The position numbers were made by a program, and so were the translations under genes. From assembly GCA_017514665.1 (NCBI GenBank), contig JAFWIX010000008.1, positions 62,001 through 126,000 on the forward strand: DNA of 64,000 bases, written 5' to 3'. Of the stretch, positions 1 through 64,000 are shown piece after piece (the first letter of the stretch is position 1; each line of letters begins with the position of its first letter). Under the pieces are notes generated by a model. That model was not told the DNA's origin, did not search any database, and was given only the letters and a program-made list of their open reading frames with translations. The stretch comes from Candidatus Saccharimonadota bacterium. GTDB taxonomy: Bacteria > Patescibacteriota > Saccharimonadia > Saccharimonadales > Saccharimonadaceae.

Positions 1-773
1 CTCCTGAAGCTGGCGAAACTACACGCTTGCCACTCGAAGGTCGCAAGCCTAAGATTAAGGATGGCGCTACCGTCAAAGCTGGTGAAACTCTCACCAACAA
101 ACCACGTGGCGGCGAAGCTCTCAAATCACCTTGTAGTGGTATTGCTGAGCTTACCGACGACGCAATTATCATCGTCGCCAACGCCAGCGCCCCCGTCCGC
201 CTAGAAATTCCTGGCGATGCCGAACTTGTTGTTAAGTCCGGCAGTGCCGTCGAAGCTGGTGATCGCATCACTGCTGGTTCTTTGAACTTACAAGATCTCT
301 TGAAGTACAAAGGCGCCGAAGCTACAGCACGTTACATCATGAATGATGTTACCGCCGTATATGCCGCCCAGGGTCACGAGATTTCTGCCAAACACCTTGA
401 AGTGATTGTGCGTCAGATGTTTAGTCGTGTTTCGATTGATGAACCAGGTGATTCATCCTTTGTCTCTGGCGATATCGTCTCCAAGGCTGCAGTGGTCACC
501 GAAAACGAAGCCTTGGCCAAAGATGGCAAGAAATTAGCCACCTTTACGCCACTACTACTTGGTATCACCAAAGTTTCGATTTGGTCTGACTCCTTCTTAT
601 CGGCCGCTTCTTTCCAAGACACCACTCGTGTACTTATCAATGCTGCCATCAATGGTCGCGTTGATCACCTCACTGGTTTGAAGGAAAACGTCATCATCGG
701 CCGCAAGATTCCAGTCGGCACTGGCGTCCACCCCATCGATCAACCCACTCCCGAGGAAATTGAGGAAATTTAA
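1..773 (+). CDS. rpoC: DNA-directed RNA polymerase subunit beta', C-terminal part
   Basis: This is the last 257 or so codons of the catalytic beta' subunit; the gene begins upstream of the window. The frame is open from position 3 with no start. The family's C-terminal region is recognisable: a barrel-sandwich part rich in Gly/Val, then a conserved helical segment (LKYKGAEATARYIMNDV, then a region ending HLEVIVRQM), and finally a motif reading GLKENVIIGRKIPVGTG. The tail is short and acidic (PEEIEEI). The ribosomal operon follows from its own promoter about 30 nt after the stop, so rpoC appears to end an upstream rpoBC unit. Confidence 0.95.
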   Translation, partial: PEAGETTRLPLEGRKPKIKDGATVKAGETLTNKPRGGEALKSPCSGIAELTDDAIIIVANASAPVRLEIPGDAELVVKSGSAVEAGDRITAGSLNLQDLLKYKGAEATARYIMNDVTAVYAAQGHEISAKHLEVIVRQMFSRVSIDEPGDSSFVSGDIVSKAAVVTENEALAKDGKKLATFTPLLLGITKVSIWSDSFLSAASFQDTTRVLINAAINGRVDHLTGLKENVIIGRKIPVGTGVHPIDQPTPEEIEEI

Positions 774-776
774 GGG

Positions 777-805
777 TTGCGTGCGTGGGGGAGGTGTGCT
801 ATAAT
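777..805 (+). promoter_or_regulatory. Promoter of the ribosomal operon (extended -10)
   Basis: The -35-like TTGCGT (777-782) is separated by 17 nt from TATAAT (800-805), which is preceded by TGC, giving an extended -10. It lies just after the rpoC stop and about 90 nt before rplC. The same TGC-TATAAT arrangement recurs before many SD-led genes and tRNAs in this window. Confidence 0.75.
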
Positions 806-811
806 AATTAC

Positions 812-897
812 ATTAACTAGACGCAAAGGTAAGTCTGTCTCAGATACTGCCTAAAAGTCTAGTTTCTGTAATGTTAAATTAAAGGGAAAGGAAACAG
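812..897 (+). promoter_or_regulatory. rplC leader with hairpin
   Basis: This is the 5' leader between the predicted start of transcription and rplC. It holds a perfect 8-bp inverted repeat, AACTAGAC (815-822) and GTCTAGTT (857-864), enclosing 34 nt, followed by a Shine-Dalgarno stretch GGAAAGGAA. By analogy with S10-operon leaders bound by L4 it may be an autoregulatory site, but no known leader family is recognisable. Confidence 0.4.
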
Positions 898-1515
898 ATG
901 CAAGTCATCATCGGCACCAAAGTTGGTATGACCCAGATCATCGGCAAAGATGGCGTAGTGACCCCAATCACTGTCATTCAAGCCGGACCAGCTACAGTGA
1001 CTCAGATTAAAACTGTCGACACCGACGGTTATAACGCTGTGCAAGTTGGTTACGGTCCGGGTAAGAATCTGAGCAAAGCCGTGTCTGGCCACGTTAAAAA
1101 AGCCGGCGAAAATATCAAACCAAAAATCCTGCGCGAATTCCGTGTCGCAGAGATTCCTGAAATCAAACTTGGTGATCAAATCACCGTCGAAGCTTTCAAT
1201 CTAGGTGACAAAGTTACTGTTACCGGCACTAGCAAAGGTAAAGGTTTTGCTGGTACTGTCAAACGTCACAATTTCATTGAATCTCGCAACACTCACGGCT
1301 TCAAGGGCAATATCCGTAGAGTTGGCTCTATTGGCTCTATGTACCCACAAAAAGTTTGGAAAGGCAAGAAAATGCCAGGTCGCATGGGACACGAACAAGT
1401 TACCGTCAAGAATTTGGCCGTGGCTTACATCGACAAAGATAATAATTTAATTGGTCTCAAAGGCGCCGTTCCTGGTCCCAAGAAAAGCGTTGTGACCATC
1501 GAGGGAAAGGAGTAA
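898..1515 (+). CDS. rplC: 50S ribosomal protein L3
   Basis: L3 helps shape the peptidyl transferase region of the large subunit. At 205 residues it is of normal bacterial length. It opens with the typical GTKVGMTQI motif and carries the central loop motif around NTHGFKGN and the basic region ending KMPGRMGHE. It is the first gene of the operon here: rpsJ (S10), which usually precedes it, is not present between rpoC and rplC. The start ATG follows a GGAAAGGAA ribosome-binding site. Confidence 0.97.
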   Translation: MQVIIGTKVGMTQIIGKDGVVTPITVIQAGPATVTQIKTVDTDGYNAVQVGYGPGKNLSKAVSGHVKKAGENIKPKILREFRVAEIPEIKLGDQITVEAFNLGDKVTVTGTSKGKGFAGTVKRHNFIESRNTHGFKGNIRRVGSIGSMYPQKVWKGKKMPGRMGHEQVTVKNLAVAYIDKDNNLIGLKGAVPGPKKSVVTIEGKE

Positions 1516-1516
1516 T

Positions 1517-2119
1517 ATGGCTACTTTGAATAAAACCGTTTTTGGCCTTTCCGTCAAGAATCATGAACTCATTAAGCTTGCTTATGACGCATATCTTGCC
1601 AATTCACGCAGTTCTCACGCCAAGACTCTGAAGCGTGGCGAAGTTCGTGGCGGCGGCAAGAAACCTTGGCGCCAAAAAGGCACTGGTCGCGCTCGTTTTG
1701 GTTCCACCCGTAACCCAATTTGGCGTCACGGTGGTGTTGCCTTCGGTCGCACTGGCGAAGAGAACTTCACCAAAAAGATCAGTAAGGCTAATAAGCAACT
1801 TGCTATCAAGCAGGCCCTTTCGTTGAAGAATAAAGCCAAGGCTATCACCGTATTAGATGCCGCCGTTAAGTTTTCTGGCAAAACTAAAGATGCTGCCAAA
1901 TTTATTAAAGATTTGAAGCTTGATGACAAGAATGTTGTTCTCGTAGTTAACGAAAAAACTCCTGAAATTCTCAAATCCACCAATAACCTAAATCACGTCA
2001 AGTTGACTCGTGCTACTTATCTCAATGTTTTCGACATCATGAACGCTGACGTTATCGTATTTGAGCCAGAAGCGCTTAAAAGTGCTGAGGCTTGGCTCAC
2101 CGGAAAGGAGAACGCATAA
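1517..2119 (+). CDS. rplD: 50S ribosomal protein L4
   Basis: L4/L1e family protein of 200 residues that lines the exit tunnel. The long basic loop is clear ([20 protein letters not shown], then the WRHGGVAFG motif). It starts one base after the rplC stop and is preceded by AAGGAG. Its stop overlaps the rplW start by one base (TAATG), suggesting translational coupling. Confidence 0.97.
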
Positions 2120-2529
2120 TGGCCGACAAGAAAACTACTAAAGTTACTACCAAAAAGTCCGACGAAGTCATCACCGAACCTAAGTTCGCACCACGTGCTA
2201 CCGAAAAAACTTACGCCGAGCAACTCAAGCGCACTTACGCCTTCTTCGTTAATAAAAGTATGAGTAAGCAAGCCATCGCCAAACAAATCGCCGAAGATTA
2301 CAACGTCAAGGTTGTCAACGTGCGCACTTTAATTCGCAAAGGTAAACCAACTCGCTTTAGCCGCGGCAAACACGCCTATCCTGGTACCACTCATCGTCAA
2401 GATCACAAATTAGCCTATGTCACTTTGGCAGAGGGTAATTCTATCAAAGTTTTTGACGAAGAAGCTCCCCAGGAAGTGACTACTGATACTACCAAAAAGG
2501 CGCCTAAAACCAAAGAGGAGAAGAAATAA
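2119..2529 (+). CDS. rplW: 50S ribosomal protein L23
   Basis: L23 sits at the tunnel exit and is a docking site for trigger factor and SRP. The 136-residue protein begins at ATG 2119, with GGAAAGGAG just upstream; an in-frame TTG at 2092 lies inside rplD and is rejected. The fold core includes the segment YAFFVNKSMSKQAIAKQI and the RKGKPTRFSRG motif. It has a Lys/Thr-rich N-terminal extension of about 35 residues and a charged C-terminal tail (KAPKTKEEKK), both unusual for L23. Confidence 0.95.
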   Translation: MADKKTTKVTTKKSDEVITEPKFAPRATEKTYAEQLKRTYAFFVNKSMSKQAIAKQIAEDYNVKVVNVRTLIRKGKPTRFSRGKHAYPGTTHRQDHKLAYVTLAEGNSIKVFDEEAPQEVTTDTTKKAPKTKEEKK

Positions 2530-3365
2530 TGGCTATTAAGACTTATAATCCTACCACTCCGGCACAGCGCCAAAAGACCACTCAAGATTTTGATCAGATT
2601 ACTACTCGCAAACCGCTCAAATCCTTGACTCGCAAGAAGAAACAAAACGCTGGTCGCAACAACCAAGGTCGCATCACCGTTCGTCATCGTGGCGGCGGCG
2701 TCAAGCGTCATTATCGCGTTGTTACCTATAATTTGCCAAAAGATTTAACTTGCACTATAGAGGAAATTGAATATGACCCTAATCGCAGTGCTCGCATTGC
2801 TCGCGTCAAAGATCAAAAAGGCACCTACTACTACGTAATTGCCGATACTAGCATGAAAAAAGGTGGTAAATTCACTACTGGTGAAAAAGCTACTATTGAA
2901 AACTCTAATCGTCTACCACTTGAGCAAATTCCAGTCGGTACCACGGTCTACGCTATTGAACTCACTCCCGGTCGCGGTGCTCAAATCGCCCGTTCAGCCG
3001 GTACCGCAGTTCAATTGATGGCCAAAGAAAATGGTTATGCCACTCTCAAGATGCCATCTGGCGAATTCCGCAAGGTACTCACTACCTGCGAAGCTTCCAT
3101 TGGCACTGTTAGCAACGTTCAACATCAGAATATTAAGATTGGTGCAGCCGGTCGTCGTCGTCGCAAGGGCATCCGCCCCACCGTACGTGGTGTCGTGATG
3201 AACGCTGCCGATCACCCACACGGTGGTGGTGACGGTGGTCGTCACGGTTCTGGCAAAGCTCCCCGCACTCCGTGGGGTCAGCTGGCACTCGGTTACCGTA
3301 CCCGTCGCAATAAGCAAACTAATAAATATATCGTGCGTAGTCGCCACGAAGGAAAGAGGAGATAA
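2529..3365 (+). CDS. rplB: 50S ribosomal protein L2
   Basis: L2 is needed for subunit association and peptidyl transferase activity. The 278-residue protein has the family signature near the C-terminus (MNAADHPHGGGDGG), including the conserved His, and the GKAPRTPWG motif. It overlaps rplW by one base (TAATG). Its length and domain order (OB fold, then SH3-like domain, then extended tail) are normal. Confidence 0.98.
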   Translation: MAIKTYNPTTPAQRQKTTQDFDQITTRKPLKSLTRKKKQNAGRNNQGRITVRHRGGGVKRHYRVVTYNLPKDLTCTIEEIEYDPNRSARIARVKDQKGTYYYVIADTSMKKGGKFTTGEKATIENSNRLPLEQIPVGTTVYAIELTPGRGAQIARSAGTAVQLMAKENGYATLKMPSGEFRKVLTTCEASIGTVSNVQHQNIKIGAAGRRRRKGIRPTVRGVVMNAADHPHGGGDGGRHGSGKAPRTPWGQLALGYRTRRNKQTNKYIVRSRHEGKRR

Positions 3366-3368
3366 ATT

Positions 3369-3656
3369 ATGTCACGTAGTTTGAAAAAAGGCCCCTTTGT
3401 GGACTACAAGCTAGACAAAAAAATCAAGGCTCTCTCTGCCGAAGATCGTACCGTTATCAAGACTTGGGCACGTCAATCTACTATTTCTCCTGAAATGGTA
3501 GGTCGCACCATCGCCGTTCATAACGGCAAAGTCCATGTCCCAGTTTACATTAGTGAAAACATGGTCGGTCACAAGCTCGGCGAGTTTGCCCCTACCCGTA
3601 AATTTAAACGCCACGGTGGCAAAAAAGCCGCTGAAGCTGCTAAGGGAGGTGCATAA
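3369..3656 (+). CDS. rpsS: 30S ribosomal protein S19
   Basis: S19 binds the 3' domain of 16S rRNA in the head of the small subunit together with S13. The 95-residue protein has the hallmark opening [12 protein letters not shown] and the motif [18 protein letters not shown]. It is in the normal position between rplB and rplV, with AGAGGAGA just upstream of the start. Confidence 0.98.
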
Positions 3657-3658
3657 TC

Positions 3659-4057
3659 ATGACCACTAAATTTGCTCATGCTTACGCCAAGGGTATCGAA
3701 TGCCAACCGCGCAAAGCTAACGTCGTGGCATCATTGGTACGCGATCGCTATGTGGCTGATGCGATTGTGATTCTTGAACACACCCCTCGTCGTGCAGCTC
3801 GTCCTATCTTAAAGGCCATCGAATCCGCCAAAGCTAATTTAATTAATAACTCTGGCGTATCGATTGACCCAAAAACCATTCGTATTGCACGCATTTCCGT
3901 CACTGCCGGTACTCGCATGCGTCGTTACGTGCCCGCTTCTCGCGGTCGCGCCTTACCGTTTGAAAAAATCCGCAGCAACATTTTCGTCGAAGTTGCAGGT
4001 GAAGAAAAAGCTAAAAAAGCTGCTAAAGAAAAAGCAGCAGAAAAGGAGAAAAAGTAA
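3659..4057 (+). CDS. rplV: 50S ribosomal protein L22
   Basis: L22 lines the nascent-peptide tunnel. The 132-residue protein shows the conserved RKANVVASLVR segment and the tunnel-hairpin region with RRYVPASRGRALPF. The C-terminus carries a lysine/alanine/glutamate tail of about 20 residues that is not part of the L22 fold. A strong AAGGGAGG site precedes the start, and the stop overlaps rpsC by one base. Confidence 0.96.
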   Translation: MTTKFAHAYAKGIECQPRKANVVASLVRDRYVADAIVILEHTPRRAARPILKAIESAKANLINNSGVSIDPKTIRIARISVTAGTRMRRYVPASRGRALPFEKIRSNIFVEVAGEEKAKKAAKEKAAEKEKK

Positions 4058-4683
4058 TGGGCCAAAAAGTCAATCCCATCTCTTATCGTCTCCAAATCAG
4101 CAAAGACTGGTCGTCTAAGTGGTTCACCCGCAAAACCGACTTCCGCCACTGGTTAGTTGAAGACGCTAAGATTCGCGATATCATCGAGGAGCGCTTTAAG
4201 AGCCGCCCGACTATCGCCAAAGTCAAGATTGAACGTTCTGCCAATCTGACCACAATTACCATTTATGCCGCTAAAGTTGGTGCCGTTATCGGCAAACAAG
4301 GTGCTGGCATCAATGAAATCCGCAAAACTCTTGAGAAATTTGTCGAAGGGCCAATTCGTATCAACGTCGAAGAAGTCAAGAAACCAGAATTAAATGCCAA
4401 GCTAGTCGCCGAGAACATCGGTTTTCAACTTGGCAAACGCATGAATTTCCGCCGTGCTGTCAAGATGGCCTTGCAATCCTCTATGAACGCTGGCGCTAAA
4501 GGCGTCCGTATCGAGGTCGCTGGTCGTCTCAACGGTGCCGAAATGTCTCGCCGTGAAAAATTTATCGAAGGCTCCGTACCTCTACACACTTTGCGTGCTG
4601 ACGTTGATTTTCACGTCTGTCACGCTCCTACCACTGCTGGTATCGTTGGTGTAAAGGTTTGGATCTACAAGGGGGAGAAATAA
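4057..4683 (+). CDS. rpsC: 30S ribosomal protein S3
   Basis: S3 forms part of the mRNA entry channel. The 208-residue protein has the N-terminal KVNPISYRL motif, a KH domain with the GXXG loop (VIGKQGAGI), and the C-terminal S3 domain (GRLNGAEMSRRE). It overlaps rplV by one base and is followed after one base by rplP. Confidence 0.98.
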   Translation: MGQKVNPISYRLQISKDWSSKWFTRKTDFRHWLVEDAKIRDIIEERFKSRPTIAKVKIERSANLTTITIYAAKVGAVIGKQGAGINEIRKTLEKFVEGPIRINVEEVKKPELNAKLVAENIGFQLGKRMNFRRAVKMALQSSMNAGAKGVRIEVAGRLNGAEMSRREKFIEGSVPLHTLRADVDFHVCHAPTTAGIVGVKVWIYKGEK

Positions 4684-4684
4684 T

Positions 4685-5104
4685 ATGGCAATTCTAAAAC
4701 CTAAGAAATACCCACACCGCAAAGTTCGTAAAGGCAAAAACAATGGTGTTGCCACTCGTTGCAATACCGTAGCCTTCGGCGACTGGGGTTTGATGTCGCT
4801 CGACAACGAACGTGTCACCGCTCGCCAAATCGAGGCTGCTCGCCAGTCCATTACTCGTTACGTCAAACGTGGTGGTAAAATTTGGATTCGTATTTTCCCA
4901 CATACACCAGTTAGTAAGAAACCACTTGATGTCAAGATGGGTTCTGGCAAAGGCGAACCACAATATGACGTCGCCAAGGTCAAGGCTGGTACTGTAATGT
5001 TTGAAATTGCTGATGTTACCGAAGAACAAGCTAGAGAAGCTTTTCGTCTTGCCGGTCACAAATTACCCGTACGCACTAAAGTAATCAAAAGAGAGGAGTT
5101 CTAA
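4685..5104 (+). CDS. rplP: 50S ribosomal protein L16
   Basis: L16 stabilises the A-site region of the large subunit. The 139-residue protein has the usual basic N-terminus, a central WIRIFPHTPVSKKP segment and the MGSGKGEPQYDVAKVKAG motif. The next gene, rpsQ, overlaps its stop by one base. The usual rpmC (L29) is therefore absent at this position. Confidence 0.97.
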   Translation: MAILKPKKYPHRKVRKGKNNGVATRCNTVAFGDWGLMSLDNERVTARQIEAARQSITRYVKRGGKIWIRIFPHTPVSKKPLDVKMGSGKGEPQYDVAKVKAGTVMFEIADVTEEQAREAFRLAGHKLPVRTKVIKREEF

Positions 5105-5406
5105 TGGCTCAAACTACACTTATCGGTATTGTTTCCTCCGCTAAGCGTGATAAGACCATCACCGTCTCTATCGCTAGCCGCGAGACTCATCCACTTTACC
5201 GCAAACAATACACCAAGACCCGTAAATATACTGCTCATGACGAGAAGAATGAAGCTGGCCTCGGTGACAAAGTTGAAATCACTGCCTGCCGTCCATTTTC
5301 TAAGACCAAGAGCTATAAATTAGTCAAGGTCATCGAAAAAGCCCACGGCACCGTTGAGCTCAAAGAAGATGTCGCTGAACCAATCGCGAAAGAGGAGGAA
5401 GCCTAA
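5104..5406 (+). CDS. rpsQ: 30S ribosomal protein S17
   Basis: S17 is an early assembly OB-fold protein of the small subunit. The 100-residue protein has the [10 protein letters not shown] and KYTAHDEKN motifs and [18 protein letters not shown], the S17 signature region. The acidic C-terminal tail of about 20 residues is an extension. It overlaps rplP before it and rplN after it by one base each. Confidence 0.97.
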
Positions 5407-5774
5407 TGATTCAACAAGAAACTCGCCTCAAAGTAGCCGACAATAGTGGCGCCAAGGAACTCGGCGTAATCCGTGTTCTCGGCGGCACCCGCGCTCGCTA
5501 CGCTCGCGTTGGTGATATCGTCACTTGCAGCGTCAAAGAGGCTTCACCTACTGGCAACGTCAAGAAAAAGGCTGTCGTACGCGCCGTTATCGTCCGTACT
5601 CGCGAACAAATTCGCCGTCCCGATGGTTCTACCATCCGTTTCGATGATAATGCTGCAGTACTCGTTAATGATGATAAATCTCCCAAAGGTACCCGTGTTT
5701 TCGGGCCAGTCCCTAGGGAGCTCCGCGAACGTGGTTTTAACAAGATTATTAGCTTAGCACCGGAGGTACTATAA
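5406..5774 (+). CDS. rplN: 50S ribosomal protein L14
   Basis: L14 makes an intersubunit bridge and binds 23S rRNA. The 122-residue protein has the classical length and the motifs [32 protein letters not shown] and [14 protein letters not shown]. It is flanked by TAATG overlaps on both sides, and AAAGAGGAGG precedes its start. Confidence 0.98.
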
Positions 5775-6058
5775 TGGCACAGAATTTAAAAACCGGTGAT
5801 ACCGTCAAAATCATCTCAGGTTCGCACAAAGGCGAATCTGGCAAAATCGTCAAAATGGACCGTTCAAACCACAAGGCCTTAGTCGAAAACATCGGCGTGC
5901 GTGAACGTCACGTCAGCGCCGGTCAATTCCGCCAAGCCGGCAAAAAGACTGTTCATCTTGGTATTGACCTGTCAAATCTTAAATTGACTACCGCCGCCAA
6001 GCAACCAGAGAAGAAATCTGAAAAGAAAGCTACTAAGACCAAGAAAGGAGCCAAGTAA
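5774..6058 (+). CDS. rplX: 50S ribosomal protein L24
   Basis: L24 is an assembly initiator for the large subunit. The 94-residue protein has the KOW motif near the start (GDTVKIISGSHKGESGKIV) and ends in a lysine-rich tail. Its start overlaps the rplN stop, and its stop overlaps the rplE start. Confidence 0.96.
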   Translation: MAQNLKTGDTVKIISGSHKGESGKIVKMDRSNHKALVENIGVRERHVSAGQFRQAGKKTVHLGIDLSNLKLTTAAKQPEKKSEKKATKTKKGAK

Positions 6059-6621
6059 TGTCTGATTATACTCCACGTCTCAAAGAGCTTTATAATAAAG
6101 ATCGAGCCAAATTACAGAAAGAATTGGGTTTGAAGAATATTAATCAAGTACCAAAGCTCGAAAAAGTTGTCGTATCTTGTGGTGTTGGTAAAAAACGTGA
6201 AGACAAGCGCTATACCGAAACTGTCGCGTTAACTCTCGCCAAGATTACTGGTCAAGCTAGTACTTCGCGTTTAGCCAAGAAATCTATTGCTACATTCAAG
6301 ATTCGCAAAGGTATGGGTGCGCCGGTTGGCTACCTCACTACTTTACGCAATGACAAAATGTATGAATTTGTTGATCGCTTGATCAATGTCGCCTTGCCAC
6401 ATGTACGTGATTTCCACGGCGTCAGCCGCAAATCATTTGATGGTCAGGGCAATTACAGCCTCGGCTTTACCGAGCAAACCGTCTTCCCGGAAATCACTTT
6501 CGAAGACGCCGCTGTATTGCACGGTTTAGAAGTTACATTTATTATTAAAAATGGTTCAAAAGAAGGGAGCACTAAATTGTTAGAACTATTTGGTATGCCA
6601 TTTGAGAAGGAGGGCAAATAA
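6058..6621 (+). CDS. rplE: 50S ribosomal protein L5
   Basis: L5 binds 5S rRNA in the central protuberance. The 187-residue protein has the family signature around [18 protein letters not shown] and the conserved [14 protein letters not shown] and FPEI segments. It follows AAAGGAG and overlaps rplX by one base. Confidence 0.98.
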
Positions 6622-6622
6622 T

Positions 6623-6892
6623 ATGGCCAAGAAATCTGCCGTTCTTCGTGATGCCAAACGTCGCAAGATGTACGAAAAATATCAAGCTAAGCGCGCCGAG
6701 CTCAAGGCTAAGGGTGACTTGGAAGGTTTGCAAAAACTACCACGCAACTCTAGCCCCACTCGTCTCAAAAACCGCGATATGTTAGATGGTCGTCCTCGTG
6801 GTTATATGCGTTATTTCGGTCTTAGCCGTATTAACTTTCGCGAAAAAGCTAGCAAGGGTGAAATCCCTGGTGTAACCAAGAGTAGTTGGTAG
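6623..6892 (+). CDS. rpsN: 30S ribosomal protein S14, zinc-free form
   Basis: S14 assembles late into the head of the small subunit. The 89-residue protein starts at ATG 6623, just after the rplE stop and behind GAAGGAGGG; an upstream in-frame start at 6590 lies inside rplE. It shows the S14 motifs [25 protein letters not shown] and FREKA. There are no cysteines, so this is the C-minus type that does not bind zinc. Confidence 0.96.
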
Positions 6893-6903
6893 AAAGGAGC
6901 AAT

Positions 6904-7305
6904 ATGTCATTACAATCAACCGATCAAATCGCTGACCTCATCACTCGCATTCGTAATGCTATTATGGTGGGTAAAAACGAAATCTCCGTTCCTACCAGCA
7001 AACTCAAAGTCGCCATATCTGAGAGTTTGAAAAAAGCCGGCTATATTGCCGACTACAAAGTTGAAGACGCCAAACCACGTGGCATTCTTCACGTCACCAT
7101 CAATAACACTGGCGCCAACCCACGTATTACTGAAATCAAAAAAATCAGCAAACCCGGTCGTCGCGTTTATAGCGCCGCTGCAGATATTCCTACCGTCAAA
7201 TCTGGTCGTGGTATCGTCCTAATTTCCACCAACAAGGGAATTATGACCGGCAGCGAAGCCAAAAAATTACGCCTAGGCGGTGAAATTTTAATCAAGGTTT
7301 ATTAA
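6904..7305 (+). CDS. rpsH: 30S ribosomal protein S8
   Basis: S8 binds helix 21 of 16S rRNA. The 133-residue protein starts at ATG 6904 behind AAAGGAG; an upstream in-frame codon at 6886 overlaps rpsN. Typical motifs are DLITRIRNAIMVGK and the C-terminal signature RGIVLISTNKGIMT followed by EAKKLRLGGEIL. Confidence 0.97.
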   Translation: MSLQSTDQIADLITRIRNAIMVGKNEISVPTSKLKVAISESLKKAGYIADYKVEDAKPRGILHVTINNTGANPRITEIKKISKPGRRVYSAAADIPTVKSGRGIVLISTNKGIMTGSEAKKLRLGGEILIKVY

Positions 7306-7323
7306 TTTAATAAAGGAGAAGAT

Positions 7324-7860
7324 ATGAGTCGTATCGGAAAACAACCCATCGAAATTCCGGCGGGAGTGACAATCACGGTCGGCGACAGTGAAATTACCGT
7401 CGCAGGCCCTAAAGGGTCGCTCGTCGTCCCGGTCCAACCAAATACTAAAACCGAGGTCAAAGATGGCCAGATTGTCGTCACCCGCAAAGACGACGAACCC
7501 AAGTCACGTGCTTGGCATGGCCTACAACGCGCCTTACTTAATAATGCTGTTACCGGCGTCACCAAAGGTTTTGAGAAAAAACTTGAAGTCAACGGTGTCG
7601 GTTTCCGTCTATCTGGCGGTGGTCAGCAAATTGAGATGGCACTTGGTTTTTCACATCCAGTTAAATATACTGCGCCACAAGGTGTCGAACTAAAGACCGA
7701 CAAAATGATTATCACTGTTTCTGGTATTGATAAACAAAAAGTTGGTCAAGTTGCCGCTGAAATTCGCAGTCTCAAAAAGCCAGAACCCTACAAAGGCAAA
7801 GGCATTAAATATGTCGACGAAGTGATTCTTCGCAAGGCAGGAAAGGCAGGTACTAAATAA
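7324..7860 (+). CDS. rplF: 50S ribosomal protein L6
   Basis: L6 lies near the factor-binding centre of the large subunit. The 178-residue protein opens MSRIGKQPIEIPAGV, has the two L6 repeats, and carries the C-terminal signature PEPYKGKGIKYVDEVILRK. AAAGGAG lies 5 nt upstream, and the stop overlaps rplR. Confidence 0.98.
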   Translation: MSRIGKQPIEIPAGVTITVGDSEITVAGPKGSLVVPVQPNTKTEVKDGQIVVTRKDDEPKSRAWHGLQRALLNNAVTGVTKGFEKKLEVNGVGFRLSGGGQQIEMALGFSHPVKYTAPQGVELKTDKMIITVSGIDKQKVGQVAAEIRSLKKPEPYKGKGIKYVDEVILRKAGKAGTK

Positions 7861-8189
7861 TGAAAGCTATTTATCGCGCTAATCGCACTCGCGCCAAAAT
7901 TCATGGTACCGCCAAACGCCCACGCCTTACTGTCAATATTTCCAATAAGCATATCGTTGCTCAACTCGTTGATGACGACAAAGGTGTTACCTTGGCTTAC
8001 GCTACTACTATCGGTAGTAATCTCAAAGGTACTAAAACCGAATTAGCTGCTGCTATCGGTAAGGAAATCGCCGAAAAAGCCAAAAAAGCTAAGATCAAAA
8101 CCGTTGTTTTCGATCGTGGTTCATTAATTTACGCTGGTCGCTTGTCCGCTCTCGCCGACGCCGCCCGCAAAGAAGGATTGGAGTTCTAA
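7860..8189 (+). CDS. rplR: 50S ribosomal protein L18
   Basis: L18 binds 5S rRNA with L5. The 109-residue protein contains the RPRLTVNISNKHIVAQLVDD core and ends with the family motif around VVFDRGSLIYAGR followed by DAARKEGLEF. It is coupled to rplF by a one-base overlap. Confidence 0.97.
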   Translation: MKAIYRANRTRAKIHGTAKRPRLTVNISNKHIVAQLVDDDKGVTLAYATTIGSNLKGTKTELAAAIGKEIAEKAKKAKIKTVVFDRGSLIYAGRLSALADAARKEGLEF

Positions 8190-8190
8190 T

Positions 8191-8844
8191 ATGCCTGAAG
8201 AAAAAGCAAAAGTTATCAATAAATCCGGCACCCTCAAGATGACCGACGAAGTCGCTGCCAGCAAAGAGACTCGTGATATTTCTGGCCGCCGCATGAATCG
8301 TCGTGATCGTCGTGGCCGTGGTCGCGAAGAGCGTGCCCCCAAAGAGTTTGAAGAAGTCACTATTAATATCGACCGTGTTTCTCGTACTGTTAAAGGTGGT
8401 CGCCGCATGCGTTTTAAGGCCCTCGTAGCCGTCGGCAACCACAAAAACAAAGTCGGTATTGGTGTAGCCAAAGGTGCTGATGTTACTTCCGCCGTGCAGA
8501 AAGCTACCGCTGTTGCTAAGAAAAACTTAGTCGAATTTGCTATGGATGGTGAAACCATCTGTCACGAAGTCGAGACCAAATCTACTGGTGCTCACGTATT
8601 GATGAAGCCAGCTGCTCCTGGTACTGGTGTTATTGCCGGTGGCGTAGTGCGTTCAATCATTGGTCTCACTGGTGTTAAAAATTTGATTTCCAAATCTCTT
8701 GGCTCTACCAATAAAGTCAACATTGCTTATGCTGTAATCGAAGGCTTAAGACAGCAAGTACCACGTTCTGATTGGGTAAGTGCCGACAAAGCCACCAAAA
8801 AAGCGCCTGCTAAGAAAGCGCCCGCCAAGAAGGAGGACAAATAA
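8191..8844 (+). CDS. rpsE: 30S ribosomal protein S5
   Basis: S5 contributes to decoding fidelity at the mRNA entry site. The 217-residue protein is longer than usual (about 165) because of a charged N-terminal extension of about 45 residues and a Lys/Ala/Pro tail with a repeated KKAPAKK unit. The core has the GGRRMRFKALVAVGNH motif of the double-stranded-RNA-binding-like domain and the C-terminal region reading GSTNKVNIAYAVIEGL. Confidence 0.96.
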   Translation: MPEEKAKVINKSGTLKMTDEVAASKETRDISGRRMNRRDRRGRGREERAPKEFEEVTINIDRVSRTVKGGRRMRFKALVAVGNHKNKVGIGVAKGADVTSAVQKATAVAKKNLVEFAMDGETICHEVETKSTGAHVLMKPAAPGTGVIAGGVVRSIIGLTGVKNLISKSLGSTNKVNIAYAVIEGLRQQVPRSDWVSADKATKKAPAKKAPAKKEDK

Positions 8845-9317
8845 TGAAATATAACGAATTAACTGTTAATAAAAATACTCGTCCTACTCGCAAAGGTCGT
8901 GGTATTTCGGCCGGGCAAGGTAAAACCGCTGGTCGTGGTACCAAAGGTCAGAAATCTCGTACTGGCCATCGCAAAATGCCAGCTACCTTTATGGGTGGCC
9001 AAAAAGCCTTCATGCAAGCCGTGCCAAAACTCAAAGGCTTTAAATCTATTCATGAAAAGGCCACTATAGTTTACACTGATCGCTTAAATGGTTTGACCGG
9101 CAAGATCGACAATTTCACCCTTGCTGACAAACAACTCATCGAGAATCCGTTTAAGAAGGTCAAAATCATCTCTCGTGGTGAATTAACTGCTAAAATTGAT
9201 CTCAATACTCAATTTGCTAGTAAAACCGCAGTTGAAGCCATCAAAAAAGCTGGCGGCTCCTTTACTAAGGTTGCCGTACCAAAACGTTTGAAGCGCGAAA
9301 CTAAAGACAACAAATAA
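8844..9317 (+). CDS. rplO: 50S ribosomal protein L15
   Basis: L15 is a late-assembling protein of the large subunit. The 157-residue protein has the Gly/Arg-rich N-terminal tail (RKGRGISAGQGKTAGRGTKG, then RTGHRKMP) and a C-terminal domain ending in a conserved AGGSFTKV-like segment. rpmD (L30), which usually precedes rplO, is absent, as in other CPR genomes. It overlaps rpsE by one base. Confidence 0.97.
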   Translation: MKYNELTVNKNTRPTRKGRGISAGQGKTAGRGTKGQKSRTGHRKMPATFMGGQKAFMQAVPKLKGFKSIHEKATIVYTDRLNGLTGKIDNFTLADKQLIENPFKKVKIISRGELTAKIDLNTQFASKTAVEAIKKAGGSFTKVAVPKRLKRETKDNK

Positions 9318-9326
9318 CAATTGTGG

Positions 9327-9332
9327 TACAAT
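9327..9332 (+). promoter_or_regulatory. Promoter -10 in front of secY
   Basis: TACAAT preceded by TGG lies 11 nt before the secY ATG, in the short gap after rplO. Transcription from it would begin only a few bases before the start codon, and no Shine-Dalgarno site is visible. Read-through from the ribosomal operon is also possible. Confidence 0.45.
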
Positions 9333-9343
9333 AGTAGAAGTAT

Positions 9344-10762
9344 ATGAATTTCAAGAATATTTTCCGGTCGTTCAAAAACAAGGATATGCTAAAGCGTATT
9401 TTGGTGATTTTTGGCATTATCGTTGCCTATCGCTTGCTCGCACATATCCCAGTGCCTTTGGGCGATGCTGCTACTTTCAAAGACGCCATCTCCAATCTCA
9501 TTGCTCAATCTGACTTTGGTGGCTTCATCAACTTGATTTCTGGCGGTGGCTTGACTGCATTTTCGATTATTCTTGTCGGTCTTGGTCCTTACATCACCGC
9601 CTCGATCGTCATCCAGCTTCTCACTAAGGCTATACCTAGCCTAGAAGAATTGTCGCGTGACGGCGAGACTGGTCGTCGCAAAATCAACCAGTGGACGCGT
9701 ATTGTTACTGTGCCATTAGCAATCATTCAGTCTATTGCTTACATCTTTATTCTTTATCAATCAGTCACATCATCAGGGGCTACACTAAGTTTCGAACCAA
9801 CCACTGCCGACTGGGTGCTCTCTGTGATTGCCATGACTGCTGGCTCTACACTCTTGATGTGGTTTGGTGAATTAATCACTGAGCAGGGCATTGGTAATGG
9901 TATTTCTATGATGATCTTTGCCTCTATTATTTCCCAGCTTCCCGCCACTCTCACCACGCTTGGCAACGCCCTCTTTGACACTTCCGCTGGCACCTTACAA
10001 CTATTTGGTTGGTTTGAGTTGCCAGTCAACCCAACTATCTTCTGGATCTGTCTCGGTTTCGTCGTCGCCATGCTAGTAGTAATTTACTTTCTGGTCAAGA
10101 TTAACGAAGCACAGCGAATTATCACCATTAATTACGCCAAACGTGTCCATGGTAATAGTAGCTATGGTGGTATCAAATCCATCTTGCCAATCAAACTCAT
10201 CGCCGCTGGTGTAATTCCCGTCATCTTTGCTACTGCCTTCCTTTCTTTGCCGTCACTAATGGGTCAAGTTATGGTCTCGGCCAATCCTAATAACAGTTTT
10301 GGTGCTACACTAGTCAGTCTCTTTTCTGCGCCCTCCGCCAATACTTACGCTAATATGTATCCAAATGGCCTAACCGCTCAATGGTTCTTCTACCCGGTGA
10401 TGTATTTCTTGTTAGTAGTATTATTTACTTATTTCTATACTTCTATTATCTTCAACACTCGAGAAATCGCTGATAATCTGCAAAAACAAGGCGGCTTCAT
10501 TGAGGGCGTTCGCCCTGGCCTCAAAACCGCCGATTACTTATCTCGTATTATCAATCGTCTCAATCTCTTCGGCTCCATCGCGCTTGGTTTGATTGCGATG
10601 TTGCCATTTATTACTGATTATATCTTCATTATCATCACTGGCGCACCGATTGGTCTATCGATTTCGGGTACTGGTCTCCTTATCGTGGTCACCGTTGCCC
10701 TCGAAAGCATCCGCCAGCTCAATTCCCGCGCGTTAATGGTAACTTATGACGAGTACGAATAA
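9344..10762 (+). CDS. secY: Protein translocase subunit SecY
   Basis: SecY is the channel of the Sec translocase in the cytoplasmic membrane. The 472-residue protein shows about ten hydrophobic segments. Conserved features are AYRLLAHIPVPLGD after TM1, the plug region, LGPYITASIVIQLL, the sequence GQAINGISMMIF-like around EQGIGNGISMMIF, and the cytoplasmic loop motif near QKQGGFIEGVRPG. It ends a ribosomal run, as in most bacteria. The downstream sortase follows after one base. Confidence 0.97.
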   Translation: MNFKNIFRSFKNKDMLKRILVIFGIIVAYRLLAHIPVPLGDAATFKDAISNLIAQSDFGGFINLISGGGLTAFSIILVGLGPYITASIVIQLLTKAIPSLEELSRDGETGRRKINQWTRIVTVPLAIIQSIAYIFILYQSVTSSGATLSFEPTTADWVLSVIAMTAGSTLLMWFGELITEQGIGNGISMMIFASIISQLPATLTTLGNALFDTSAGTLQLFGWFELPVNPTIFWICLGFVVAMLVVIYFLVKINEAQRIITINYAKRVHGNSSYGGIKSILPIKLIAAGVIPVIFATAFLSLPSLMGQVMVSANPNNSFGATLVSLFSAPSANTYANMYPNGLTAQWFFYPVMYFLLVVLFTYFYTSIIFNTREIADNLQKQGGFIEGVRPGLKTADYLSRIINRLNLFGSIALGLIAMLPFITDYIFIIITGAPIGLSISGTGLLIVVTVALESIRQLNSRALMVTYDEYE

Positions 10763-10763
10763 T

Positions 10764-11456
10764 ATGTTTACGGGTGGAAAATTCAAAATTAGACGCTTCA
10801 AAGGTTATATCCCTCGCATTTTGTGGGGGCTATTAGGGCTTGCTGCTATTCTATTTCTACTCCGCGTGATGATTTGGGAAGGGAATTATTACCACGACCA
10901 AGAGGGCAGTGAGCGCGCTTCGTCCAACATTGTCGCTAATGATAATGTTGATGAAACTGAGGTTACTGAAGATGATTTAAATAATTATACCGTAGCTCCT
11001 GATCGTCCGCGTTTTCTTATTATTGAAAAATTAAATATCAAAGCACGCGTTCTCGAAGTAGGCATTAATAACGAAGGCGAACTTGCCACACCGCGTAGTA
11101 TTTTTGACGTCGGTTGGTATGGCTTATCTGCTAAACCAGGCGAGCCCGGCACTATGTTGATAGATGGTCACAATGGTGGCCCCACTAAAGTCGGTGTCTT
11201 TAAATATACTCCTTCGCTCAAGGAAGGCGACATTATTACTATTGAGCGTGGCGATGGCGCTATCTTCAACTACTCAGTCGTCGACAACGTTACTATATCA
11301 TTAGATGATGCTGACGCCTATATGGAGACCGCCCAACAAAGCCCAGTCGAAGACGCCACCGAGTCGCTTACCTTGATTACTTGTACCGGCGAATGGTCAC
11401 AACCTCGCCAAACCTATCTTTCTCGTCAATTTACGCGTGCCGTGCGCACCGAATAG
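10764..11456 (+). CDS. Sortase, class F/E-like
   Basis: Sortases are membrane-anchored cysteine transpeptidases that cut a C-terminal sorting motif and attach surface proteins. The preferred start ATG 10764 gives 230 residues; an ATG at 10746 overlaps secY. One N-terminal membrane segment (about 18-38) precedes an acidic linker and the sortase domain. The catalytic triad is visible: His in DGHNGG (about 136), Cys in LITCTGEW (about 207) and Arg in YLSRQFTR (about 221). It directly follows secY. A possible substrate lies at 42945-43403. Confidence 0.88.
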   Translation: MFTGGKFKIRRFKGYIPRILWGLLGLAAILFLLRVMIWEGNYYHDQEGSERASSNIVANDNVDETEVTEDDLNNYTVAPDRPRFLIIEKLNIKARVLEVGINNEGELATPRSIFDVGWYGLSAKPGEPGTMLIDGHNGGPTKVGVFKYTPSLKEGDIITIERGDGAIFNYSVVDNVTISLDDADAYMETAQQSPVEDATESLTLITCTGEWSQPRQTYLSRQFTRAVRTE

Positions 11457-11459
11457 TTC

Positions 11460-11489
11460 TTGACACTTTTATCATAAGCGCGATATAAT
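11460..11489 (+). promoter_or_regulatory. Promoter of the FISUMP-like gene, leaderless
   Basis: A consensus TTGACA (11460-11465) is followed after 18 nt by TATAAT (11484-11489). The ATG begins 6 nt further on, so transcription is expected to start at or within a base of the start codon. No Shine-Dalgarno site is present. Confidence 0.8.
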
Positions 11490-11495
11490 AGTCGC

Positions 11496-12932
11496 ATGAA
11501 CAAGCTTAAGGTTACATGTTCTGTTCTGATGCTTACCTTTTTGGTGAGTATTTTTTCTTGTTCTGTTTATGCCACTCAGGCTAGCACTGATACAGAAGTA
11601 GATTTAAATGTAGCTACAGTCATTAATATCTCTACACCAGACACTACTACCATTAATTGTGCTAGTCTTAATACTCTATGTACTGCTAATACTACTGTTA
11701 CTGTCGGTACTAATAATATTACTGGCTATACTTTACAGTTAAATGCCACTTCTGGTTATTCTAATAGTCTTACTAATGCTGCTACTAGTGAAACTATTCC
11801 AACACTTACTGGAGCCTATGCTTCAGGTTCCTTTCCCACTAACTATTGGGGCTATACTGGTGGTCTAGATAAATCCGGAGAAACTGGAGGACTTAACTGT
11901 TCTGCTAACTATTGTCCTATTCTCGCTTATCAATCTGATGATTCTAACTATGCACCAAATCATGCTATTAAAGTCACTGATGCTCCCGCTACTGCTTCTA
12001 ACACTACTATTACCTTTGGTGCTAAAGCTGATATTACTAAGCCTTCGGGGACTTATTCTACATCAGTAACCTTTACTGCTGTGACTAACTATGTTCCTCA
12101 TCCCATCACAGACGGTATGGATATGCAAGATATCACAGCTAATATGTGTGCAGATACTCCGCTATATTCTGAATCCAACACTACCTACACCGTAGTAGAT
12201 ACCCGTGATAATGAAGAATATAAAGTAGCTAAATTAGCAGACAATAACTGTTGGATGTTAGACAATATGAGACTAGACCTTACTAACTCTACTGTTATTA
12301 ACTCCCTCACCACCACTAATACCAACGTAGATTCTACTTCTCTCACATCTCTTAAGAGCGGCAACCGTGCCGCAGGAGACAGATACGCTAGTAGCGGCTT
12401 TGAAATCTGGGATTCTAGCCATACTTCAAATCCCTACAACCAAGCCAAAGCCAATGCTGATTATAAAAACACTGTAGCTTCAGTTACTTATGGCTCTGGT
12501 TCTGGTAAGATAGGTGTCTATTATAACTACTGTGCCGCTTCGGCTGGTAACTATTGCTATAACCAAAATGCTGGCGTAGATGATACTAGCACTCTTCAAG
12601 ATGCCCAGTATGATATCTGCCCTAAGAATTGGCGCATGCCTACCTCCACTAGTAGCGGTGAATACCAAGCCTTACTTACCGCATACAATGACAATCAAAC
12701 TGCTACCGATTCCGGCAGTCTCCAATACAACCTGTCTACGCCGCTTTCTGGCTACTTCAACAGTGGCTCGGCGCACACTCAGGGTAGCTACGGCAGCTTT
12801 TGGTCTTCTACTTGGGGCAATAATGCTAACGATATGAGATACCTCTACGTCAATGCTAGCTATGCCTATCCGTCCAATTACTACAATCGCAGCCGCGGCT
12901 ATTCAGTTAGGTGCTTAGTTCCCGGCACCTAA
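11496..12932 (+). CDS. Secreted protein with FISUMP-like C-terminal domain
   Basis: The 478-residue protein has a signal peptide (hydrophobic residues 8-24, with VYA before a likely cleavage site). A Thr/Asn/Ser-rich region of about 190 residues resembles a beta-rich surface domain. The C-terminal half has the pattern of the Fibrobacter succinogenes major paralogous (FISUMP) domain: KLADNNCWMLDNM, then ICPKNWRMPT, then GSFWSST, ending YSVRCLV. Four or more cysteines may form disulfides outside the cell. The function is unknown; exposure on the cell surface is likely. It sits between a sortase and infA but lacks a C-terminal sorting signal. Confidence 0.75.
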   Translation: MNKLKVTCSVLMLTFLVSIFSCSVYATQASTDTEVDLNVATVINISTPDTTTINCASLNTLCTANTTVTVGTNNITGYTLQLNATSGYSNSLTNAATSETIPTLTGAYASGSFPTNYWGYTGGLDKSGETGGLNCSANYCPILAYQSDDSNYAPNHAIKVTDAPATASNTTITFGAKADITKPSGTYSTSVTFTAVTNYVPHPITDGMDMQDITANMCADTPLYSESNTTYTVVDTRDNEEYKVAKLADNNCWMLDNMRLDLTNSTVINSLTTTNTNVDSTSLTSLKSGNRAAGDRYASSGFEIWDSSHTSNPYNQAKANADYKNTVASVTYGSGSGKIGVYYNYCAASAGNYCYNQNAGVDDTSTLQDAQYDICPKNWRMPTSTSSGEYQALLTAYNDNQTATDSGSLQYNLSTPLSGYFNSGSAHTQGSYGSFWSSTWGNNANDMRYLYVNASYAYPSNYYNRSRGYSVRCLVPGT

Positions 12933-12950
12933 AATTCCTAATAAAACCCC

Positions 12951-12979
12951 TTTACAAACCCTGAAATCTGTGCTACACT
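12951..12979 (+). promoter_or_regulatory. Promoter of infA
   Basis: TTTACA (12951-12956), a 17-nt spacer and TACACT (12974-12979) preceded by TGC form an extended -10 promoter. The infA ATG is 13 nt downstream, leaving a leader of only a few bases and no clear Shine-Dalgarno site. Confidence 0.65.
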
Positions 12980-12992
12980 AAGAAAGTAATTT

Positions 12993-13217
12993 ATGGCTAG
13001 CCAAAAAGAAGTGATTAAACTCACAGGGCACGTTGTTGAGGCGTTGCCCAACACTCAGTTTCGAGTGGAGCTTGAGAATGGTCATACAATTATCGCGCAC
13101 ATGAGCGGTAAAATGCGCAAAAATTATATCCGCTTAGTGCCAGGCGATAAGGTAGAGGTTGAGTTAACTCCTTACGATCTTACGAAGGGTAGAATCAGCT
13201 TCCGCCTTAAAGATTAA
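12993..13217 (+). CDS. infA: Translation initiation factor IF-1
   Basis: IF-1 occupies the ribosomal A site during initiation. The 74-residue protein is a single S1-like OB fold and matches the family throughout: [39 protein letters not shown] and [12 protein letters not shown]. The usual upstream adk and map genes are missing; a secreted-protein gene is next to it instead. Confidence 0.98.
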
Positions 13218-13233
13218 TATCAACCGTTGTGGT

Positions 13234-13239
13234 TATAAT
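13234..13239 (+). promoter_or_regulatory. Promoter -10 upstream of rpmJ and the alpha operon
   Basis: TATAAT lies between infA and rpmJ. The leader of about 60 nt after it contains a small hairpin (TGTTGT/ACAACA around 13262-13280) and then a purine-rich site (CGAAAGG) before rpmJ. Confidence 0.55.
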
Positions 13240-13304
13240 TACGACGCTATATCTCGAGAAGTGTTGTAAAAATCACAACATTAAACGAAAGGTTTTTATA
13301 CACT

Positions 13305-13421
13305 ATGAAAGTACGTGCTAGTGTTAAAAAAATTTCTCCTGATGACATTATTGTCCGCCGCAAGGGTGTACTTCGTGTCATCAATAAGAAAAAACCTAAA
13401 AATAAGCAAAGGCAGGGTTAA
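13305..13421 (+). CDS. rpmJ: 50S ribosomal protein L36, zinc-free form
   Basis: This 38-codon gene begins [11 protein letters not shown] and ends KNKQRQG, the beginning and end of L36. In the common form three Cys and one His bind zinc; here the positions after KKI read SPDD, and the later Cys and His are Asn and Asn/Lys. The protein is therefore a C-minus variant. It is in the normal place between infA and rpsM. Confidence 0.93.
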
Positions 13422-13427
13422 GAAAAT

Positions 13428-13814
13428 ATGGCAAGAATTGCAAGCGTTGTCATCCCTTCCGATAAGCAAGTGTGGATTGCCCTCACTTATGTTTATGGTA
13501 TCGGACAGACAACATCAAAAGCCATCCTTGCGGAGGCTAAAATCGAGCCTACCACTCGGGTGAAAGATCTCACCGAGGCTGACGAACAAAAAATCAACGA
13601 CATTATTTCCAAGAAATATACCGTCGAAGGTGATTTGAAGCGCCTCGTGACTAACAATATCAAACGTATCAAGGATATCAATTCCTACAAAGGTATCCGC
13701 CACAAGGCGAAATTACCGGTCAACGGTCAACGTACTCGTACGAACGCACGTACTCGTAAGGGTAAAGCTATCGCGGTCGGTGGCGCACAACCTAAAGCAG
13801 CGAGTAAAACTTAA
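13428..13814 (+). CDS. rpsM: 30S ribosomal protein S13
   Basis: S13 lies in the head of the small subunit and contacts the large subunit. The 128-residue protein has the helix-two-turn-helix motif [18 protein letters not shown] and the C-terminal basic signature [20 protein letters not shown]. It follows rpmJ after 6 nt. Confidence 0.98.
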
Positions 13815-13823
13815 GGAGAGTAT

Positions 13824-14276
13824 ATGTCAGAAGAAGAAATCAAGCAAACTACTACTGATGCTCCTGAAGCTACCGCTGAAGCGACTCCTACCCCCAAGGT
13901 CAAGAAGGCTAAAAAGGGTAAGCGTGTCGTCAATCACGGTCAGGTGCACATCAAAGCCACCTTTAATAATACTATTATTACCGTTACTGATCAAAAAGGC
14001 GAAGCTTTGGCTGCTTCATCAGCCGGAGCCAACGGTTTTCGTGGTTCCAAGAAAGGCACCGCTTACGCCGCTGGCGTAGCTGCCGAAAAAGCTCTCGAAG
14101 TCGCCAAAAAAGATCATAGCATGCATACTGCTGACATCTTTGTCAAAGGTATCGGCTTAGGTCGCGACAGTGCTATTCGTACTGTCGCCAACGTCGGCAT
14201 CACTATTAATAGCATCACCGACACTACCCCTATCGCACATGGCGGTGTGCGTCCTAAAGGAGAAAGGAAACCATAA
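13824..14276 (+). CDS. rpsK: 30S ribosomal protein S11
   Basis: S11 binds the platform of the small subunit. The 150-residue protein has a charged N-terminal extension of about 35 residues (Glu/Thr, then Lys-rich) before the normal core: HIKATFNNTIITVTDQKG, SSAGANGFRGSKKGT and the C-terminal signature PIAHGGVRPKGERKP. TAAGGAGAG precedes its start. Confidence 0.97.
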   Translation: MSEEEIKQTTTDAPEATAEATPTPKVKKAKKGKRVVNHGQVHIKATFNNTIITVTDQKGEALAASSAGANGFRGSKKGTAYAAGVAAEKALEVAKKDHSMHTADIFVKGIGLGRDSAIRTVANVGITINSITDTTPIAHGGVRPKGERKP

Positions 14277-14890
14277 TGGCACGAGATAAATCACCAATTG
14301 TCAAACAGAGCCGTCGCGAAGGTTATGCCTTAGCTCCCAAGGCTCACAAAATCATGGCCAAGAAACCAGGTATCCCTGGTGAACATGGCGACATGCGTCA
14401 ACGCGGTGGCAGTCTATATCTTACTCAACTCCGCGAAAAGCAAAAAGTTCGCCGCATGTATGGCCTGCTCGAAAAACAATTCGCTAAATTAATGAAAGAA
14501 GCCCAAAAGGCTGACGGCCTCACCGGTACCAAGCTCCTTGAGTTCTTGGAACGCCGTGCCGATAACGTCGTTTATCGTGCTGGTTTTGCCGCTACCCGTC
14601 GTCAAGCTCGTCAATTAGTCAGTCACGGCCACTTCCTTTTGAATGGTCGTCGTATTGATATCCCATCAATTCGTTTAAATCCAGGCGACAAATTAGAAGT
14701 CAGACCACGTTCCGCCAAAACCGAATATTTCAAGAATCTTGAAAATATCGTTGGCGCCAACAACCAACCGCTCAGCTGGATGAAGAGCAACCCTAAGAAA
14801 ATGGTTATCGAAATCACTGGACTACCGAAGCGCGAAGAGGCTGAGGTGGGCATTAATGAACAATTAATCGTTGAGTACTACTCACGCTAA
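14276..14890 (+). CDS. rpsD: 30S ribosomal protein S4, cysteine-free
   Basis: S4 is a primary 16S rRNA binder. The 204-residue protein has the S4 RNA-binding domain (FAATRRQARQLVSHGHFLLNG, with the DIPSIRLNPGDKLEV region). The N-terminal zone that holds four Cys in the zinc-binding type reads SPIVKQSRREG, with Ile/Val and Ser where the CxxC would stand, so no zinc site remains. It overlaps rpsK by one base. Confidence 0.97.
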   Translation: MARDKSPIVKQSRREGYALAPKAHKIMAKKPGIPGEHGDMRQRGGSLYLTQLREKQKVRRMYGLLEKQFAKLMKEAQKADGLTGTKLLEFLERRADNVVYRAGFAATRRQARQLVSHGHFLLNGRRIDIPSIRLNPGDKLEVRPRSAKTEYFKNLENIVGANNQPLSWMKSNPKKMVIEITGLPKREEAEVGINEQLIVEYYSR

Positions 14891-14904
14891 AGGAGAAGAA
14901 ATAT

Positions 14905-15852
14905 ATGACTACAAAAGCTATTCACGAAGCAAAATTAGCAGAGGTCAAGGAACTCGGCGAAAACAGTGCAGAATTTGTCATCAAGCCACTTTACTATGGC
15001 TACGGCAACACTCTCGGCAATTCCTTGCGTCGCGTTTTGCTCTCTAGTATCAAAGGTGCCGCTATCACCGCTTTCAGTATCGAAGGCAGCACTCATGAAT
15101 TCACTGCCATTCCTGGCATTCGCGAAGATGTTGTTGATATTATGCTCAATCTCAAGAATATCCGTTTCAAGGTTCACAGCGACAAACCAGTTGAACTCAG
15201 CCTTGAAATCAAAGGCAGCAATCAAACCGAAAAAGATGGCGATCCTCGCGTGGTTGCTGGCGACATCAAGCTTCCTGCTGATGTCGAAATCGGTAATCCT
15301 AACCAAGTCATCTGTCACATCGACGACCCTAAATTCGTCCTCAAGATGCGTTTTGTCGTCGAAAACGGTGTTGGCTACCTCTCTATGAGCCAATCTGCTA
15401 AGGAAAAAGTCCACAGCGACATGATTTCAATTGACGCGGTCTTTAGCCCAGTCCTTCGCGTTCGCTATAAGGTTGAAAACACTCGCGTTGGCCAAGATAC
15501 CAATCTGCAGCAACTTTCAATTACTATTGACACCGATGGCACTATTACACCTAAAGAAGCCTTCGAGGAAGCTGCTGCAATCCTCGTCAATCAATATTCC
15601 GCTCTCGCTGGTGGCACCACTGTTGAATCTGGTGTTACTCCAGGTAGCGAAACTACTGACGAAGAAGTCGGCTACAACGTGCCAATCGAAGATTTGGATC
15701 TTTCCGCTCGCACCACTAATGCTTTACTTAATAATAATATCCAAACCCTCCGTGAACTCATTGCGCTCTCTGAGCAAGACATGAAAGAACTCCGCGGTTT
15801 TGGTAGTAAGGCCTTAGACGAAGTTAAAGAAAAGATAACGGAGTTAATTTAA
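14905..15852 (+). CDS. rpoA: DNA-directed RNA polymerase subunit alpha
   Basis: Alpha nucleates polymerase assembly. The 315-residue protein has the N-terminal dimerisation domain (motif GYGNTLGNSLRRVLLSS), the insert domain, and a C-terminal domain with the helix-hairpin-helix LSARTTNALLNNNIQTL and GFGSKALDEV. It lies in the alpha operon between rpsD and rplQ, preceded by AAAGGAGAAG. Confidence 0.98.
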   Translation: MTTKAIHEAKLAEVKELGENSAEFVIKPLYYGYGNTLGNSLRRVLLSSIKGAAITAFSIEGSTHEFTAIPGIREDVVDIMLNLKNIRFKVHSDKPVELSLEIKGSNQTEKDGDPRVVAGDIKLPADVEIGNPNQVICHIDDPKFVLKMRFVVENGVGYLSMSQSAKEKVHSDMISIDAVFSPVLRVRYKVENTRVGQDTNLQQLSITIDTDGTITPKEAFEEAAAILVNQYSALAGGTTVESGVTPGSETTDEEVGYNVPIEDLDLSARTTNALLNNNIQTLRELIALSEQDMKELRGFGSKALDEVKEKITELI

Positions 15853-15853
15853 T

Positions 15854-16246
15854 ATGCATCGCCACGGATATAAAGGCCGCAAATTCGGCCGTGAGACCGA
15901 TCAACGTCGGGCATTAATGCGTGGGTTAATGTGCTCGTTAATCGAAAATCAATCAATCACCACTACTCTTGCCAAGGCTAAAGAGATGCGTCGTGGTACC
16001 GAAAAACTAGTTACGCTCGCCAAAAAGGGCGGGCTAGCCAATCGCCGCTTAATCATCTCTCGTCTTGATAATATCGATACCGCCAACTTCTTAATGGATG
16101 TCGTTGCACCCCAAATCAAGCGCGATTCTGGTTACTTACGCATTGAGCGCGCTGGTTTTCGCAAAGGCGATCACGCCGAACTCGGCACCATCTCTTTTGT
16201 TGACGAAATCGACCCTGAGTTTAAACCCAAGAAGGAGGCTAAATAA
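15854..16246 (+). CDS. rplQ: 50S ribosomal protein L17
   Basis: L17 lies near the tunnel exit. The 130-residue protein starts MHRHGYKGRKFGRETDQRRA, close to the family pattern, and has the SLIENQSITTTLAKAKEMR segment. It begins one base after rpoA and its stop overlaps rplM by one base. Confidence 0.97.
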   Translation: MHRHGYKGRKFGRETDQRRALMRGLMCSLIENQSITTTLAKAKEMRRGTEKLVTLAKKGGLANRRLIISRLDNIDTANFLMDVVAPQIKRDSGYLRIERAGFRKGDHAELGTISFVDEIDPEFKPKKEAK

Positions 16247-16671
16247 TGAAAACTTATAGCCAAAAATCATCCGAAATCAACCGTGAATGGTTCGTTATTG
16301 ATGCTTCTTCTATGCCACTAGGCAAACTTGCCGTCATCATTGCTGACAAATTGATGGGCAAAAGCAAAGTTACTTATACGCCACATATCGATAATGGCGA
16401 CTATGTAATTGTTGTAAACGCCAAAAAAGTTCAAGTTAGCGGCAATAAAATGACCGACAAGATGTATCGCCGCCACAGTGGTTACCCAGGCGGACTCAAA
16501 GAGCTCAAACTCGAAGAGGTTATCGAAAAAGACCCCGCTCACGTTATTAAAAACGCCGTCAAGGGAATGTTACCAAAGAATAAACTTGCCGCTGAACGTT
16601 TGAAGCGCCTCCGCGTTTTTGCTGGCGCCGAACACACTCATGCTGCACAAAACCCAAAGGAGATTAAATAA
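16246..16671 (+). CDS. rplM: 50S ribosomal protein L13
   Basis: L13 is an early large-subunit assembly protein. The 141-residue protein has REWFVIDASSMPLGKLAV, the HIDNGDYVIVVNA segment, the RHSGYPGGLKE motif and the GMLPKNKLAAERLKRLRVF signature. One-base overlaps link it to rplQ and rpsI. Confidence 0.98.
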   Translation: MKTYSQKSSEINREWFVIDASSMPLGKLAVIIADKLMGKSKVTYTPHIDNGDYVIVVNAKKVQVSGNKMTDKMYRRHSGYPGGLKELKLEEVIEKDPAHVIKNAVKGMLPKNKLAAERLKRLRVFAGAEHTHAAQNPKEIK

Positions 16672-17075
16672 TGACCGCTGCTAAGACTAAATACACTTAT
16701 GGGCTCGGCCGTCGCAAAGCTGCCACTGCTCGTGCTCGTCTTTTTGCCGGTAAGGGTAATATTACTATCAATGACAAACCAGCGCTAGAATATCTCTCTG
16801 GCAACAAAACTTACCTTGCCGAAATCACCGATTCGCTAGCTCTAGTGGAAAAACAAAATGCCTTTGATATTACTGTCAAAGTTGCGGGTGGTGGTTTGGC
16901 TGGCCAAGTCGACGCTATCAGACTAGCCATTTCTAAGGCTCTAGTGACTGAATTTCCCGATTTGCGCCCTGTACTAAAGAAAGCTGGCTTCTTGAAACGC
17001 GATCCGCGCGAAAAAGAACGCAAGAAATACGGCTTGCACTCAGCCCGTCGCCGCGAACAATTCAGCAAGCGTTAA
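16671..17075 (+). CDS. rpsI: 30S ribosomal protein S9
   Basis: S9 reaches the P site with its C-terminal tail. The 134-residue protein shows YGLGRRKAATARARL, the GGGLAGQVDAIRLAISKAL signature and the C-terminal tail ending RREQFSKR, with the usual terminal Lys-Arg. It is the last gene of the block; a terminator follows. Confidence 0.98.
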   Translation: MTAAKTKYTYGLGRRKAATARARLFAGKGNITINDKPALEYLSGNKTYLAEITDSLALVEKQNAFDITVKVAGGGLAGQVDAIRLAISKALVTEFPDLRPVLKKAGFLKRDPREKERKKYGLHSARRREQFSKR

Positions 17076-17086
17076 GCTTATTTACA

Positions 17087-17116
17087 AAAAATACCCTTAC
17101 TCATAAGGGTATTTTT
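17087..17116. terminator. Bidirectional terminator between rpsI and the deaminase
   Basis: A perfect 13-bp stem (AAAAATACCCTTA / TAAGGGTATTTTT) with a 4-nt loop has a T-run on either strand. It ends the ribosomal operon on the + strand and the convergent deaminase gene on the - strand. Confidence 0.85.
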
Positions 17117-17119
17117 GTT

Positions 17120-17665
17120 TTAAATCCATTTAGCTAATCTTTTATACTCTTCTGAATCCTTATCGTAAGAATCTAGGATATCTTGGGTATAAGTTTTGCC
17201 ATTTTTGATATTTAAAGTTTCTACCTCTGGTAAAGCGGCCAACAGTCGAATTACTGCTTCATCTGTATCGATAGTAGTCATTGACGATTTGTCATTATTA
17301 AAGGAATGAACTCTCAATTCTTCGTACACAAAACGCTTAATTCCGGCTTGCAAGCAGTATTTCAAACAATTTTCGCAGGTTGCCATTTGATTATAAATCG
17401 TGCAACCTTTTAAATCTCGTTTAGCAAAAAGCACCGCGTTCATCTCAGAATGAATGGCAAAATAGTATTTCATCGGCCTATCTTCTAGGGTTAATTTCGA
17501 CTCATCAGCGCCTTGTGGTAAACCGTTGTAGCCACAAGAAACAATCCTTCTATCTCGATCGACAATCACACAACCATTTTTGGAAGACGGATCCTTGGAT
17601 TTCTGCGCCACCGCATGCACGACAGACATAAAGTATTCATCCCATTCCTTTTTCGAAGTTGCCAT
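17120..17665 (-). CDS. dCMP deaminase (ComEB-like)
   Basis: Cytidine/deoxycytidylate deaminases use catalytic zinc to convert dCMP to dUMP, feeding dTMP synthesis. The 181-residue protein starts at ATG 17665 behind AAGGAGG; a longer frame begins at 17737 but overlaps the promoter. The zinc site is intact: His72 and catalytic Glu74 in HSEMNA, and Cys97 and Cys100 in CENC. The first position before the Cys pair is Thr instead of the usual Pro. NGLPQGAD resembles the dCMP-binding loop of the family. It is transcribed convergently to the ribosomal operon. Confidence 0.88.
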   Translation of the reverse strand: MATSKKEWDEYFMSVVHAVAQKSKDPSSKNGCVIVDRDRRIVSCGYNGLPQGADESKLTLEDRPMKYYFAIHSEMNAVLFAKRDLKGCTIYNQMATCENCLKYCLQAGIKRFVYEELRVHSFNNDKSSMTTIDTDEAVIRLLAALPEVETLNIKNGKTYTQDILDSYDKDSEEYKRLAKWI

Positions 17666-17688
17666 TATTCCTCCTTTTTTATACCGAC

Positions 17689-17694
17689 AATTAT
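17689..17694 (-). promoter_or_regulatory. Promoter -10 of the deaminase gene
   Basis: On the - strand TATAAT lies 23 nt upstream of the ATG, with AAGGAGG between them, so this is a promoter with a short leader and ribosome-binding site. It stands back to back with the tRNA-Ala promoter (17717-17722). Confidence 0.55.
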
Positions 17695-17716
17695 ACACTA
17701 TTTTTAAAAAGTATGC

Positions 17717-17722
17717 TATAAT
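17717..17722 (+). promoter_or_regulatory. Promoter of tRNA-Ala/tRNA-Thr
   Basis: TATAAT preceded by TGC (extended -10) lies 18 nt before the tRNA-Ala 5' end. Confidence 0.65.
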
Positions 17723-17740
17723 ACTCGTGGGGAGCACTTT

Positions 17741-17817
17741 GGGGCATTAGCTCAGTTGGCTAGAGCGCTTCAATGGCATTGAAGAGGTCATCGGTTCGAA
17801 TCCGATATGCTCCACCA
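17741..17817 (+). tRNA. tRNA-Ala (GGC)
   Basis: A 77-nt cloverleaf including an encoded CCA. The acceptor stem contains the G3-U70 wobble, the alanine identity element. The anticodon loop ATGGCAT gives anticodon GGC. The D loop has GG and the T loop is TTCGAAT, both canonical. Confidence 0.97.
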
Positions 17818-17873
17818 ATTTTAGGCCGTGTTTGCCCCTTGGGAACGCTCCAGGGCGGCGAACGAAGTGAGAC
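17818..17873 (+). other. GC-rich spacer between two tRNAs
   Basis: This 56-nt spacer holds short inverted repeats (CCTTGG with GGAACGCTCCAGGG nearby, and GGCG/CGCC around ACGAAGTGAG) and a copy of GCCGTG, which also starts the next tRNA. Its composition resembles the cores of the palindromic elements elsewhere in the window but it lacks their long arms. Confidence 0.35.
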
Positions 17874-17948
<75 letters not shown>

Positions 17949-17955
17949 TTTTATT

Positions 17956-18168
17956 ATGACACGAAAACACAATAATTTATTATATAACCCACCCAAATGC
18001 TGGGTTGGTGACAGCCAAAAAATCTCTTATCCAACCAGAGAAGAGGCCGAAATTGCCGCCAAAGTCGCCGAATACGACCACCACGTCAAATTAGACGTTT
18101 ATAAATGCGAGTACGGCGACCACTGGCATCTTACTGGCAATAAGCATAAACCTATTGACAATTCTTAA
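17956..18168 (+). CDS. Small Cys/His protein starting just after tRNA-Thr
   Basis: A 70-residue protein of unknown function. It contains YPTREEAEIAAKVAEYD and then YKCEYGDHWHLT, which resembles the CPYCGxWHL knuckle of small zinc-ribbon proteins with the second Cys replaced. The ATG is 8 nt after the tRNA CCA end and has no ribosome-binding site, so the message is probably made by processing of the tRNA precursor. Coding is supported by the motif and by its conservation-like pattern, not by any neighbour. Confidence 0.6.
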   Translation: MTRKHNNLLYNPPKCWVGDSQKISYPTREEAEIAAKVAEYDHHVKLDVYKCEYGDHWHLTGNKHKPIDNS

Positions 18169-18211
18169 AATAAACCTTAAAATAAAAGTATATTAAACAA
18201 GGAGTTATATT

Positions 18212-18700
18212 ATGTCACCAACAGCAGCAGCCTTGACCGGGGCGGGTCTTTTGACTTTCTTCCTCATGGTCATTGCATTCTACGTTCTCGTAGTAATCGC
18301 AAGCTGGAAAATTTTTGAAAAGGCGGGAGAAAAGGGTTGGAAGGCTCTCATCCCAGTCTATAATGTCTACATTTTATATAAAATTGTCGGCATGTCTACC
18401 TGGTTCTGGGTTTGTTTGGCCGTCGCAGTTATCGCTGAAGTCGTGTCAATGGTTTCTACTGGCAACACCACACAAGAAATCACCACCGAGACTCAATTGA
18501 GCCCAGTGGTTGTCTTGACTGTTTGTGTCGAGTCTATCTTGTTCTTGATTGTAGAAGTTATGTATGCCATTCGCACTGCCAAAGCTTTTGGCAAAGGCGG
18601 TGGATTTGCCGTTGGCTTGTTCTTCTTGCCAAATATCTTTTGGTTAATCCTTGGTTTTGGCAAAGCCAAATACAACAAGAAGGTCGCCTTGCAAAAATAA
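18212..18700 (+). CDS. Multi-pass membrane protein (DUF5684-like)
   Basis: A 162-residue hydrophobic protein with about four membrane segments. The motif EKAGEKGWKALIPVYNVYILYKIVG is interrupted here only for quoting length: the part GWKALIPVYN is the hallmark of the DUF5684 family of small membrane proteins, and AKAFGKGGGFAVGL is a second conserved region. A clear AAGGAG lies upstream and a strong terminator follows. The function is unknown. Confidence 0.75.
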   Translation: MSPTAAALTGAGLLTFFLMVIAFYVLVVIASWKIFEKAGEKGWKALIPVYNVYILYKIVGMSTWFWVCLAVAVIAEVVSMVSTGNTTQEITTETQLSPVVVLTVCVESILFLIVEVMYAIRTAKAFGKGGGFAVGLFFLPNIFWLILGFGKAKYNKKVALQK

Positions 18701-18707
18701 GCTCATT

Positions 18708-18739
18708 AAAAAGCTCCGGTTTAATGCCGGAGCTTTTTT
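18708..18739. terminator. Bidirectional terminator
   Basis: A 12-bp stem (AAAAAGCTCCGG / CCGGAGCTTTTT) with T-runs on both strands separates two convergent genes; it overlaps the stop codon of the methyltransferase gene on the - strand. Confidence 0.85.
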
Positions 18740-19271
18740 AATCTTCCGGTTCTATTTTATATAAATAAAAAGCGCCGACTTTTTTCTCTTCTGTTACTTC
18801 AGGCACATCAAATGCATTGGAAATAAAATATAAAGTTTTGTCTAGGCGATTTGCCTCGGCTTGAATTTTGCGATAAATTGATCTAATGTGTAAAGATTCG
18901 GCAAACGCATAAATCACCGTGGTGTCAGTAGGGAACTGAAAAGTGTAAAAATTACGACATTTGACCTTGACTTTGCGGTTTTTGCGAAAACGCCAGTTTG
19001 CCATTAATGCCAAAATTGGATTAATTTCTATACCCAAGCACTTCGCGCCAGTTTTATTAGCCTCCTCTAAAATGCCGCCATCACCTGAACCCAAATCTAT
19101 CAACAAATCTTTTTCGCTCATTTTATAAAGTTCCGAAAAGGCTTTAGGCAATTTGTCTCTCAGAGTAGGTACATACGGCGCCCCAGTCAAACCAGTCACC
19201 AAAAACACCCCCACTATCAGAACTACCGCTATAATGATTACTAGTACCAACACTCCGAGCACTGCGTTCAT
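18738..19271 (-). CDS. Membrane-anchored class I SAM methyltransferase
   Basis: A 177-residue protein with one N-terminal membrane helix (about 3-27) followed by a Rossmann methyltransferase. Motif I is LIDLGSGDGG and motif II is CLGIEINP. The N-terminal anchor, a PYVPT segment before the domain and the small size resemble the FAM173/ATPSCKMT-type lysine methyltransferases, but the substrate is unknown. The start at 19271 is chosen because TATAAT on the - strand lies exactly 6 nt upstream; an ATG at 19289 would lie before that -10 box. Confidence 0.75.
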   Translation of the reverse strand: MNAVLGVLVLVIIIAVVLIVGVFLVTGLTGAPYVPTLRDKLPKAFSELYKMSEKDLLIDLGSGDGGILEEANKTGAKCLGIEINPILALMANWRFRKNRKVKVKCRNFYTFQFPTDTTVIYAFAESLHIRSIYRKIQAEANRLDKTLYFISNAFDVPEVTEEKKVGAFYLYKIEPED

Positions 19272-19277
19272 AATATT

Positions 19278-19283
19278 ATTATA
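19278..19283 (-). promoter_or_regulatory. Leaderless promoter of the methyltransferase gene
   Basis: TATAAT on the - strand is separated from the ATG by 6 nt, and no Shine-Dalgarno site is present. Confidence 0.65.
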
Positions 19284-19406
19284 CCGCATTTTTCAAATAT
19301 GTTAAATTTTGCCAAAAAACTCTTGCTTTTTTGGCTGAAATGAGTTATGCTTATATTAAGATATAAAAACAGCTTAAGATTTAAGCATAGAAAGGAATTA
19401 AATCAA

Positions 19407-19955
19407 ATGGCACAAGCAAAAATGTTAAGTCAAAAAAGCACTCTGCGAGGCTTTACTATCATCGAGGTGGTTTTGGTGCTTGCTATCGCCGGCCTTATTT
19501 TCTTGATGGTCTTTATCGCTCTCCCAGCTCTGCAGCGTAGTCAACGTGATACTCAGCGTCGCGACGATTTGGCAAGGGTCGCAACAGCAATAAACAATTA
19601 CTCATCTAATAATAATGGCGCTTTGCCCACTACAAGCACTTTTGCGGTTAATACCACCACCCTCAACCATGGCGCCAATCAGCGAAATACTGCCACAGGA
19701 TTAGTGTCTAATTACCTCAATGAAGCTTCCGCTACCACTAATTCTTTCCTTGATCCAGATGGTACACCATACGGTGTCGCTATCGCATCTGGTGCACTAA
19801 CCGTAAATGCTGGAGCAGTAGACCATATAATTCATGTTCAAACTGGTACTCATTGCGGCACTGAAGGTCAAGCGGCAGCTCTTAACAATCAACCACGTAA
19901 ATACTCCGTTCTTTACATCCTTGAAAACGGTGTTTATTGCGCAGACAACAGCTAA
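19407..19955 (+). CDS. Type IV pilin-like protein
   Basis: A 182-residue prepilin. Residues 14-18 (RGFTI) form the prepilin peptidase site with Gly15/Phe16, Glu at mature position 5, and a hydrophobic helix of about 20 residues. The rest is a Thr/Ala/Asn-rich pilin head with two Cys (CGTE and YCADN regions) that may form a C-terminal disulfide. The start ATG 19407 follows GAAAGGAATT; an upstream in-frame start at 19347 overlaps the promoter. Type IV pili are known in Saccharibacteria and used for motility and host contact. No assembly genes are in this window. Confidence 0.85.
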   Translation: MAQAKMLSQKSTLRGFTIIEVVLVLAIAGLIFLMVFIALPALQRSQRDTQRRDDLARVATAINNYSSNNNGALPTTSTFAVNTTTLNHGANQRNTATGLVSNYLNEASATTNSFLDPDGTPYGVAIASGALTVNAGAVDHIIHVQTGTHCGTEGQAAALNNQPRKYSVLYILENGVYCADNS

Positions 19956-19969
19956 CATTAATCCTTTCG

Positions 19970-20001
19970 AAAATAGAAGCCTTTGTGGCTTCTATTTTTT
20001 T
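19970..20001 (+). terminator. Terminator after the pilin gene
   Basis: Stem AAAATAGAAGCC / GGCTTCTATTTT with a 5-nt loop and a run of T. Confidence 0.85.
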
Positions 20002-20010
20002 AAAAAATGA

Positions 20011-20050
20011 AAAACCCTCGACTTTATCCAATACCGGAGTCGAGGGTTTT
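20011..20050 (-). terminator. Terminator of the orphan gene at 20066
   Basis: Perfect 13-bp stem AAAACCCTCGACT / AGTCGAGGGTTTT with a 14-nt loop, just downstream of the - strand gene's stop; it can act on both strands. Confidence 0.75.
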
Positions 20051-20065
20051 AAAGAACGAACCGGT

Positions 20066-20497
20066 TTATCTCGTAACGTTGAGGTCCCAGATCCACAGAT
20101 CTAGACCATAATCAGCGTCAGTCAGTACCGCCATGAACCGGCTTCCTGGAGCGACAATCAATTCGGGATTGTCTGCTTCAACCAGGACTCTTTGGGCGTC
20201 TTTGCAGCTCTGCCAAATGTGGTCTTCATGAAGCTGGCACACTTTGATGGCACAACCATCTGCGTACCTTTTGATAAGAGCAGACAAAACTCTGAAAGTG
20301 ATTTTGTCTTCTCCTTTAAAGAGATCATCGAATACCTTTGTATCCGATGCAAATCCACACGCATCCGTTTCCGCATACAAAATAGCACTGCAAAGAATGC
20401 TCCACAGTCCATATAACCTTCTATCCTCTGCACCCTCGAGCGCATCAAGGATATCACTGCTTGGGTTTTCTCCCGTTAATTCCAATCTTTCTGTCAT
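20066..20497 (-). CDS. Orphan hypothetical protein with a structured leader
   Basis: A 143-residue soluble protein that I do not recognise. It contains four Cys, an acidic N-terminal half (EGAEDRRLYGLWSIL) and a C-terminal part ending YGLDLWIWDLNVTR. The start ATG 20497 follows AAGGAGAAGGAA; the frame extends to 20560 without another supported start. It has a consensus promoter about 200 nt upstream and a long leader with a 21-bp hairpin. The gene is flanked by terminators on both sides and is transcribed alone. Confidence 0.65.
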   Translation of the reverse strand: MTERLELTGENPSSDILDALEGAEDRRLYGLWSILCSAILYAETDACGFASDTKVFDDLFKGEDKITFRVLSALIKRYADGCAIKVCQLHEDHIWQSCKDAQRVLVEADNPELIVAPGSRFMAVLTDADYGLDLWIWDLNVTR

Positions 20498-20692
20498 TTC
20501 CTTCTCCTTACGTACAAGGCCCGCCGGCACTAACTTCATTAACTGCCGCGGGTATTCCACGGTCTAGCCTAGCTGCTCTCACCATGTAGTAGCCAAGCTA
20601 GACCGTAGAATATATTAATCACAGAAGAAAAAACGCAAATTCTAAGATAAACACTCATTTTAACGTCCCAGTTAATCTCTATAAAATCAACT
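20498..20692 (-). promoter_or_regulatory. Long structured 5' leader of the 20066 gene
   Basis: Between the predicted transcription start and the ATG there are about 195 nt with no open gene. They contain an imperfect inverted repeat with arms of 21 nt (about 20562-20582 and 20593-20613; sharing ACGGTCTAGC and GCTAGACCGT) and a 10-nt loop, then a short GC-rich segment before the ribosome-binding site. It could be a cis-regulatory RNA; no known riboswitch class is recognisable. Confidence 0.45.
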
Positions 20693-20698
20693 TCTTTT

Positions 20699-20727
20699 AT
20701 TATATCACAGATTACTAAAAAAGTCAA
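20699..20727 (-). promoter_or_regulatory. Promoter of the 20066 orphan gene
   Basis: On the - strand TTGACT (20722-20727), a 17-nt spacer and TATAAT (20699-20704), with TG just upstream of the -10, form a strong sigma-70-type promoter. Confidence 0.75.
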
Positions 20728-20784
20728 GCAAAATTACCCCCTCTATAAACAAACTATATCCTTGTTTTTTTAATTTTAGTTTGC

Positions 20785-20790
20785 TATAAT
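20785..20790 (+). promoter_or_regulatory. Promoter of tRNA-Gly
   Basis: TATAAT preceded by TGC lies 8 nt before the tRNA 5' end; transcription would start within a base or two of the mature 5' end. Confidence 0.65.
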
Positions 20791-20798
20791 AAGCTCAT

Positions 20799-20875
20799 GC
20801 GGGCGTAGCTCAGTTGTTTAGAGCGCTTCCTTGCCAAGGAAGAGGTCGTGAGTTAGAGTCTCATCGCCCGCACCA
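20799..20875 (+). tRNA. tRNA-Gly (GCC) with altered 19-56 pair
   Basis: A 77-nt cloverleaf with encoded CCA. The acceptor GCGGGCG pairs with CGCCCGC, and the anticodon loop TTGCCAA gives GCC. The D loop has G18-T19 in place of GG, and the T loop is TTAGAGT with A56 in place of C56. The two changes keep a Watson-Crick U19-A56 tertiary pair. The discriminator is A, which is not the U73 typical of bacterial tRNA-Gly. The CCA end touches the following antiporter gene. Confidence 0.93.
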
Positions 20876-20892
20876 TGTATTTGGGCATCTAT

Positions 20893-21867
20893 ATGGAAAT
20901 TTTACTGCAATTTATTCTACTAGCTGCTGGATTCGTTTTCCTAATCAAGGGCGCTGATTGGCTTGTCGATGGCGCTTCTTCTGCAGCTTCCAATTTCAAA
21001 GTTAGTAAACTTCTAATCGGCCTTACTATAGTGGCTTTTGGCACCGGCGCCCCAGAGCTCGCGGTGTCTTTTTCTTCATTTTTCAATGGTAGCACCGATA
21101 TTCTAATTGGTAACGTCATTGGTAGCAATATCATCAACGTACTCCTACTCATCGGTATTGCGGCCATCATTTGCCCTATCAAAGTCAAAAAAGACACTGT
21201 TTCTAAAGAATTACCTCTGCTCCTTTTAATTTCCACTGCTTTGATAATTTTACTTCTAGATGTTGATCTATCTGAGGCAGTTATTAATACCTTCTCTCGC
21301 GCTGACGCTATTATTTGCCTGCTTTTCTTTGGTATTTTTCTCTATTATCTCATCTCTCTTGCTCGCAAAAACAAGAAAGAAGCCAAAAAGGTCGAAAAAC
21401 CCAAATATAAACTCGGCAAATCTATCCTATTTGTCTTGGTTGGCCTAGCTGGTATCGTTGCCGGTAGTGAACTTGTAGTGAATTCCGCCTCTACTATTGC
21501 TTCTACCGTCGGTATATCTGAGCGTATCATTTCGCTTACTATCGTCGCTCTGGGTACCTCTCTGCCCGAGCTTGTCACCACTATCACTGCCGCCAGAAAA
21601 GGCGAAAACGATCTTTTGATCGGCAATATCGTTGGCAGTAATATCTTTAACATTTGTATTGTACTTGCTTTGCCGGTTCTTTTCTCCGGTGGGATCACGC
21701 CAGATAACTTCGAAGTTATCGATCTTACGATGTTAATTCTTTCTTCGTTCTTGATTTGTATTCTAGCGAGGCGAGGGCACGAAATTTCTCGTATCGACGG
21801 AGCATTGATGCTTATTATCTTCTTTATCTATTATGGTTATCTGGGCTACGGGGCTTTAGCAGTATAA
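20893..21867 (+). CDS. CaCA-family calcium/sodium antiporter
   Basis: This membrane exchanger (YrbG-like) has two inverted repeats of about five helices. Alpha-1 reads GTGAPELAVS followed by GNVIGSNIINVLLLIG, and alpha-2 reads GTSLPELVTT followed by GNIVGSNIFNICIVL; these form the ion-binding site. The preferred start 20893 gives 324 residues with the usual short N-terminus; an in-frame ATG at 20875 overlaps the tRNA CCA. There is no ribosome-binding site, so it may be translated from a tRNA-processed, nearly leaderless message. A terminator follows. Confidence 0.9.
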   Translation: MEILLQFILLAAGFVFLIKGADWLVDGASSAASNFKVSKLLIGLTIVAFGTGAPELAVSFSSFFNGSTDILIGNVIGSNIINVLLLIGIAAIICPIKVKKDTVSKELPLLLLISTALIILLLDVDLSEAVINTFSRADAIICLLFFGIFLYYLISLARKNKKEAKKVEKPKYKLGKSILFVLVGLAGIVAGSELVVNSASTIASTVGISERIISLTIVALGTSLPELVTTITAARKGENDLLIGNIVGSNIFNICIVLALPVLFSGGITPDNFEVIDLTMLILSSFLICILARRGHEISRIDGALMLIIFFIYYGYLGYGALAV

Positions 21868-21875
21868 AAGTATAA

Positions 21876-21906
21876 AAATCCCCCTAAGCTCGGCTCAGGG
21901 GGATTT
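21876..21906 (+). terminator. Terminator after the antiporter gene
   Basis: Stem AAATCCCCCT / AGGGGGATTT with an 11-nt loop. The T-run is short, so termination may be partial; the facing - strand gene ends nearby. Confidence 0.6.
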
Positions 21907-21944
21907 CGCTCTCCAAGAGAGCCACCATAGAAGGGGGAATTATC

Positions 21945-22397
21945 TTAAAACCAAATCTGGCCACCGATTATCCAGGGGCCATCTTCGAGCCTCTGAACGC
22001 GCTCCAGTATTGCCCTTGAGTTCTTATACAGCAAGTCATCCTGAACTTGTGTTATTTCTTTTTTACCTAAGAACTTCAAGGCCTCTTCGCTTGTACTCAA
22101 GGTATTCACGCAGACAGTACTACCTCTTAATTTAGCACACGCTAAAATAAATAGAAAATTTTCTTTCTCGTTCAAGTTCTTTTTTAACCCATAAATGAAG
22201 TTAAAGATTAGTTGCTCTTCTTCTGGCGTTAAAGTGCGTCTAAGCACTGTCCAGAAAATAGCCATTCTTTCTTTCTTATATGGTTCTTTTGGTTCTTGCT
22301 CATATTTTCCGAGCAAATCATCCAAAAACTTTTTTACCTTTATGGTCCTTTCCATCTCGTTGTATATTCCCGTCTTCTCTAAATCTACCATTGCCAT
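21945..22397 (-). CDS. Orphan hypothetical protein
   Basis: A 150-residue soluble, charged protein with no family I recognise. It is rich in Lys/Glu helices (KVKKFLDDLLGKYEQEP, LTPEEEQLIFNFIYGL). The start at 22397 follows GAGGAGG with an 8-nt spacing. A -10 box (TATAAT on the - strand, 22487-22492) lies about 90 nt upstream. It stands between conserved blocks and seems to be transcribed alone. Confidence 0.6.
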   Translation of the reverse strand: MAMVDLEKTGIYNEMERTIKVKKFLDDLLGKYEQEPKEPYKKERMAIFWTVLRRTLTPEEEQLIFNFIYGLKKNLNEKENFLFILACAKLRGSTVCVNTLSTSEEALKFLGKKEITQVQDDLLYKNSRAILERVQRLEDGPWIIGGQIWF

Positions 22398-22486
22398 TTT
22401 TTCATCCTCCTCGCAAAAATCCAAAAGTACCCTATATCCCTTCTATTTTAAAGGTACTTTTATCAAAACGATAAACTAGTTTTATC

Positions 22487-22492
22487 ATTATA
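22487..22492 (-). promoter_or_regulatory. Promoter -10 of the 21945 orphan gene
   Basis: TATAAT on the - strand, followed by a leader of about 80 nt containing a small palindrome (GATAAA/TTTATC around 22470-22486). Confidence 0.45.
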
Positions 22493-22533
22493 CAACAAAC
22501 TGCCCCAAAAAGCAACCATTAGCATCGTTAGTA

Positions 22534-22562
22534 TTGACATTTATCAAGATACATGTTAATAT
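22534..22562 (+). promoter_or_regulatory. Promoter of the 22607 orphan gene
   Basis: TTGACA (22534-22539), a 17-nt spacer and TAATAT (22557-22562). A leader of about 40 nt ends in GGGAGGTGG before the ATG. Confidence 0.7.
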
Positions 22563-22606
22563 AAAAAGACCCGTTATTTTTAGTTATTCACCAAGGGAGG
22601 TGGAAT

Positions 22607-22981
22607 ATGAACCTTATTATTCAGCAATTTGCGGACAATTGGAATGAGGAACATCCAGATTTCCTCTTTCAAATCGAAGGCCCAGCAAATAAACCCTTCG
22701 AAGTAAACGTTAGATATCCTGTAGGCAGATGCTATGGGTATTTCATCAACAATTTCAAAAGATGGAGCGATTTCGTCTCTGAAATTGATGAAAAATCCAA
22801 AGGTATCTTGATAGTTACTTCGGGCAAAGAGTTGTTTGCTCGCGGTATCATAGAAATCAAGGTCGCTTGCCAGTCGCCAGATTTTGACCCTGTCGTAGTG
22901 ACTGAAATCCTGGCCTGGATAGGCAAAAAATTGTCTCCGCATAAAAAAGCGTCAATTACGACTAGAGTCTCTGAAAGATAA
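22607..22981 (+). CDS. Orphan hypothetical protein
   Basis: A 124-residue soluble protein that I do not recognise. It has a mixed alpha/beta look, with aromatic-rich N-terminal half (FADNWNEEHPDFLF) and a middle strand pattern KGILIVTSGKELFARG. It has its own promoter, a strong Shine-Dalgarno site and its own terminator, so it is a single-gene unit. Confidence 0.6.
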   Translation: MNLIIQQFADNWNEEHPDFLFQIEGPANKPFEVNVRYPVGRCYGYFINNFKRWSDFVSEIDEKSKGILIVTSGKELFARGIIEIKVACQSPDFDPVVVTEILAWIGKKLSPHKKASITTRVSER

Positions 22982-22994
22982 CAGAGACTCGCCA

Positions 22995-23016
22995 GCCCGC
23001 TAAAGCGGGCTTTTTT
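22995..23016 (+). terminator. Terminator after the 22607 gene
   Basis: Stem GCCCGC / GCGGGC with a TAAA loop and six T. Confidence 0.9.
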
Positions 23017-23040
23017 CTGTCCAAATTTCCTTATGTATGC

Positions 23041-23046
23041 TATAAT
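23041..23046 (+). promoter_or_regulatory. Promoter of lemA-htpX
   Basis: TATAAT preceded by TGC, 23 nt before the lemA ATG, with CAGGAGA between. It directly follows the preceding terminator. Confidence 0.65.
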
Positions 23047-23069
23047 AAAACCATAAACAGGAGAATAAA

Positions 23070-23633
23070 ATGGTAATATTAATTATCTGTGGGGTTGTCC
23101 TCATTTTAATCGCCCTTTTCTGGGGTACTTACAACAGTTTGGTTAAGCTCAACGAGCGCGTCAACGAAGCCTGGTCAGACATCACTGTCCAACTCAAATA
23201 TCGCGCTGATTTGATTCCTAATCTTGTCGAGACCGTCAAGGGTTATGCCAAACACGAAAAAACCGCTTTTGAAAACGTCACCGCTGCTCGTAGCGCTGTG
23301 ATGAGTGCCAAATCTGTCAAAACTACTGCTGAAGCTGAAAAAACTCTCGAAGGCGCACTTTCCAAAGTCTTTGCTATTGCTGAAGCTTATCCGGAGCTCA
23401 AAGCTAGCGATAACTTCAAGGAACTACAAACTCAAATGCAAGACACCGAAGAAAAAATTCAAGCTGCTCGTCGCTTCTACAACAACGGCGCCAAAGAGCT
23501 CAACACCAAGATCAAGATGTTCCCATACAACTTCATCAATAACATCATTGGTCATTTCAAGACTCGCGAATATTATGAGGTTGAAGCTTCTGAACAAGCC
23601 AAGATCGAAAAAGCTCCCGAAGTTAAATTCTAA
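23070..23633 (+). CDS. lemA: LemA family protein
   Basis: LemA proteins are membrane-anchored helical-bundle proteins of unclear role, often next to HtpX. The 187-residue protein has an N-terminal membrane helix (about 2-20) followed by the hallmark segments LNERVNEAWSDITVQLKYRADLIPNLVETVKGYA and ARRFYNNGAKELNTKI in part (the first is longer than quoted limits allow, key residues RVNEAW and DLIPNLV). htpX starts 7 nt downstream, the usual pairing. Confidence 0.93.
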   Translation: MVILIICGVVLILIALFWGTYNSLVKLNERVNEAWSDITVQLKYRADLIPNLVETVKGYAKHEKTAFENVTAARSAVMSAKSVKTTAEAEKTLEGALSKVFAIAEAYPELKASDNFKELQTQMQDTEEKIQAARRFYNNGAKELNTKIKMFPYNFINNIIGHFKTREYYEVEASEQAKIEKAPEVKF

Positions 23634-23639
23634 TATATT

Positions 23640-24495
23640 ATGTACAAACAAATCGCAGCCAATAAACGTAACACCTGGATTATCCTGATTGGATTTATCG
23701 TGGTAATCGCGGGCATTGGCTGCGCTTTTGCTTATGCTTACGGCGACTGGGGAATTGCTATCTGGGTGCTCGTCGCCTCTACTGCCTATGCTGCTATACA
23801 ATATTTTCTCTCCGCTTCACTAGCCACCGCAATGACTGGCGCCCATGAAATTCAGAAAAAAGACAACCCTAAACTCTGGGATACTGTAGAAAATTTGAGC
23901 ATCACCACCGGACTACCAATGCCCAAAGTCTATATTATTGACGACCCCGCGCCAAACGCTTTCGCTACCGGTCGCGACCCCCAACACGCCATTGTAGCTG
24001 CCACCACCGGTCTTCTCGATATCATGGATAACAAAGAACTCACCGCTGTCATGGCGCATGAGATGTCTCACGTCAAAAACTACGACATTCGCGTTTCTAC
24101 TATCGTCTTTGGTTTAGTCTGCGTAATTGGCTTTATCGCTGATATCGGTACCCGTATGCTCTTCTTTGGCGGTCGCGACAGTAGTGATCGTAGTCCGCTT
24201 GGCTTTATTATTGTCATCGCTACATCCATTTTGGCGCCAATTGCGGCTTTATTAGCACAAATGGCCGTCTCGCGTGAGCGCGAATACCTTGCCGATGCTT
24301 CAGCCGTCAACATTACGCGCTACCCTGAAGGCATGATTGCTGCTCTTAAAAAGCTTGACACTCACGCTCGCCCAATGCGTCAACAAAATTCTTCTACTGA
24401 AGCTTTATTTATCAATAATCCGCTCAAAAAGGGCACTATTAGCAATCTTTTCAGTACTCATCCACCCATTGAAAAACGCATCGCGAGGCTTGAAG

Positions 24496-24515
<20 letters not shown>
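23640..24515 (+). CDS. htpX: HtpX-like membrane zinc metalloprotease
   Basis: HtpX degrades misfolded membrane proteins. The 291-residue protein has two N-terminal membrane helices, then the HEXXH site (His140, Glu141, His144 in AHEMSH), a further hydrophobic pair and the third zinc ligand region around EREYLADASAVNIT, and ends in the STHPPIEKRIARL motif. Catalytic zinc ligands are all kept. It is co-transcribed with lemA, and its last 20 bases overlap the next gene. Confidence 0.93.
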
Positions 24516-27586
<3,071 letters not shown>

Positions 27587-27587
27587 T

Positions 27588-28856
27588 TTAGACATTTTTC
27601 CACAGGCTTAACTGGGGTAAATATTCGGATATTCTTAATAATTCATTATATTTACAAATTCTGTCTGTTCTTGACATTGAACCAGTTTTGATCTGCCCAG
27701 CATTTAGACCCACTGCAATATGTGCAATCGAAGTATCTTCGGTCTCGCCCGAACGGTGCGATACAATTGTCTTGTAACCAGCTTCTTTGGCGGTTTTCAC
27801 CGCTTCAATCGTCTCTGACAAAGTACCAATTTGATTAGGTTTAATCAAAATCGCATTTGCTGCACCATCTTCGATGCCTTGTTCTAATAATTTAGTATTT
27901 GTCACAAATAAATCGTCACCGACTAATTGAATCTCCGAACCAAGCTCCGCCGTCATCTTACGCCAACCGCCCCAATTTTTTTCATCCAAACCATCTTCTA
28001 TCGAAATAATTGGATACTTTTCAATCAATTCTTTGTACCATTCAATCATTTCTTCAGTACTTTTGTGGCGACCGCTAGTTTTAAATGTATACTTTTTATC
28101 TTGATAAAATTCCGATGCCGCTACGTCAAGCGCAATTGCTACGTCTTCACCAGGAGTATAACCGCTCGCTTCAATCGCTGTCACAATATAGTTTAATGGT
28201 TCTTCATTACCATGGCCCATTTTTGGTGCATAACCACCTTCGTCACCTACCGTAGTTGGATAATTCTGTTCTTTGAGAATCTTTTTTAGTTCACGAAACA
28301 CTCGTGTACCAATTTCCAAAGTGTCATTAATAGTCGAGGCCGCCAGTGGCACAATCATATATTCCTGAATATCAGTAGACCAATCCGCGTGCGCCCCACC
28401 GTTCATAATATTCATCATTGGCAGCGGTAAGGTCATACCCTTAGTAGCAGAAAGCTCAGCTACATATTGGCAAAACAATAAACCTTTACTTCTAGCCATC
28501 GCCTTAGCCGTAGCCAACGACACTGCCAAAATCGCATTAGCACCAAGTTCTGATTTATTATCTGTACCATCAAGCTCACGCATCATTTCGTCAACCATAA
28601 TTTGGTCGGATGAATTACCAACTAATACATCGCGAATCTTGTTGTTAACATTCCAGACTGCCTTTTGCACGCTTTTACCACCAAAATAACGCTCGTCTCC
28701 GTCGCGTAATTCCAAGGCTTCTGATACACCGGTCGAAGCGCCCGAAGGTACAATTGCGCGCCCCGAAGCGCCATTCTCCAAAAAGACATCCGCTTCTACT
28801 GTCGGATTCCCACGACTGTCCAACACCTGTCTGGCGCGAATGTCAGAAATAACCAT
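27588..28856 (-). CDS. eno: Enolase
   Basis: Enolase converts 2-phosphoglycerate to phosphoenolpyruvate. The 422-residue protein has the N-terminal motif [17 protein letters not shown], the substrate loop [18 protein letters not shown], metal ligands in the barrel ([27 protein letters not shown]) and the signature [14 protein letters not shown]. It converges on ligA with one base between them. The promoter is shared back-to-back with ftsA and predicts a leaderless message. Confidence 0.97.
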
Positions 28857-28890
28857 AACAATATTATATCACATGTGGTATAATAAACAT
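28857..28890. promoter_or_regulatory. Divergent leaderless promoter pair eno/ftsA
   Basis: Only 34 bases separate the two ATGs. TATAAT on the - strand (28863-28868) is 6 nt from the eno start, and TATAAT on the + strand (28879-28884) is 6 nt from the ftsA start. Both are extended -10s (TGA and TGG), and they face away from a central ACATGT palindrome, so each promoter occupies the other's -35 region. Confidence 0.75.
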
Positions 28891-30153
28891 ATGAGTTTAA
28901 TTTCGTCTGATAAAGCACCCGCAGTAGCCGACGAGAATACTATTCTCGCGCTTGATATTGGTACTGAATTTGTCAAAGCCGTAATTGCCAAAAGAACCAA
29001 AGACGGCCAACTCGAAATTGTCGGTGTCGGTCGCGCGCACCAAGAATCAAGCAATATGTATGCCGGCGCAATTGCCGACATCCCTGCCGTAATTGGTGTC
29101 TGTGAAAAAGCTCTCACTGAAGCCGAAAATCAAGCCGGTATTACTTGCAAATTAGTTACCGTAGGTATTGCTGGCGAACTAATCAAAGGTAACACTTCTA
29201 CTATTCGCTATCGCCGCAGTAATGGCAATAAACCACTTTCCGAGCAAGAAATGGATTCTATTATCGACCGCGTTCAGGCCAAGGCCGGCGAGCAAGCCCG
29301 CAAAGAAGTCGCAGTCGAAACCAATAATCCTAATGTTGAAGTCCGCTTAATTAATTCCGCCATTGTCTCCATGCAAATCGATGGCTACAAAATCAGCAAT
29401 CCAATTGGTTTTAAGGGCTCAGATGTCACTATTCAATTTTATACTGCTTTTGCGCCCCTAGTTCATATTTCAGCCATCGAAAAGGTTTGCGCTGAATTGA
29501 ATCTCGAATTACTCGCTGTAGCCGTAGAACCATTTGCCGTCTGTCGCGCCTGCCTCGGCGAAGAAGTTGACAGCAATTTTTCGGGTATCGTCATGGACAT
29601 TGGTGGTGGCACCACTGATATCGCCGTAGTCGACGATGGCGGTGTCGAAGGCACCAAGATGTTTAGCATTGGCGGTCGTAGTTTTACTCATCAAATTGCC
29701 GAATCACTCGGTATTGATTTCAATACTGCCGAAGAATACAAACTCTCTCTCGAAACTGACAAAATTGAACCCGAAATCCGCAAAAAAATCTACGCCGCAC
29801 TTGCCCGCAACCTCGCCGTTTGGCTTTCGGGCGTTGAGATCACTTTGGAAGAATTTAACGTTTCCGAAATGCTACCAGGACGCATTCTGCTTTGTGGCGG
29901 TGGTGCCGGCCTAAGTATTTTACAAGAAGCACTTGCTACCACCAACTGGTTTGGTGACCTCGCTTTTGCGCGTCGCCCCGTCATTCATCTCGTCGAAGCT
30001 ATCGACATTCCGGGTATTTACAATACTACTTCTACTAAATTAGATCATTCTTATATCACCGCCTTGGGGCTCCTTCGCGTTGCTCTTGACACGCTCAACG
30101 GCGACGAAGACAGCGGTATCCGCGCTAAATTGGCTAAGCTATTGCAAAATTAA
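28891..30153 (+). CDS. ftsA: FtsA-like actin-family cell division protein
   Basis: FtsA tethers FtsZ to the membrane and recruits the divisome. The 420-residue protein has the actin-like phosphate 1 motif LALDIGTEFVKAVI, an FtsA-type 1C subdomain, the phosphate 2 motif MDIGGGTTDIAV and the adenosine motif LCGGGAGLS. The C-terminus ends in a short basic amphipathic segment (RAKLAKLLQN) that could be the membrane anchor. PilM and other actin-like proteins are alternatives, but domain order fits FtsA. A long palindrome follows the stop. Confidence 0.82.
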   Translation: MSLISSDKAPAVADENTILALDIGTEFVKAVIAKRTKDGQLEIVGVGRAHQESSNMYAGAIADIPAVIGVCEKALTEAENQAGITCKLVTVGIAGELIKGNTSTIRYRRSNGNKPLSEQEMDSIIDRVQAKAGEQARKEVAVETNNPNVEVRLINSAIVSMQIDGYKISNPIGFKGSDVTIQFYTAFAPLVHISAIEKVCAELNLELLAVAVEPFAVCRACLGEEVDSNFSGIVMDIGGGTTDIAVVDDGGVEGTKMFSIGGRSFTHQIAESLGIDFNTAEEYKLSLETDKIEPEIRKKIYAALARNLAVWLSGVEITLEEFNVSEMLPGRILLCGGGAGLSILQEALATTNWFGDLAFARRPVIHLVEAIDIPGIYNTTSTKLDHSYITALGLLRVALDTLNGDEDSGIRAKLAKLLQN

Positions 30154-30249
30154 AAAAGGTCAAGCTAAACATTTTTGCGAGGGAGTAAGACTTGGCCTAG
30201 CGGCCCGGAGCGCTCCCGAGCAAAAATCGTTTAGTTGACCCCTCTTTTA
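30150..30249. repeat. Palindromic element B, giving the rluB C-terminus
   Basis: The arms 30158-30185 and 30213-30240 form a long imperfect inverted repeat (GGTCAA ... TTGACC ends), which extends outward as TTAAAAAA/TCTTTTAA. The core contains GGCC hairpin sequence. GAGCGCTCCCGAG (30208-30220) recurs exactly on the - strand of element E. The stop and last 14 or so codons of rluB lie within the element. It may also work as a bidirectional terminator between ftsA and rluB. Confidence 0.75.
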
Positions 30250-30904
30250 AATTTTCTAATTTATATGGGCCAAATTGTGTGCGATGTAGCTTGGTGACCG
30301 TATAGCCAAGCGCGTCAAAGGTTCGCCTAATTTGCCGATTGCGCCCCTCGCTCATCGTCACTTGCCATTTTAATCTCGAATTATCTAGTTTCATTAATCC
30401 TAATTTTGATACACCATCACCAATCTCGACACCAAAATCACTAATCATTTGTTGATGTAGCGGCTCTAAAGCACGGTCTAACTCCACTTCATATACTTTA
30501 GTCTTAGCAAATTTCGGATGTGTCATTTGATAAGCAAAGTCGCCATCATTAGTTAAAATTATCAAACCCGAAGAATCTTTATCCAGCCTACCTACAGTTT
30601 TTAAATGTTGCATATCGTCCGGCAATAAAGAATAAATTGTTGGCGCATCACCTTGAGCGCGCCTTGAACATACATAACCTACTGGTTTATTAAGCAAGAT
30701 ATAAGAAAAATCGGCCTCAAAGGGCACTACCTTGTCATTATAACATACTTCAGTAGTTTTGTCAATTCTCACCCCAAGAGTTGCTGGTTTACCATCAACC
30801 AAAACCTTACCCCTAGCAATCGCATCATCAGCCTCACGCCGCGACATACCTAGCCTTTCGGCTAGGAATTTATTTAATCTAAGTTTATCCTGCGGTTGGT
30901 CCAT
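30197..30904 (-). CDS. Pseudouridine synthase RluB/RsuA-type
   Basis: This 235-residue enzyme has an N-terminal S4 RNA-binding domain (LNKFLAERLGMSRREADDAI), then the RsuA/RluB catalytic domain with Asp in GRLDKDSSGLIILTNDG and the MSEGRNRQIRRTFDALG motif. The family modifies 23S (RluB) or 16S (RsuA) rRNA; I favour RluB but the two cannot be separated here. The last residues (about 222-235, ending SAPGR) come from palindromic element B. It overlaps the response regulator gene by 20 bases and is in an operon with it and the kinase. Confidence 0.88.
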   Translation of the reverse strand: MDQPQDKLRLNKFLAERLGMSRREADDAIARGKVLVDGKPATLGVRIDKTTEVCYNDKVVPFEADFSYILLNKPVGYVCSRRAQGDAPTIYSLLPDDMQHLKTVGRLDKDSSGLIILTNDGDFAYQMTHPKFAKTKVYEVELDRALEPLHQQMISDFGVEIGDGVSKLGLMKLDNSRLKWQVTMSEGRNRQIRRTFDALGYTVTKLHRTQFGPYKLENLKEGSTKRFLLGSAPGR

Positions 30905-31376
30905 TTAGGTTTGGCGTAGTTACTTCGGTCGGAGCAGCTGGAGCAGCTGGAGTGGCGGGTGCGGCAGGAGCAGTTTGATCAGCCGGAGCATTGTTATTTA
31001 CCGGGTCACGATCGCCCAACACTTCGTGAATTACATTTACTACATCTTCAATTCCAACCTGTGATTTAACCAAATAACGATCTGCGCCTAGAGCTTCGCC
31101 ACGTTTACGTTGGTCTTCGCTCGACAAGGCCGTCATCATTACTACTTTGATGTCTTTAGTTTCTGGCGTAGAACGCAAAATATCCAACATATCAAAACCC
31201 GAAATTTTTGGCATCATCACATCTGACAAAATCAAATCTGGTTTTTCTTTGACAGCAATTGCCAAAGCTTCTTCGCCATCACCAGCGGAGATAATCTCAT
31301 ACCCCTCAGCTGCCAAGCGAATACTATAGATTTCGCGTAAGCTGGTGTCGTCTTCTACTAACATTAATTTTGTCAC
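30885..31376 (-). CDS. Single-domain response regulator with Pro/Ala tail
   Basis: The 163-residue protein is a receiver domain (residues about 1-123) with no output domain. The acidic pocket (VEDD), phospho-acceptor Asp in LILSDVMMPK, Thr in MMTAL and Lys in YLVKSQ are intact. The tail of about 35 residues is Pro/Ala-rich (APATPAAPAAPTEV). It overlaps the histidine kinase by 4 bases (ATGA) and rluB by 20 bases, so kinase and regulator are clearly co-expressed. It may act by protein-protein contact like CheY or Spo0F. Confidence 0.9.
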   Translation of the reverse strand: MTKLMLVEDDTSLREIYSIRLAAEGYEIISAGDGEEALAIAVKEKPDLILSDVMMPKISGFDMLDILRSTPETKDIKVVMMTALSSEDQRKRGEALGADRYLVKSQVGIEDVVNVIHEVLGDRDPVNNNAPADQTAPAAPATPAAPAAPTEVTTPNLNGPTAG

Positions 31377-32842
31377 TTTATTTCTCCTTGTGGTTGATTA
31401 GTTATCGGATTAGGGGGTTGAACTTGTGGTTGGGGTGCCACGGGTGGTGGCGTAGCCGGCTGAGGCTGGGGTTGTGGTGTCGCCGGTTGTATAGGTTGTG
31501 CGGGTGGTGCGGGTTGTACAGATTGCACAGGCTGCACTGATTGTGTCGGCGGGGCAGGTTGCGCTGGAACCTGCGATGCAGTTGGTTGCGGTGGCGGCTG
31601 TACTGGCTTCGCCATCATTGCTTCTTCGTTTTGCAAAGCCAACTTCCTTTTATTATACTCTTCTTCTGAAATTCTGGGTAGAGAAACATAAAAAGTTGTG
31701 CCTTCACCGAAGCTACTCTCGGCCCAAACGCGTCCGCCCATCGCTTCTACACGCGTTTTAACAAGATAAAGTCCGAGGCCGGTGCCACCAATTGTGCGTG
31801 TTTGCGAATTATCAGCACGATAAAACTTCTGGAAAATATGATTTAAGTCGTCTGGTGCAATGCCAATACCAGTATCAGTCACATTAATCAAAATCTTTTC
31901 GCCATCGCCTCTGGCATTCACCCAGACAGCGCCGCCTTCTTTGGTATATTTCACGGCATTTTCAATCAAATTGTCCAAAACCTCATGCAAGAAATCAACA
32001 TCTACCGCGCCGTATACAATTTGATCTACTCGACGCGATGTATCATTGGACACTTCGTCAGGCGTACCAAAACTATATTTCAGATGATGTTTTTCAATCT
32101 CCGGAATATGTTCGTCGGCAATCTTTTTAACTAGTTCGACAATTTCTACCGGCATAAAGCGCGGCTTTAGTTTGCCATCATCAAGTTTAGTTACATCAAG
32201 CAAATCCCTAAACAAATGTCCTAAATGCTGACTAGCTTGATGCGCTTGATTCAAATATTGCTGTGCTCTAGCATCAATCGTCGCCGTCTGTGGATTCAAA
32301 GCTAACGCCAAATAACCTTCAATCGACGCTACCGGCGTACGCATTTCGTGGCTTGCGGTCGAAATAAACTCCATCTGCGCGCCTTCTTCTTCTAATTCTT
32401 TGGTAATATTTCTAAAAGTAATAATTCTGTCATCGTGTGCGCCACCAGTGGGGATCAAATTCACCGCTATCCCCATTTGGCGTTCAGCATTTACGCTCGC
32501 TAACAAAAACTCACGTGACGAAAACGCAGTATTATTATGCGCTGCCACCGCCAAAGGATTGTTTTCGCCTTCAAGCGGCATACCCTCAGAATTTTCCAAC
32601 TTAATCGCTAAATTAAAATCAAGTCCAATTATATCACTAGCATTTTTTTGTCCCAGCATCGTCAAAGCAGCTGGATTGGCCATTTTAATCGCGCCGTTGC
32701 TATCAATAATTAATACACCATCCGTAATATTATTTAATGCCAACTCAGCCAACACCGCATTTGCGCTAGTATTTTCACCAGCGTTAGTCGGCGTGGTTTT
32801 AGAAGTTGTAATTGGTTTTTTAGCAAAATCTAATATACCCAC
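31373..32842 (-). CDS. Soluble PAS-domain histidine kinase with Pro/Gln tail
   Basis: The 489-residue kinase has no membrane segment. It has a PAS-like sensor region (about 35-145), a HisKA domain with phospho-acceptor His165 in STASHEMRTP, and an ATPase domain with N box (DNLIENAVKYT), G1 (DTGIGIAPDD) and G2 (GGTGLGLYLVKT) motifs. The last 75 or so residues are Pro/Gln-rich with repeated QPVQ and PQPQP units. It starts with GTG at 32842, 6 nt after TAAAAT on the - strand, so the message is probably leaderless. Confidence 0.92.
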   Translation of the reverse strand: MGILDFAKKPITTSKTTPTNAGENTSANAVLAELALNNITDGVLIIDSNGAIKMANPAALTMLGQKNASDIIGLDFNLAIKLENSEGMPLEGENNPLAVAAHNNTAFSSREFLLASVNAERQMGIAVNLIPTGGAHDDRIITFRNITKELEEEGAQMEFISTASHEMRTPVASIEGYLALALNPQTATIDARAQQYLNQAHQASQHLGHLFRDLLDVTKLDDGKLKPRFMPVEIVELVKKIADEHIPEIEKHHLKYSFGTPDEVSNDTSRRVDQIVYGAVDVDFLHEVLDNLIENAVKYTKEGGAVWVNARGDGEKILINVTDTGIGIAPDDLNHIFQKFYRADNSQTRTIGGTGLGLYLVKTRVEAMGGRVWAESSFGEGTTFYVSLPRISEEEYNKRKLALQNEEAMMAKPVQPPPQPTASQVPAQPAPPTQSVQPVQSVQPAPPAQPIQPATPQPQPQPATPPPVAPQPQVQPPNPITNQPQGEIK

Positions 32843-32890
32843 ACATTTATTTTAACACAAACATTATAAAATGTGGTATATTAAAATTAT
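32843..32890. promoter_or_regulatory. Divergent promoters of the kinase and the 32891 gene
   Basis: On the - strand TAAAAT (32849-32854, preceded by TGT) lies 6 nt before the kinase GTG. On the + strand TATATT (32877-32882, preceded by TGG) lies 8 nt before the ATG at 32891. Neither gene has a Shine-Dalgarno site. Confidence 0.65.
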
Positions 32891-34582
32891 ATGAATAAAG
32901 ATACTATTTATATTGAACCCGAGAATGACATTACTGACATTCTTGCCAAGCTCAAAAATTCTGAGCAAAAAGTCGTCGCGCTCGTACCACCTAAGAAGGC
33001 TGGGGTGTTGCGTAGCGCTGTAAATATCAAATTAATTGCCAAGACGGCGCGCGACAACGAAAAGGCCGCAGTATTAGTTACCACTGATCCAGCCCTAATT
33101 AAATTGGCTGCTGCTGCCAAAATTCCTGTTGCTAAGACTTTACAGTCTCGCCCTGAAGTTCCCACCGACGAAGATGTCGCTGCCTTGATGGCTAACGAAC
33201 AAGTTATTGACGATATGTCTGACCAGCCAGAAAACGACAATAAAGACGATAAGAAACCTGCCGAAAAAACCACCGATGCTGAAAAAAAATCCGAAGATAA
33301 GCCCAAAGCTGACGACAAAGATGAAGAAAAACCCGAGAAGAAATCCGACAATAAGGGCGGTAAAGGCAAAAAAGGCGGTAAGGTTCCCGATATCAAAAAA
33401 TATCGCAAATTTATCATTATCGGTGCTGCACTTTTCGTTTCCATTGTAGCCTTTCTTGTCTGGGCTCTCGCTATCGCCCCTAAAGTAGATATCCAAGTCT
33501 CCGTTCAAACTGAAGGCCAGCCATTTAATGAAAGTGTCACCTTTACCCAAAATGAATCCGAGAAAAATGTCGAAGAGGGTAAATTCTACGTTGAAGAGCA
33601 AAAACAAGAAAAGAAAGACACTGTCAATTTTGAAGCTACCGGTAAGAAAGATGTCGGCAATAAAGCTAGCGGCTCAATCAAGGTTTACGCTTACTTCAAT
33701 GATGCTGGCTCTATTAGTATTCCTGCTGGCGCTAGTTTCTCTTACGGTGGTATGTCATATTACGCCGCCACAGCTTCCTCGCTTAGTTGGGACAAAAACG
33801 ACGAACATTGCGATCCGGGCAGTAGTTTTAGTTCTGGTTGCCGTGTTAGCACTAATATTAATATCACCGCCGCCGAACCGGGCGATAAATACAACGTAGG
33901 CGCCCAAAACTCCGGCTGGTCATCTAATGTTGGTGGCGTCTTAGTTGAATCTGGCGGTTCTATCTCTGGCGGTACTTCAGATATTAAGACTGTAGTCACT
34001 CAGGCCGATGTCGATAAAGCCAAATCTGGCATTGAATCCAAGAGCGAAGAAGAAATCAAAGCAGATTTCCTCAAATCCTTCTCTGATAATCTCTATCCAA
34101 TTGATTCTAGCTTTAATGTTTCAGTTTCCGATGTCAGCTCCAGCCCAGCCGTCAACGAAGAGTGCTCTGGTAACGCTACTTTAACTGTCACTACTACAGT
34201 TACCATGCTTGCCGTAGATAAAGGTGATATTGAACAGTTCGTCAAAAGCAAAGTTGAACTTCCAGACGATCGCGAAATTTACTCTATCGGTAATCCGCGT
34301 TTCGACCAATTCGTCAAAGGCGACAACGGCATGTCTGCTAAACTCAAAACTACTCTCCAAGTTGGTCCCAAAATCACTAACGAAGAAGTAATGGAAAAAG
34401 CCAAAGGTCGCAAAATCGGCGAAGTTCAATCCATGCTTAAATCTATTACTGGTGTCACTGATGTCAAAATCGATGGTAACTTCTTCTGGGTCCGTTCCGT
34501 TCCCAACGATCCAAACCGTGTCAACATCGAATTAACTAATAGCTCAGACAATAATGCAGAAGAGGAGGTAGTAGAAGAATGA
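32891..34582 (+). CDS. Large membrane-anchored protein, baseplate-J-like in CPR annotation
   Basis: A 563-residue protein with an N-terminal cytoplasmic domain (1-105) that resembles a nucleotide- or ligand-binding fold (TDILAKLKNSEQKVVALVPP), a Lys/Asp/Glu-rich linker (about 110-170), one membrane helix (about 178-200) and a large extracytoplasmic part with beta-rich, Ser/Gly-rich segments. Similar CPR proteins are often labelled baseplate J-like. The next gene overlaps its stop by 4 bases, so it belongs to an envelope operon. No enzymatic motif is visible. Confidence 0.65.
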   Translation: MNKDTIYIEPENDITDILAKLKNSEQKVVALVPPKKAGVLRSAVNIKLIAKTARDNEKAAVLVTTDPALIKLAAAAKIPVAKTLQSRPEVPTDEDVAALMANEQVIDDMSDQPENDNKDDKKPAEKTTDAEKKSEDKPKADDKDEEKPEKKSDNKGGKGKKGGKVPDIKKYRKFIIIGAALFVSIVAFLVWALAIAPKVDIQVSVQTEGQPFNESVTFTQNESEKNVEEGKFYVEEQKQEKKDTVNFEATGKKDVGNKASGSIKVYAYFNDAGSISIPAGASFSYGGMSYYAATASSLSWDKNDEHCDPGSSFSSGCRVSTNINITAAEPGDKYNVGAQNSGWSSNVGGVLVESGGSISGGTSDIKTVVTQADVDKAKSGIESKSEEEIKADFLKSFSDNLYPIDSSFNVSVSDVSSSPAVNEECSGNATLTVTTTVTMLAVDKGDIEQFVKSKVELPDDREIYSIGNPRFDQFVKGDNGMSAKLKTTLQVGPKITNEEVMEKAKGRKIGEVQSMLKSITGVTDVKIDGNFFWVRSVPNDPNRVNIELTNSSDNNAEEEVVEE

Positions 34583-36156
34583 AAATTATCGCTCTAGACG
34601 TTGGCTCCAAACGTATTGGTATGGCTAAGGCGGATTCCAACGTTCGCGTTGCTATTCCGTCTGGTGTTGTCGAAGTCGATGGTACCGAACTCCAACAAAT
34701 TATTTCCTTTGCGAGGGTTTACGGCACTCATTTATTCGTTATTGGTCTACCACGCAGCAATCAAGGTGAAGAGACCGCTCAAAGTGCCTATGTGCGCAAC
34801 TTTGCTACTCGCCTCAAAACTGTCATGCCCGAAGCTAAAATTCGTTTCCAGGATGAATCATTTACTTCAGTAGAAGCCGAGGAACGCCTCAAATCTCGCA
34901 AGCGCAAATACGAAAAAGGTGAAATTGACGCCGAAGCAGCTGCAATCATCCTTCAAGATTTTCTAGAGAGCTTTACCGGCGATACCGAAAATAGTCACTC
35001 TACTCAAAAAGCCGAAAAAAAAATACCTTCTAAAAAATCTCATCTTTTACGTAATATTCTGTTATCCATTGCTGCTATAGTAATTTTGGCCGGTATTGCT
35101 GGTTTTGTCTATTATCGTATCAATCTTTTACCAGTAGCCGCTAATGTTAGTTGCGCAAGTGAAGCCGAAGAACTTCCGAATGAATGCAAAGATATCACTT
35201 TTGCCGTCAAAGAAGGTGAAAGCACTGGACAAATTGGCAATAACCTCAAAAACGCTGGATTGATTCGTAGTGCTTTAGTTTTTAATATCCAGTATCATCT
35301 GGCTCACGGTCACGAAAATCTCCAAACTGGTGAATACAAATTCAAACCTACCCAATCTACCGACGAAATTATTACTCAGCTTATAAAGGGCTCCAACGAC
35401 AACGTATTTTCTTTTACGATCATCCCTGGAGAAACCCTAAACTCTATCAAGAAAAAATTGGTCGACCAAGGCTATTCTAGCGAAGATATCGACGCTGCTT
35501 TTACTGCCGTCGCGACTCCATCGTCAACTAACGAAGACGGCACCCCAGTTTACGAAAAATATCCAGTTCTCGCCGGTAAGCCAGCCGAAGCTTCTCTCGA
35601 AGGCTATATCTTTGGCGATACTTATGAATTCTACAAAAATGAAGAGTTGGAAAACATCATCGGCACTACTCTTGAAGCTATGGATAAAGTTGTTACCGAA
35701 AATAATCTAGTTGAAGCTTACCAGGTGCACGGATTAAATCTTTATCAGGGAATTACGCTAGCTAGTATGGTGCAAAAAGAAGCTACTGGCGCCGACCAAG
35801 CTACCGTCGCGCAGGTGTTTTATAGCCGTTTGGCCGCTGACATGCTGCTTGGCAGTGATGTCACTGCACAATATGCAGCTGATCTCGTCGACCCTGATCG
35901 TCAGACTTACACCGATAACTCTGCTGTTTTGCAGATTGATTCTCCTTATAATACTCGTCTTTACGCCGGTCTACCTTATGGTCCCATCTGTAATCCCGGC
36001 GTTGAAGCCCTAATCGCCGCCGCTTCTCCCACCGATACCGACTATCTGTTCTTCTTGACAGGAGATGATGGCGTGGTATACTATAGCCATACAGATTCTG
36101 AGCATCAACAGAACGTTGCCGAACACTGCCAGGAACTCTGTAAAACTTCATTATGA
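34579..36156 (+). CDS. RuvX-MltG fusion protein
   Basis: One continuous 525-codon frame carries two normally separate proteins. Residues 1-133 are a RuvX/YqgF nuclease domain (Asp7 in IALDVGSKRIGMA, FVIGLPRS, DESFTS with Asp92/Glu93, and Asp118). A linker and one membrane helix (about 158-179) lead to an MltG endolytic transglycosylase domain with LEGYIFGDTYEF, LASMVQKEA (394-402) and the terminal GLPYGPICNPG motif. The MltG catalytic region keeps Glu401, but the residue two places earlier, often Glu, is Gln399. The topology puts the nuclease inside and the transglycosylase outside. It overlaps both neighbours by 4 bases. Confidence 0.9.
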   Translation: MKIIALDVGSKRIGMAKADSNVRVAIPSGVVEVDGTELQQIISFARVYGTHLFVIGLPRSNQGEETAQSAYVRNFATRLKTVMPEAKIRFQDESFTSVEAEERLKSRKRKYEKGEIDAEAAAIILQDFLESFTGDTENSHSTQKAEKKIPSKKSHLLRNILLSIAAIVILAGIAGFVYYRINLLPVAANVSCASEAEELPNECKDITFAVKEGESTGQIGNNLKNAGLIRSALVFNIQYHLAHGHENLQTGEYKFKPTQSTDEIITQLIKGSNDNVFSFTIIPGETLNSIKKKLVDQGYSSEDIDAAFTAVATPSSTNEDGTPVYEKYPVLAGKPAEASLEGYIFGDTYEFYKNEELENIIGTTLEAMDKVVTENNLVEAYQVHGLNLYQGITLASMVQKEATGADQATVAQVFYSRLAADMLLGSDVTAQYAADLVDPDRQTYTDNSAVLQIDSPYNTRLYAGLPYGPICNPGVEALIAAASPTDTDYLFFLTGDDGVVYYSHTDSEHQQNVAEHCQELCKTSL

Positions 36157-37256
36157 CAAAGTATTCAGCAAAAAAGCTAATCTTAAAAATTTTGCCCTAT
36201 TTTAGTGCAATGGTGGTAATTTTAGGGTTAGTTTTTGTTGGTTCGCTAGACAAAAACTCCAACAACAACACTAGCAGCGTCAGTATGACCTCAGTAGTCG
36301 ACAATGACTATCAGGTTTCGGTCGACCAATTTTCTGAATTTTACATGGTCGCCAACCTCTCTGATACTATGCAGCTCGCTAGTACTGATGCCGTTTCATC
36401 CAATTTCGTAACTATTTCTGTTATGCAGAGCACTAGTCAGACTAGTTTTGATGTAGTGGAAAAACCTAATATTGTTGACACTTCTGATATTTGCCAGGGT
36501 ATTTGCGTCCATACAGTCAAAGAAGGCGAAACTATGGATTCTATTGCACACAAATATGGTCTTTCTACCGATCAAATTCGCTGGTCTAACGGCCTTACTA
36601 GTACCGACGTCACTCCAGGTCAACAACTTGCCATCAGCGGCACTCCAGGTATTGTTTACACTGTCAAGCCAGGTGAAACCGCCGAATCAATTGCTGAAAA
36701 ATACGGCTCCTCCGCCTCTGATATAATCGCGCTCAATAACAATATTTCCGCTGGTGCTAGAATCATTGTCCCCGGCGGCGTCTTGCCAGAAACCGAGCGC
36801 CCCGAATACGTAGCACCATCTACTCGCCGTGGCAACACTTATTCTCATACTTATACTTACTATGGGTCCTCTTCTGGTCGCGAAAACTTACACCGCATTT
36901 ATCCTAATCTTTCTGGTTTTAGCAATGGCAATCCAATGGTACCAGGAAACTGTACTTGGTTTGCCTGGGGCTGGCGTAACACTCATGGTCGCCCCATGCC
37001 AGGTGGTGGTGCCCTTGGTAACGCCCGTAATTGGGCTCGTGTAGCTGCCGCTTCTGGTTATACAGTTGATCATTCGCCGGCTTATGGTGCCGTCTTCCAA
37101 ACCGGTGCCGGCTATTATGGTCACGTCGGCATTGTCACTAGCGTCAATAGCGACGGTTCTATTACTGTTCAAGAGATGAACTACGCTGGTTATAACGTCG
37201 TTACCGAATCTACCATTCCCGCTAACCAAATTGGTAATTTCCTCTATATCCATTAG
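36153..37256 (+). CDS. Secreted peptidoglycan hydrolase, LysM x2 plus CHAP
   Basis: The 367-residue protein has an N-terminal signal or anchor helix (about 12-30), two LysM domains (about 117-162, VHTVKEGETMDSIAHKYG, and about 168-210, YTVKPGETAESIAEKYG) and a C-terminal CHAP domain. The CHAP catalytic Cys is in PGNCTWFAW, the His in YYGHVGIV and the polar residue near QEMNY. It would cut peptide cross-links in peptidoglycan outside the cell, of itself or of a host. It follows the RuvX-MltG gene with a 4-base overlap. Confidence 0.9.
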   Translation: MTKYSAKKLILKILPYFSAMVVILGLVFVGSLDKNSNNNTSSVSMTSVVDNDYQVSVDQFSEFYMVANLSDTMQLASTDAVSSNFVTISVMQSTSQTSFDVVEKPNIVDTSDICQGICVHTVKEGETMDSIAHKYGLSTDQIRWSNGLTSTDVTPGQQLAISGTPGIVYTVKPGETAESIAEKYGSSASDIIALNNNISAGARIIVPGGVLPETERPEYVAPSTRRGNTYSHTYTYYGSSSGRENLHRIYPNLSGFSNGNPMVPGNCTWFAWGWRNTHGRPMPGGGALGNARNWARVAAASGYTVDHSPAYGAVFQTGAGYYGHVGIVTSVNSDGSITVQEMNYAGYNVVTESTIPANQIGNFLYIH

Positions 37257-37263
37257 GAGGTTC

Positions 37264-38631
37264 ATGTTTGTTGATACCGCCAAAGTTAAACTTGAAGCCG
37301 GCAAGGGCGGGGATGGCGCCGTTTCGTTTCGACATGAAATTTATATCCCCAAAGGCGGCCCTGACGGCGGTGACGGCGGCAGGGGCGGTTCCATCATCTT
37401 TCAGGCTGACAAAGACACTAATACTCTCCTAGATTTTCGCTATAATCCGATTTTAAGGGCTGAAAACGGCCGAAACGGTGCCGGCCAACGCGCCGCCGGC
37501 CGCTCCGGCCGCGACCTCATCGTCAAAGTCCCTATCGGCACTATTGTCTATCGAGAAGGTAATTTATTAGCCGATTTGACCGAAGACGGTCAGCAGGCCG
37601 TGATTGCTCACGGTGGCGATGGCGGTTTTGGCAACGCGCATTTTAAGAGCTCTACTCGCCAAACTCCTCGCATCGCTGAAGTCGGCGAGCCCGGCGAAGC
37701 TTTCGAAGCCGAACTCGAACTCAAACTCCTTGCCGACGTCGGTCTAGTCGGCCTCCCCAATGCTGGCAAATCTACTTTTCTCTCCGTAGTTTCCAACGCC
37801 ACCCCCGAAATCGCCAACTATCCCTTTACTACCATCACCCCTAATCTTGGTGTCGCTACCATCGACGGTCAAGATTTGCTAATTGCCGATATTCCAGGGT
37901 TAATTGAGGGCGCCAGCGAAGGCAAGGGCCTAGGTCACGCTTTTCTTCGCCATATTGATCGCACCGCAGTTTTATTACACTTAATAGATGTCTATAATGA
38001 CGACGCCGGTAAGGCCTATCAAACCATTCGCGACGAACTCGCCAAATATTCTGATCTCAAAAACCGCCCCGAGATAGTCGCTCTCGCTAAATGTGAAGGC
38101 TTAGACCCCGAAATTATCAAAATGCAACAAGCGGCTATCCTCAAAATCAATCCTGACGCCAAAGTTTTCACCATTTCCGCCCAGGCCCACCAGGGAATCG
38201 ACGACCTATTACGTGAGCTGAAGGACGAAGTGTTATCTGCGCGAGCGAATAACACCAGTACTAAAAATACTTTTGAGGGGCTTTCGCAGGCTGCTGCCGA
38301 GACTGAGCGCGGCGCGCCCGTGAAGACGGGCTGCGCCGACGCGACCCGAAAAAGTAATTTTAGTACTGGTGCCATTCCGGTCATCAAGCTATCAGATAAA
38401 CAGCTCAAAGATACTTGGCAGGTTACCAAACAAGATGATAAATTCATCGTCACTGGCGAAAAAATTGAAAAATTCGCCCGCCGCACCGACCTCGACAACT
38501 ACGCTAGTCTAAATCGCCTCCGCGACATTATAAAAAAGCTCGGCATTCGCGCCGAACTCACCAACCAGGGAGCCACCCCTGAATCTATCATTTCTATCGC
38601 CGGCAAAGAATTTCCCTTAATTGAACAATAA
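37264..38631 (+). CDS. obgE: GTPase Obg with element insert in the linker
   Basis: Obg is a ribosome-assembly and stress GTPase. The 455-residue protein starts at ATG 37264 behind AGGAGG. It has the glycine-rich Obg fold (GGKGGDGAVSFR), the GTPase with G1 GLPNAGKST, G3 DIPGLIEG and an unusual G4 (ALAKCE), and a C-terminal OCT domain (about 380-455). Between the G domain and OCT, residues about 331-369 come from palindromic element C (38253-38371). This linker is not conserved, so the insert is likely tolerated. Confidence 0.95.
   Translation: MFVDTAKVKLEAGKGGDGAVSFRHEIYIPKGGPDGGDGGRGGSIIFQADKDTNTLLDFRYNPILRAENGRNGAGQRAAGRSGRDLIVKVPIGTIVYREGNLLADLTEDGQQAVIAHGGDGGFGNAHFKSSTRQTPRIAEVGEPGEAFEAELELKLLADVGLVGLPNAGKSTFLSVVSNATPEIANYPFTTITPNLGVATIDGQDLLIADIPGLIEGASEGKGLGHAFLRHIDRTAVLLHLIDVYNDDAGKAYQTIRDELAKYSDLKNRPEIVALAKCEGLDPEIIKMQQAAILKINPDAKVFTISAQAHQGIDDLLRELKDEVLSARANNTSTKNTFEGLSQAAAETERGAPVKTGCADATRKSNFSTGAIPVIKLSDKQLKDTWQVTKQDDKFIVTGEKIEKFARRTDLDNYASLNRLRDIIKKLGIRAELTNQGATPESIISIAGKEFPLIEQ
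38253..38371. repeat. Palindromic element C, inside obgE
   Basis: Arms 38253-38280 and 38345-38371 match as an inverted repeat (CACCAGTACTAAAA start and TTTTAGTACTGGTG end, with one central mismatch). The 64-nt core contains GCCCGTGAAGACGGGC, close to GCCCGTGACGACGGGC of element A. The right arm's AAAAGTAATTTTAGT resembles AAAAGTTGCTTTTAGT of element D, each behind CCCG. It is read in frame. Confidence 0.75.
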
Positions 38632-38637
38632 AACCTC

Positions 38638-38666
38638 TTGACAAGCCAAGTCGCTTATGCTAGAAT
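38638..38666 (+). promoter_or_regulatory. Promoter of the unassigned RNA
   Basis: TTGACA (38638-38643), a 17-nt spacer and TAGAAT (38661-38666), located right after the obgE stop. Confidence 0.8.
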
Positions 38667-38672
38667 AAACAT

Positions 38673-38826
38673 AAGCTGATACGCTTCACACGGGGTTCCA
38701 CTGAAAGTGGAGTGTGGAGACTTCAAACAAAAACAGCGGATTAAAACAAACCAATGTGCCCCAAGGGTGGGCGCGTACCAGCGGGGAAAGGAGCCAGAGA
38801 AACCTCTCAACGGGCTCCTTTTTTAT
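38673..38826 (+). ncRNA. Structured RNA of unknown family
   Basis: A transcript of about 150 nt is bounded by a consensus promoter and an intrinsic terminator (GGAGCC 38790-38795 / GGCTCC 38813-38818 plus T-run). It has a 5' hairpin AAGCtgatacGCTT, a CACAC/GTGTG stem enclosing TCCAC-tgaaa-GTGGA, and a GTGCCC/GGGCGC hairpin. An AUG-led frame inside it runs on into trmD but is not supported. I compared it by eye with SRP, 6S, tmRNA and RNase P features and found no match. Confidence 0.6.
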
Positions 38827-38828
38827 GG

Positions 38829-38834
38829 TATAAT
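38829..38834 (+). promoter_or_regulatory. Leaderless promoter of trmD
   Basis: TATAAT preceded by TGG, exactly 6 nt before the trmD ATG and directly after the terminator T-run of the upstream RNA. So trmD is transcribed separately from the RNA. Confidence 0.75.
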
Positions 38835-38840
38835 TTACTT

Positions 38841-39497
38841 ATGAAATTCACGATTATTACTCTGTTTCCGGAGGCTATTAAGCCATATCTTGACAGCTCG
38901 ATGCTTTTTAAGGCTCAAAAAAATCAATTAGTCGAATTTGACCTCGTGAATCTCCGTGATTATGGCCTCGGGCCCCACAAATCCGTCGACGACACCCCTT
39001 ATGGCGGCGGTGATGGCATGTTGCTCCGTCCTGAGCCAATCTTTACCGCCATCGAAGAAATTAAGAAAAAAGAGCCATCCGCTAAAACTATTCTCCCCAC
39101 CCCTGTTGGTCAGACTTGGCATCAAGCCCTAGCACGCCAATTTGTTGCCGACACCGACAAACATTATATTATCCTCTGTCCTCACTACGAAGGCTATGAC
39201 GAACGCATTCTCTCGATAATTGACCACAAAATTTCTCTTGGTAATTTCGTTCTCACCGGCGGGGAATTACCAGCTCTTTGTATTATTGATTCGATTACCC
39301 GCCTAATTCCAGGGGTGCTTGGCGGCGAGACTAGCGCCGATATTGAATCTTTTTCTGATGGTGATAATCTCGAATACCCCCAATACACCAAACCGGCCGA
39401 ATTTCGCGGCATGAAAGTCCCTGACATTCTCCTCTCTGGGCACCATGGCAATATCGCCAAGTGGCGCGATGAACACAGTGGCAAAAAGGCGGCATAA
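38841..39497 (+). CDS. trmD: tRNA (guanine-N1)-methyltransferase TrmD
   Basis: TrmD methylates G37 of tRNAs that read CNN codons. The 218-residue protein starts at ATG 38841; a longer frame from 38754 passes through the RNA terminator and is rejected. The trefoil-knot SPOUT features are clear: GPHKSVDDTPYGGGDGM, LCPHYEGYDERI, and the knot LTGGELPAL followed by DSITRLIPGVLG. The usual partners rpsP, rimM and rplS are not adjacent; recG follows. Confidence 0.95.
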   Translation: MKFTIITLFPEAIKPYLDSSMLFKAQKNQLVEFDLVNLRDYGLGPHKSVDDTPYGGGDGMLLRPEPIFTAIEEIKKKEPSAKTILPTPVGQTWHQALARQFVADTDKHYIILCPHYEGYDERILSIIDHKISLGNFVLTGGELPALCIIDSITRLIPGVLGGETSADIESFSDGDNLEYPQYTKPAEFRGMKVPDILLSGHHGNIAKWRDEHSGKKAA

Positions 39498-41534
39498 ATG
39501 GATCTTACGCTCCCAATTACCGAGGTTAAAGGGGTTGGCCCCAAGACCGCGGAAAGACTCCATAAAGTCGGTATTTTTACCCTCAAAGACCTGATTTACA
39601 CTTTTCCTCGAGATTACGCCAATTATCAAGTAGCTGGTCATATCAGCGAAATTCGCCCTGGCAAAATCACTGTCAGAGGTAAAATCAAAAGTCTCGCCAC
39701 CAGGAGAGCCCGCCACCGCAACCTCAGTATTACCGAAGGCATTATCTACGACGATACTGGCTCTATCAGGGTAGTTTGGTTTAACCAAAACTATCGCGCC
39801 CGTCAATTCGACGAAAAACAGGAATATTACTTCCAGGGCGTTTATGACTTTAAAAATGGCCGTTATCAGCTTACTTCGCCTTCTGCCGCCCTTGCACGCG
39901 ATATTGACGCAAAAAGCGCGTTTAGCCCCATCTACGTAGCTCACAGCACCCTCAAATCCCCTTTCTTTGTTAAATTATTACAAAATTTACGTCCTAATTT
40001 TGTCAAAATCCCAGATTTATTACCTAGCTCACCAGAAAATCCGCCATTTGTCAAACAAAGCGCCCGCGCCGAAGCTCTCTATAAAGTTCATTTTCCTGAA
40101 AATCCCCAAGAGGTTATCGAAGCACGTGAATATCTGGCCTACGAAGAACTTTTCGAATACATCCTTGCTGCCAAACTTAATCGCCAGGAGAATCAAAAAC
40201 TTCAGTCTTTACCTCTGAAATTTGACGCTAGTAAAACTAAGTCATTTATTGGTAAATTACCCTTTAAACTTACCGATGCTCAACGTCGCGCTACCTGGGA
40301 CATTCTCCAAGATCTCGAAAAATCTACCCCTATGAATCGTCTCCTGCAAGGGGATGTGGGCGCCGGTAAGACGGTGGTAGCCGCCATCGCTGCTCACCAA
40401 ACCGCTATGAATCACTGCCAGGCCGCGCTTTTAGCCCCCACTGCTATCCTGGCCACTCAGCACGCCGAGAAGCTCGAAAAACTGCTTTCATCCCTTGGTA
40501 TCTCCGTCGCCCTCCTTACCGGCGCCACCAAACATAAAACCGAACTCAAAAAACGCATCAAAAACGGCGAAGTTGATCTCGTAATTGGCACCCACGCTTT
40601 ACTTACCGACGATACTACCTTTCATTCACTCGCTCTCTGTATTATTGACGAACAACACCGTTTTGGCGTCAATCAACGCCAAAAACTCCTCCTAAAATCT
40701 CCCGACGGCCTGGCGCCTCATCTCTTGAGTATGACCGCCACTCCTATTCCACGCTCCCTGCAACTCACCGTCTTTGGCGATCTTGACATCTCTATCATCA
40801 ATCAGCTGCCAGCGGGACGCCAGCCCATCACTACCAAAATCATCTCAGAAATTAACCAAAAACCAGATCTCTATCCCAAAATCAACGAAATTATCAAAAA
40901 AGGCCAGCAAGTCTATTGGATTTGCCCTAGCATCGAAGAAAATCCTACCCAAGAAACCACCTCTGTCAAGCGCCAACAAAAGCACCTCCAGACTATCTTT
41001 TCGCATGCTAAAATCGGTCTCTTGCACGGCCGGATGAAGTCCGCCGAAAAAGACCAAGTAATGACCGATTTCGCCAATCACAAACTCGACATCTTGGTCT
41101 CTACCACTGTAGTTGAAGTCGGCGTGGACGTACCAAACGCCACCGCCATTGTTATCATGGATGCCGAAAACTACGGCCTCGCTCAGCTCCATCAGCTCAG
41201 AGGTCGTGTCGGCCGCGGCGACCAAGCTAGTTTTTGTTTTCTGATTACCCCGGCAGATCACGCACCGTCTCGACGCCTTAAAGAAATCGAAAAATCCACC
41301 GACGGTTTTTATCTTGCTGAAGTCGATCTCAAACTACGTGGTCCAGGGGAAATTTACGGCGCACTTCAACACGGTATTTTAAATCTCCAAATTGCCAATC
41401 TCGCCGATACTCGCACTATTGCTCTTGCCAGTAAATACGCTAGCAATTTTGCCAAACACCCCGACAATATGCTAAAATACGAAGAGTTAGCCCACGATAT
41501 CAAAAAATATCAGCAATTAACGACTTTAAACTAA
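39498..41534 (+). CDS. recG: ATP-dependent DNA helicase RecG
   Basis: RecG remodels stalled replication forks. The 678-residue protein has an N-terminal wedge/OB domain (beginning GVGPKTAERLHKVG), helicase motif I in GDVGAGKTVVAA, the Walker B DEQH motif (IIDEQHRFGVNQR), motif III (SMTATPIPRSL) and motifs V-VI (STTVVEVGVDVPNA, QLRGRVGRG). Length and domain order are normal. It begins right after trmD and its stop overlaps the next gene by one base. Confidence 0.97.
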   Translation: MDLTLPITEVKGVGPKTAERLHKVGIFTLKDLIYTFPRDYANYQVAGHISEIRPGKITVRGKIKSLATRRARHRNLSITEGIIYDDTGSIRVVWFNQNYRARQFDEKQEYYFQGVYDFKNGRYQLTSPSAALARDIDAKSAFSPIYVAHSTLKSPFFVKLLQNLRPNFVKIPDLLPSSPENPPFVKQSARAEALYKVHFPENPQEVIEAREYLAYEELFEYILAAKLNRQENQKLQSLPLKFDASKTKSFIGKLPFKLTDAQRRATWDILQDLEKSTPMNRLLQGDVGAGKTVVAAIAAHQTAMNHCQAALLAPTAILATQHAEKLEKLLSSLGISVALLTGATKHKTELKKRIKNGEVDLVIGTHALLTDDTTFHSLALCIIDEQHRFGVNQRQKLLLKSPDGLAPHLLSMTATPIPRSLQLTVFGDLDISIINQLPAGRQPITTKIISEINQKPDLYPKINEIIKKGQQVYWICPSIEENPTQETTSVKRQQKHLQTIFSHAKIGLLHGRMKSAEKDQVMTDFANHKLDILVSTTVVEVGVDVPNATAIVIMDAENYGLAQLHQLRGRVGRGDQASFCFLITPADHAPSRRLKEIEKSTDGFYLAEVDLKLRGPGEIYGALQHGILNLQIANLADTRTIALASKYASNFAKHPDNMLKYEELAHDIKKYQQLTTLN

Positions 41535-42349
41535 TGTATTCGACGATTCTTATTTCTAAAAATTCTCGCACTGGTAAATTAGTTGGTACGCATCAAAAAC
41601 TCGATCGCGCCGCCCGCCGAGTTTTACCTAAAATTACTCCAGTACCAATTAATTTTCCCACCAGTCGCCAAATCGTCTATTTTGAGGGCGCCAGAGGTCC
41701 TGACGGCCTCAAACGTAAAAGCCCAGGCGTCGATGAACCGCTTCACTTTATTTTACCTAATAGCGACGACTATACCCTTATAGATATTGCGCTAGACCAT
41801 CAATACAATCTCACTGCAGCTCTCAAAAACGATGATATCATTCGCGCCAGCTTCGAAGCTGCCTGGCTCGCTCACGCTATTACCGATGGCCTTACGCCCG
41901 CCCATCATTTTCCACTTTCTGATGCCAAAGAAGAATTGATGACCGAAAAAGAATTTATCAAAATTTTCGGCCAACCCATCAAGGGAATCATGCACGGAAA
42001 AAGCCCCTTAGAGACTGCCCGCAACAACTGGCTTTACTGGGGCGCCAACGGTTATATGAACAAACACGTGGCTTTCGAATATGGTGTCGCTGTCACCACC
42101 GCCGCTATGTCTTATAAATCTCTCTATCCTAATTTCACCGACGCCGAATTGCAAAATCTAGATCTCAAGCACCAATTCCTCGAATCACTTAACAAAATTT
42201 ATCGTCTCGATATGTATCATCGTTTCTTGAAAAAAGGTTGGACCACCGAACTCGCTGTCGAAGTCAAGCAAATCCTATTACCCGAAATTGTCAAAAATAT
42301 CGCTCTCGCCTGGACCGAAGCCATAAAAAACTACCAAAAGGAGACTTAA
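41534..42349 (+). CDS. Possible zinc-dependent phospholipase C/S1-P1-nuclease-fold protein
   Basis: A 271-residue mainly helical protein without signal peptide. The stretch LAHAITDGLTPAHHF, with further His residues near LDHQYN and the C-terminal helices, resembles the multi-His/Asp zinc site of the phospholipase C/nuclease P1 fold. The similarity is only at the motif level, so the enzymatic role is a guess. It lies between recG and rsmD, with a one-base overlap and a one-base gap. Confidence 0.5.
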   Translation: MYSTILISKNSRTGKLVGTHQKLDRAARRVLPKITPVPINFPTSRQIVYFEGARGPDGLKRKSPGVDEPLHFILPNSDDYTLIDIALDHQYNLTAALKNDDIIRASFEAAWLAHAITDGLTPAHHFPLSDAKEELMTEKEFIKIFGQPIKGIMHGKSPLETARNNWLYWGANGYMNKHVAFEYGVAVTTAAMSYKSLYPNFTDAELQNLDLKHQFLESLNKIYRLDMYHRFLKKGWTTELAVEVKQILLPEIVKNIALAWTEAIKNYQKET

Positions 42350-42350
42350 C

Positions 42351-42899
42351 GTGCCCAAAAAACCTGCAGCAAACACTATTCAAATTACTAGCGGCCGTCT
42401 CCGCCGACGTATTATCAAAACTCCAGCAAATTCCACTACTCATCCTATGGGTGCGCGCGAACGCCTGGCACTATTCAATATCATTGCCCCCCTAGGCGCC
42501 CTAGATAACGTCCTTGACGCTTTTGCTGGTTCCGGTGCTTTGGGCATCGAAGCTTTATCTAGGGGCGCCAGAAATGCCGTATTCGTTGAGCAAGATCACA
42601 CCGCCGCTCACACCATTCGCGAGAATATCAAGGCCCTCGACCTAGAAGATATCACTTCGGTACTCGAAAAACCCGTCGAAAAGCTTTCCTTAAACGGCCG
42701 CTATACACTCGTCATCGCCGACCCGCCCTACGACAATTACAATCCACAAATTATCGAACATCTACTGCCGTTAGTAGACAAAAATGGCATTTTTGTTTTA
42801 TCACATCCTGGCCAAATTACACCCTTACTGAACGGCTTTCGCCTCCTCAAGCACACCTCTTATGCTAATGCCAACATTTCGGTCTTCCAAAAACTTTAA
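42351..42899 (+). CDS. rsmD: 16S rRNA (guanine966-N2)-methyltransferase RsmD
   Basis: RsmD methylates G966 of 16S rRNA. The 182-residue protein starts with GTG behind AAAGGAGA. It has the RsmD opening ITSGRLRRRIIKTP, the SAM site LDAFAGSGALGIEALSRGA and the catalytic DPPY motif. It is the last gene of the recG unit. Confidence 0.94.
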   Translation: MPKKPAANTIQITSGRLRRRIIKTPANSTTHPMGARERLALFNIIAPLGALDNVLDAFAGSGALGIEALSRGARNAVFVEQDHTAAHTIRENIKALDLEDITSVLEKPVEKLSLNGRYTLVIADPPYDNYNPQIIEHLLPLVDKNGIFVLSHPGQITPLLNGFRLLKHTSYANANISVFQKL

Positions 42900-42907
42900 T
42901 TTTGTGA

Positions 42908-42913
42908 TATAAT
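42908..42913 (+). promoter_or_regulatory. Promoter of the 42945 surface protein gene
   Basis: TATAAT preceded by TGA; a leader of about 25 nt contains TTGGAG before the ATG. Confidence 0.6.
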
Positions 42914-42944
42914 AACAAAAATTAGAGTTAATTGGAGTTAAATT

Positions 42945-43403
42945 ATGGCAGAAAATCCATATGAATATGAGCGCAAGCAAAAGCGCAAAATCATCATCGT
43001 CACTATCGTCATGGTGGCAATTATTGTGCTATTACTTGCCTGGGTGGTAATCGTAGCAATTAATAACGCTAACAAACGCAACGCAGCGGGTAACGACAGC
43101 GAGGCCACTACCGCTGTGGTTGATTCTGATGATTCTAATCAAAAAACCGAAGAAACTGAAACTGTAGCTAAAGAACCTTCCAAGACTACTACCGCTACCC
43201 CTAATAATCCTACTACCATCCCTGATAATGGCTCCCAGACCTCTTCTAACTCTAGCAGTTCTTCAAATAGCGTTAGCTCCGCTTCCACTACTCCTACTAC
43301 TGGCCCTATGGATACTACCCTCACTGCACTTCTCGCCGGCGTCAGCGTCTTTCTCGCTACCAACCTCGTTATGAATCGCAAGAGCTTTCGCAAGACAGAA
43401 TAA
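42945..43403 (+). CDS. Ser/Thr-rich surface protein with a possible sortase signal
   Basis: The 152-residue protein has an N-terminal membrane helix after a basic start (about 14-36), a Ser/Thr/Asn-rich spacer of about 75 residues and a C-terminus of sortase-signal type: TPTTGP, then a hydrophobic stretch of about 18 residues, then a basic tail (NRKSFRKTE). The TPTTG motif differs from LPXTG but fits the usual xPxTG pattern. It could be processed by the sortase at 10764-11456. The stop codon lies inside a 22-bp inverted repeat. Confidence 0.7.
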   Translation: MAENPYEYERKQKRKIIIVTIVMVAIIVLLLAWVVIVAINNANKRNAAGNDSEATTAVVDSDDSNQKTEETETVAKEPSKTTTATPNNPTTIPDNGSQTSSNSSSSSNSVSSASTTPTTGPMDTTLTALLAGVSVFLATNLVMNRKSFRKTE

Positions 43404-43509
43404 CAGGTTTTGTTCGCGACTTGAATCGAAAAAATGCTCCCTTACGGGTGGCATTTTTTCAATTCAAATCTGACTTAACAAATGCTCACAAAACCTGTTA
43501 TTCTGTCTT
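43392..43509. repeat. Nested palindrome beside tRNA-Leu
   Basis: A perfect 22-bp inverted repeat (43392-43413 and 43488-43509; beginning AAGACAGAATAACAGG) encloses 74 nt that hold a second inverted repeat of about 20 nt (43418-43437 and 43450-43470; GAAAAAATGC/GCATTTTTTC ends). It contains the end of the surface protein gene and ends 9 nt before tRNA-Leu. It may be a bidirectional terminator; the core CTCCCTTACGGG recalls those of elements A, C and D. Confidence 0.7.
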
Positions 43510-43518
43510 CATCAACTC

Positions 43519-43603
43519 TGGTGCCCGGAACAGGAATCGAACCTGCACACCATGTGGTATATGCTCCTAAGGCATACGCGTCTACCAGTTCCGCCATCCG
43601 GGC
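43519..43603 (-). tRNA. tRNA-Leu (TAG)
   Basis: An 85-nt class II tRNA on the - strand with encoded CCA. The acceptor GCCCGGA pairs with TTCCGGGC-type 3' strand, the anticodon loop CTTAGGA gives TAG, there is a long variable arm, and the T loop is TTCGATT. Confidence 0.95.
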
Positions 43604-43662
43604 TTATAAAAAGAACTTAGACAAATTATAGCAAAAATCTTTTAAATCCGCAAAACCTGTGC

Positions 43663-43668
43663 TATAAT
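43663..43668 (+). promoter_or_regulatory. Promoter of the FAD oxidase gene
   Basis: TATAAT preceded by TGC; a leader of about 35 nt carries CGAGGTGG before the GTG start. Confidence 0.65.
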
Positions 43669-43706
43669 AAAACGTAAGCTAATTTAAACGAGGTGGGTCA
43701 ATATCT

Positions 43707-45284
43707 GTGGATAAAATTGCTCAGTATTTGAATCAAAATATCGTCGGTAATGTTTTTGATAAACTCACGATTCGCTATGCTTTTGATGGTGATCGCTCTA
43801 TTATCAAAAATATACCAGACTTGATTGCTGTACCCGAAACTACCGATGACGTGCGCAAATTATTGCGTTTTGCCAATCAGCTCGCCAACCGCGGCACCAG
43901 ACTTCCCGTCGTAGTGCGTGGCAACGGTCACGATAAAACCGGCGCCGCCACCACCAATGGTATGCTGATTTCTACTCGCAAACTCAATAAAATTCAAGAA
44001 ATCGATGTACGCAGCCGTCTAGTACGCGTTCAAGCTGGCGCTACGCTTGGACAAATCAACTCTGCACTTAGCCTTTTTGGCCTTACTCTACCTATTGCCG
44101 CTCACGAGCACGAAACTATCGGCGGTCTAATCAGTAATTGCTATAGCGATGATTACGCCGTCAAATACGGTGGCATCTTAAACTTTGTTGATCGTGCCGA
44201 AGTAACTCTAGTCAACGGCGATTTACTACGTACCGAAATTGTTTCACATCACGCACTCGACCGTAAAAAGACCGGTATCAATCTCGAAAACGAAATTTAT
44301 CGCACTATCGATCGACTTACTAATGATTATGAGGCCATTTTGAAGCGAGATAATAAAGTCATTGACTCCGTTGGCTACAGCACTGTCTCTCTAGTCAAAA
44401 ACAATAAGACTTTTGATCTTTTGCCGCTACTATTTTCTGCCCAGGGCACTCTCGGTGTTATCACCGAAGTCATTTTACATCCTGCTGTTCTTAGACCACA
44501 TACACATTTTCTTATGGCCAATTTCAAAACCATCCGTCCTAGTATAGACTTTATGAACTTTACTAAAAATCTTAAACCCCTGATGGTCAATATTTACGAC
44601 AATCGCATCCTCAAAACTGCAGTAGAGAACGGTAAAAAGCCTCAAATCTTTCCACATCGTTTTGGTGCTGGCTACACTGTACTGGTCGGTTTTGACGACA
44701 AGCCACGTACTGCTAAGAAAAAAATCCGCGAATGCCTAGATTTTCTCCCTGAGAGTATCCGCGTAGTAGCCGAAGACAATGACAACACTAATGATTTTGC
44801 CGAATTTCACAACGCTGTTACTAATTTTCTTAACAGTTCCAAGGGCGAAAGAGCACCAATCGTCGACGACACCTTTGTTTCATCTGAACATTTGGCTAAA
44901 TTTATCACCGAGCTTGAACAATTAGAAAACGATTTTGATGTAGAACTTCCGTTCTTTGGTTCATTTACTTCCAATAATTATTCAGTACGCCCCGATATCA
45001 AATTTGACCAAATTTCCGGACGTCAATTCGCCCTTAAATTTATTCAAGCTTACGCCAAATTAGTCGAAGAACACGAAGGCTCAATCACCGGCGGTGGTCC
45101 AGAAGGCTGCGTAAAAGCTCTCGCACTCAAGCTACCCGAAAAAGAGCTAGAATTATTCAAAGAAATTAAACAAGTTTTTGACCCCAATAATATTCTCGGC
45201 TCCGACATCAAAACTGGTGCTCATAATGTCACCACAATCCGCCGCTTGCGCGCCAATTACAATCATGGTATCATCACCAAATAA
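43707..45284 (+). CDS. FAD-binding oxidase (GlcD-like)
   Basis: A 525-residue protein of the FAD-linked oxidase family. The PCMH-type FAD domain (about 25-230) has VVVRGNGHDKTGA and VQAGATLGQIN and GGLISNCYSDDYAVKYGG motifs; the C-terminal half is the substrate domain and ends with the typical KQVFDPNNILG motif. The substrate is unknown. It starts with GTG at 43707 behind a GAGGTGG site. It is a free-standing unit between tRNA-Leu and tig. Confidence 0.85.
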   Translation: MDKIAQYLNQNIVGNVFDKLTIRYAFDGDRSIIKNIPDLIAVPETTDDVRKLLRFANQLANRGTRLPVVVRGNGHDKTGAATTNGMLISTRKLNKIQEIDVRSRLVRVQAGATLGQINSALSLFGLTLPIAAHEHETIGGLISNCYSDDYAVKYGGILNFVDRAEVTLVNGDLLRTEIVSHHALDRKKTGINLENEIYRTIDRLTNDYEAILKRDNKVIDSVGYSTVSLVKNNKTFDLLPLLFSAQGTLGVITEVILHPAVLRPHTHFLMANFKTIRPSIDFMNFTKNLKPLMVNIYDNRILKTAVENGKKPQIFPHRFGAGYTVLVGFDDKPRTAKKKIRECLDFLPESIRVVAEDNDNTNDFAEFHNAVTNFLNSSKGERAPIVDDTFVSSEHLAKFITELEQLENDFDVELPFFGSFTSNNYSVRPDIKFDQISGRQFALKFIQAYAKLVEEHEGSITGGGPEGCVKALALKLPEKELELFKEIKQVFDPNNILGSDIKTGAHNVTTIRRLRANYNHGIITK

Positions 45285-45309
45285 CCCTTTATTTTCCCTG
45301 AAATTGTGA

Positions 45310-45315
45310 TAAAAT
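45310..45315 (+). promoter_or_regulatory. Leaderless promoter of tig
   Basis: TAAAAT preceded by TGA, exactly 6 nt before the tig ATG, with no Shine-Dalgarno site. Confidence 0.65.
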
Positions 45316-45321
45316 AGTCTC

Positions 45322-46599
45322 ATGAAAGTTACAAAGAAGCAATTATCCGATACTCGGGTAGAAATTAAAGTGGTCCTTGATGCGGCGGACCTAAAAGAAG
45401 CTCGCAAAAAAGCAATCGCACGCCTGGCCAAAGACGCCAAAGTTCCTGGTTTTCGTGCTGGCAAAGCGCCGGCCGAAGTTGCCGAAAAGTCTCTTGACCC
45501 CCGTGCTATTGCCGACAATACTCTTGATATCGCTGTTCGCACCACTGTACCCAGCGCTTTTCACGAAGCTTCTAGCCAACCCCTAGTAGTACCAGAAGTC
45601 AACGTCACTAAATACGTCCCTGACGAAATGATCGAATACACTGCTACCGCTGATATTATCCCTGATGTTAAAATCAACAAATTTAAAGGGTTAAAAGCTA
45701 AAAAACCAACCACTAAAGTTACCGCCAAAGATGTCGACGAAATCGTTACTAATATCCAAAAACAATACGCCGAGAAAAAAGTTGTCAAACGCAAAGCTAA
45801 ATTAAGCGACGAAGTCATTATTGATTTTGTCGGCAAAAAAGATGACAAACCCTTTGATGGCGGTTCCGCCAAAGACCATCACCTAGAACTCGGTTCCGGT
45901 CAATTTATCCCTGGATTCGAAGACGGTCTAGCTGGCCACGAATCTGGTGACAAATTTGATTTACCCCTAACTTTTCCCAAAGATTACCCAGTCAAAGACC
46001 TTGCTGGCGCCAAAGTAGTATTTGAAATCTTAGTCAAACAAGTCAACGAAATTAAGTTACCCAAATTAGACAACGCCTTTGCTAAAAAATGCGGTCCTTT
46101 CAAAACCATGGACGAATTAAAGGCCGATATTAAGAAGAATCTTGCAGCCCAAAACGAACATCGTGCCATTGAACAATATAAAGAAGCTCTGGTGCAAGAA
46201 TTAGTCAAAAATTCCAAAGTTTCCGCCCCTGAAATTCTCATCAACGACCAACTTCGCGTCATTAAAGACGATGTCACCAGAAACGCCGCTTCACGTGGTG
46301 CTAGCTTTGAGGATTTTGTCAAACAAACCGGTCAAACTGTAGAAGAATGGGAAAAAGAAGCTCGCAGGGTCGCCGAAGAGCGTGTCAAGGGCTCTTTAGT
46401 TCTACAAATCCTCGCGCGTGATCAAAAAATCACTGTACCAGACGAAGAAGTCGACGCCAAAATCGCCGAACTACGCGACGTTTACCAGAAATCTCCTGAA
46501 GCCCTAGAAAATCTCAAAAAACCCGAAGTTCGTACCGATATCAAAAATCGTCTCACCATCGAAAAAACCCTTGATTTCTTAGTAGATGCCAACAAATAA
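45322..46599 (+). CDS. tig: Trigger factor
   Basis: Trigger factor is the ribosome-bound folding chaperone. The 425-residue protein has the ribosome-docking domain with signature VPGFRAGKAP, an FKBP-type PPIase domain (GSGQFIPGFEDGLAGHE) and a long helical C-terminal domain. All three domains are present at full length. Confidence 0.96.
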   Translation: MKVTKKQLSDTRVEIKVVLDAADLKEARKKAIARLAKDAKVPGFRAGKAPAEVAEKSLDPRAIADNTLDIAVRTTVPSAFHEASSQPLVVPEVNVTKYVPDEMIEYTATADIIPDVKINKFKGLKAKKPTTKVTAKDVDEIVTNIQKQYAEKKVVKRKAKLSDEVIIDFVGKKDDKPFDGGSAKDHHLELGSGQFIPGFEDGLAGHESGDKFDLPLTFPKDYPVKDLAGAKVVFEILVKQVNEIKLPKLDNAFAKKCGPFKTMDELKADIKKNLAAQNEHRAIEQYKEALVQELVKNSKVSAPEILINDQLRVIKDDVTRNAASRGASFEDFVKQTGQTVEEWEKEARRVAEERVKGSLVLQILARDQKITVPDEEVDAKIAELRDVYQKSPEALENLKKPEVRTDIKNRLTIEKTLDFLVDANK

Positions 46600-46617
46600 T
46601 CAACAAGTGGAGGTATC

Positions 46618-47418
46618 ATGACGGAAGAAATTCAATCATCTCCAAATACTAGCCCGAAAGCAGAAAAAGAGCCGCCGGTTTTTATGAGCGACGAACAATT
46701 CGAATCAATGATAATGGAAGATGTTAAGGCTCTATCCGGTGAAGTTCGAAATTATCAACTACTTTTCGCTCAACAACTTGAACGTTCCGATGGTAAACTA
46801 TCACAAAAAGAATTAGAAACTTGGGAAGACCTAGTGGGGGATCAATTGACAATCATTCAACAAAAAATCAATTCAAATAACTTTACTCTTGAACAAGAGG
46901 CTGACGCTAAACAGCCTATGATCGCCTATCACAAAGAGGAAGATCTACATAAAACTGTTGAAGCTCAAGCCGCCAACTTTTATCCAGAACGCGCTTCCGC
47001 TCTAAAAAAGGCCATCTCTGAATCCGACGACCCGGACAGAGAAGCTGATCTTAAATATCTAGAAGGTTATTATACATCAGTCATTAAACATTTGGACTTC
47101 AAATACATGACCGGCGAAGAGGTGCGCGACTATGGCTATGAAGCTTACGAAAGGCAACGAACTTATTTTCATAATCAGACTATTAGACATCTTAACGGTT
47201 TAAATAATTTAGCGCGCAAATATCAAACTCGCCCCTTTACGGTACGTAATTTCTGGACCAGTGATATACGCGATAAAGAAGAGCAGACTCCCGCCGTCTC
47301 TCAAATCATGCGTTACGATCGCGATATTGTTGAAGAATATTATGGCATAGCTTTTAGTTCCGAAGTGCAAAAACGAGTATATCATCAGCAACGCCAGAAT
47401 CGTATGGGATTTTATTAA
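46618..47418 (+). CDS. Hypothetical helical protein
   Basis: A 266-residue soluble, charged protein with no motif I recognise. The N-terminal 25 residues are low-complexity (Ser/Pro/Glu), followed by predicted helices rich in Gln/Glu/Lys and aromatic-rich patches (YGYEAYERQRTYFHNQT). AGTGGAGG precedes the start, 18 nt after tig, so it is probably co-transcribed with tig. Confidence 0.7.
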   Translation: MTEEIQSSPNTSPKAEKEPPVFMSDEQFESMIMEDVKALSGEVRNYQLLFAQQLERSDGKLSQKELETWEDLVGDQLTIIQQKINSNNFTLEQEADAKQPMIAYHKEEDLHKTVEAQAANFYPERASALKKAISESDDPDREADLKYLEGYYTSVIKHLDFKYMTGEEVRDYGYEAYERQRTYFHNQTIRHLNGLNNLARKYQTRPFTVRNFWTSDIRDKEEQTPAVSQIMRYDRDIVEEYYGIAFSSEVQKRVYHQQRQNRMGFY

Positions 47419-47423
47419 AAAAG

Positions 47424-47441
47424 GCCCCTGCAAGCAGGGGC
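47424..47441 (-). terminator. Terminator of the 47454 gene
   Basis: Stem GCCCCTGC / GCAGGGGC with a 2-nt centre; the T-run lies on the - strand side, so it ends the orphan gene rather than the + strand one. Confidence 0.8.
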
Positions 47442-47453
47442 AAATAAATCACA

Positions 47454-47720
47454 CTAACGAAGCTTGCCTGCCCGATCGGCGATAGCTATCGCCACGCAAA
47501 CGAGCTGCGCTTCGTCAGCGCTCTCTACCGGCATGCCGGCTTTGACAAGCTCAGCTTTCAACTGAATCTTGTCGGCCTCCGACAAGCCGTCAATGCCAAG
47601 CGACATCAGACGGCCAAAAGCCGAAGCCATAGCCACACCCCTTACGATTTTCTTGTGAAAATCTTCGCGGGGCATAGTCTCGATCATTTCGACCAATTTG
47701 GCCCTCTTTGTCTCATCCAT
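47454..47720 (-). CDS. Small orphan helical protein
   Basis: An 88-residue all-helical protein without a family I recognise (KLVEMIETMPREDFHKKI, ending AIAIADRAGKLR). I prefer ATG 47720, 8 nt after GGGGAGG; an ATG at 47726 lies too close to that site. It has its own consensus promoter with a leader of about 60 nt containing a small CTAAC/GTTAG hairpin, and its own terminator. Confidence 0.65.
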   Translation of the reverse strand: MDETKRAKLVEMIETMPREDFHKKIVRGVAMASAFGRLMSLGIDGLSEADKIQLKAELVKAGMPVESADEAQLVCVAIAIADRAGKLR

Positions 47721-47788
47721 TGCCATCACCTCCCCTCGGCAACAAAAAACGAATGATCGACACACTAACTATTTGTTAGCGTCCTTTA

Positions 47789-47817
47789 ATTATACCACAC
47801 TTCGTCATTTTTGTCAA
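47789..47817 (-). promoter_or_regulatory. Promoter of the 47454 orphan gene
   Basis: On the - strand TTGACA (47812-47817), a 17-nt spacer and TATAAT (47789-47794), preceded by TGG: a near-perfect consensus promoter. Confidence 0.8.
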
Positions 47818-47848
47818 TATATAAATTCTTATTTTCTCTGGAATATGT

Positions 47849-47854
47849 TATAAT
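47849..47854 (+). promoter_or_regulatory. Promoter -10 of the 47902 membrane protein gene
   Basis: TATAAT followed by a leader of about 40 nt with AAGGGGGTG before the ATG. Confidence 0.55.
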
Positions 47855-47901
47855 ATCAAAAACTGAGTTATCGTTCTTTCACATAAAGGGGGTGAAAAAA
47901 T

Positions 47902-48255
47902 ATGAATTTAATCCTTGGTGGAGCAATTCTATGGGCGACATCTAAACTGTTTCCGGCAATCGTCCAGATTGCCGACTTTAAAACTTTAGTAATTGCTCTG
48001 GTTTTATTGTCCATAACCACGGTAGTCATCGGCTTACTTTGTCTCGGTGGCATAGCTATTGGCTTGTTAGCCGGCGATATCGGCTCCGTCGTTATCGGCA
48101 TGATTGCCATTCTCTTTGCGAATGTCATTGCTATGTACATTATTAGTGCCTGCCTGGATGGTTTCAATATCGTTGGTTTTTGGCCTAAAGTTATTTTAGC
48201 GATTTGCTTTTCTACTTTCCAAGTTAATCTAACTAACACCAACCGTAACCAATAA
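47902..48255 (+). CDS. Small membrane protein (holin-superfamily-like)
   Basis: A 117-residue protein with four hydrophobic segments. Size, spacing and Gly-rich helices (VIGLLCLGGIAIGLLAGDIG) resemble the phage-holin/4-TMS membrane families, but there is no signature. The Shine-Dalgarno site is strong and a terminator follows, so this is another single-gene unit. Confidence 0.6.
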   Translation: MNLILGGAILWATSKLFPAIVQIADFKTLVIALVLLSITTVVIGLLCLGGIAIGLLAGDIGSVVIGMIAILFANVIAMYIISACLDGFNIVGFWPKVILAICFSTFQVNLTNTNRNQ

Positions 48256-48262
48256 CTCACAG

Positions 48263-48288
48263 CCTCGACTTCAGTCGGGGCATTTTTA
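48263..48288 (+). terminator. Terminator after the 47902 gene
   Basis: Stem CCTCGACT / AGTCGGGG with a 2-nt centre and a T-run. Confidence 0.8.
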
Positions 48289-48291
48289 ATA

Positions 48292-48347
48292 TTTACTAAA
48301 ATTAAAATCTGTGCTATAATCTTGACAAGTCTAGAGAGACTTTTTTT
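48292..48347 (+). promoter_or_regulatory. secE promoter and 5' hairpin
   Basis: TTTACT (48292-48297), a 17-nt spacer and TATAAT (48315-48320) preceded by TGC. The transcript would begin about 48327 with a hairpin AAGTCT-AGAG-AGACTT followed by T(5). It is too near the 5' end for a usual attenuator; a 5' stabiliser is possible. Confidence 0.6.
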
Positions 48348-48361
48348 AATGAAAGGAAAGT

Positions 48362-48730
48362 ATGGCAGTCACTAAAATTAAAGCTACTGACCCTGCTGAA
48401 AAAAAGCCGAAAGAGGTTGAAAAAACCAAAACCACCAAAATTTCGGCCAAAAATACTAAGCCGGCTAAGTCGGTCAAATCAGCAGAGAAGGCAGTCAAAC
48501 CAGCCAAGACAGACACTACCAAAAAACCCTTTATTTTACTTAGGCCCATCATTGGTCTAGGGCGTTATTTCCGTAATTCTTGGGGTGAACTCCGCCAAGT
48601 TCATTGGCCCACCCGCAAATACACCTGGCAAATGACTCTTGCTATGCTAGTTTATTGTGCAATTTTCTTTGCTTTTATTGTGCTACTTGATGCACTATTC
48701 TCACTAATATTTAACAATCTACTCGGATAA
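48362..48730 (+). CDS. secE: Preprotein translocase subunit SecE
   Basis: SecE clamps SecY. The 122-residue protein has a lysine/alanine-rich N-terminal extension of about 60 residues, then the conserved amphipathic segment SWGELRQVHWPTRKYTWQ and one membrane helix (about 92-115). This single-helix form is normal outside E. coli. It lies in the standard secE-nusG-rplK order. Confidence 0.93.
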   Translation: MAVTKIKATDPAEKKPKEVEKTKTTKISAKNTKPAKSVKSAEKAVKPAKTDTTKKPFILLRPIIGLGRYFRNSWGELRQVHWPTRKYTWQMTLAMLVYCAIFFAFIVLLDALFSLIFNNLLG

Positions 48731-48739
48731 GGAGGCAAT

Positions 48740-49288
48740 ATGGCAAAAGCTAATCGTTATGACAATACTCGCGCCTGGTACGCTATCAGTACTTATGGCG
48801 GCCACGAAGACAAAGTCGCCGAAAGCATCAATCAGCGCGTCAATAACATCGACATGAAAGGCCAAATTTTTGGTGCCATCGTCCCTAAGGAAAAACAAAT
48901 TGAAATCAAAAACGGCAAGCGCAAAGTAGTTGATCGCAAAATTTTCCAAGGTTATGTACTGGTCGAAATGAAACTTTCTGATGAAACCTGGTATATCATT
49001 CGCAACACACCTGGTGTCACCGGCTTTATCGGTAATGGTACCCAACCTACCCCAGTTTCCGAAAAGGAAATCGCCAAAATCAAGAAACGTATGGGCGTCG
49101 AAGATCCCCGCTACACCGTCAAATACGAAATTGGCGAAGTCGTCAACATCATCGACGGTCCATTTAAGGGCTTTGACGGCACTATCTCTGATATTGATCA
49201 AATCAAAGGCAAACTCAAAGTCATGGTACCAATGTTTGGCCGTGAGACACCCGTCGAGCTAGACGCTTTACAAGTTAAACAGTTGTGA
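48740..49288 (+). CDS. nusG: Transcription termination/antitermination factor NusG
   Basis: The 182-residue protein has the NGN domain (RAWYAISTYGGHEDKVAESI; FQGYVLVEMKLSDETWYIIR) and a C-terminal KOW domain (GEVVNIIDGPFKGFDGTI). It follows secE after 9 nt behind AAGGAGG. Confidence 0.97.
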   Translation: MAKANRYDNTRAWYAISTYGGHEDKVAESINQRVNNIDMKGQIFGAIVPKEKQIEIKNGKRKVVDRKIFQGYVLVEMKLSDETWYIIRNTPGVTGFIGNGTQPTPVSEKEIAKIKKRMGVEDPRYTVKYEIGEVVNIIDGPFKGFDGTISDIDQIKGKLKVMVPMFGRETPVELDALQVKQL

Positions 49289-49294
49289 TATAAT
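49267..49294 (+). promoter_or_regulatory. Promoter of rplK
   Basis: TTTACA (49267-49272), a 16-nt spacer and TATAAT (49289-49294) preceded by TGA, overlapping the end of nusG. A leader of about 30 nt precedes rplK. Confidence 0.6.
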
Positions 49295-49330
49295 ATTAAT
49301 GTTACGCACTAGAGAGGAAAATTAGAAATT

Positions 49331-49756
49331 ATGGCAAAACAAGCTATTGGTAATTTGAAACTTCGTATTCCAGGCGGCAAAGCTACCGCCGGACCTCCAG
49401 TTGGCTCCACTTTGGGTCAATGGGGCCTCAATATGATGGATTTTATCAATCCTTTTAACGAAGCTACCAAAGATTATATGGGTAAGGACGTCATCGTCCA
49501 CATCAAAGTCTACGATGATCGTAGTTTTGATTGGGTTTGTCTTGGCCGTCCAGTTGATGATTTAATCCGTGAAGAAATCGGCATCCAGAAGGGGAGTGGC
49601 AAGCCAAACGCTGACAAAGTTGGCAAAATCACCCGCGCCCAGCTCGAAAAAATCGCCGAGATTAAGAAAGATCAATTAAACGCCATTGATATGGATGGCG
49701 CCGTCAAAATTATCGCCGGCACCGCTCGTTCCATGGGCGTTGAAGTTGTAGATTAA
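49331..49756 (+). CDS. rplK: 50S ribosomal protein L11
   Basis: L11 forms the GTPase-associated centre of the large subunit. The 141-residue protein has the usual opening with GGKATAGPPVGSTLGQWGLN, the C-terminal rRNA-binding domain and the end motif GTARSMGVEV. Confidence 0.98.
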   Translation: MAKQAIGNLKLRIPGGKATAGPPVGSTLGQWGLNMMDFINPFNEATKDYMGKDVIVHIKVYDDRSFDWVCLGRPVDDLIREEIGIQKGSGKPNADKVGKITRAQLEKIAEIKKDQLNAIDMDGAVKIIAGTARSMGVEVVD

Positions 49757-49768
49757 TAAATTTTAATA

Positions 49769-49798
49769 TGTGGGAGGGTAACACCCGCTAACACCACA
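49769..49798 (+). promoter_or_regulatory. Candidate L1 translational operator
   Basis: Between rplK and rplA, TGTGG (49769-49773) pairs with CCACA (49794-49798) around a GAGGGTAACACCC core. Similar hairpins are found at this position in many bacteria and are thought to bind L1. Confidence 0.5.
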
Positions 49799-49809
49799 GA
49801 AAGGATTAT

Positions 49810-50769
49810 ATGGCCGAAGATAAAACGACCAAAGAAGATATCAAAGATAAAGCTGCTGAGGAATCTGCTCCAGAAGTAGAAGCTCCAGCAGTCGTCGAGG
49901 AGGCTTCAGAGGCCGCTGAAACTGCTGAAGACACTAAAGAAACTTTTGCCAAATCTGGTAAACGTTCTAAAAAACATATCGAAGAAGTAAAGGCCGAGGA
50001 AGAACGCCAAGCCCGCAAGGCTGAAGCGCCCAAAGAAGCGGCCAAACCTAAAGGCGCCGCTCCTATCACGCGCCCTCGCATTGAGCGTCGTGGTAAAAAA
50101 TACCAAGCTGCCGCTAAATTAATCGACTCTACCAAAGTTTATTCATTAAAAGATGCCGTCGATTTAGCCATCAAGAGCAAGGCCGTCAATTTTGACGCTA
50201 CTTTGGAAGCTCACGTACGCCTTGGTGTTGATCCGCGTCAAGCTGACCAAAACATCCGCGCAACCTTAGTCTTGCCTCATGGTAATGGTAAAACCGTACG
50301 TGTTGCCGTTTTTGCACCAATTGATGTTTGCAAAACCGCCAAAGCTGCTGGCGCCGACATCGCCGAAGATGAAGAGTTTCTTCGTCAACTCGACAAGGGA
50401 ACTATTGACTTTGATGTTTTGATTTCCACCCCACAATACATGCCCAAACTCGGCAAATATGCCCGCTTGCTTGGTCCTAAAGGCTTGATGCCAAACCCCA
50501 AAGCTGGCACTGTCACCACTGATATTGAAAAGGCCGTCAAAGAAGCCAAAGCCGGCAAAGTCGAATATCGCGTTGATAAGCAATCTATCGTCCATATCGG
50601 TCTTGGCAAGACTTCTTTCACGCCTAAGCAACTGCTCGAAAACGCCGAAGCTTTCTTTGAATCCCTCAAGAACCAAAAACCTGCCTCTCTCAAGGGTACC
50701 TATGTTAAATCCGTCTATTTGACCACTACTATGGGCCCCTCCATTCAAATCGAAAACTTGTACAACTAA
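49810..50769 (+). CDS. rplA: 50S ribosomal protein L1 with long N-terminal extension
   Basis: L1 forms the mobile stalk near the E site. The 319-residue protein is about 90 residues longer than usual: residues 1-95 are Ala/Glu/Lys-rich and look disordered. The core begins near KYQAAAKLIDSTKVYSLKDA and has the L1 signature region around IDFDVLISTPQYMPKLGKYARLLGPKGLMPNPK in part (key GPKGLMPNPK). Confidence 0.96.
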   Translation: MAEDKTTKEDIKDKAAEESAPEVEAPAVVEEASEAAETAEDTKETFAKSGKRSKKHIEEVKAEEERQARKAEAPKEAAKPKGAAPITRPRIERRGKKYQAAAKLIDSTKVYSLKDAVDLAIKSKAVNFDATLEAHVRLGVDPRQADQNIRATLVLPHGNGKTVRVAVFAPIDVCKTAKAAGADIAEDEEFLRQLDKGTIDFDVLISTPQYMPKLGKYARLLGPKGLMPNPKAGTVTTDIEKAVKEAKAGKVEYRVDKQSIVHIGLGKTSFTPKQLLENAEAFFESLKNQKPASLKGTYVKSVYLTTTMGPSIQIENLYN

Positions 50770-50786
50770 TCAATCTGTGCTATAAT
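50758..50786 (+). promoter_or_regulatory. Promoter of rplJ-rplL
   Basis: TTGTAC (50758-50763), a 17-nt spacer and TATAAT (50781-50786) preceded by TGC, overlapping the rplA stop. Confidence 0.7.
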
Positions 50787-50792
50787 TAGCAT

Positions 50793-50905
50793 AGTTACCA
50801 AAGACAGTGGCGAGGTTTATACCTTTAATCATGCTACCGAGGCAAATTCTTGTTTTATTTGGTGACGTATTTTAACAATCAGCTAGCTTTTTAATTCAAA
50901 AGGAT
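50793..50905 (+). promoter_or_regulatory. Ribosomal protein L10 leader
   Basis: The leader before rplJ has the L10-leader arrangement: AAGACAGTGGCGAGG in the 5' half, GCTACCGAGGCAAAT in the 3' half and a closing GTTACC/GGTGAC stem. In the family, L10 (or the L10-L12 complex) binds this kink-turn element and represses its own translation. Confidence 0.75.
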
Positions 50906-50909
50906 AATT

Positions 50910-51434
50910 ATGGCAATATCAAAAGATAAGAAAAAATCTCTGGTTGCCGATTTAACCGAACTTCTAGGTAACGCCAAGACTACGGTTTATGCACGCTATC
51001 AAGGCCTTTCGGTCGCTGATTTACAAGATTTACGCGCCGCTGCACGCGAAGCCGGCGTCAAAATCAAAGTCGTCAAAAACCGCTTAGTCAAAGTTGCAAT
51101 GAATGAAATTGCTATCTACAAAGACACCGACACCACTGGTCTTACTGGCCAGTTGCTTTATGCCGTGTCTAGCGAAGACGAAGTCGCTCCGGCCAAGGTG
51201 CTCGCTGAATTCGCCAAAACTCACCAAGCGCTCGAAATCGCTGGTGGTTTTAACGATCTTGGCGCCAATCTTGCCGACACCGAAATTAAAGCTCTAGCCG
51301 CTCTTCCCACCAAAAACGAACTTATCGCTCAGGTGGTGGCACAATTGCTTTCTCCGGTCACCGACTCCGTCTCCGGTCTATCCGGCGGTCTTTCCGAAAT
51401 TGTTTCCGGCCTAGAAGCCAAAGCAACCGCTTAA
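50910..51434 (+). CDS. rplJ: 50S ribosomal protein L10
   Basis: L10 is the base of the L12 stalk. The 174-residue protein has the N-terminal rRNA-binding domain (YARYQGLSVADLQDLRAAAREAG is longer than can be quoted; key VADLQDLR and VKNRLVKVA) and the C-terminal helix that binds L12 dimers. It is preceded by the L10 leader. Confidence 0.97.
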   Translation: MAISKDKKKSLVADLTELLGNAKTTVYARYQGLSVADLQDLRAAAREAGVKIKVVKNRLVKVAMNEIAIYKDTDTTGLTGQLLYAVSSEDEVAPAKVLAEFAKTHQALEIAGGFNDLGANLADTEIKALAALPTKNELIAQVVAQLLSPVTDSVSGLSGGLSEIVSGLEAKATA

Positions 51435-51465
51435 TTTATCAAATATATAATCTGAAAGGAATATT

Positions 51466-51852
51466 ATGGCTACAGATATTAAGAAATTAGCCGAAGAACT
51501 GGTAAAGCTTACTGTTCTCGAAGTTAATGAACTCAAAAACGTCCTCAAGGACGAATACGGCATTGAGCCAGCTGCCGCCGCCGCTGTTGCAGTTGCTGCT
51601 CCTGCCGCTGGTGGTGATGCCGCCGCTGCCGATGAAGGCAAATCCGAATACGACGTCGTCTTGAAAGATGCTGGCGCTCAAAAAATCGCCGTCATCAAGG
51701 CCGTCAAAGAAGCTACCGGTCTTGGTCTTGGCGAAGCCAAAGCTATCGTTGATGGTGCTCCTGCTACTGTCAAGGAAAAAGTCAAGAAAGAAGATGCCGA
51801 AGCTATGAAGAAATCCCTCGAGGAAGCCGGCGCTACCGTCGAACTCGCTTAA
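51466..51852 (+). CDS. rplL: 50S ribosomal protein L7/L12
   Basis: L12 recruits translation factors. The 128-residue protein has the N-terminal dimerisation helices, an Ala-rich hinge (about 40-55) and the C-terminal domain with [20 protein letters not shown] and [15 protein letters not shown]. Confidence 0.98.
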
Positions 51853-51888
51853 GTCAACCCAAGTTAGCTGATTGTTTTATTTACAACA

Positions 51889-51930
51889 TTCCACAAGCAT
51901 TCTCTGTAATGCTTGTGGAAAACTTTTTTT
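51889..51930 (+). terminator. Terminator after rplL
   Basis: A 13-bp stem TTCCACAAGCATT / AATGCTTGTGGAA with a 6-nt loop, then AAC and seven T. Confidence 0.9.
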
Positions 51931-51949
51931 CTCATTTTTTGCAAAAATG

Positions 51950-51981
51950 TTGACAAAAATACCTATAGGGTATAATATAAT
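51950..51981 (+). promoter_or_regulatory. Promoter of the 52016 gene and dnaX
   Basis: TTGACA (51950-51955) is followed by two overlapping TATAAT copies (51971-51976 and 51976-51981). Confidence 0.6.
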
Positions 51982-52015
51982 ATTAATATTATATTTAACA
52001 GACGGGATGCGAGGT

Positions 52016-52534
52016 ATGTCTGAATTACCAGAAAAACAAATAAAAAGATTACGAAATCTTATTAATGATGCCGAAACCAATTTAGCTGCTGCTAAAGAAT
52101 TATTGACATCTGTGCTCGGCAATGGCGATTCTATTACTGCTCCACGCGAAACTATTGTCACCGACGAAGAAGGCAAAATTATCGAAGGCGTTTTTGATGG
52201 CCAAATCATGATTGGTCCTGACGGCAAGAATTATCCAGTACCAGCTAATTATGCCAGCAAATCTAAGCTCGTCGAAGGCGACATTTTGAAGCTTACCATT
52301 ACACCCGAAGGCCGCTTCCTCTACAAGCAAATCGGCCCGGTTCAACGCAAAACTGTCATTGGTACTCTAGTCCATCACGACGACAAATATTATGTAGAAG
52401 TTGCTGGTCGCGAATACGAAATTCTCTATGCTTCTGTCACTTTCTTCCATCTCAAAGAAGGTGCTCAAGCCTCTGTGGTCATTCCTGCCGACAACGAAGA
52501 CGCTACGTGGGCCGCTGTTGAGGCCGCGCTTTAA
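52016..52534 (+). CDS. Conserved-looking protein of unknown function upstream of dnaX
   Basis: The 172-residue protein has an N-terminal helical hairpin (LPEKQIKRLRNLINDAETNL), then an OB-like beta-rich region (EGVFDGQIMIGPDGKNYPVP; KSKLVEGDILKLTITPEG) and a second beta domain. CPR homologues of this look are sometimes mislabelled as ribosomal proteins. I chose ATG 52016 (an ATG at 52007 is also possible). It overlaps dnaX by one base, so it is co-translated with the clamp loader. Confidence 0.65.
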   Translation: MSELPEKQIKRLRNLINDAETNLAAAKELLTSVLGNGDSITAPRETIVTDEEGKIIEGVFDGQIMIGPDGKNYPVPANYASKSKLVEGDILKLTITPEGRFLYKQIGPVQRKTVIGTLVHHDDKYYVEVAGREYEILYASVTFFHLKEGAQASVVIPADNEDATWAAVEAAL

Positions 52535-53862
52535 TGGGTTTAGCTTTATATCGCAAATATCGTCCAACTACTTTAAAGGATGTCATTGGGCAGTCCCAGA
52601 TTACTGATGCCTTAGAACAAGCTATTAAGACCAACAAAATTTCTCATGCCTATCTTTTTACTGGCCCCCGCGGCACCGGCAAGACTTCTGTGGCTCGCAT
52701 TTTCGCTCATACCATTAATGATTTTTCCTATAAAGTTGAAGATGAGTATCTTGATATCATCGAGATTGACGCTGCCTCCAACACTAGTGTCGACGACATT
52801 AGGGAGTTACGCGAAAAGTCTATCATTACTCCAGTTAAGGGTAAATACAAAATTTATATCATTGACGAAGTCCACATGCTCAGCAAATCTGCTTTCAATG
52901 CCTTACTCAAAACACTTGAAGAACCGCCTGCGCATGTCATTTTTATCATGGCTACTACTGATGCCCATAAAGTTCCTATCACCATCAGTTCACGCGCTCA
53001 AGTTTATAATTTTAAACTCGCCGACGCCGATACAATGCTCAAATTTCTCGACGCAGTTGTTAAAAAAGAAAAATTAAAAATTGATCAAGCCGCTTTAAAG
53101 ATCATCGTCGAACGTGGTGGCGGTTCGTTCCGTGATTCATTGTCTCTACTCGACCAAGTTTCCGCACTCCCCCAAAAACAAATTACCGCTAGTGACGTCA
53201 TTGCCGCACTAGGATTGCCAGATAATCAATTGCTTAAAAATCTCCTCGCGGCTTCTAAAAACCACGACTTTACTAGCGTTACTACAACGCTAGAAGAAAT
53301 TTTAAATTCTGGCATCAAAATCGATATCCTAATCGAAGAATTAATCAAATATATCCTAGCAAATCCTCAACCAGAACTAATGCACTTATTGTCAAAACTC
53401 GCTAATATCAAACCACCATTCCTCGAAGCTAAACTTACCGTAGCTCTGCTTGGCGACACAATCAATTTTGTGCCACCAACCCCGGCCGTTGCGCCCAAAT
53501 CTGTTACCCTACCGACTCCTACTCAACCAACTAATATACCCACGACTAATAACATCACTTTTAATTGGCGAGATTTTCTCGATGCTGTCAAAAGCCGAAA
53601 TACTGGCGTCGCCACTATGCTCAAAAATTTCAATTATAAACTAGAAGGGAAGACTCTTTATCTTTACGCACCTAACCCTACTAATTATAAATTAATTAGT
53701 AACCCCAAACGTAAACAATTCCTCACTGAAATCACTCATTTAAATATTGTTGTCGAATCACCAGATCAAAAACTCGACAAAAAAGACCCCACGCTCTCCA
53801 AAATTTCTGCTATAATGGGAGATATACAGGAGGTTAAAAATGGAGAATCAAGCCCCTTCTAA
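52534..53862 (+). CDS. dnaX: DNA polymerase III subunit gamma/tau, without zinc module
   Basis: DnaX is the clamp-loader ATPase. The 442-residue protein opens LALYRKYRPTTLKDVIGQ and has Walker A GPRGTGKTS, the IDEVHMLS box (sensor region) and the SRAQVYNFK arginine-finger region. The Cys4 zinc module that normally follows Walker A is missing; FAHTINDFSYKVEDE stands there instead. The C-terminal quarter is a Pro-rich linker and a small domain. It overlaps dnaB by 23 bases, and a TGC-TATAAT sequence (53811-53816) inside its end may be a dnaB promoter. Confidence 0.93.
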   Translation: MGLALYRKYRPTTLKDVIGQSQITDALEQAIKTNKISHAYLFTGPRGTGKTSVARIFAHTINDFSYKVEDEYLDIIEIDAASNTSVDDIRELREKSIITPVKGKYKIYIIDEVHMLSKSAFNALLKTLEEPPAHVIFIMATTDAHKVPITISSRAQVYNFKLADADTMLKFLDAVVKKEKLKIDQAALKIIVERGGGSFRDSLSLLDQVSALPQKQITASDVIAALGLPDNQLLKNLLAASKNHDFTSVTTTLEEILNSGIKIDILIEELIKYILANPQPELMHLLSKLANIKPPFLEAKLTVALLGDTINFVPPTPAVAPKSVTLPTPTQPTNIPTTNNITFNWRDFLDAVKSRNTGVATMLKNFNYKLEGKTLYLYAPNPTNYKLISNPKRKQFLTEITHLNIVVESPDQKLDKKDPTLSKISAIMGDIQEVKNGESSPF

Positions 53863-55195
53863 AGAAGGTCGCATCCCACCCCAAGATGTTAACGCCGAAA
53901 AATCTTTGCTCGGCGCGCTGTTGCTTTCTGATGCTGCTTTACCAGAAATTTCCAATCTAATTTCTCCCGCCGACTTTTACGAACCTGGGCACAGCAAAAT
54001 TTTCAAAGCTATGTTGTCGCTTTACGATCAACATAAACCCATAGATTTACTTACTCTTACCGCTGAATTACGCAAGCAAAAAACTCTTAAATCTGTTGGC
54101 GGCGCACCATATCTTACCGAGCTAACCAACTTCGTACCCACTGCATCGCACGCCGTAGCTTATGCTGAGCTCATCGAGAAAGCTGCAGTTCGTCGTCGTC
54201 TCATCGATGCTGGTACTGCCATCGTCGAAAAAGCCTATTCTGACGATGCTGAAGTCAATGAATTAGTCGGTCGTGCTGAAAAAGATCTCTTTGCGGTTTC
54301 CGATCAAACAGTCAAATCTGACTATATCCCCCTCGGCGACTTATTAACTGATGCTTATGATCGCATCGAAGATTTGCATAAAAATAAAAGCTCCTTACGT
54401 GGTCTCAAAACCGGTTTTGCCGATATTGACAAAAAAACTGCTGGCTTCCAAAAAGGCGATTTAATTATCGTGGGTGCTCGCCCCGCCATGGGCAAGACTA
54501 CTTTTGCGCAAAATTTGGCTTATAATATTGCGACTATTAACCAAAAAGGTGTTCTATTCTTCTCGATGGAAATGGCCGCTAATGAAATTGTCGATCGCAT
54601 GATTTCTGATGTTTCTGGTGTCGACAATTGGAAATTGCGCACCGGCAACGTCAATGACGATGATTTTGCCAAAATCGGCGACGCACTCGGCGAAATGGAC
54701 GAAGCGCCAATTTATATCGACGACACTTCAAATATGACGATTCTTGAAATGCGTAATAAAGCGCGCCGCGCTGTTCATGATCACGATATTGGCATTATTC
54801 TCGTAGATTATTTGCAACTTATGCAGGGTTCTGACCGTTATGCTGGTAACCGCGTCCAAGAAGTAACTGAAATTTCTCGTGGTCTCAAAACTCTAGCGCG
54901 TGAACTTGAAATCCCCGTCGTTGCGCTTGCTCAGTTATCTCGCAATGTCACCGGCAGGGAAGATCCACGCCCCGTACTTTCAGATTTACGCGAATCCGGC
55001 TCCATCGAGCAAGACGCCGACCTTGTAATGTTCCTACATCGCCCTGATTATTATCGCCAAAATGACGACGATTACGAAGAAACTCACATCACTGAACTTC
55101 TCATCGCTAAACACCGTCACGGTGCCGTTGGTAAAATTGAGCTCTACTTCCATCCAGAGCTACTACGCTTTATGTCTTTAGATAAAACCCGTTAA
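53840..55195 (+). CDS. dnaB: Replicative DNA helicase DnaB
   Basis: The 451-residue hexameric helicase has the N-terminal helical domain (PPQDVNAEKSLLGALLLSD) and a RecA-like C-terminal domain with Walker A GARPAMGKTTFAQN, Walker B ILVDYLQLM and the RESGSIEQDADLV motif. It starts behind CAGGAGG within the end of dnaX. Confidence 0.97.
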   Translation: MENQAPSKEGRIPPQDVNAEKSLLGALLLSDAALPEISNLISPADFYEPGHSKIFKAMLSLYDQHKPIDLLTLTAELRKQKTLKSVGGAPYLTELTNFVPTASHAVAYAELIEKAAVRRRLIDAGTAIVEKAYSDDAEVNELVGRAEKDLFAVSDQTVKSDYIPLGDLLTDAYDRIEDLHKNKSSLRGLKTGFADIDKKTAGFQKGDLIIVGARPAMGKTTFAQNLAYNIATINQKGVLFFSMEMAANEIVDRMISDVSGVDNWKLRTGNVNDDDFAKIGDALGEMDEAPIYIDDTSNMTILEMRNKARRAVHDHDIGIILVDYLQLMQGSDRYAGNRVQEVTEISRGLKTLARELEIPVVALAQLSRNVTGREDPRPVLSDLRESGSIEQDADLVMFLHRPDYYRQNDDDYEETHITELLIAKHRHGAVGKIELYFHPELLRFMSLDKTR

Positions 55196-55202
55196 AATAT
55201 GG

Positions 55203-55208
55203 TATAAT
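55203..55208 (+). promoter_or_regulatory. Leaderless promoter of the 55215 gene
   Basis: TATAAT preceded by TGG, exactly 6 nt before a GTG start. Confidence 0.7.
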
Positions 55209-55214
55209 GGTTAC

Positions 55215-56666
55215 GTGAAGAAAATTATTATTTCTAGATTGTGGCTTTACCGCTACCGTTTTATTCTCGGATATATTTTGCTAGGCTCAGCCTTTGCTGC
55301 TACTGTAATATTTTTGCCATTTCTCACTCCAGCTGGTCTTTCCGCCGCTGAAATGGAATCGGCCACCACCTCTTTTAACACTCATTTTACCTCACTCGCT
55401 GACGGCAATATTGTTGATTTACCTTATCATTTATTACAGAAACTTGCTATTTTGCTCTTCGGTTTATCAATTTATTCAGTCAAGCTTCCTAGTATTTTTA
55501 TCGGTCTGTTATTAGGATTATTATTAATTTTACTACTTAATCGTTGGTTTAAAAGCAATGTTGCGCTCTTCGCCTCTGTAATCACGGTATTTTCTGCGCC
55601 ATTTCTTTTCTTAACTGGTTCTGGTACGCCATTAATTATGTTAGTATTTTGGCCGACTTTCCTTCTTTGGCTAGGCTCTAAAATCCAAGGCAACAAGCAT
55701 CCTAGTTCTTTTTATGCCCTTACTTTTGCCTTTGCTCTTCTACTATCGCTATTCACGCCACATTTAATTTATCTCGCCATATTTATTATTCTATTCGCCA
55801 TCTTTAATCCACATTTACGTTTTACCGTCAAAAAACTCTCCAAAATCGCTCTCTTCACCACTATAGTAATCATCGTTGCCGGGTTCACCACTTTCACCAT
55901 GCTATGCATCAAACAACCCGCGCTCACTTCAAGCTTGCTACTGGCTGACAATTTTTCAATGAATTCGTTCTTTGGTAATCTCAGACTCGCCTTTGCGCCA
56001 TTCTTTGCTTGGGGTGGTGGCGTCGAAAGCACTTTTCTTTCTCCACTCATCGGCCTTGGCTCTTTCGCTCTAGCTTTTGTTGGTTTATTATCAACCACCA
56101 AAGGATTTTTTGCTTCACGCAATGCCATCGCTTCTTGTTTTATTATCTTTTCGATTGTGCTGGCTGGCCTACGTCCCGAAGCGGCAATCCTTTTAATCCT
56201 ACCATTTGCCATTTTAATCGCTCACGGCCTACGTTACATTCTAGAAAAATGGTACAATCTGTTTCCCGAGAATCCTTATGCTCGTATTTTTGCCATCTTA
56301 CCAATTAGCCTCTTGCTTGGCATCATCATTATTTCCGACATGTCGCACTTTATCTTCGGCTATCGCTACACACCCAACGTTGCCGACCAATTCAATAACG
56401 ACATTAGTTTAATTTACGAAAATGTCAATCCGGACGACATTCTAGTAATTAACCCTGAAGCTGAATATAATTTCTACCGCATCCTCAATGAAACTGCCAA
56501 TTTTAATGTCGTTAATACTATTCCAGTTACCCATTCTAATAATTTTGCTACACTGGGTGAATTTAGCAATGCCAATAATTCAGGTAAACTTTATCGTATT
56601 ATCACCTCGCCAAAATCCAACAATTCTGCTAGAATATATTTATATACATCTAACGAAGAGGAGTAA
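55215..56666 (+). CDS. Multi-pass membrane protein, possible glycosyltransferase of the GT-C type
   Basis: A 483-residue protein with 10 or more membrane segments and a short soluble C-terminal domain. An early loop with acidic residues (SAAEMESATTSFNTHF) and the overall layout resemble GT-C mannosyl/arabinosyl transferases, but the diagnostic Asp motif is not clear. Starts with GTG under a leaderless promoter. Confidence 0.55.
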   Translation: MKKIIISRLWLYRYRFILGYILLGSAFAATVIFLPFLTPAGLSAAEMESATTSFNTHFTSLADGNIVDLPYHLLQKLAILLFGLSIYSVKLPSIFIGLLLGLLLILLLNRWFKSNVALFASVITVFSAPFLFLTGSGTPLIMLVFWPTFLLWLGSKIQGNKHPSSFYALTFAFALLLSLFTPHLIYLAIFIILFAIFNPHLRFTVKKLSKIALFTTIVIIVAGFTTFTMLCIKQPALTSSLLLADNFSMNSFFGNLRLAFAPFFAWGGGVESTFLSPLIGLGSFALAFVGLLSTTKGFFASRNAIASCFIIFSIVLAGLRPEAAILLILPFAILIAHGLRYILEKWYNLFPENPYARIFAILPISLLLGIIIISDMSHFIFGYRYTPNVADQFNNDISLIYENVNPDDILVINPEAEYNFYRILNETANFNVVNTIPVTHSNNFATLGEFSNANNSGKLYRIITSPKSNNSARIYLYTSNEEE

Positions 56667-56668
56667 TT

Positions 56669-56965
56669 ATGGGTCAAACTATGGACCAAATGAAAATGGT
56701 CAATCAATTGCGCAAAGCGCAAAAAGAACTCAAAAACGAAATTGTTGAAGTTGAAGCCGGCGATGGCGCTGTGGTTGTTCAAATTAGCGCTGAATTAAAA
56801 ATTAAAAAAGTCAAACTAGATCCTGAAAAGATTGACTTTGACGATATTCGCGAGTTAGAGCGCTGGATTGAGAACTGTATGCGCGATGGTTATGCCAAAG
56901 CTCAAGAAATTGCCACTGAAAAAATGAAGCCACTCATGGGTGGTCTCGGTAATCTTGGTTTGTAA
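56669..56965 (+). CDS. YbaB/EbfC nucleoid-associated protein
   Basis: A 98-residue DNA-binding protein typically encoded between dnaX and recR. It begins with a helix (MDQMKMVNQLRKAQKELKNE) and has the family core EVEAGDGAVVVQISAELKIKKVKLD in part (key GDGAVVV and KIKKVKLD). It lies directly before recR. Confidence 0.88.
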   Translation: MGQTMDQMKMVNQLRKAQKELKNEIVEVEAGDGAVVVQISAELKIKKVKLDPEKIDFDDIRELERWIENCMRDGYAKAQEIATEKMKPLMGGLGNLGL

Positions 56966-57571
56966 ATGTTACCAAAGGCCCTGCAAGACGCTATCGATGC
57001 GCTCGGATTATTGCCGGGCGTCGGTTCGCGTACTGCTGAACGTTATGCCTATTATCTTTTTAAAAATTCTTCCAGTTTTGCCGATAATATCGCTGAATCT
57101 CTCAAAAACCTTCATTCTGGCGTCAAGTCGTGTCCAGTAACTTTTGCCTTAATCGACGCCAAAGAAAAAATTTCGCCACTTTATGCCGATGATGCGCGCG
57201 ATAAAACCACCGTTTTAGTAGTCGAGGAACCCCTTGATATTTACGCTTTTGAACAGACCAAAGACTATCAAGGCACCTATCACGTCCTCGGTGGCGCCAT
57301 CTCGCCCATTGATGGCATCACGGCCGACCAGCTCCATATTAATGAATTAATCGCTCGCATCAAGACTGACAAAGTAAAAGAAGTAATCATTGCTACCAAT
57401 CCATCAGTTGAAGGGGAATCAACTGCCCTATTATTACAAAAACTACTTGGCGAAAAATATCCCAAACTTAAGTTGACACGTCTTGCGCGTGGTCTGCCGC
57501 TTGGCGTCGACCTCTCATATGCCGATCAAATTACTCTCAGCGCCTCACTCGAAAATCGCACGGAATTATAA
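56966..57571 (+). CDS. recR: Recombination protein RecR, without zinc finger
   Basis: RecR acts with RecF/RecO in gap repair. The 201-residue protein has the helix-hairpin-helix LPGVGSRTAERYAYYL and the Toprim domain (VVEEPLDIYAFE; TNPSVEGESTALLL). Where the family has a Cys4 zinc finger there is only one Cys (KSCPVTFALID) and no partner. A palindromic element follows the stop. Confidence 0.92.
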   Translation: MLPKALQDAIDALGLLPGVGSRTAERYAYYLFKNSSSFADNIAESLKNLHSGVKSCPVTFALIDAKEKISPLYADDARDKTTVLVVEEPLDIYAFEQTKDYQGTYHVLGGAISPIDGITADQLHINELIARIKTDKVKEVIIATNPSVEGESTALLLQKLLGEKYPKLKLTRLARGLPLGVDLSYADQITLSASLENRTEL

Positions 57572-57572
57572 G

Positions 57573-57684
57573 AGAAAACTAAAAAGTAACTTTTCGGGGC
57601 ATCCGCAGTTACGACGAGGACGAAGCGACGAGCCCCGTAACGACGGGAGCGAGGAGCGTCCCGAAAAGTTGCTTTTAGTTTTCT
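57573..57684. repeat. Palindromic element D, intergenic
   Basis: Arms 57573-57598 and 57660-57684 are an almost perfect inverted repeat (one extra base and one mismatch; CCCGAAAAGTTGC side). The 61-nt core contains CCCCGTAACGACGGG and CGAGGAGCGTCC, both close to sequences in elements A and C. It lies between recR and rmuC, which converge, and could act as a bidirectional terminator. Confidence 0.8.
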
Positions 57685-58798
57685 AATTATCTACTTCGCC
57701 GATTAATTTAATCGAGTCGCTTTCTGGAAGTGATTCGACGTCTTTGAGCTTCTTCTCAATTTGGCGTGAAGTCGTTTTGGCGCTTTCAATTTTATTAGCT
57801 GATTCTTGTAGTTTCTTTTGTACACCTTCTAACAAATCACCGAACTTCCCAAATTGCGTTTTTACCGCACCCAGCATTTGCCAGACTTCCGAAGAGCGTT
57901 TTTCGATTGCTACCGTCTTGAACCCCATCAAGAGCCCCGATAACATCACCGGCAAAGTCGATGGGCTAGCGATTGTAATGTGATATTTTTGTCTAATTTC
58001 ATCCGAAAGTCCCGGGATACGCAAGATTTCCGCATATAAACTTTCGGTTGGCACAAACATCATGCCAAAATCTGTTGTCATGGGAGGATCAATATACTTA
58101 GTTGAAATCTTTTTCGCTTGTTCCTTGACATCCGTCGCCAAAGCCTTTTGTGATTTGATAATCGACTCCTTGTCGCCAGCATCGTAGGCGGCAATCAGGC
58201 GCGAATAATTTTCGACCGGAAACTTTGAATCTATCGGTAAATACACTGTGTCGTCTTTGCCGGGCATTTTTACTGCAAATTCGACTCTGTCGTTTGAACC
58301 CTTTTTAGTAATAATATTCTCTTCATACTGGTTAGTCGTCAAAATATCAGCGATAATTGCGCCAAGTTGCACTTCACCATAAATCCCACGCGTCTTTACA
58401 CCTTCCATTACTTTTTTCAAATCACCCACACCACTTGCCAGATTTTTCATTTCGCCTAAGCCCTGATAAACTTGCGTCAATTGACCAGATATCGTTTTAA
58501 AACTTTCATTAAATCGTTTTTCGACCGACTTCTGTAACTTCTCATCTACAGTTTCGCGCATTTCATCGAGTTTCTTCTCATTACTACTCTCAATATGGCG
58601 CAAATTCTCAGTAATCTCCTTGCGATTTTCGCGGAACTCTTGTTCAATTTTTGGATTGATTTTATCTAACTGCCCCTCCACGCGAATCAAGCGCTCTTCC
58701 AGCTTGGTGGTATCAACATCAGCCTTCGGCTTACGCATCAACAAAACCACCAGTAGCCCTATTATCGCCACCCCAATTATAATCATAACTATTTCCAT
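57683..58798 (-). CDS. rmuC: DNA recombination protein RmuC
   Basis: RmuC-type proteins limit inversions and are nuclease-like. The 371-residue protein has an N-terminal membrane helix (about 3-22), a coiled-coil region (about 35-100) and the RmuC domain (YGEVQLGAIIADILTTNQYEEN; LPIDSKFPVENYSRL; FGMMFVPTESLYAEI). The leaderless-type start at 58798 lies 6 nt after TATACT on the - strand. Confidence 0.92.
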   Translation of the reverse strand: MEIVMIIIGVAIIGLLVVLLMRKPKADVDTTKLEERLIRVEGQLDKINPKIEQEFRENRKEITENLRHIESSNEKKLDEMRETVDEKLQKSVEKRFNESFKTISGQLTQVYQGLGEMKNLASGVGDLKKVMEGVKTRGIYGEVQLGAIIADILTTNQYEENIITKKGSNDRVEFAVKMPGKDDTVYLPIDSKFPVENYSRLIAAYDAGDKESIIKSQKALATDVKEQAKKISTKYIDPPMTTDFGMMFVPTESLYAEILRIPGLSDEIRQKYHITIASPSTLPVMLSGLLMGFKTVAIEKRSSEVWQMLGAVKTQFGKFGDLLEGVQKKLQESANKIESAKTTSRQIEKKLKDVESLPESDSIKLIGEVDN

Positions 58799-58838
58799 AA
58801 TTTTAGTATACCATAAATTATGTTATAATTATAGAGAT
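58799..58838. promoter_or_regulatory. Divergent promoters rmuC and DHH gene
   Basis: On the - strand TATACT (58805-58810, preceded by TGG) is 6 nt from the rmuC ATG. On the + strand TATAAT (58824-58829) is 9 nt from the ATG at 58839. No Shine-Dalgarno sites are visible. Confidence 0.6.
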
Positions 58839-59825
58839 ATGTACAATATATTTTCGGATTTTATCAAGGACAAGCAAAAGATTTGCATCATTCAAGCCGA
58901 GAATCCTGACGGCGATTCGCTCGGTTCAGCTATTGCTTTGAGCTATCTATTGAAAGATATTAAGACTACTCTATATTGTCCAGTTGACATTCCTAAATAT
59001 TTACGTTATTTTTCTGACTGGGGAATTGTCACCAATGAATTTGATTACAAAGCCGACGGCTATATCATAGTTGATACCGCCGCCAGTATTTTACTTTCCA
59101 AGACTCTTAACGATTCGGCCGCCAAAAACCGTCTCTATACTGCCCCAGTCTTGGTGTTAGACCATCACGAAACTCCAGACGATTTAGATTTTCCGCATCA
59201 AGCCATCATCGAGCCATTACCGGCATGCTGCAGCTTAATTTATAAAATCGCCCTCTCCGAAAAACTCGATATCGACAAAGCTATCGCCGAAACTTTGTTA
59301 CAAGGCATTCTCGCCGACACCTTAGGCCTGACTAGCGCTTCAGTTTCTTCGGAAACTTTCCGCGATGTGGCGAATTTAGTTGATCTTGGCGCCAATATCA
59401 CCGAACTCGAAGAGCGTCGTCGTGAATTCATGAAAAAATCCAAGCGCATCCTAAACTACAAAGCCGACCTCATCAAGCGCATTGATTATTCGCTCGATGA
59501 CACTTTAGCTACAGTCTTGATTCCTTTTGATGACATTCAAAGCTATTCTGACGAATACAATCCAGGGGTTCTGATTATTGAAGAAATGCGCATGGTCGAA
59601 AACGTCAAGGTCTGTGTTGCTATCAAAACCTACCCAGACGGCAAGCTTACTGGCAAAATCCGCACCAACACCGAAGCCCCCGTCGCTGACAAAATCGCTG
59701 AATTTTTCGGTGGCGGTGGACACCCTTATGCTGCTGGTTTTCGTATCTATGACACCAACTACGAAACCGTCCTCGCTGATTTGATCGATTTAATACCGAA
59801 ACTATTATCCCAAAATGAAAGCTAA
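58839..59825 (+). CDS. DHH/DHHA1 phosphoesterase (NrnA-like)
   Basis: The 328-residue protein has the DHH motifs (NPDGDSLGS; DTAAS; DHHET) and a DHHA1 C-terminal domain with GGGGHPYAAGF. The family degrades nanoRNA or cyclic dinucleotides with Mn. An upstream extension of the frame crosses the divergent promoter and is rejected. It overlaps the hydrolase by 11 bases. Confidence 0.88.
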   Translation: MYNIFSDFIKDKQKICIIQAENPDGDSLGSAIALSYLLKDIKTTLYCPVDIPKYLRYFSDWGIVTNEFDYKADGYIIVDTAASILLSKTLNDSAAKNRLYTAPVLVLDHHETPDDLDFPHQAIIEPLPACCSLIYKIALSEKLDIDKAIAETLLQGILADTLGLTSASVSSETFRDVANLVDLGANITELEERRREFMKKSKRILNYKADLIKRIDYSLDDTLATVLIPFDDIQSYSDEYNPGVLIIEEMRMVENVKVCVAIKTYPDGKLTGKIRTNTEAPVADKIAEFFGGGGHPYAAGFRIYDTNYETVLADLIDLIPKLLSQNES

Positions 59826-60654
59826 ACTTTACGACATAGTTACTTATTTCTGGTACAAAATTCTAAAGCGCCCCATTAGATTAAAATGTACTTTTGATTC
59901 GCGTAACAAAAACGCTAGATTCACGGTTATTTTTTTACACGGAATCGCAGCCACTTCCAGCACTTGGCGCCCCACTATCAATTTATTTCTCAAAGATACT
60001 GGGCTCAAAAATTTTCGCTTTGTCACCGTTGACCTACTAGGTTTTGGCAAATCTCCTCGCGCCAATTGGCTAAAATACGATTATGAAGAATATAATCGCG
60101 CGCTTTTCAAAACCATCAAGCATTTACATATTAAAAACCCAATTGTCCTAGTCGGGCACTCTATGGGATCATTAATCGCCGCCAATTTTGCCGCCGAGCA
60201 TCCCGAAAAAATCTCTCGTCTCATTTTGGTATCACCGCCAGTATTAAAACCGAGCGAAGCCGCCAAACTTCCAGACAAATTCTATCAAAAGTCCTACGGC
60301 ACTTTACCTAAAATCGCCGAGGATCCAATCATCAAAACTCTTGCCAATTTCGTACAAAAAGTTTCCAGTTTTCGTGCTGAATATCTCAAAACTATCGCCT
60401 TCGAACGTTCCATGAAGAATATCGTTCTAAATCACAAAAATTATCAATTATTTAAAAAGTTAACCATTCCTACTACTATTATCCACGGTCGTTTTGATCC
60501 ACTAGTATTACAAGCCAATCTAAATGATATCGCTAAAGCCAATCCTGATTTTATTAAACTTGAACAAGTCACTGCTCAACACGATATTTCACCTTCAAAA
60601 CGTGATAAAATAAAAGTAGCACTAAAAGGTTTTCTCGAACATGAAACTATATAA
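59815..60654 (+). CDS. Alpha/beta hydrolase
   Basis: The 279-residue hydrolase has the oxyanion turn LHGIAATSSTW, nucleophile Ser116 in GHSMGS, an acid near HGRFDPL and a His in QHDISP. The substrate is unknown. It overlaps cysS by 14 bases. Confidence 0.85.
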   Translation: MKAKLYDIVTYFWYKILKRPIRLKCTFDSRNKNARFTVIFLHGIAATSSTWRPTINLFLKDTGLKNFRFVTVDLLGFGKSPRANWLKYDYEEYNRALFKTIKHLHIKNPIVLVGHSMGSLIAANFAAEHPEKISRLILVSPPVLKPSEAAKLPDKFYQKSYGTLPKIAEDPIIKTLANFVQKVSSFRAEYLKTIAFERSMKNIVLNHKNYQLFKKLTIPTTIIHGRFDPLVLQANLNDIAKANPDFIKLEQVTAQHDISPSKRDKIKVALKGFLEHETI

Positions 60655-62065
60655 TACACTCACTCGTAAAATCGAACCCTTCGTCCCCGAAAATAAAGAC
60701 GAAGTCAAAATTTACACTTGTGGCCCTACTGTATATAGCCATCCCCACATCGGTAACTATGCCTCTTATATTTATTGGGATTTATTAATTCGCACTCTTA
60801 GAGCCAACGATTATAAAATTAATCGCATTCTCAATATCACTGACGTCGGTCATTTGTCGTCTGACGCTGATGAAGGCGAAGACAAGCTCGAAAAAGGCGC
60901 CGCTCGCGAAAATAAAACCGTTTGGGAAATTGCCGAATATTACATCAAAGATTTTCTTGCAGGCTATAATAGTTTGAATCTCGTTAAACCAGACAAAATT
61001 ACTCGTGCTACTGATTATATTGAGCAAGATATCAAATTAGTAGATTTACTAACCAAAAAAGGTTACACCTATGAGCTGGAAGATGGCGTGTACTTTAACA
61101 CTGATCATTTTTCTCGCTACGCCGATTTTGCCAAATTAGACCTGAAACATTTACAAGCTGGTGCGCGCGTAGAATTTAATGCTAAAAAACTTCACCCTTC
61201 AGATTTTGCGGTTTGGAAATTTATCAGACCGGACGAAACTCATGCTATGCGCTGGGATTATCTTGGCCGTCCCGGTTACCCAGGTTGGCACCTTGAATGT
61301 TCCACTATTATTCATACCGAACTTGGTGAACCAATCGACATTCATACTGGTGGTATTGACCACATACCAGTACACCATACTAACGAAATCGCTCAGAGTG
61401 AAGCCGCTTTTGATACCAAACTCAGTCGTTTTTGGCTTCATTGCAATTTTATTACCATCGACGGCAATAAAATTTCTAAATCTCTTGGCAATGTTTACAC
61501 TTTAGAAGATTTAAAGAAACGTGGCTTTTCGCCTCTAGATTTCAAAATGTGGATTTTACAAGGGCATTATCAAAGCGAGCGCAACTTCACCTTCGATGAT
61601 CTCGCTGCCGCCAAAAGGCGCCGCCTTAACTGGCGCAACCGCATTGCGTTGTTATACCAAGATAGTGAACTTCCAAACGACTTTTCCTCGGGAGCGCTCA
61701 AGGGCGCTGTCGCCGCGTCCCAAGGGGCGGTACGCCCAAGCTTTACTCCATCGGAAAAAGTGTTTGAAAATTCACTTCTTGAACATCTCGACGACAATCT
61801 TAATTCGGCTGCGGCTTTTTCGCTGATTGACAACAGCGAGCTTACGCTAGCTGATTGGCAAAAAGTCGATGAATTATTTGGTCTCAATCTAATTGACGAC
61901 ACACCAGATATTCCAGACAGCTTGAAAGATTTGATCAGACAACGCGAGCAAGCTCGCGCCGACAAAGACTTCACTACTGCTGACAAAATTCGTCAAGAGC
62001 TCGAAGAAAACAATATTATTATTAACGACTCTCCTACCGGCCCAATCTGGGAATACAAGGCTTAA
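60641..62065 (+). CDS. cysS: Cysteinyl-tRNA synthetase with element insert
   Basis: CysRS charges tRNA-Cys. The 474-residue enzyme has the zinc ligand Cys in YTCGPTVYS, HIGN motif, GWHLECST (second Cys), GGIDHIPVHHTNE and the KMSKS-type KISKSLGN. The catalytic zinc site is kept. Residues about 342-379 (from SELPNDF to ENSLLEH) come from palindromic element E, between the catalytic core and the anticodon domain. Confidence 0.95.
   Translation: MKLYNTLTRKIEPFVPENKDEVKIYTCGPTVYSHPHIGNYASYIYWDLLIRTLRANDYKINRILNITDVGHLSSDADEGEDKLEKGAARENKTVWEIAEYYIKDFLAGYNSLNLVKPDKITRATDYIEQDIKLVDLLTKKGYTYELEDGVYFNTDHFSRYADFAKLDLKHLQAGARVEFNAKKLHPSDFAVWKFIRPDETHAMRWDYLGRPGYPGWHLECSTIIHTELGEPIDIHTGGIDHIPVHHTNEIAQSEAAFDTKLSRFWLHCNFITIDGNKISKSLGNVYTLEDLKKRGFSPLDFKMWILQGHYQSERNFTFDDLAAAKRRRLNWRNRIALLYQDSELPNDFSSGALKGAVAASQGAVRPSFTPSEKVFENSLLEHLDDNLNSAAAFSLIDNSELTLADWQKVDELFGLNLIDDTPDIPDSLKDLIRQREQARADKDFTTADKIRQELEENNIIINDSPTGPIWEYKA
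61664..61776. repeat. Palindromic element E, inside cysS
   Basis: Arms 61664-61694 and 61746-61776 form an imperfect inverted repeat (AGTGAA...TTCACT ends). The core contains, on the - strand, GAGCGCTCCCGAG exactly as in element B. It is read in frame and lies in a region of low conservation. Confidence 0.7.
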
Positions 62066-62066
62066 A

Positions 62067-62714
62067 ATGCACGAGAGCTGGAAGCCATTTTTAAAATCTG
62101 AATTTGACAAACCCTATTTCAAAGAACTCAGCGATTTTTTGCACAAAGCTTATGAAGATACCACCGTATTTCCCAAAAAATCCCTCGTCTTTTCCGCTTT
62201 TACTACCGACCTAAATAAAGTGTCGGTAGTAATCTTAGGACAAGACCCATATCATACTCCGGGCGCCGCACATGGCCTCGCTTTTTCAGTACCATCCTCA
62301 CAACCCATCCCGCCATCACTTATTAATATATATAAAGAAATCGATAATGACATCGGCAAACATTACAATAATTCCGGCTATCTTGGCCATTGGCAAGAAC
62401 AAGGCGTATTGTTATTAAATAATGTGCTAACGGTCGAGGCTCATAAAGCCGGTAGTCATCGCGGCAAAGGTTGGGAAATTTTCACTGAAGCTACAATTAA
62501 ATACCTAAATGATACACGCCCACATTTGGTGTTTATTCTCTGGGGACGAGACGCTCGTAGCAAAAAACCCTTAATCGATAGTTCCAAACATTTAATCTTG
62601 GAAAGTGTCCATCCATCACCACTTTCTGCGCACGCTGGATTCTTTGGCAACCACCATTTCAGCAAAACCAACGAATTTCTTAAAAATCACAATCTCCCCG
62701 AAATCGAATGGTAA
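62067..62714 (+). CDS. ung: Uracil-DNA glycosylase (family 1)
   Basis: Ung removes uracil from DNA. The 215-residue protein has GQDPYHTPGAAHGLAFS (catalytic Asp in GQDPYH), LLNNVLTVEAHKAGSH and HPSPLSAHAGF. It starts one base after the cysS stop. Being downstream of a dCMP deaminase-containing genome it fits uracil control, though the two are far apart. Confidence 0.95.
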   Translation: MHESWKPFLKSEFDKPYFKELSDFLHKAYEDTTVFPKKSLVFSAFTTDLNKVSVVILGQDPYHTPGAAHGLAFSVPSSQPIPPSLINIYKEIDNDIGKHYNNSGYLGHWQEQGVLLLNNVLTVEAHKAGSHRGKGWEIFTEATIKYLNDTRPHLVFILWGRDARSKKPLIDSSKHLILESVHPSPLSAHAGFFGNHHFSKTNEFLKNHNLPEIEW

Positions 62715-62828
62715 TTATATTTTAGTCAATTTACCGCGCGAAAGTTTATACACTGCATCCGCATAACTAGCAACTTTATTAGAGTGCGTCACCAAAATCA
62801 CAATTTTATGATCTTTTTTGGCTAAACC
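62715..62828 (-). pseudogene. C-terminal remnant of an ABC transporter ATPase
   Basis: On the - strand a 37-codon fragment reads KIVILVTHSNKVASYAD followed by VYKLSRGKLTK and a stop. This matches the H-loop and end of lipoprotein-export-type ABC ATPases. There is no start or Walker motif, and the fragment begins at the end of the sensor kinase gene, so it is a deletion remnant of a transporter once encoded beside the two-component system. Confidence 0.7.
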
Positions 62829-63754
62829 TTAAAATGAACTGAAAATGTTGTGAGTCTGTTGCTTGACGCAGTTATCTCCCAATGATTACGTTCGGCTAAT
62901 GACTTCGCAATTGAAAGGCCCAGACCCACACCTTCAGCCGATTTATCTGATTGATAAAATCGCTCAAAAATTTGAGCTTCATCGGCTTTTTTAATTTTTG
63001 CACCATCATTTGTAATCGCTAAAGTATCGTCAGTCAATTTAATATCTATACGTCGCTCACAATATTTAATCGCATTATCCATCAGAATATTAAAAATTTG
63101 ACTAAAATCATTTTGATTGATTTTTACTTTCTTAACTTTATTATTTTTAAAATTTAATTTAATTTTATGTTCTTCGATTCTTGGCATAAATGGTTTGAGA
63201 TTTTCATCAATTAATTTATTCAAATCAGCCTCAACAGTTGTAGCCTCACTGATATTGTCGGCTTTTGCTAATTGCAATAATTCTTGATTTAAATGCGCCA
63301 ATTTATTGGCTTCGTATTCGATATTATCAATAAAACGATTATCGGTGATATCCGCCGCCTCTAAATTAGCTTGGATGCTAGCTAGCGGTGTCTTGATTTC
63401 ATGACTAGCGTTGGCAATAAATGTTTTTTGTAAATTATAGGCATTTTTAACTGGCTCAATCGCTTTTTCAGCAAAATAATACGAAAACACTACTACCAAA
63501 AATTCGATCAATCCGCCAACTACAATCAGAGTGATCAATAAAGTATTTAACGAAGCGCGCCTTTCGATGTCAATTCGCTCATTAATGATATTATGTACAT
63601 CGTTAGTATAGCTAGGTGAACCATCTGGCGATGGCGGTCGATTATCAGTAGTAAGTGCTGCGACATAATAAATGCTACCAAAGGAAATCAGCAAAATCGC
63701 CGTAGAGAAAATCACATTGGTCAATATAAAACGATTACGTAGCTTACTAAACAT
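62822..63754 (-). CDS. Membrane sensor histidine kinase
   Basis: The 310-residue kinase has two membrane helices (about 10-33 and 70-93) flanking a short external loop, phospho-acceptor His118 in ANASHEIKTP and ATPase motifs (DNAIKYCE; GLGLSIAK). The C-terminus ends HFKV in the ABC remnant region. It overlaps the response regulator by 8 bases. Confidence 0.92.
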   Translation of the reverse strand: MFSKLRNRFILTNVIFSTAILLISFGSIYYVAALTTDNRPPSPDGSPSYTNDVHNIINERIDIERRASLNTLLITLIVVGGLIEFLVVVFSYYFAEKAIEPVKNAYNLQKTFIANASHEIKTPLASIQANLEAADITDNRFIDNIEYEANKLAHLNQELLQLAKADNISEATTVEADLNKLIDENLKPFMPRIEEHKIKLNFKNNKVKKVKINQNDFSQIFNILMDNAIKYCERRIDIKLTDDTLAITNDGAKIKKADEAQIFERFYQSDKSAEGVGLGLSIAKSLAERNHWEITASSNRLTTFSVHFKV

Positions 63755-64000
63755 TTTGTTTTTCGATTAGTTTATAACCCAAGCCTCGCAAACTTTTGAT
63801 CTGTACCGACGATTTAAGTTCACGTAATTTTTTACGTAGATAACTGATATACACTTCAACATAATTATCTTCAGTAATAGCTTCGTTACCCCAAATATAT
63901 GCTAGCAATGCAGATTTTTTATGCACTTGGTTGGGATTTTTAATTAAAATTTCCATCAAATCAGCTTCTTTGCTAGTCAAAGCTTGCCCATTAAGCGTAC
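63747..64000 (-). CDS. OmpR-family response regulator, C-terminal domain (partial)
   Basis: This is the DNA-binding end of a response regulator cut by the window edge. It reads LTSKEADLMEILIKNPNQV, then YIWGNEAITEDNYVEVYISYLRKKL in part, and ends GLGYKLIE, as in OmpR/PhoB winged-helix domains. It would be the partner of the kinase, controlling transport or envelope genes. Confidence 0.9.
   Translation of the reverse strand, partial: TLNGQALTSKEADLMEILIKNPNQVHKKSALLAYIWGNEAITEDNYVEVYISYLRKKLRELKSSVQIKSLRGLGYKLIEKQNV

Follow-up and report, generated by a model that had tools for sequence, protein, structure and literature searches.

The tRNA-Gly(GCC) gene at positions 20799-20875 probably encodes, to judge from its sequence, an ordinary and essential elongator tRNA of Saccharibacteria-like type, in which the docking pair G19-C56 is exchanged for U19-A56. 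The gene lies in a window of 64,000 nucleotides (C5:62001-126000), the whole stretch of DNA analysed here, which is part of a genome of 670,673 bases in 10 contigs (about 96% complete). The 19-56 pair closes the stack between the D loop and the T loop, and the ribosome is among the many partners that touch its outer face (PMC4810234, PMC7912444). On the genomes compared, the exchange is real, class-wide and specific to one isoacceptor, and it resides in an essential decoding tRNA: in the tRNA-Gly(GCC) of the class the pair appears to be fixed as U19-A56 or A19-U56, with flips between these two states that leave no surviving mismatch, and G-C is never seen. The features of the gene and of its 3' neighbor are:

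20799-20875, + strand: tRNA-Gly(GCC) gene with encoded CCA (ARAGORN; Rfam RF00005, 69.7 bits; whole-genome tRNA census)
20812-20820, + strand: D loop AGTTGTTTA, with G18 at 20816 and U19, usually G19, at 20817 (sequence, ARAGORN structure)
20833-20835, + strand: anticodon GCC, for the codons GGC and GGU (ARAGORN, codon usage)
20853-20859, + strand: T loop TTAGAGT, with A56, usually C56, at 20855 (sequence, ARAGORN structure, covariation with position 19)
20872, + strand: discriminator A73, usually U73 in bacterial tRNA-Gly (sequence)
20893-21867, + strand: calcium/sodium antiporter gene, directly 3' of the tRNA gene (NCBIfam TIGR00367, 247 bits)

The replacement of G19 and C56 by U19 and A56, which was the core of the original prediction, is confirmed by the sequence, by ARAGORN, and by Rfam. 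The D loop is numbered A14, G15, U16, U17, G18, U19, U20, U20a, and A21, and the T loop U54, U55, A56, G57, A58, G59, and U60. The exchange in the elbow is restricted to 19-56: G18, U54, U55, G57, A58, G53-C61, and G15/C48 are all canonical. The tRNA lacks the G19-C56 of a canonical elbow and carries a Watson-Crick pair at 19-56 together with G18-U55 and U54-A58. The acceptor stem (GCGGGCG/CGCCCGC) and the anticodon supply all the glycine identity elements, G1-C72, C2-G71, G3-C70, C35, and C36 (PMC9976931). The gene is not degenerate, as testified by its model score, which ranks 7th among the 43 tRNAs of the genome. When compared with the canonical bacterial tRNA-Gly(GCC), represented by E. 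coli glyV/glyW, the same cloverleaf, anticodon, first three acceptor pairs, G18-U55 pair, and T-loop fold are observed, as is the decoding role, predicted in our case, whereas U19-A56 replaces G19-C56 and A73 replaces U73. We infer that U19-A56, or A19-U56, would do the usual structural job of holding the L-shaped molecule together at its elbow, and that selection would act on Watson-Crick pairing and stacking and not on G-C identity.

The open reading frame of the antiporter opens at 20875, the final base of the tRNA CCA. Since the alignment with the antiporter homologs of Saccharibacteria loci begins only at residue 6-8 of this frame, the ATG at 20893 is the likely start. The tRNA and antiporter genes may form one transcription unit; their order is common to ruminant-gut Saccharibacteria (for example L099, with about 71% DNA identity).

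A whole-genome census with ARAGORN found 43 tRNAs, including three glycine tRNAs, whose listing the original prediction had advised: GCC, CCC, and UCC, in one copy each. The codons GGT and GGC make up about 79% of the glycine codons in 454 long open reading frames of the genome, and the single GCC copy, their sole reader, is thus indispensable for translation. Both Gly(CCC) and Gly(UCC) keep G19-C56, as do the tRNAs for Pro and Arg(GCG) with their GC-rich anticodons. The three other tRNAs of the window, Ala(GGC), Thr, and Leu, are canonical at 19-56, as first described; the uniqueness that this implied does not extend to the genome, where two alanine tRNAs outside the window deviate as well:

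C5:3190-3266, - strand: tRNA-Ala(UGC), A19-U56
C10:16883-16958, + strand: tRNA-Ala(CGC), A19-U56

Among other structured RNAs, Rfam detected an L10 leader in the window (50780-50902, + strand, 53 bits) and a tmRNA (C7:10944-11306, - strand, 80 bits), the latter probably divergent, as it was missed by ARAGORN. No T-box reached the Rfam gathering score in the whole genome, and co-evolution with a T-box, or a tRNA-Gly read by a glycyl T-box, was rejected.

The exchange in tRNA-Gly(GCC) is general throughout the genus and the order to which the genome belongs. With any base allowed at position 56, 207 of the 247 order genomes gave a match and, among the matches listed, all were U19-A56 or A19-U56; in G026, a near-complete order genome without a match, the tRNA is cut by a contig end. 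A search of 373 class genomes for C56 or G56 yielded no tRNA-Gly(GCC), its single match not being a tRNA. An anticodon-free pattern was then applied to 119 order genomes; the tRNAs with G36 anticodons (Leu CUN, Pro, His, Gln, and Arg CGN) fall outside this pattern and their 19-56 pairs were checked in the genome under study only. Non-G-C pairs were found in the tRNA-Gly(GCC) of 106 of these genomes, by hand count 84 with U19-A56, 22 with A19-U56, and none mismatched, in the comparison of 19-56 in relatives that had been proposed at the outset. The 44 further matches are all tRNA-Ala (GGC, UGC, or CGC) with A19-U56, and the same pattern returned no exchange in the Val, Asp, Ile, Lys, Met, Phe, and Thr tRNAs of the 119 genomes. 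Within the order and among the isotypes searched, the deviation thus appears confined to Ala and Gly(GCC). The exchanged tRNA-Gly(GCC) is nearly always present as a single copy per genome across the class. U-A and A-U occur together within two genera (g1, g31) and four families (f8, f29, f32, f33), indicating at least six switches if these taxa are monophyletic. In the rest of the phylum G19-C56 prevails in tRNA-Gly(GCC), and A19-U56 is found in families f83, f113, and f70.

A scan of a species-level genome collection, with a pattern that also permitted A-A and U-U, gave at least 116 named loci; among the matches listed, 58 are U-A, 58 are A-U, and none is mismatched, in 59 distinct sequences. 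The covariation of positions 19 and 56 in these loci (Fisher p about 2e-17, relatedness ignored) bears out the claim that the change is compensatory. Many of the matches listed belong to Candidatus Saccharibacteria and combine U19-A56 with A73; together with the shared gene order, they suggest that the window comes from a Saccharibacterium. Indeed, A73 accompanies U19-A56 in 58/58 listed loci, and U73 accompanies A19-U56 in 56/58, the groups with A19-U56 and U73 being, among the matches listed, Clostridia, Labilibaculum, Flavobacteriales, Bdellovibrionota, SAR86, and Peregrinibacteria. The recurrence in nearly all relatives and the perfect covariation are, in the loci compared, far beyond chance. 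Beyond the class, tRNAs with this body seldom show the exchange (1/249 Bacillota and 2/148 Bacteroidota genomes, each chosen center genome counted).

The tRNA-Gly(GCC) with A19-U56 and U73 is sporadic across unrelated phyla (L081-L158), for instance in Clostridia (L081), Labilibaculum (L114), Oligoflexia (L128), and SAR86 (L100). The tRNAs of Clostridia, Bdellovibrionota, Labilibaculum, SAR86, and Peregrinibacteria resemble that of the window in the isoacceptor and in the Watson-Crick exchange at 19-56, but differ in the A-U orientation, in carrying mostly U73, and in not being class-wide, with few cases among the Bacillota and Bacteroidota sampled. In Labilibaculum, A19-U56 is also present in Gly(UCC), and in several copies. 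Three viral contigs (L200, positions 10074-10150, L204, and L209) carry a tRNA-Gly(GCC) of the Saccharibacteria type, with U19-A56 and A73. In L200 the tRNA gene adjoins genes for a phage integrase and RecT, and genes for endolysin and tail proteins are close by, suggesting that L200 is likely a Saccharibacteria phage. Viral contigs (L195-L284, plus other loci) also carry A19-U56 in many different tRNA isotypes, most commonly Thr(UGU), with 4/131 mismatched; these counts were made without a G19-C56 background and imply no enrichment.

The discriminator base has a different context. A73 is present in each of the three glycine tRNAs that the genome encodes, in place of the bacterial U73; it was reported in only 239 of 232,109 bacterial tRNA-Gly (PMC6097841) and often accompanies an α2 GlyRS (PMC3990555). 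In line with the original prediction that A73 may match a dimeric GlyRS, the genome encodes an α2 GlyRS (498 bits summed against TIGR00389), which is a compact dimer of about 440 amino acids per subunit, and tblastn with the E. coli GlyQ and GlyS queries gave no significant match to the tetrameric type in this genome. The combination, α2 present and α2β2 not found, is that of archaeal and eukaryotic glycylation. The dimeric enzyme scored above cut-off in 19 of the 20 genomes searched, this one included. The E. coli DTD query likewise gave no significant tblastn match in the genome, where a divergent DTD is possible; polynucleotide phosphorylase and TruB were significant in the same search. U73 is described as shielding Gly-tRNA-Gly from DTD (PMC6097841), and where DTD is missing the need for this shield would disappear. 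The window tRNA is like archaeal and eukaryotic tRNA-Gly in A73 and the α2-type GlyRS, but has a bacterial body, a U-A elbow, and the compact form of the synthetase. The elbow exchange is one trait, and A73 with the compact dimeric GlyRS is a separate one.

Why G-C was lost can be answered only tentatively. The reason that we prefer, unproven and possible rather than probable, is a tuning of decoding, by which an elbow closed by two hydrogen bonds would be slightly softer and would suit tRNAs whose codon-anticodon helices, with GGY and GCN, rank among the strongest. Such a role fits the fact that the deviation is limited to Ala and Gly(GCC), which read the first two codon positions through G-C pairs. 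It does not fit the Pro and Arg(GCG) tRNAs, which retain G19-C56 despite their GC-rich anticodons, or the same retention in Gly(CCC) and Gly(UCC). The Watson-Crick pair 32-38 is another known tuning element. The set of tRNAs that carry it differs from the deviating set, which speaks against tuning here, and 32-38 was discarded as an indicator of tuning.

Drift constrained by pairing is a reasonable candidate too, if short of a probable one: the ancestor of the class would have lost G19-C56 in Gly(GCC) by chance, only Watson-Crick pairing would have been selected thereafter, and the absence of G-C would reflect history and not function. The pairing kept without exception in the 116 loci listed and the flips between U-A and A-U are as this reading predicts, and the sporadic A19-U56 in Clostridia, Bdellovibrionota, Bacteroidota, and SAR86, and in many isotypes of viral contigs, indicates that the pair tolerates the change. 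However, pure drift would not be expected to give at least six switches between U-A and A-U with G-C never restored in 373 genomes, nor to stay within Ala and Gly(GCC).

Co-evolution with the synthetases, in which an AlaRS devoid of C-Ala and a compact dimeric GlyRS would have removed or replaced the requirement for G19 as an identity element in tRNA-Ala and tRNA-Gly, is unlikely. It has in its favor that the deviating isotypes are Ala and Gly, and that their synthetases are class II enzymes that touch the elbow, AlaRS through C-Ala and GlyRS through Ins3 in human and, as has been proposed, B2 in E. coli (for Ins3 and C-Ala, PMC9908026). In Caenorhabditis elegans, C-Ala reads G18G19 of tRNA-Ala as a sequence determinant, and restored pairing with position 56 fails to rescue charging (PMC10485164). 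Moreover, the AlaRS of the genome (624 amino acids, C2:6553-8427, L351) stops behind the editing domain, with no C-Ala domain at its C terminus. This feature is widely shared, with AlaRS of about 570-660 amino acids in most of 77 phylum genomes, matches that stop near profile position 690-750 of 847 in the sampled phylum, and C-Ala missing in nearly all Patescibacteria sampled. As the loss is phylum-wide while other classes mostly keep G19-C56 in tRNA-Gly(GCC), C-Ala loss cannot be the whole cause and was rejected as the sole one. The canonical Gly(UCC) and Gly(CCC) tRNAs of this genome also argue against co-evolution, as does the canonical state of isotypes with synthetases for which no elbow contact is known.

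It is rather doubtful that the identity of 19-56 forms an isoacceptor-specific code in Saccharibacteria, in which a non-G-C pair would mark Gly(GCC) and tRNA-Ala for some factor. This factor, which would either read the pair or fail to read it, could be the minimal AlaRS or GlyRS, an enzyme of tRNA modification, the ribosome, or a toxin that targets tRNA. Discrimination between Gly and Ala through different elbow pairs was considered separately and dropped, since A19-U56 is present in both tRNAs of several genomes (G088, G109, G115).

The original prediction considered a special role possible. That the tRNA is non-proteinogenic, for instance supplying glycine to cell-wall synthesis like its counterparts in staphylococci, is very improbable. 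Altered D and T loops, a hallmark of the staphylococcal non-proteinogenic tRNA-Gly, are the point of resemblance. These staphylococcal tRNAs, however, are extra copies with disrupted elbow contacts, whereas the window tRNA is the sole GCC copy, needed for most glycine codons, with the Watson-Crick 19-56 pair retained and G18 and U55 intact, and the exchange is class-wide and nearly always in a single copy. It is probably not a special-role tRNA. The chance of a sequencing or assembly error, or of a degenerate duplicate beside a normal gene, both named beforehand as possible refutations, is negligible, because independent genomes of the class show the identical two bases and the census found no second GCC glycine tRNA.

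A class in which an essential isoacceptor has no G-C at 19-56 and has flipped repeatedly between U-A and A-U is a natural experiment that sets "must pair" against "must be G-C", and because the deviation is limited to Ala and Gly(GCC), the question can be tested. A73 in these tRNAs breaks the U73 rule of bacterial tRNA-Gly. In the open PMC literature, which leaves most subscription papers outside, we found no earlier report of A19-U56 or U19-A56, and one may exist. If the 19-56 pair were indeed read as an isoacceptor-specific code in Saccharibacteria, a pair regarded as "invariant" would carry information.
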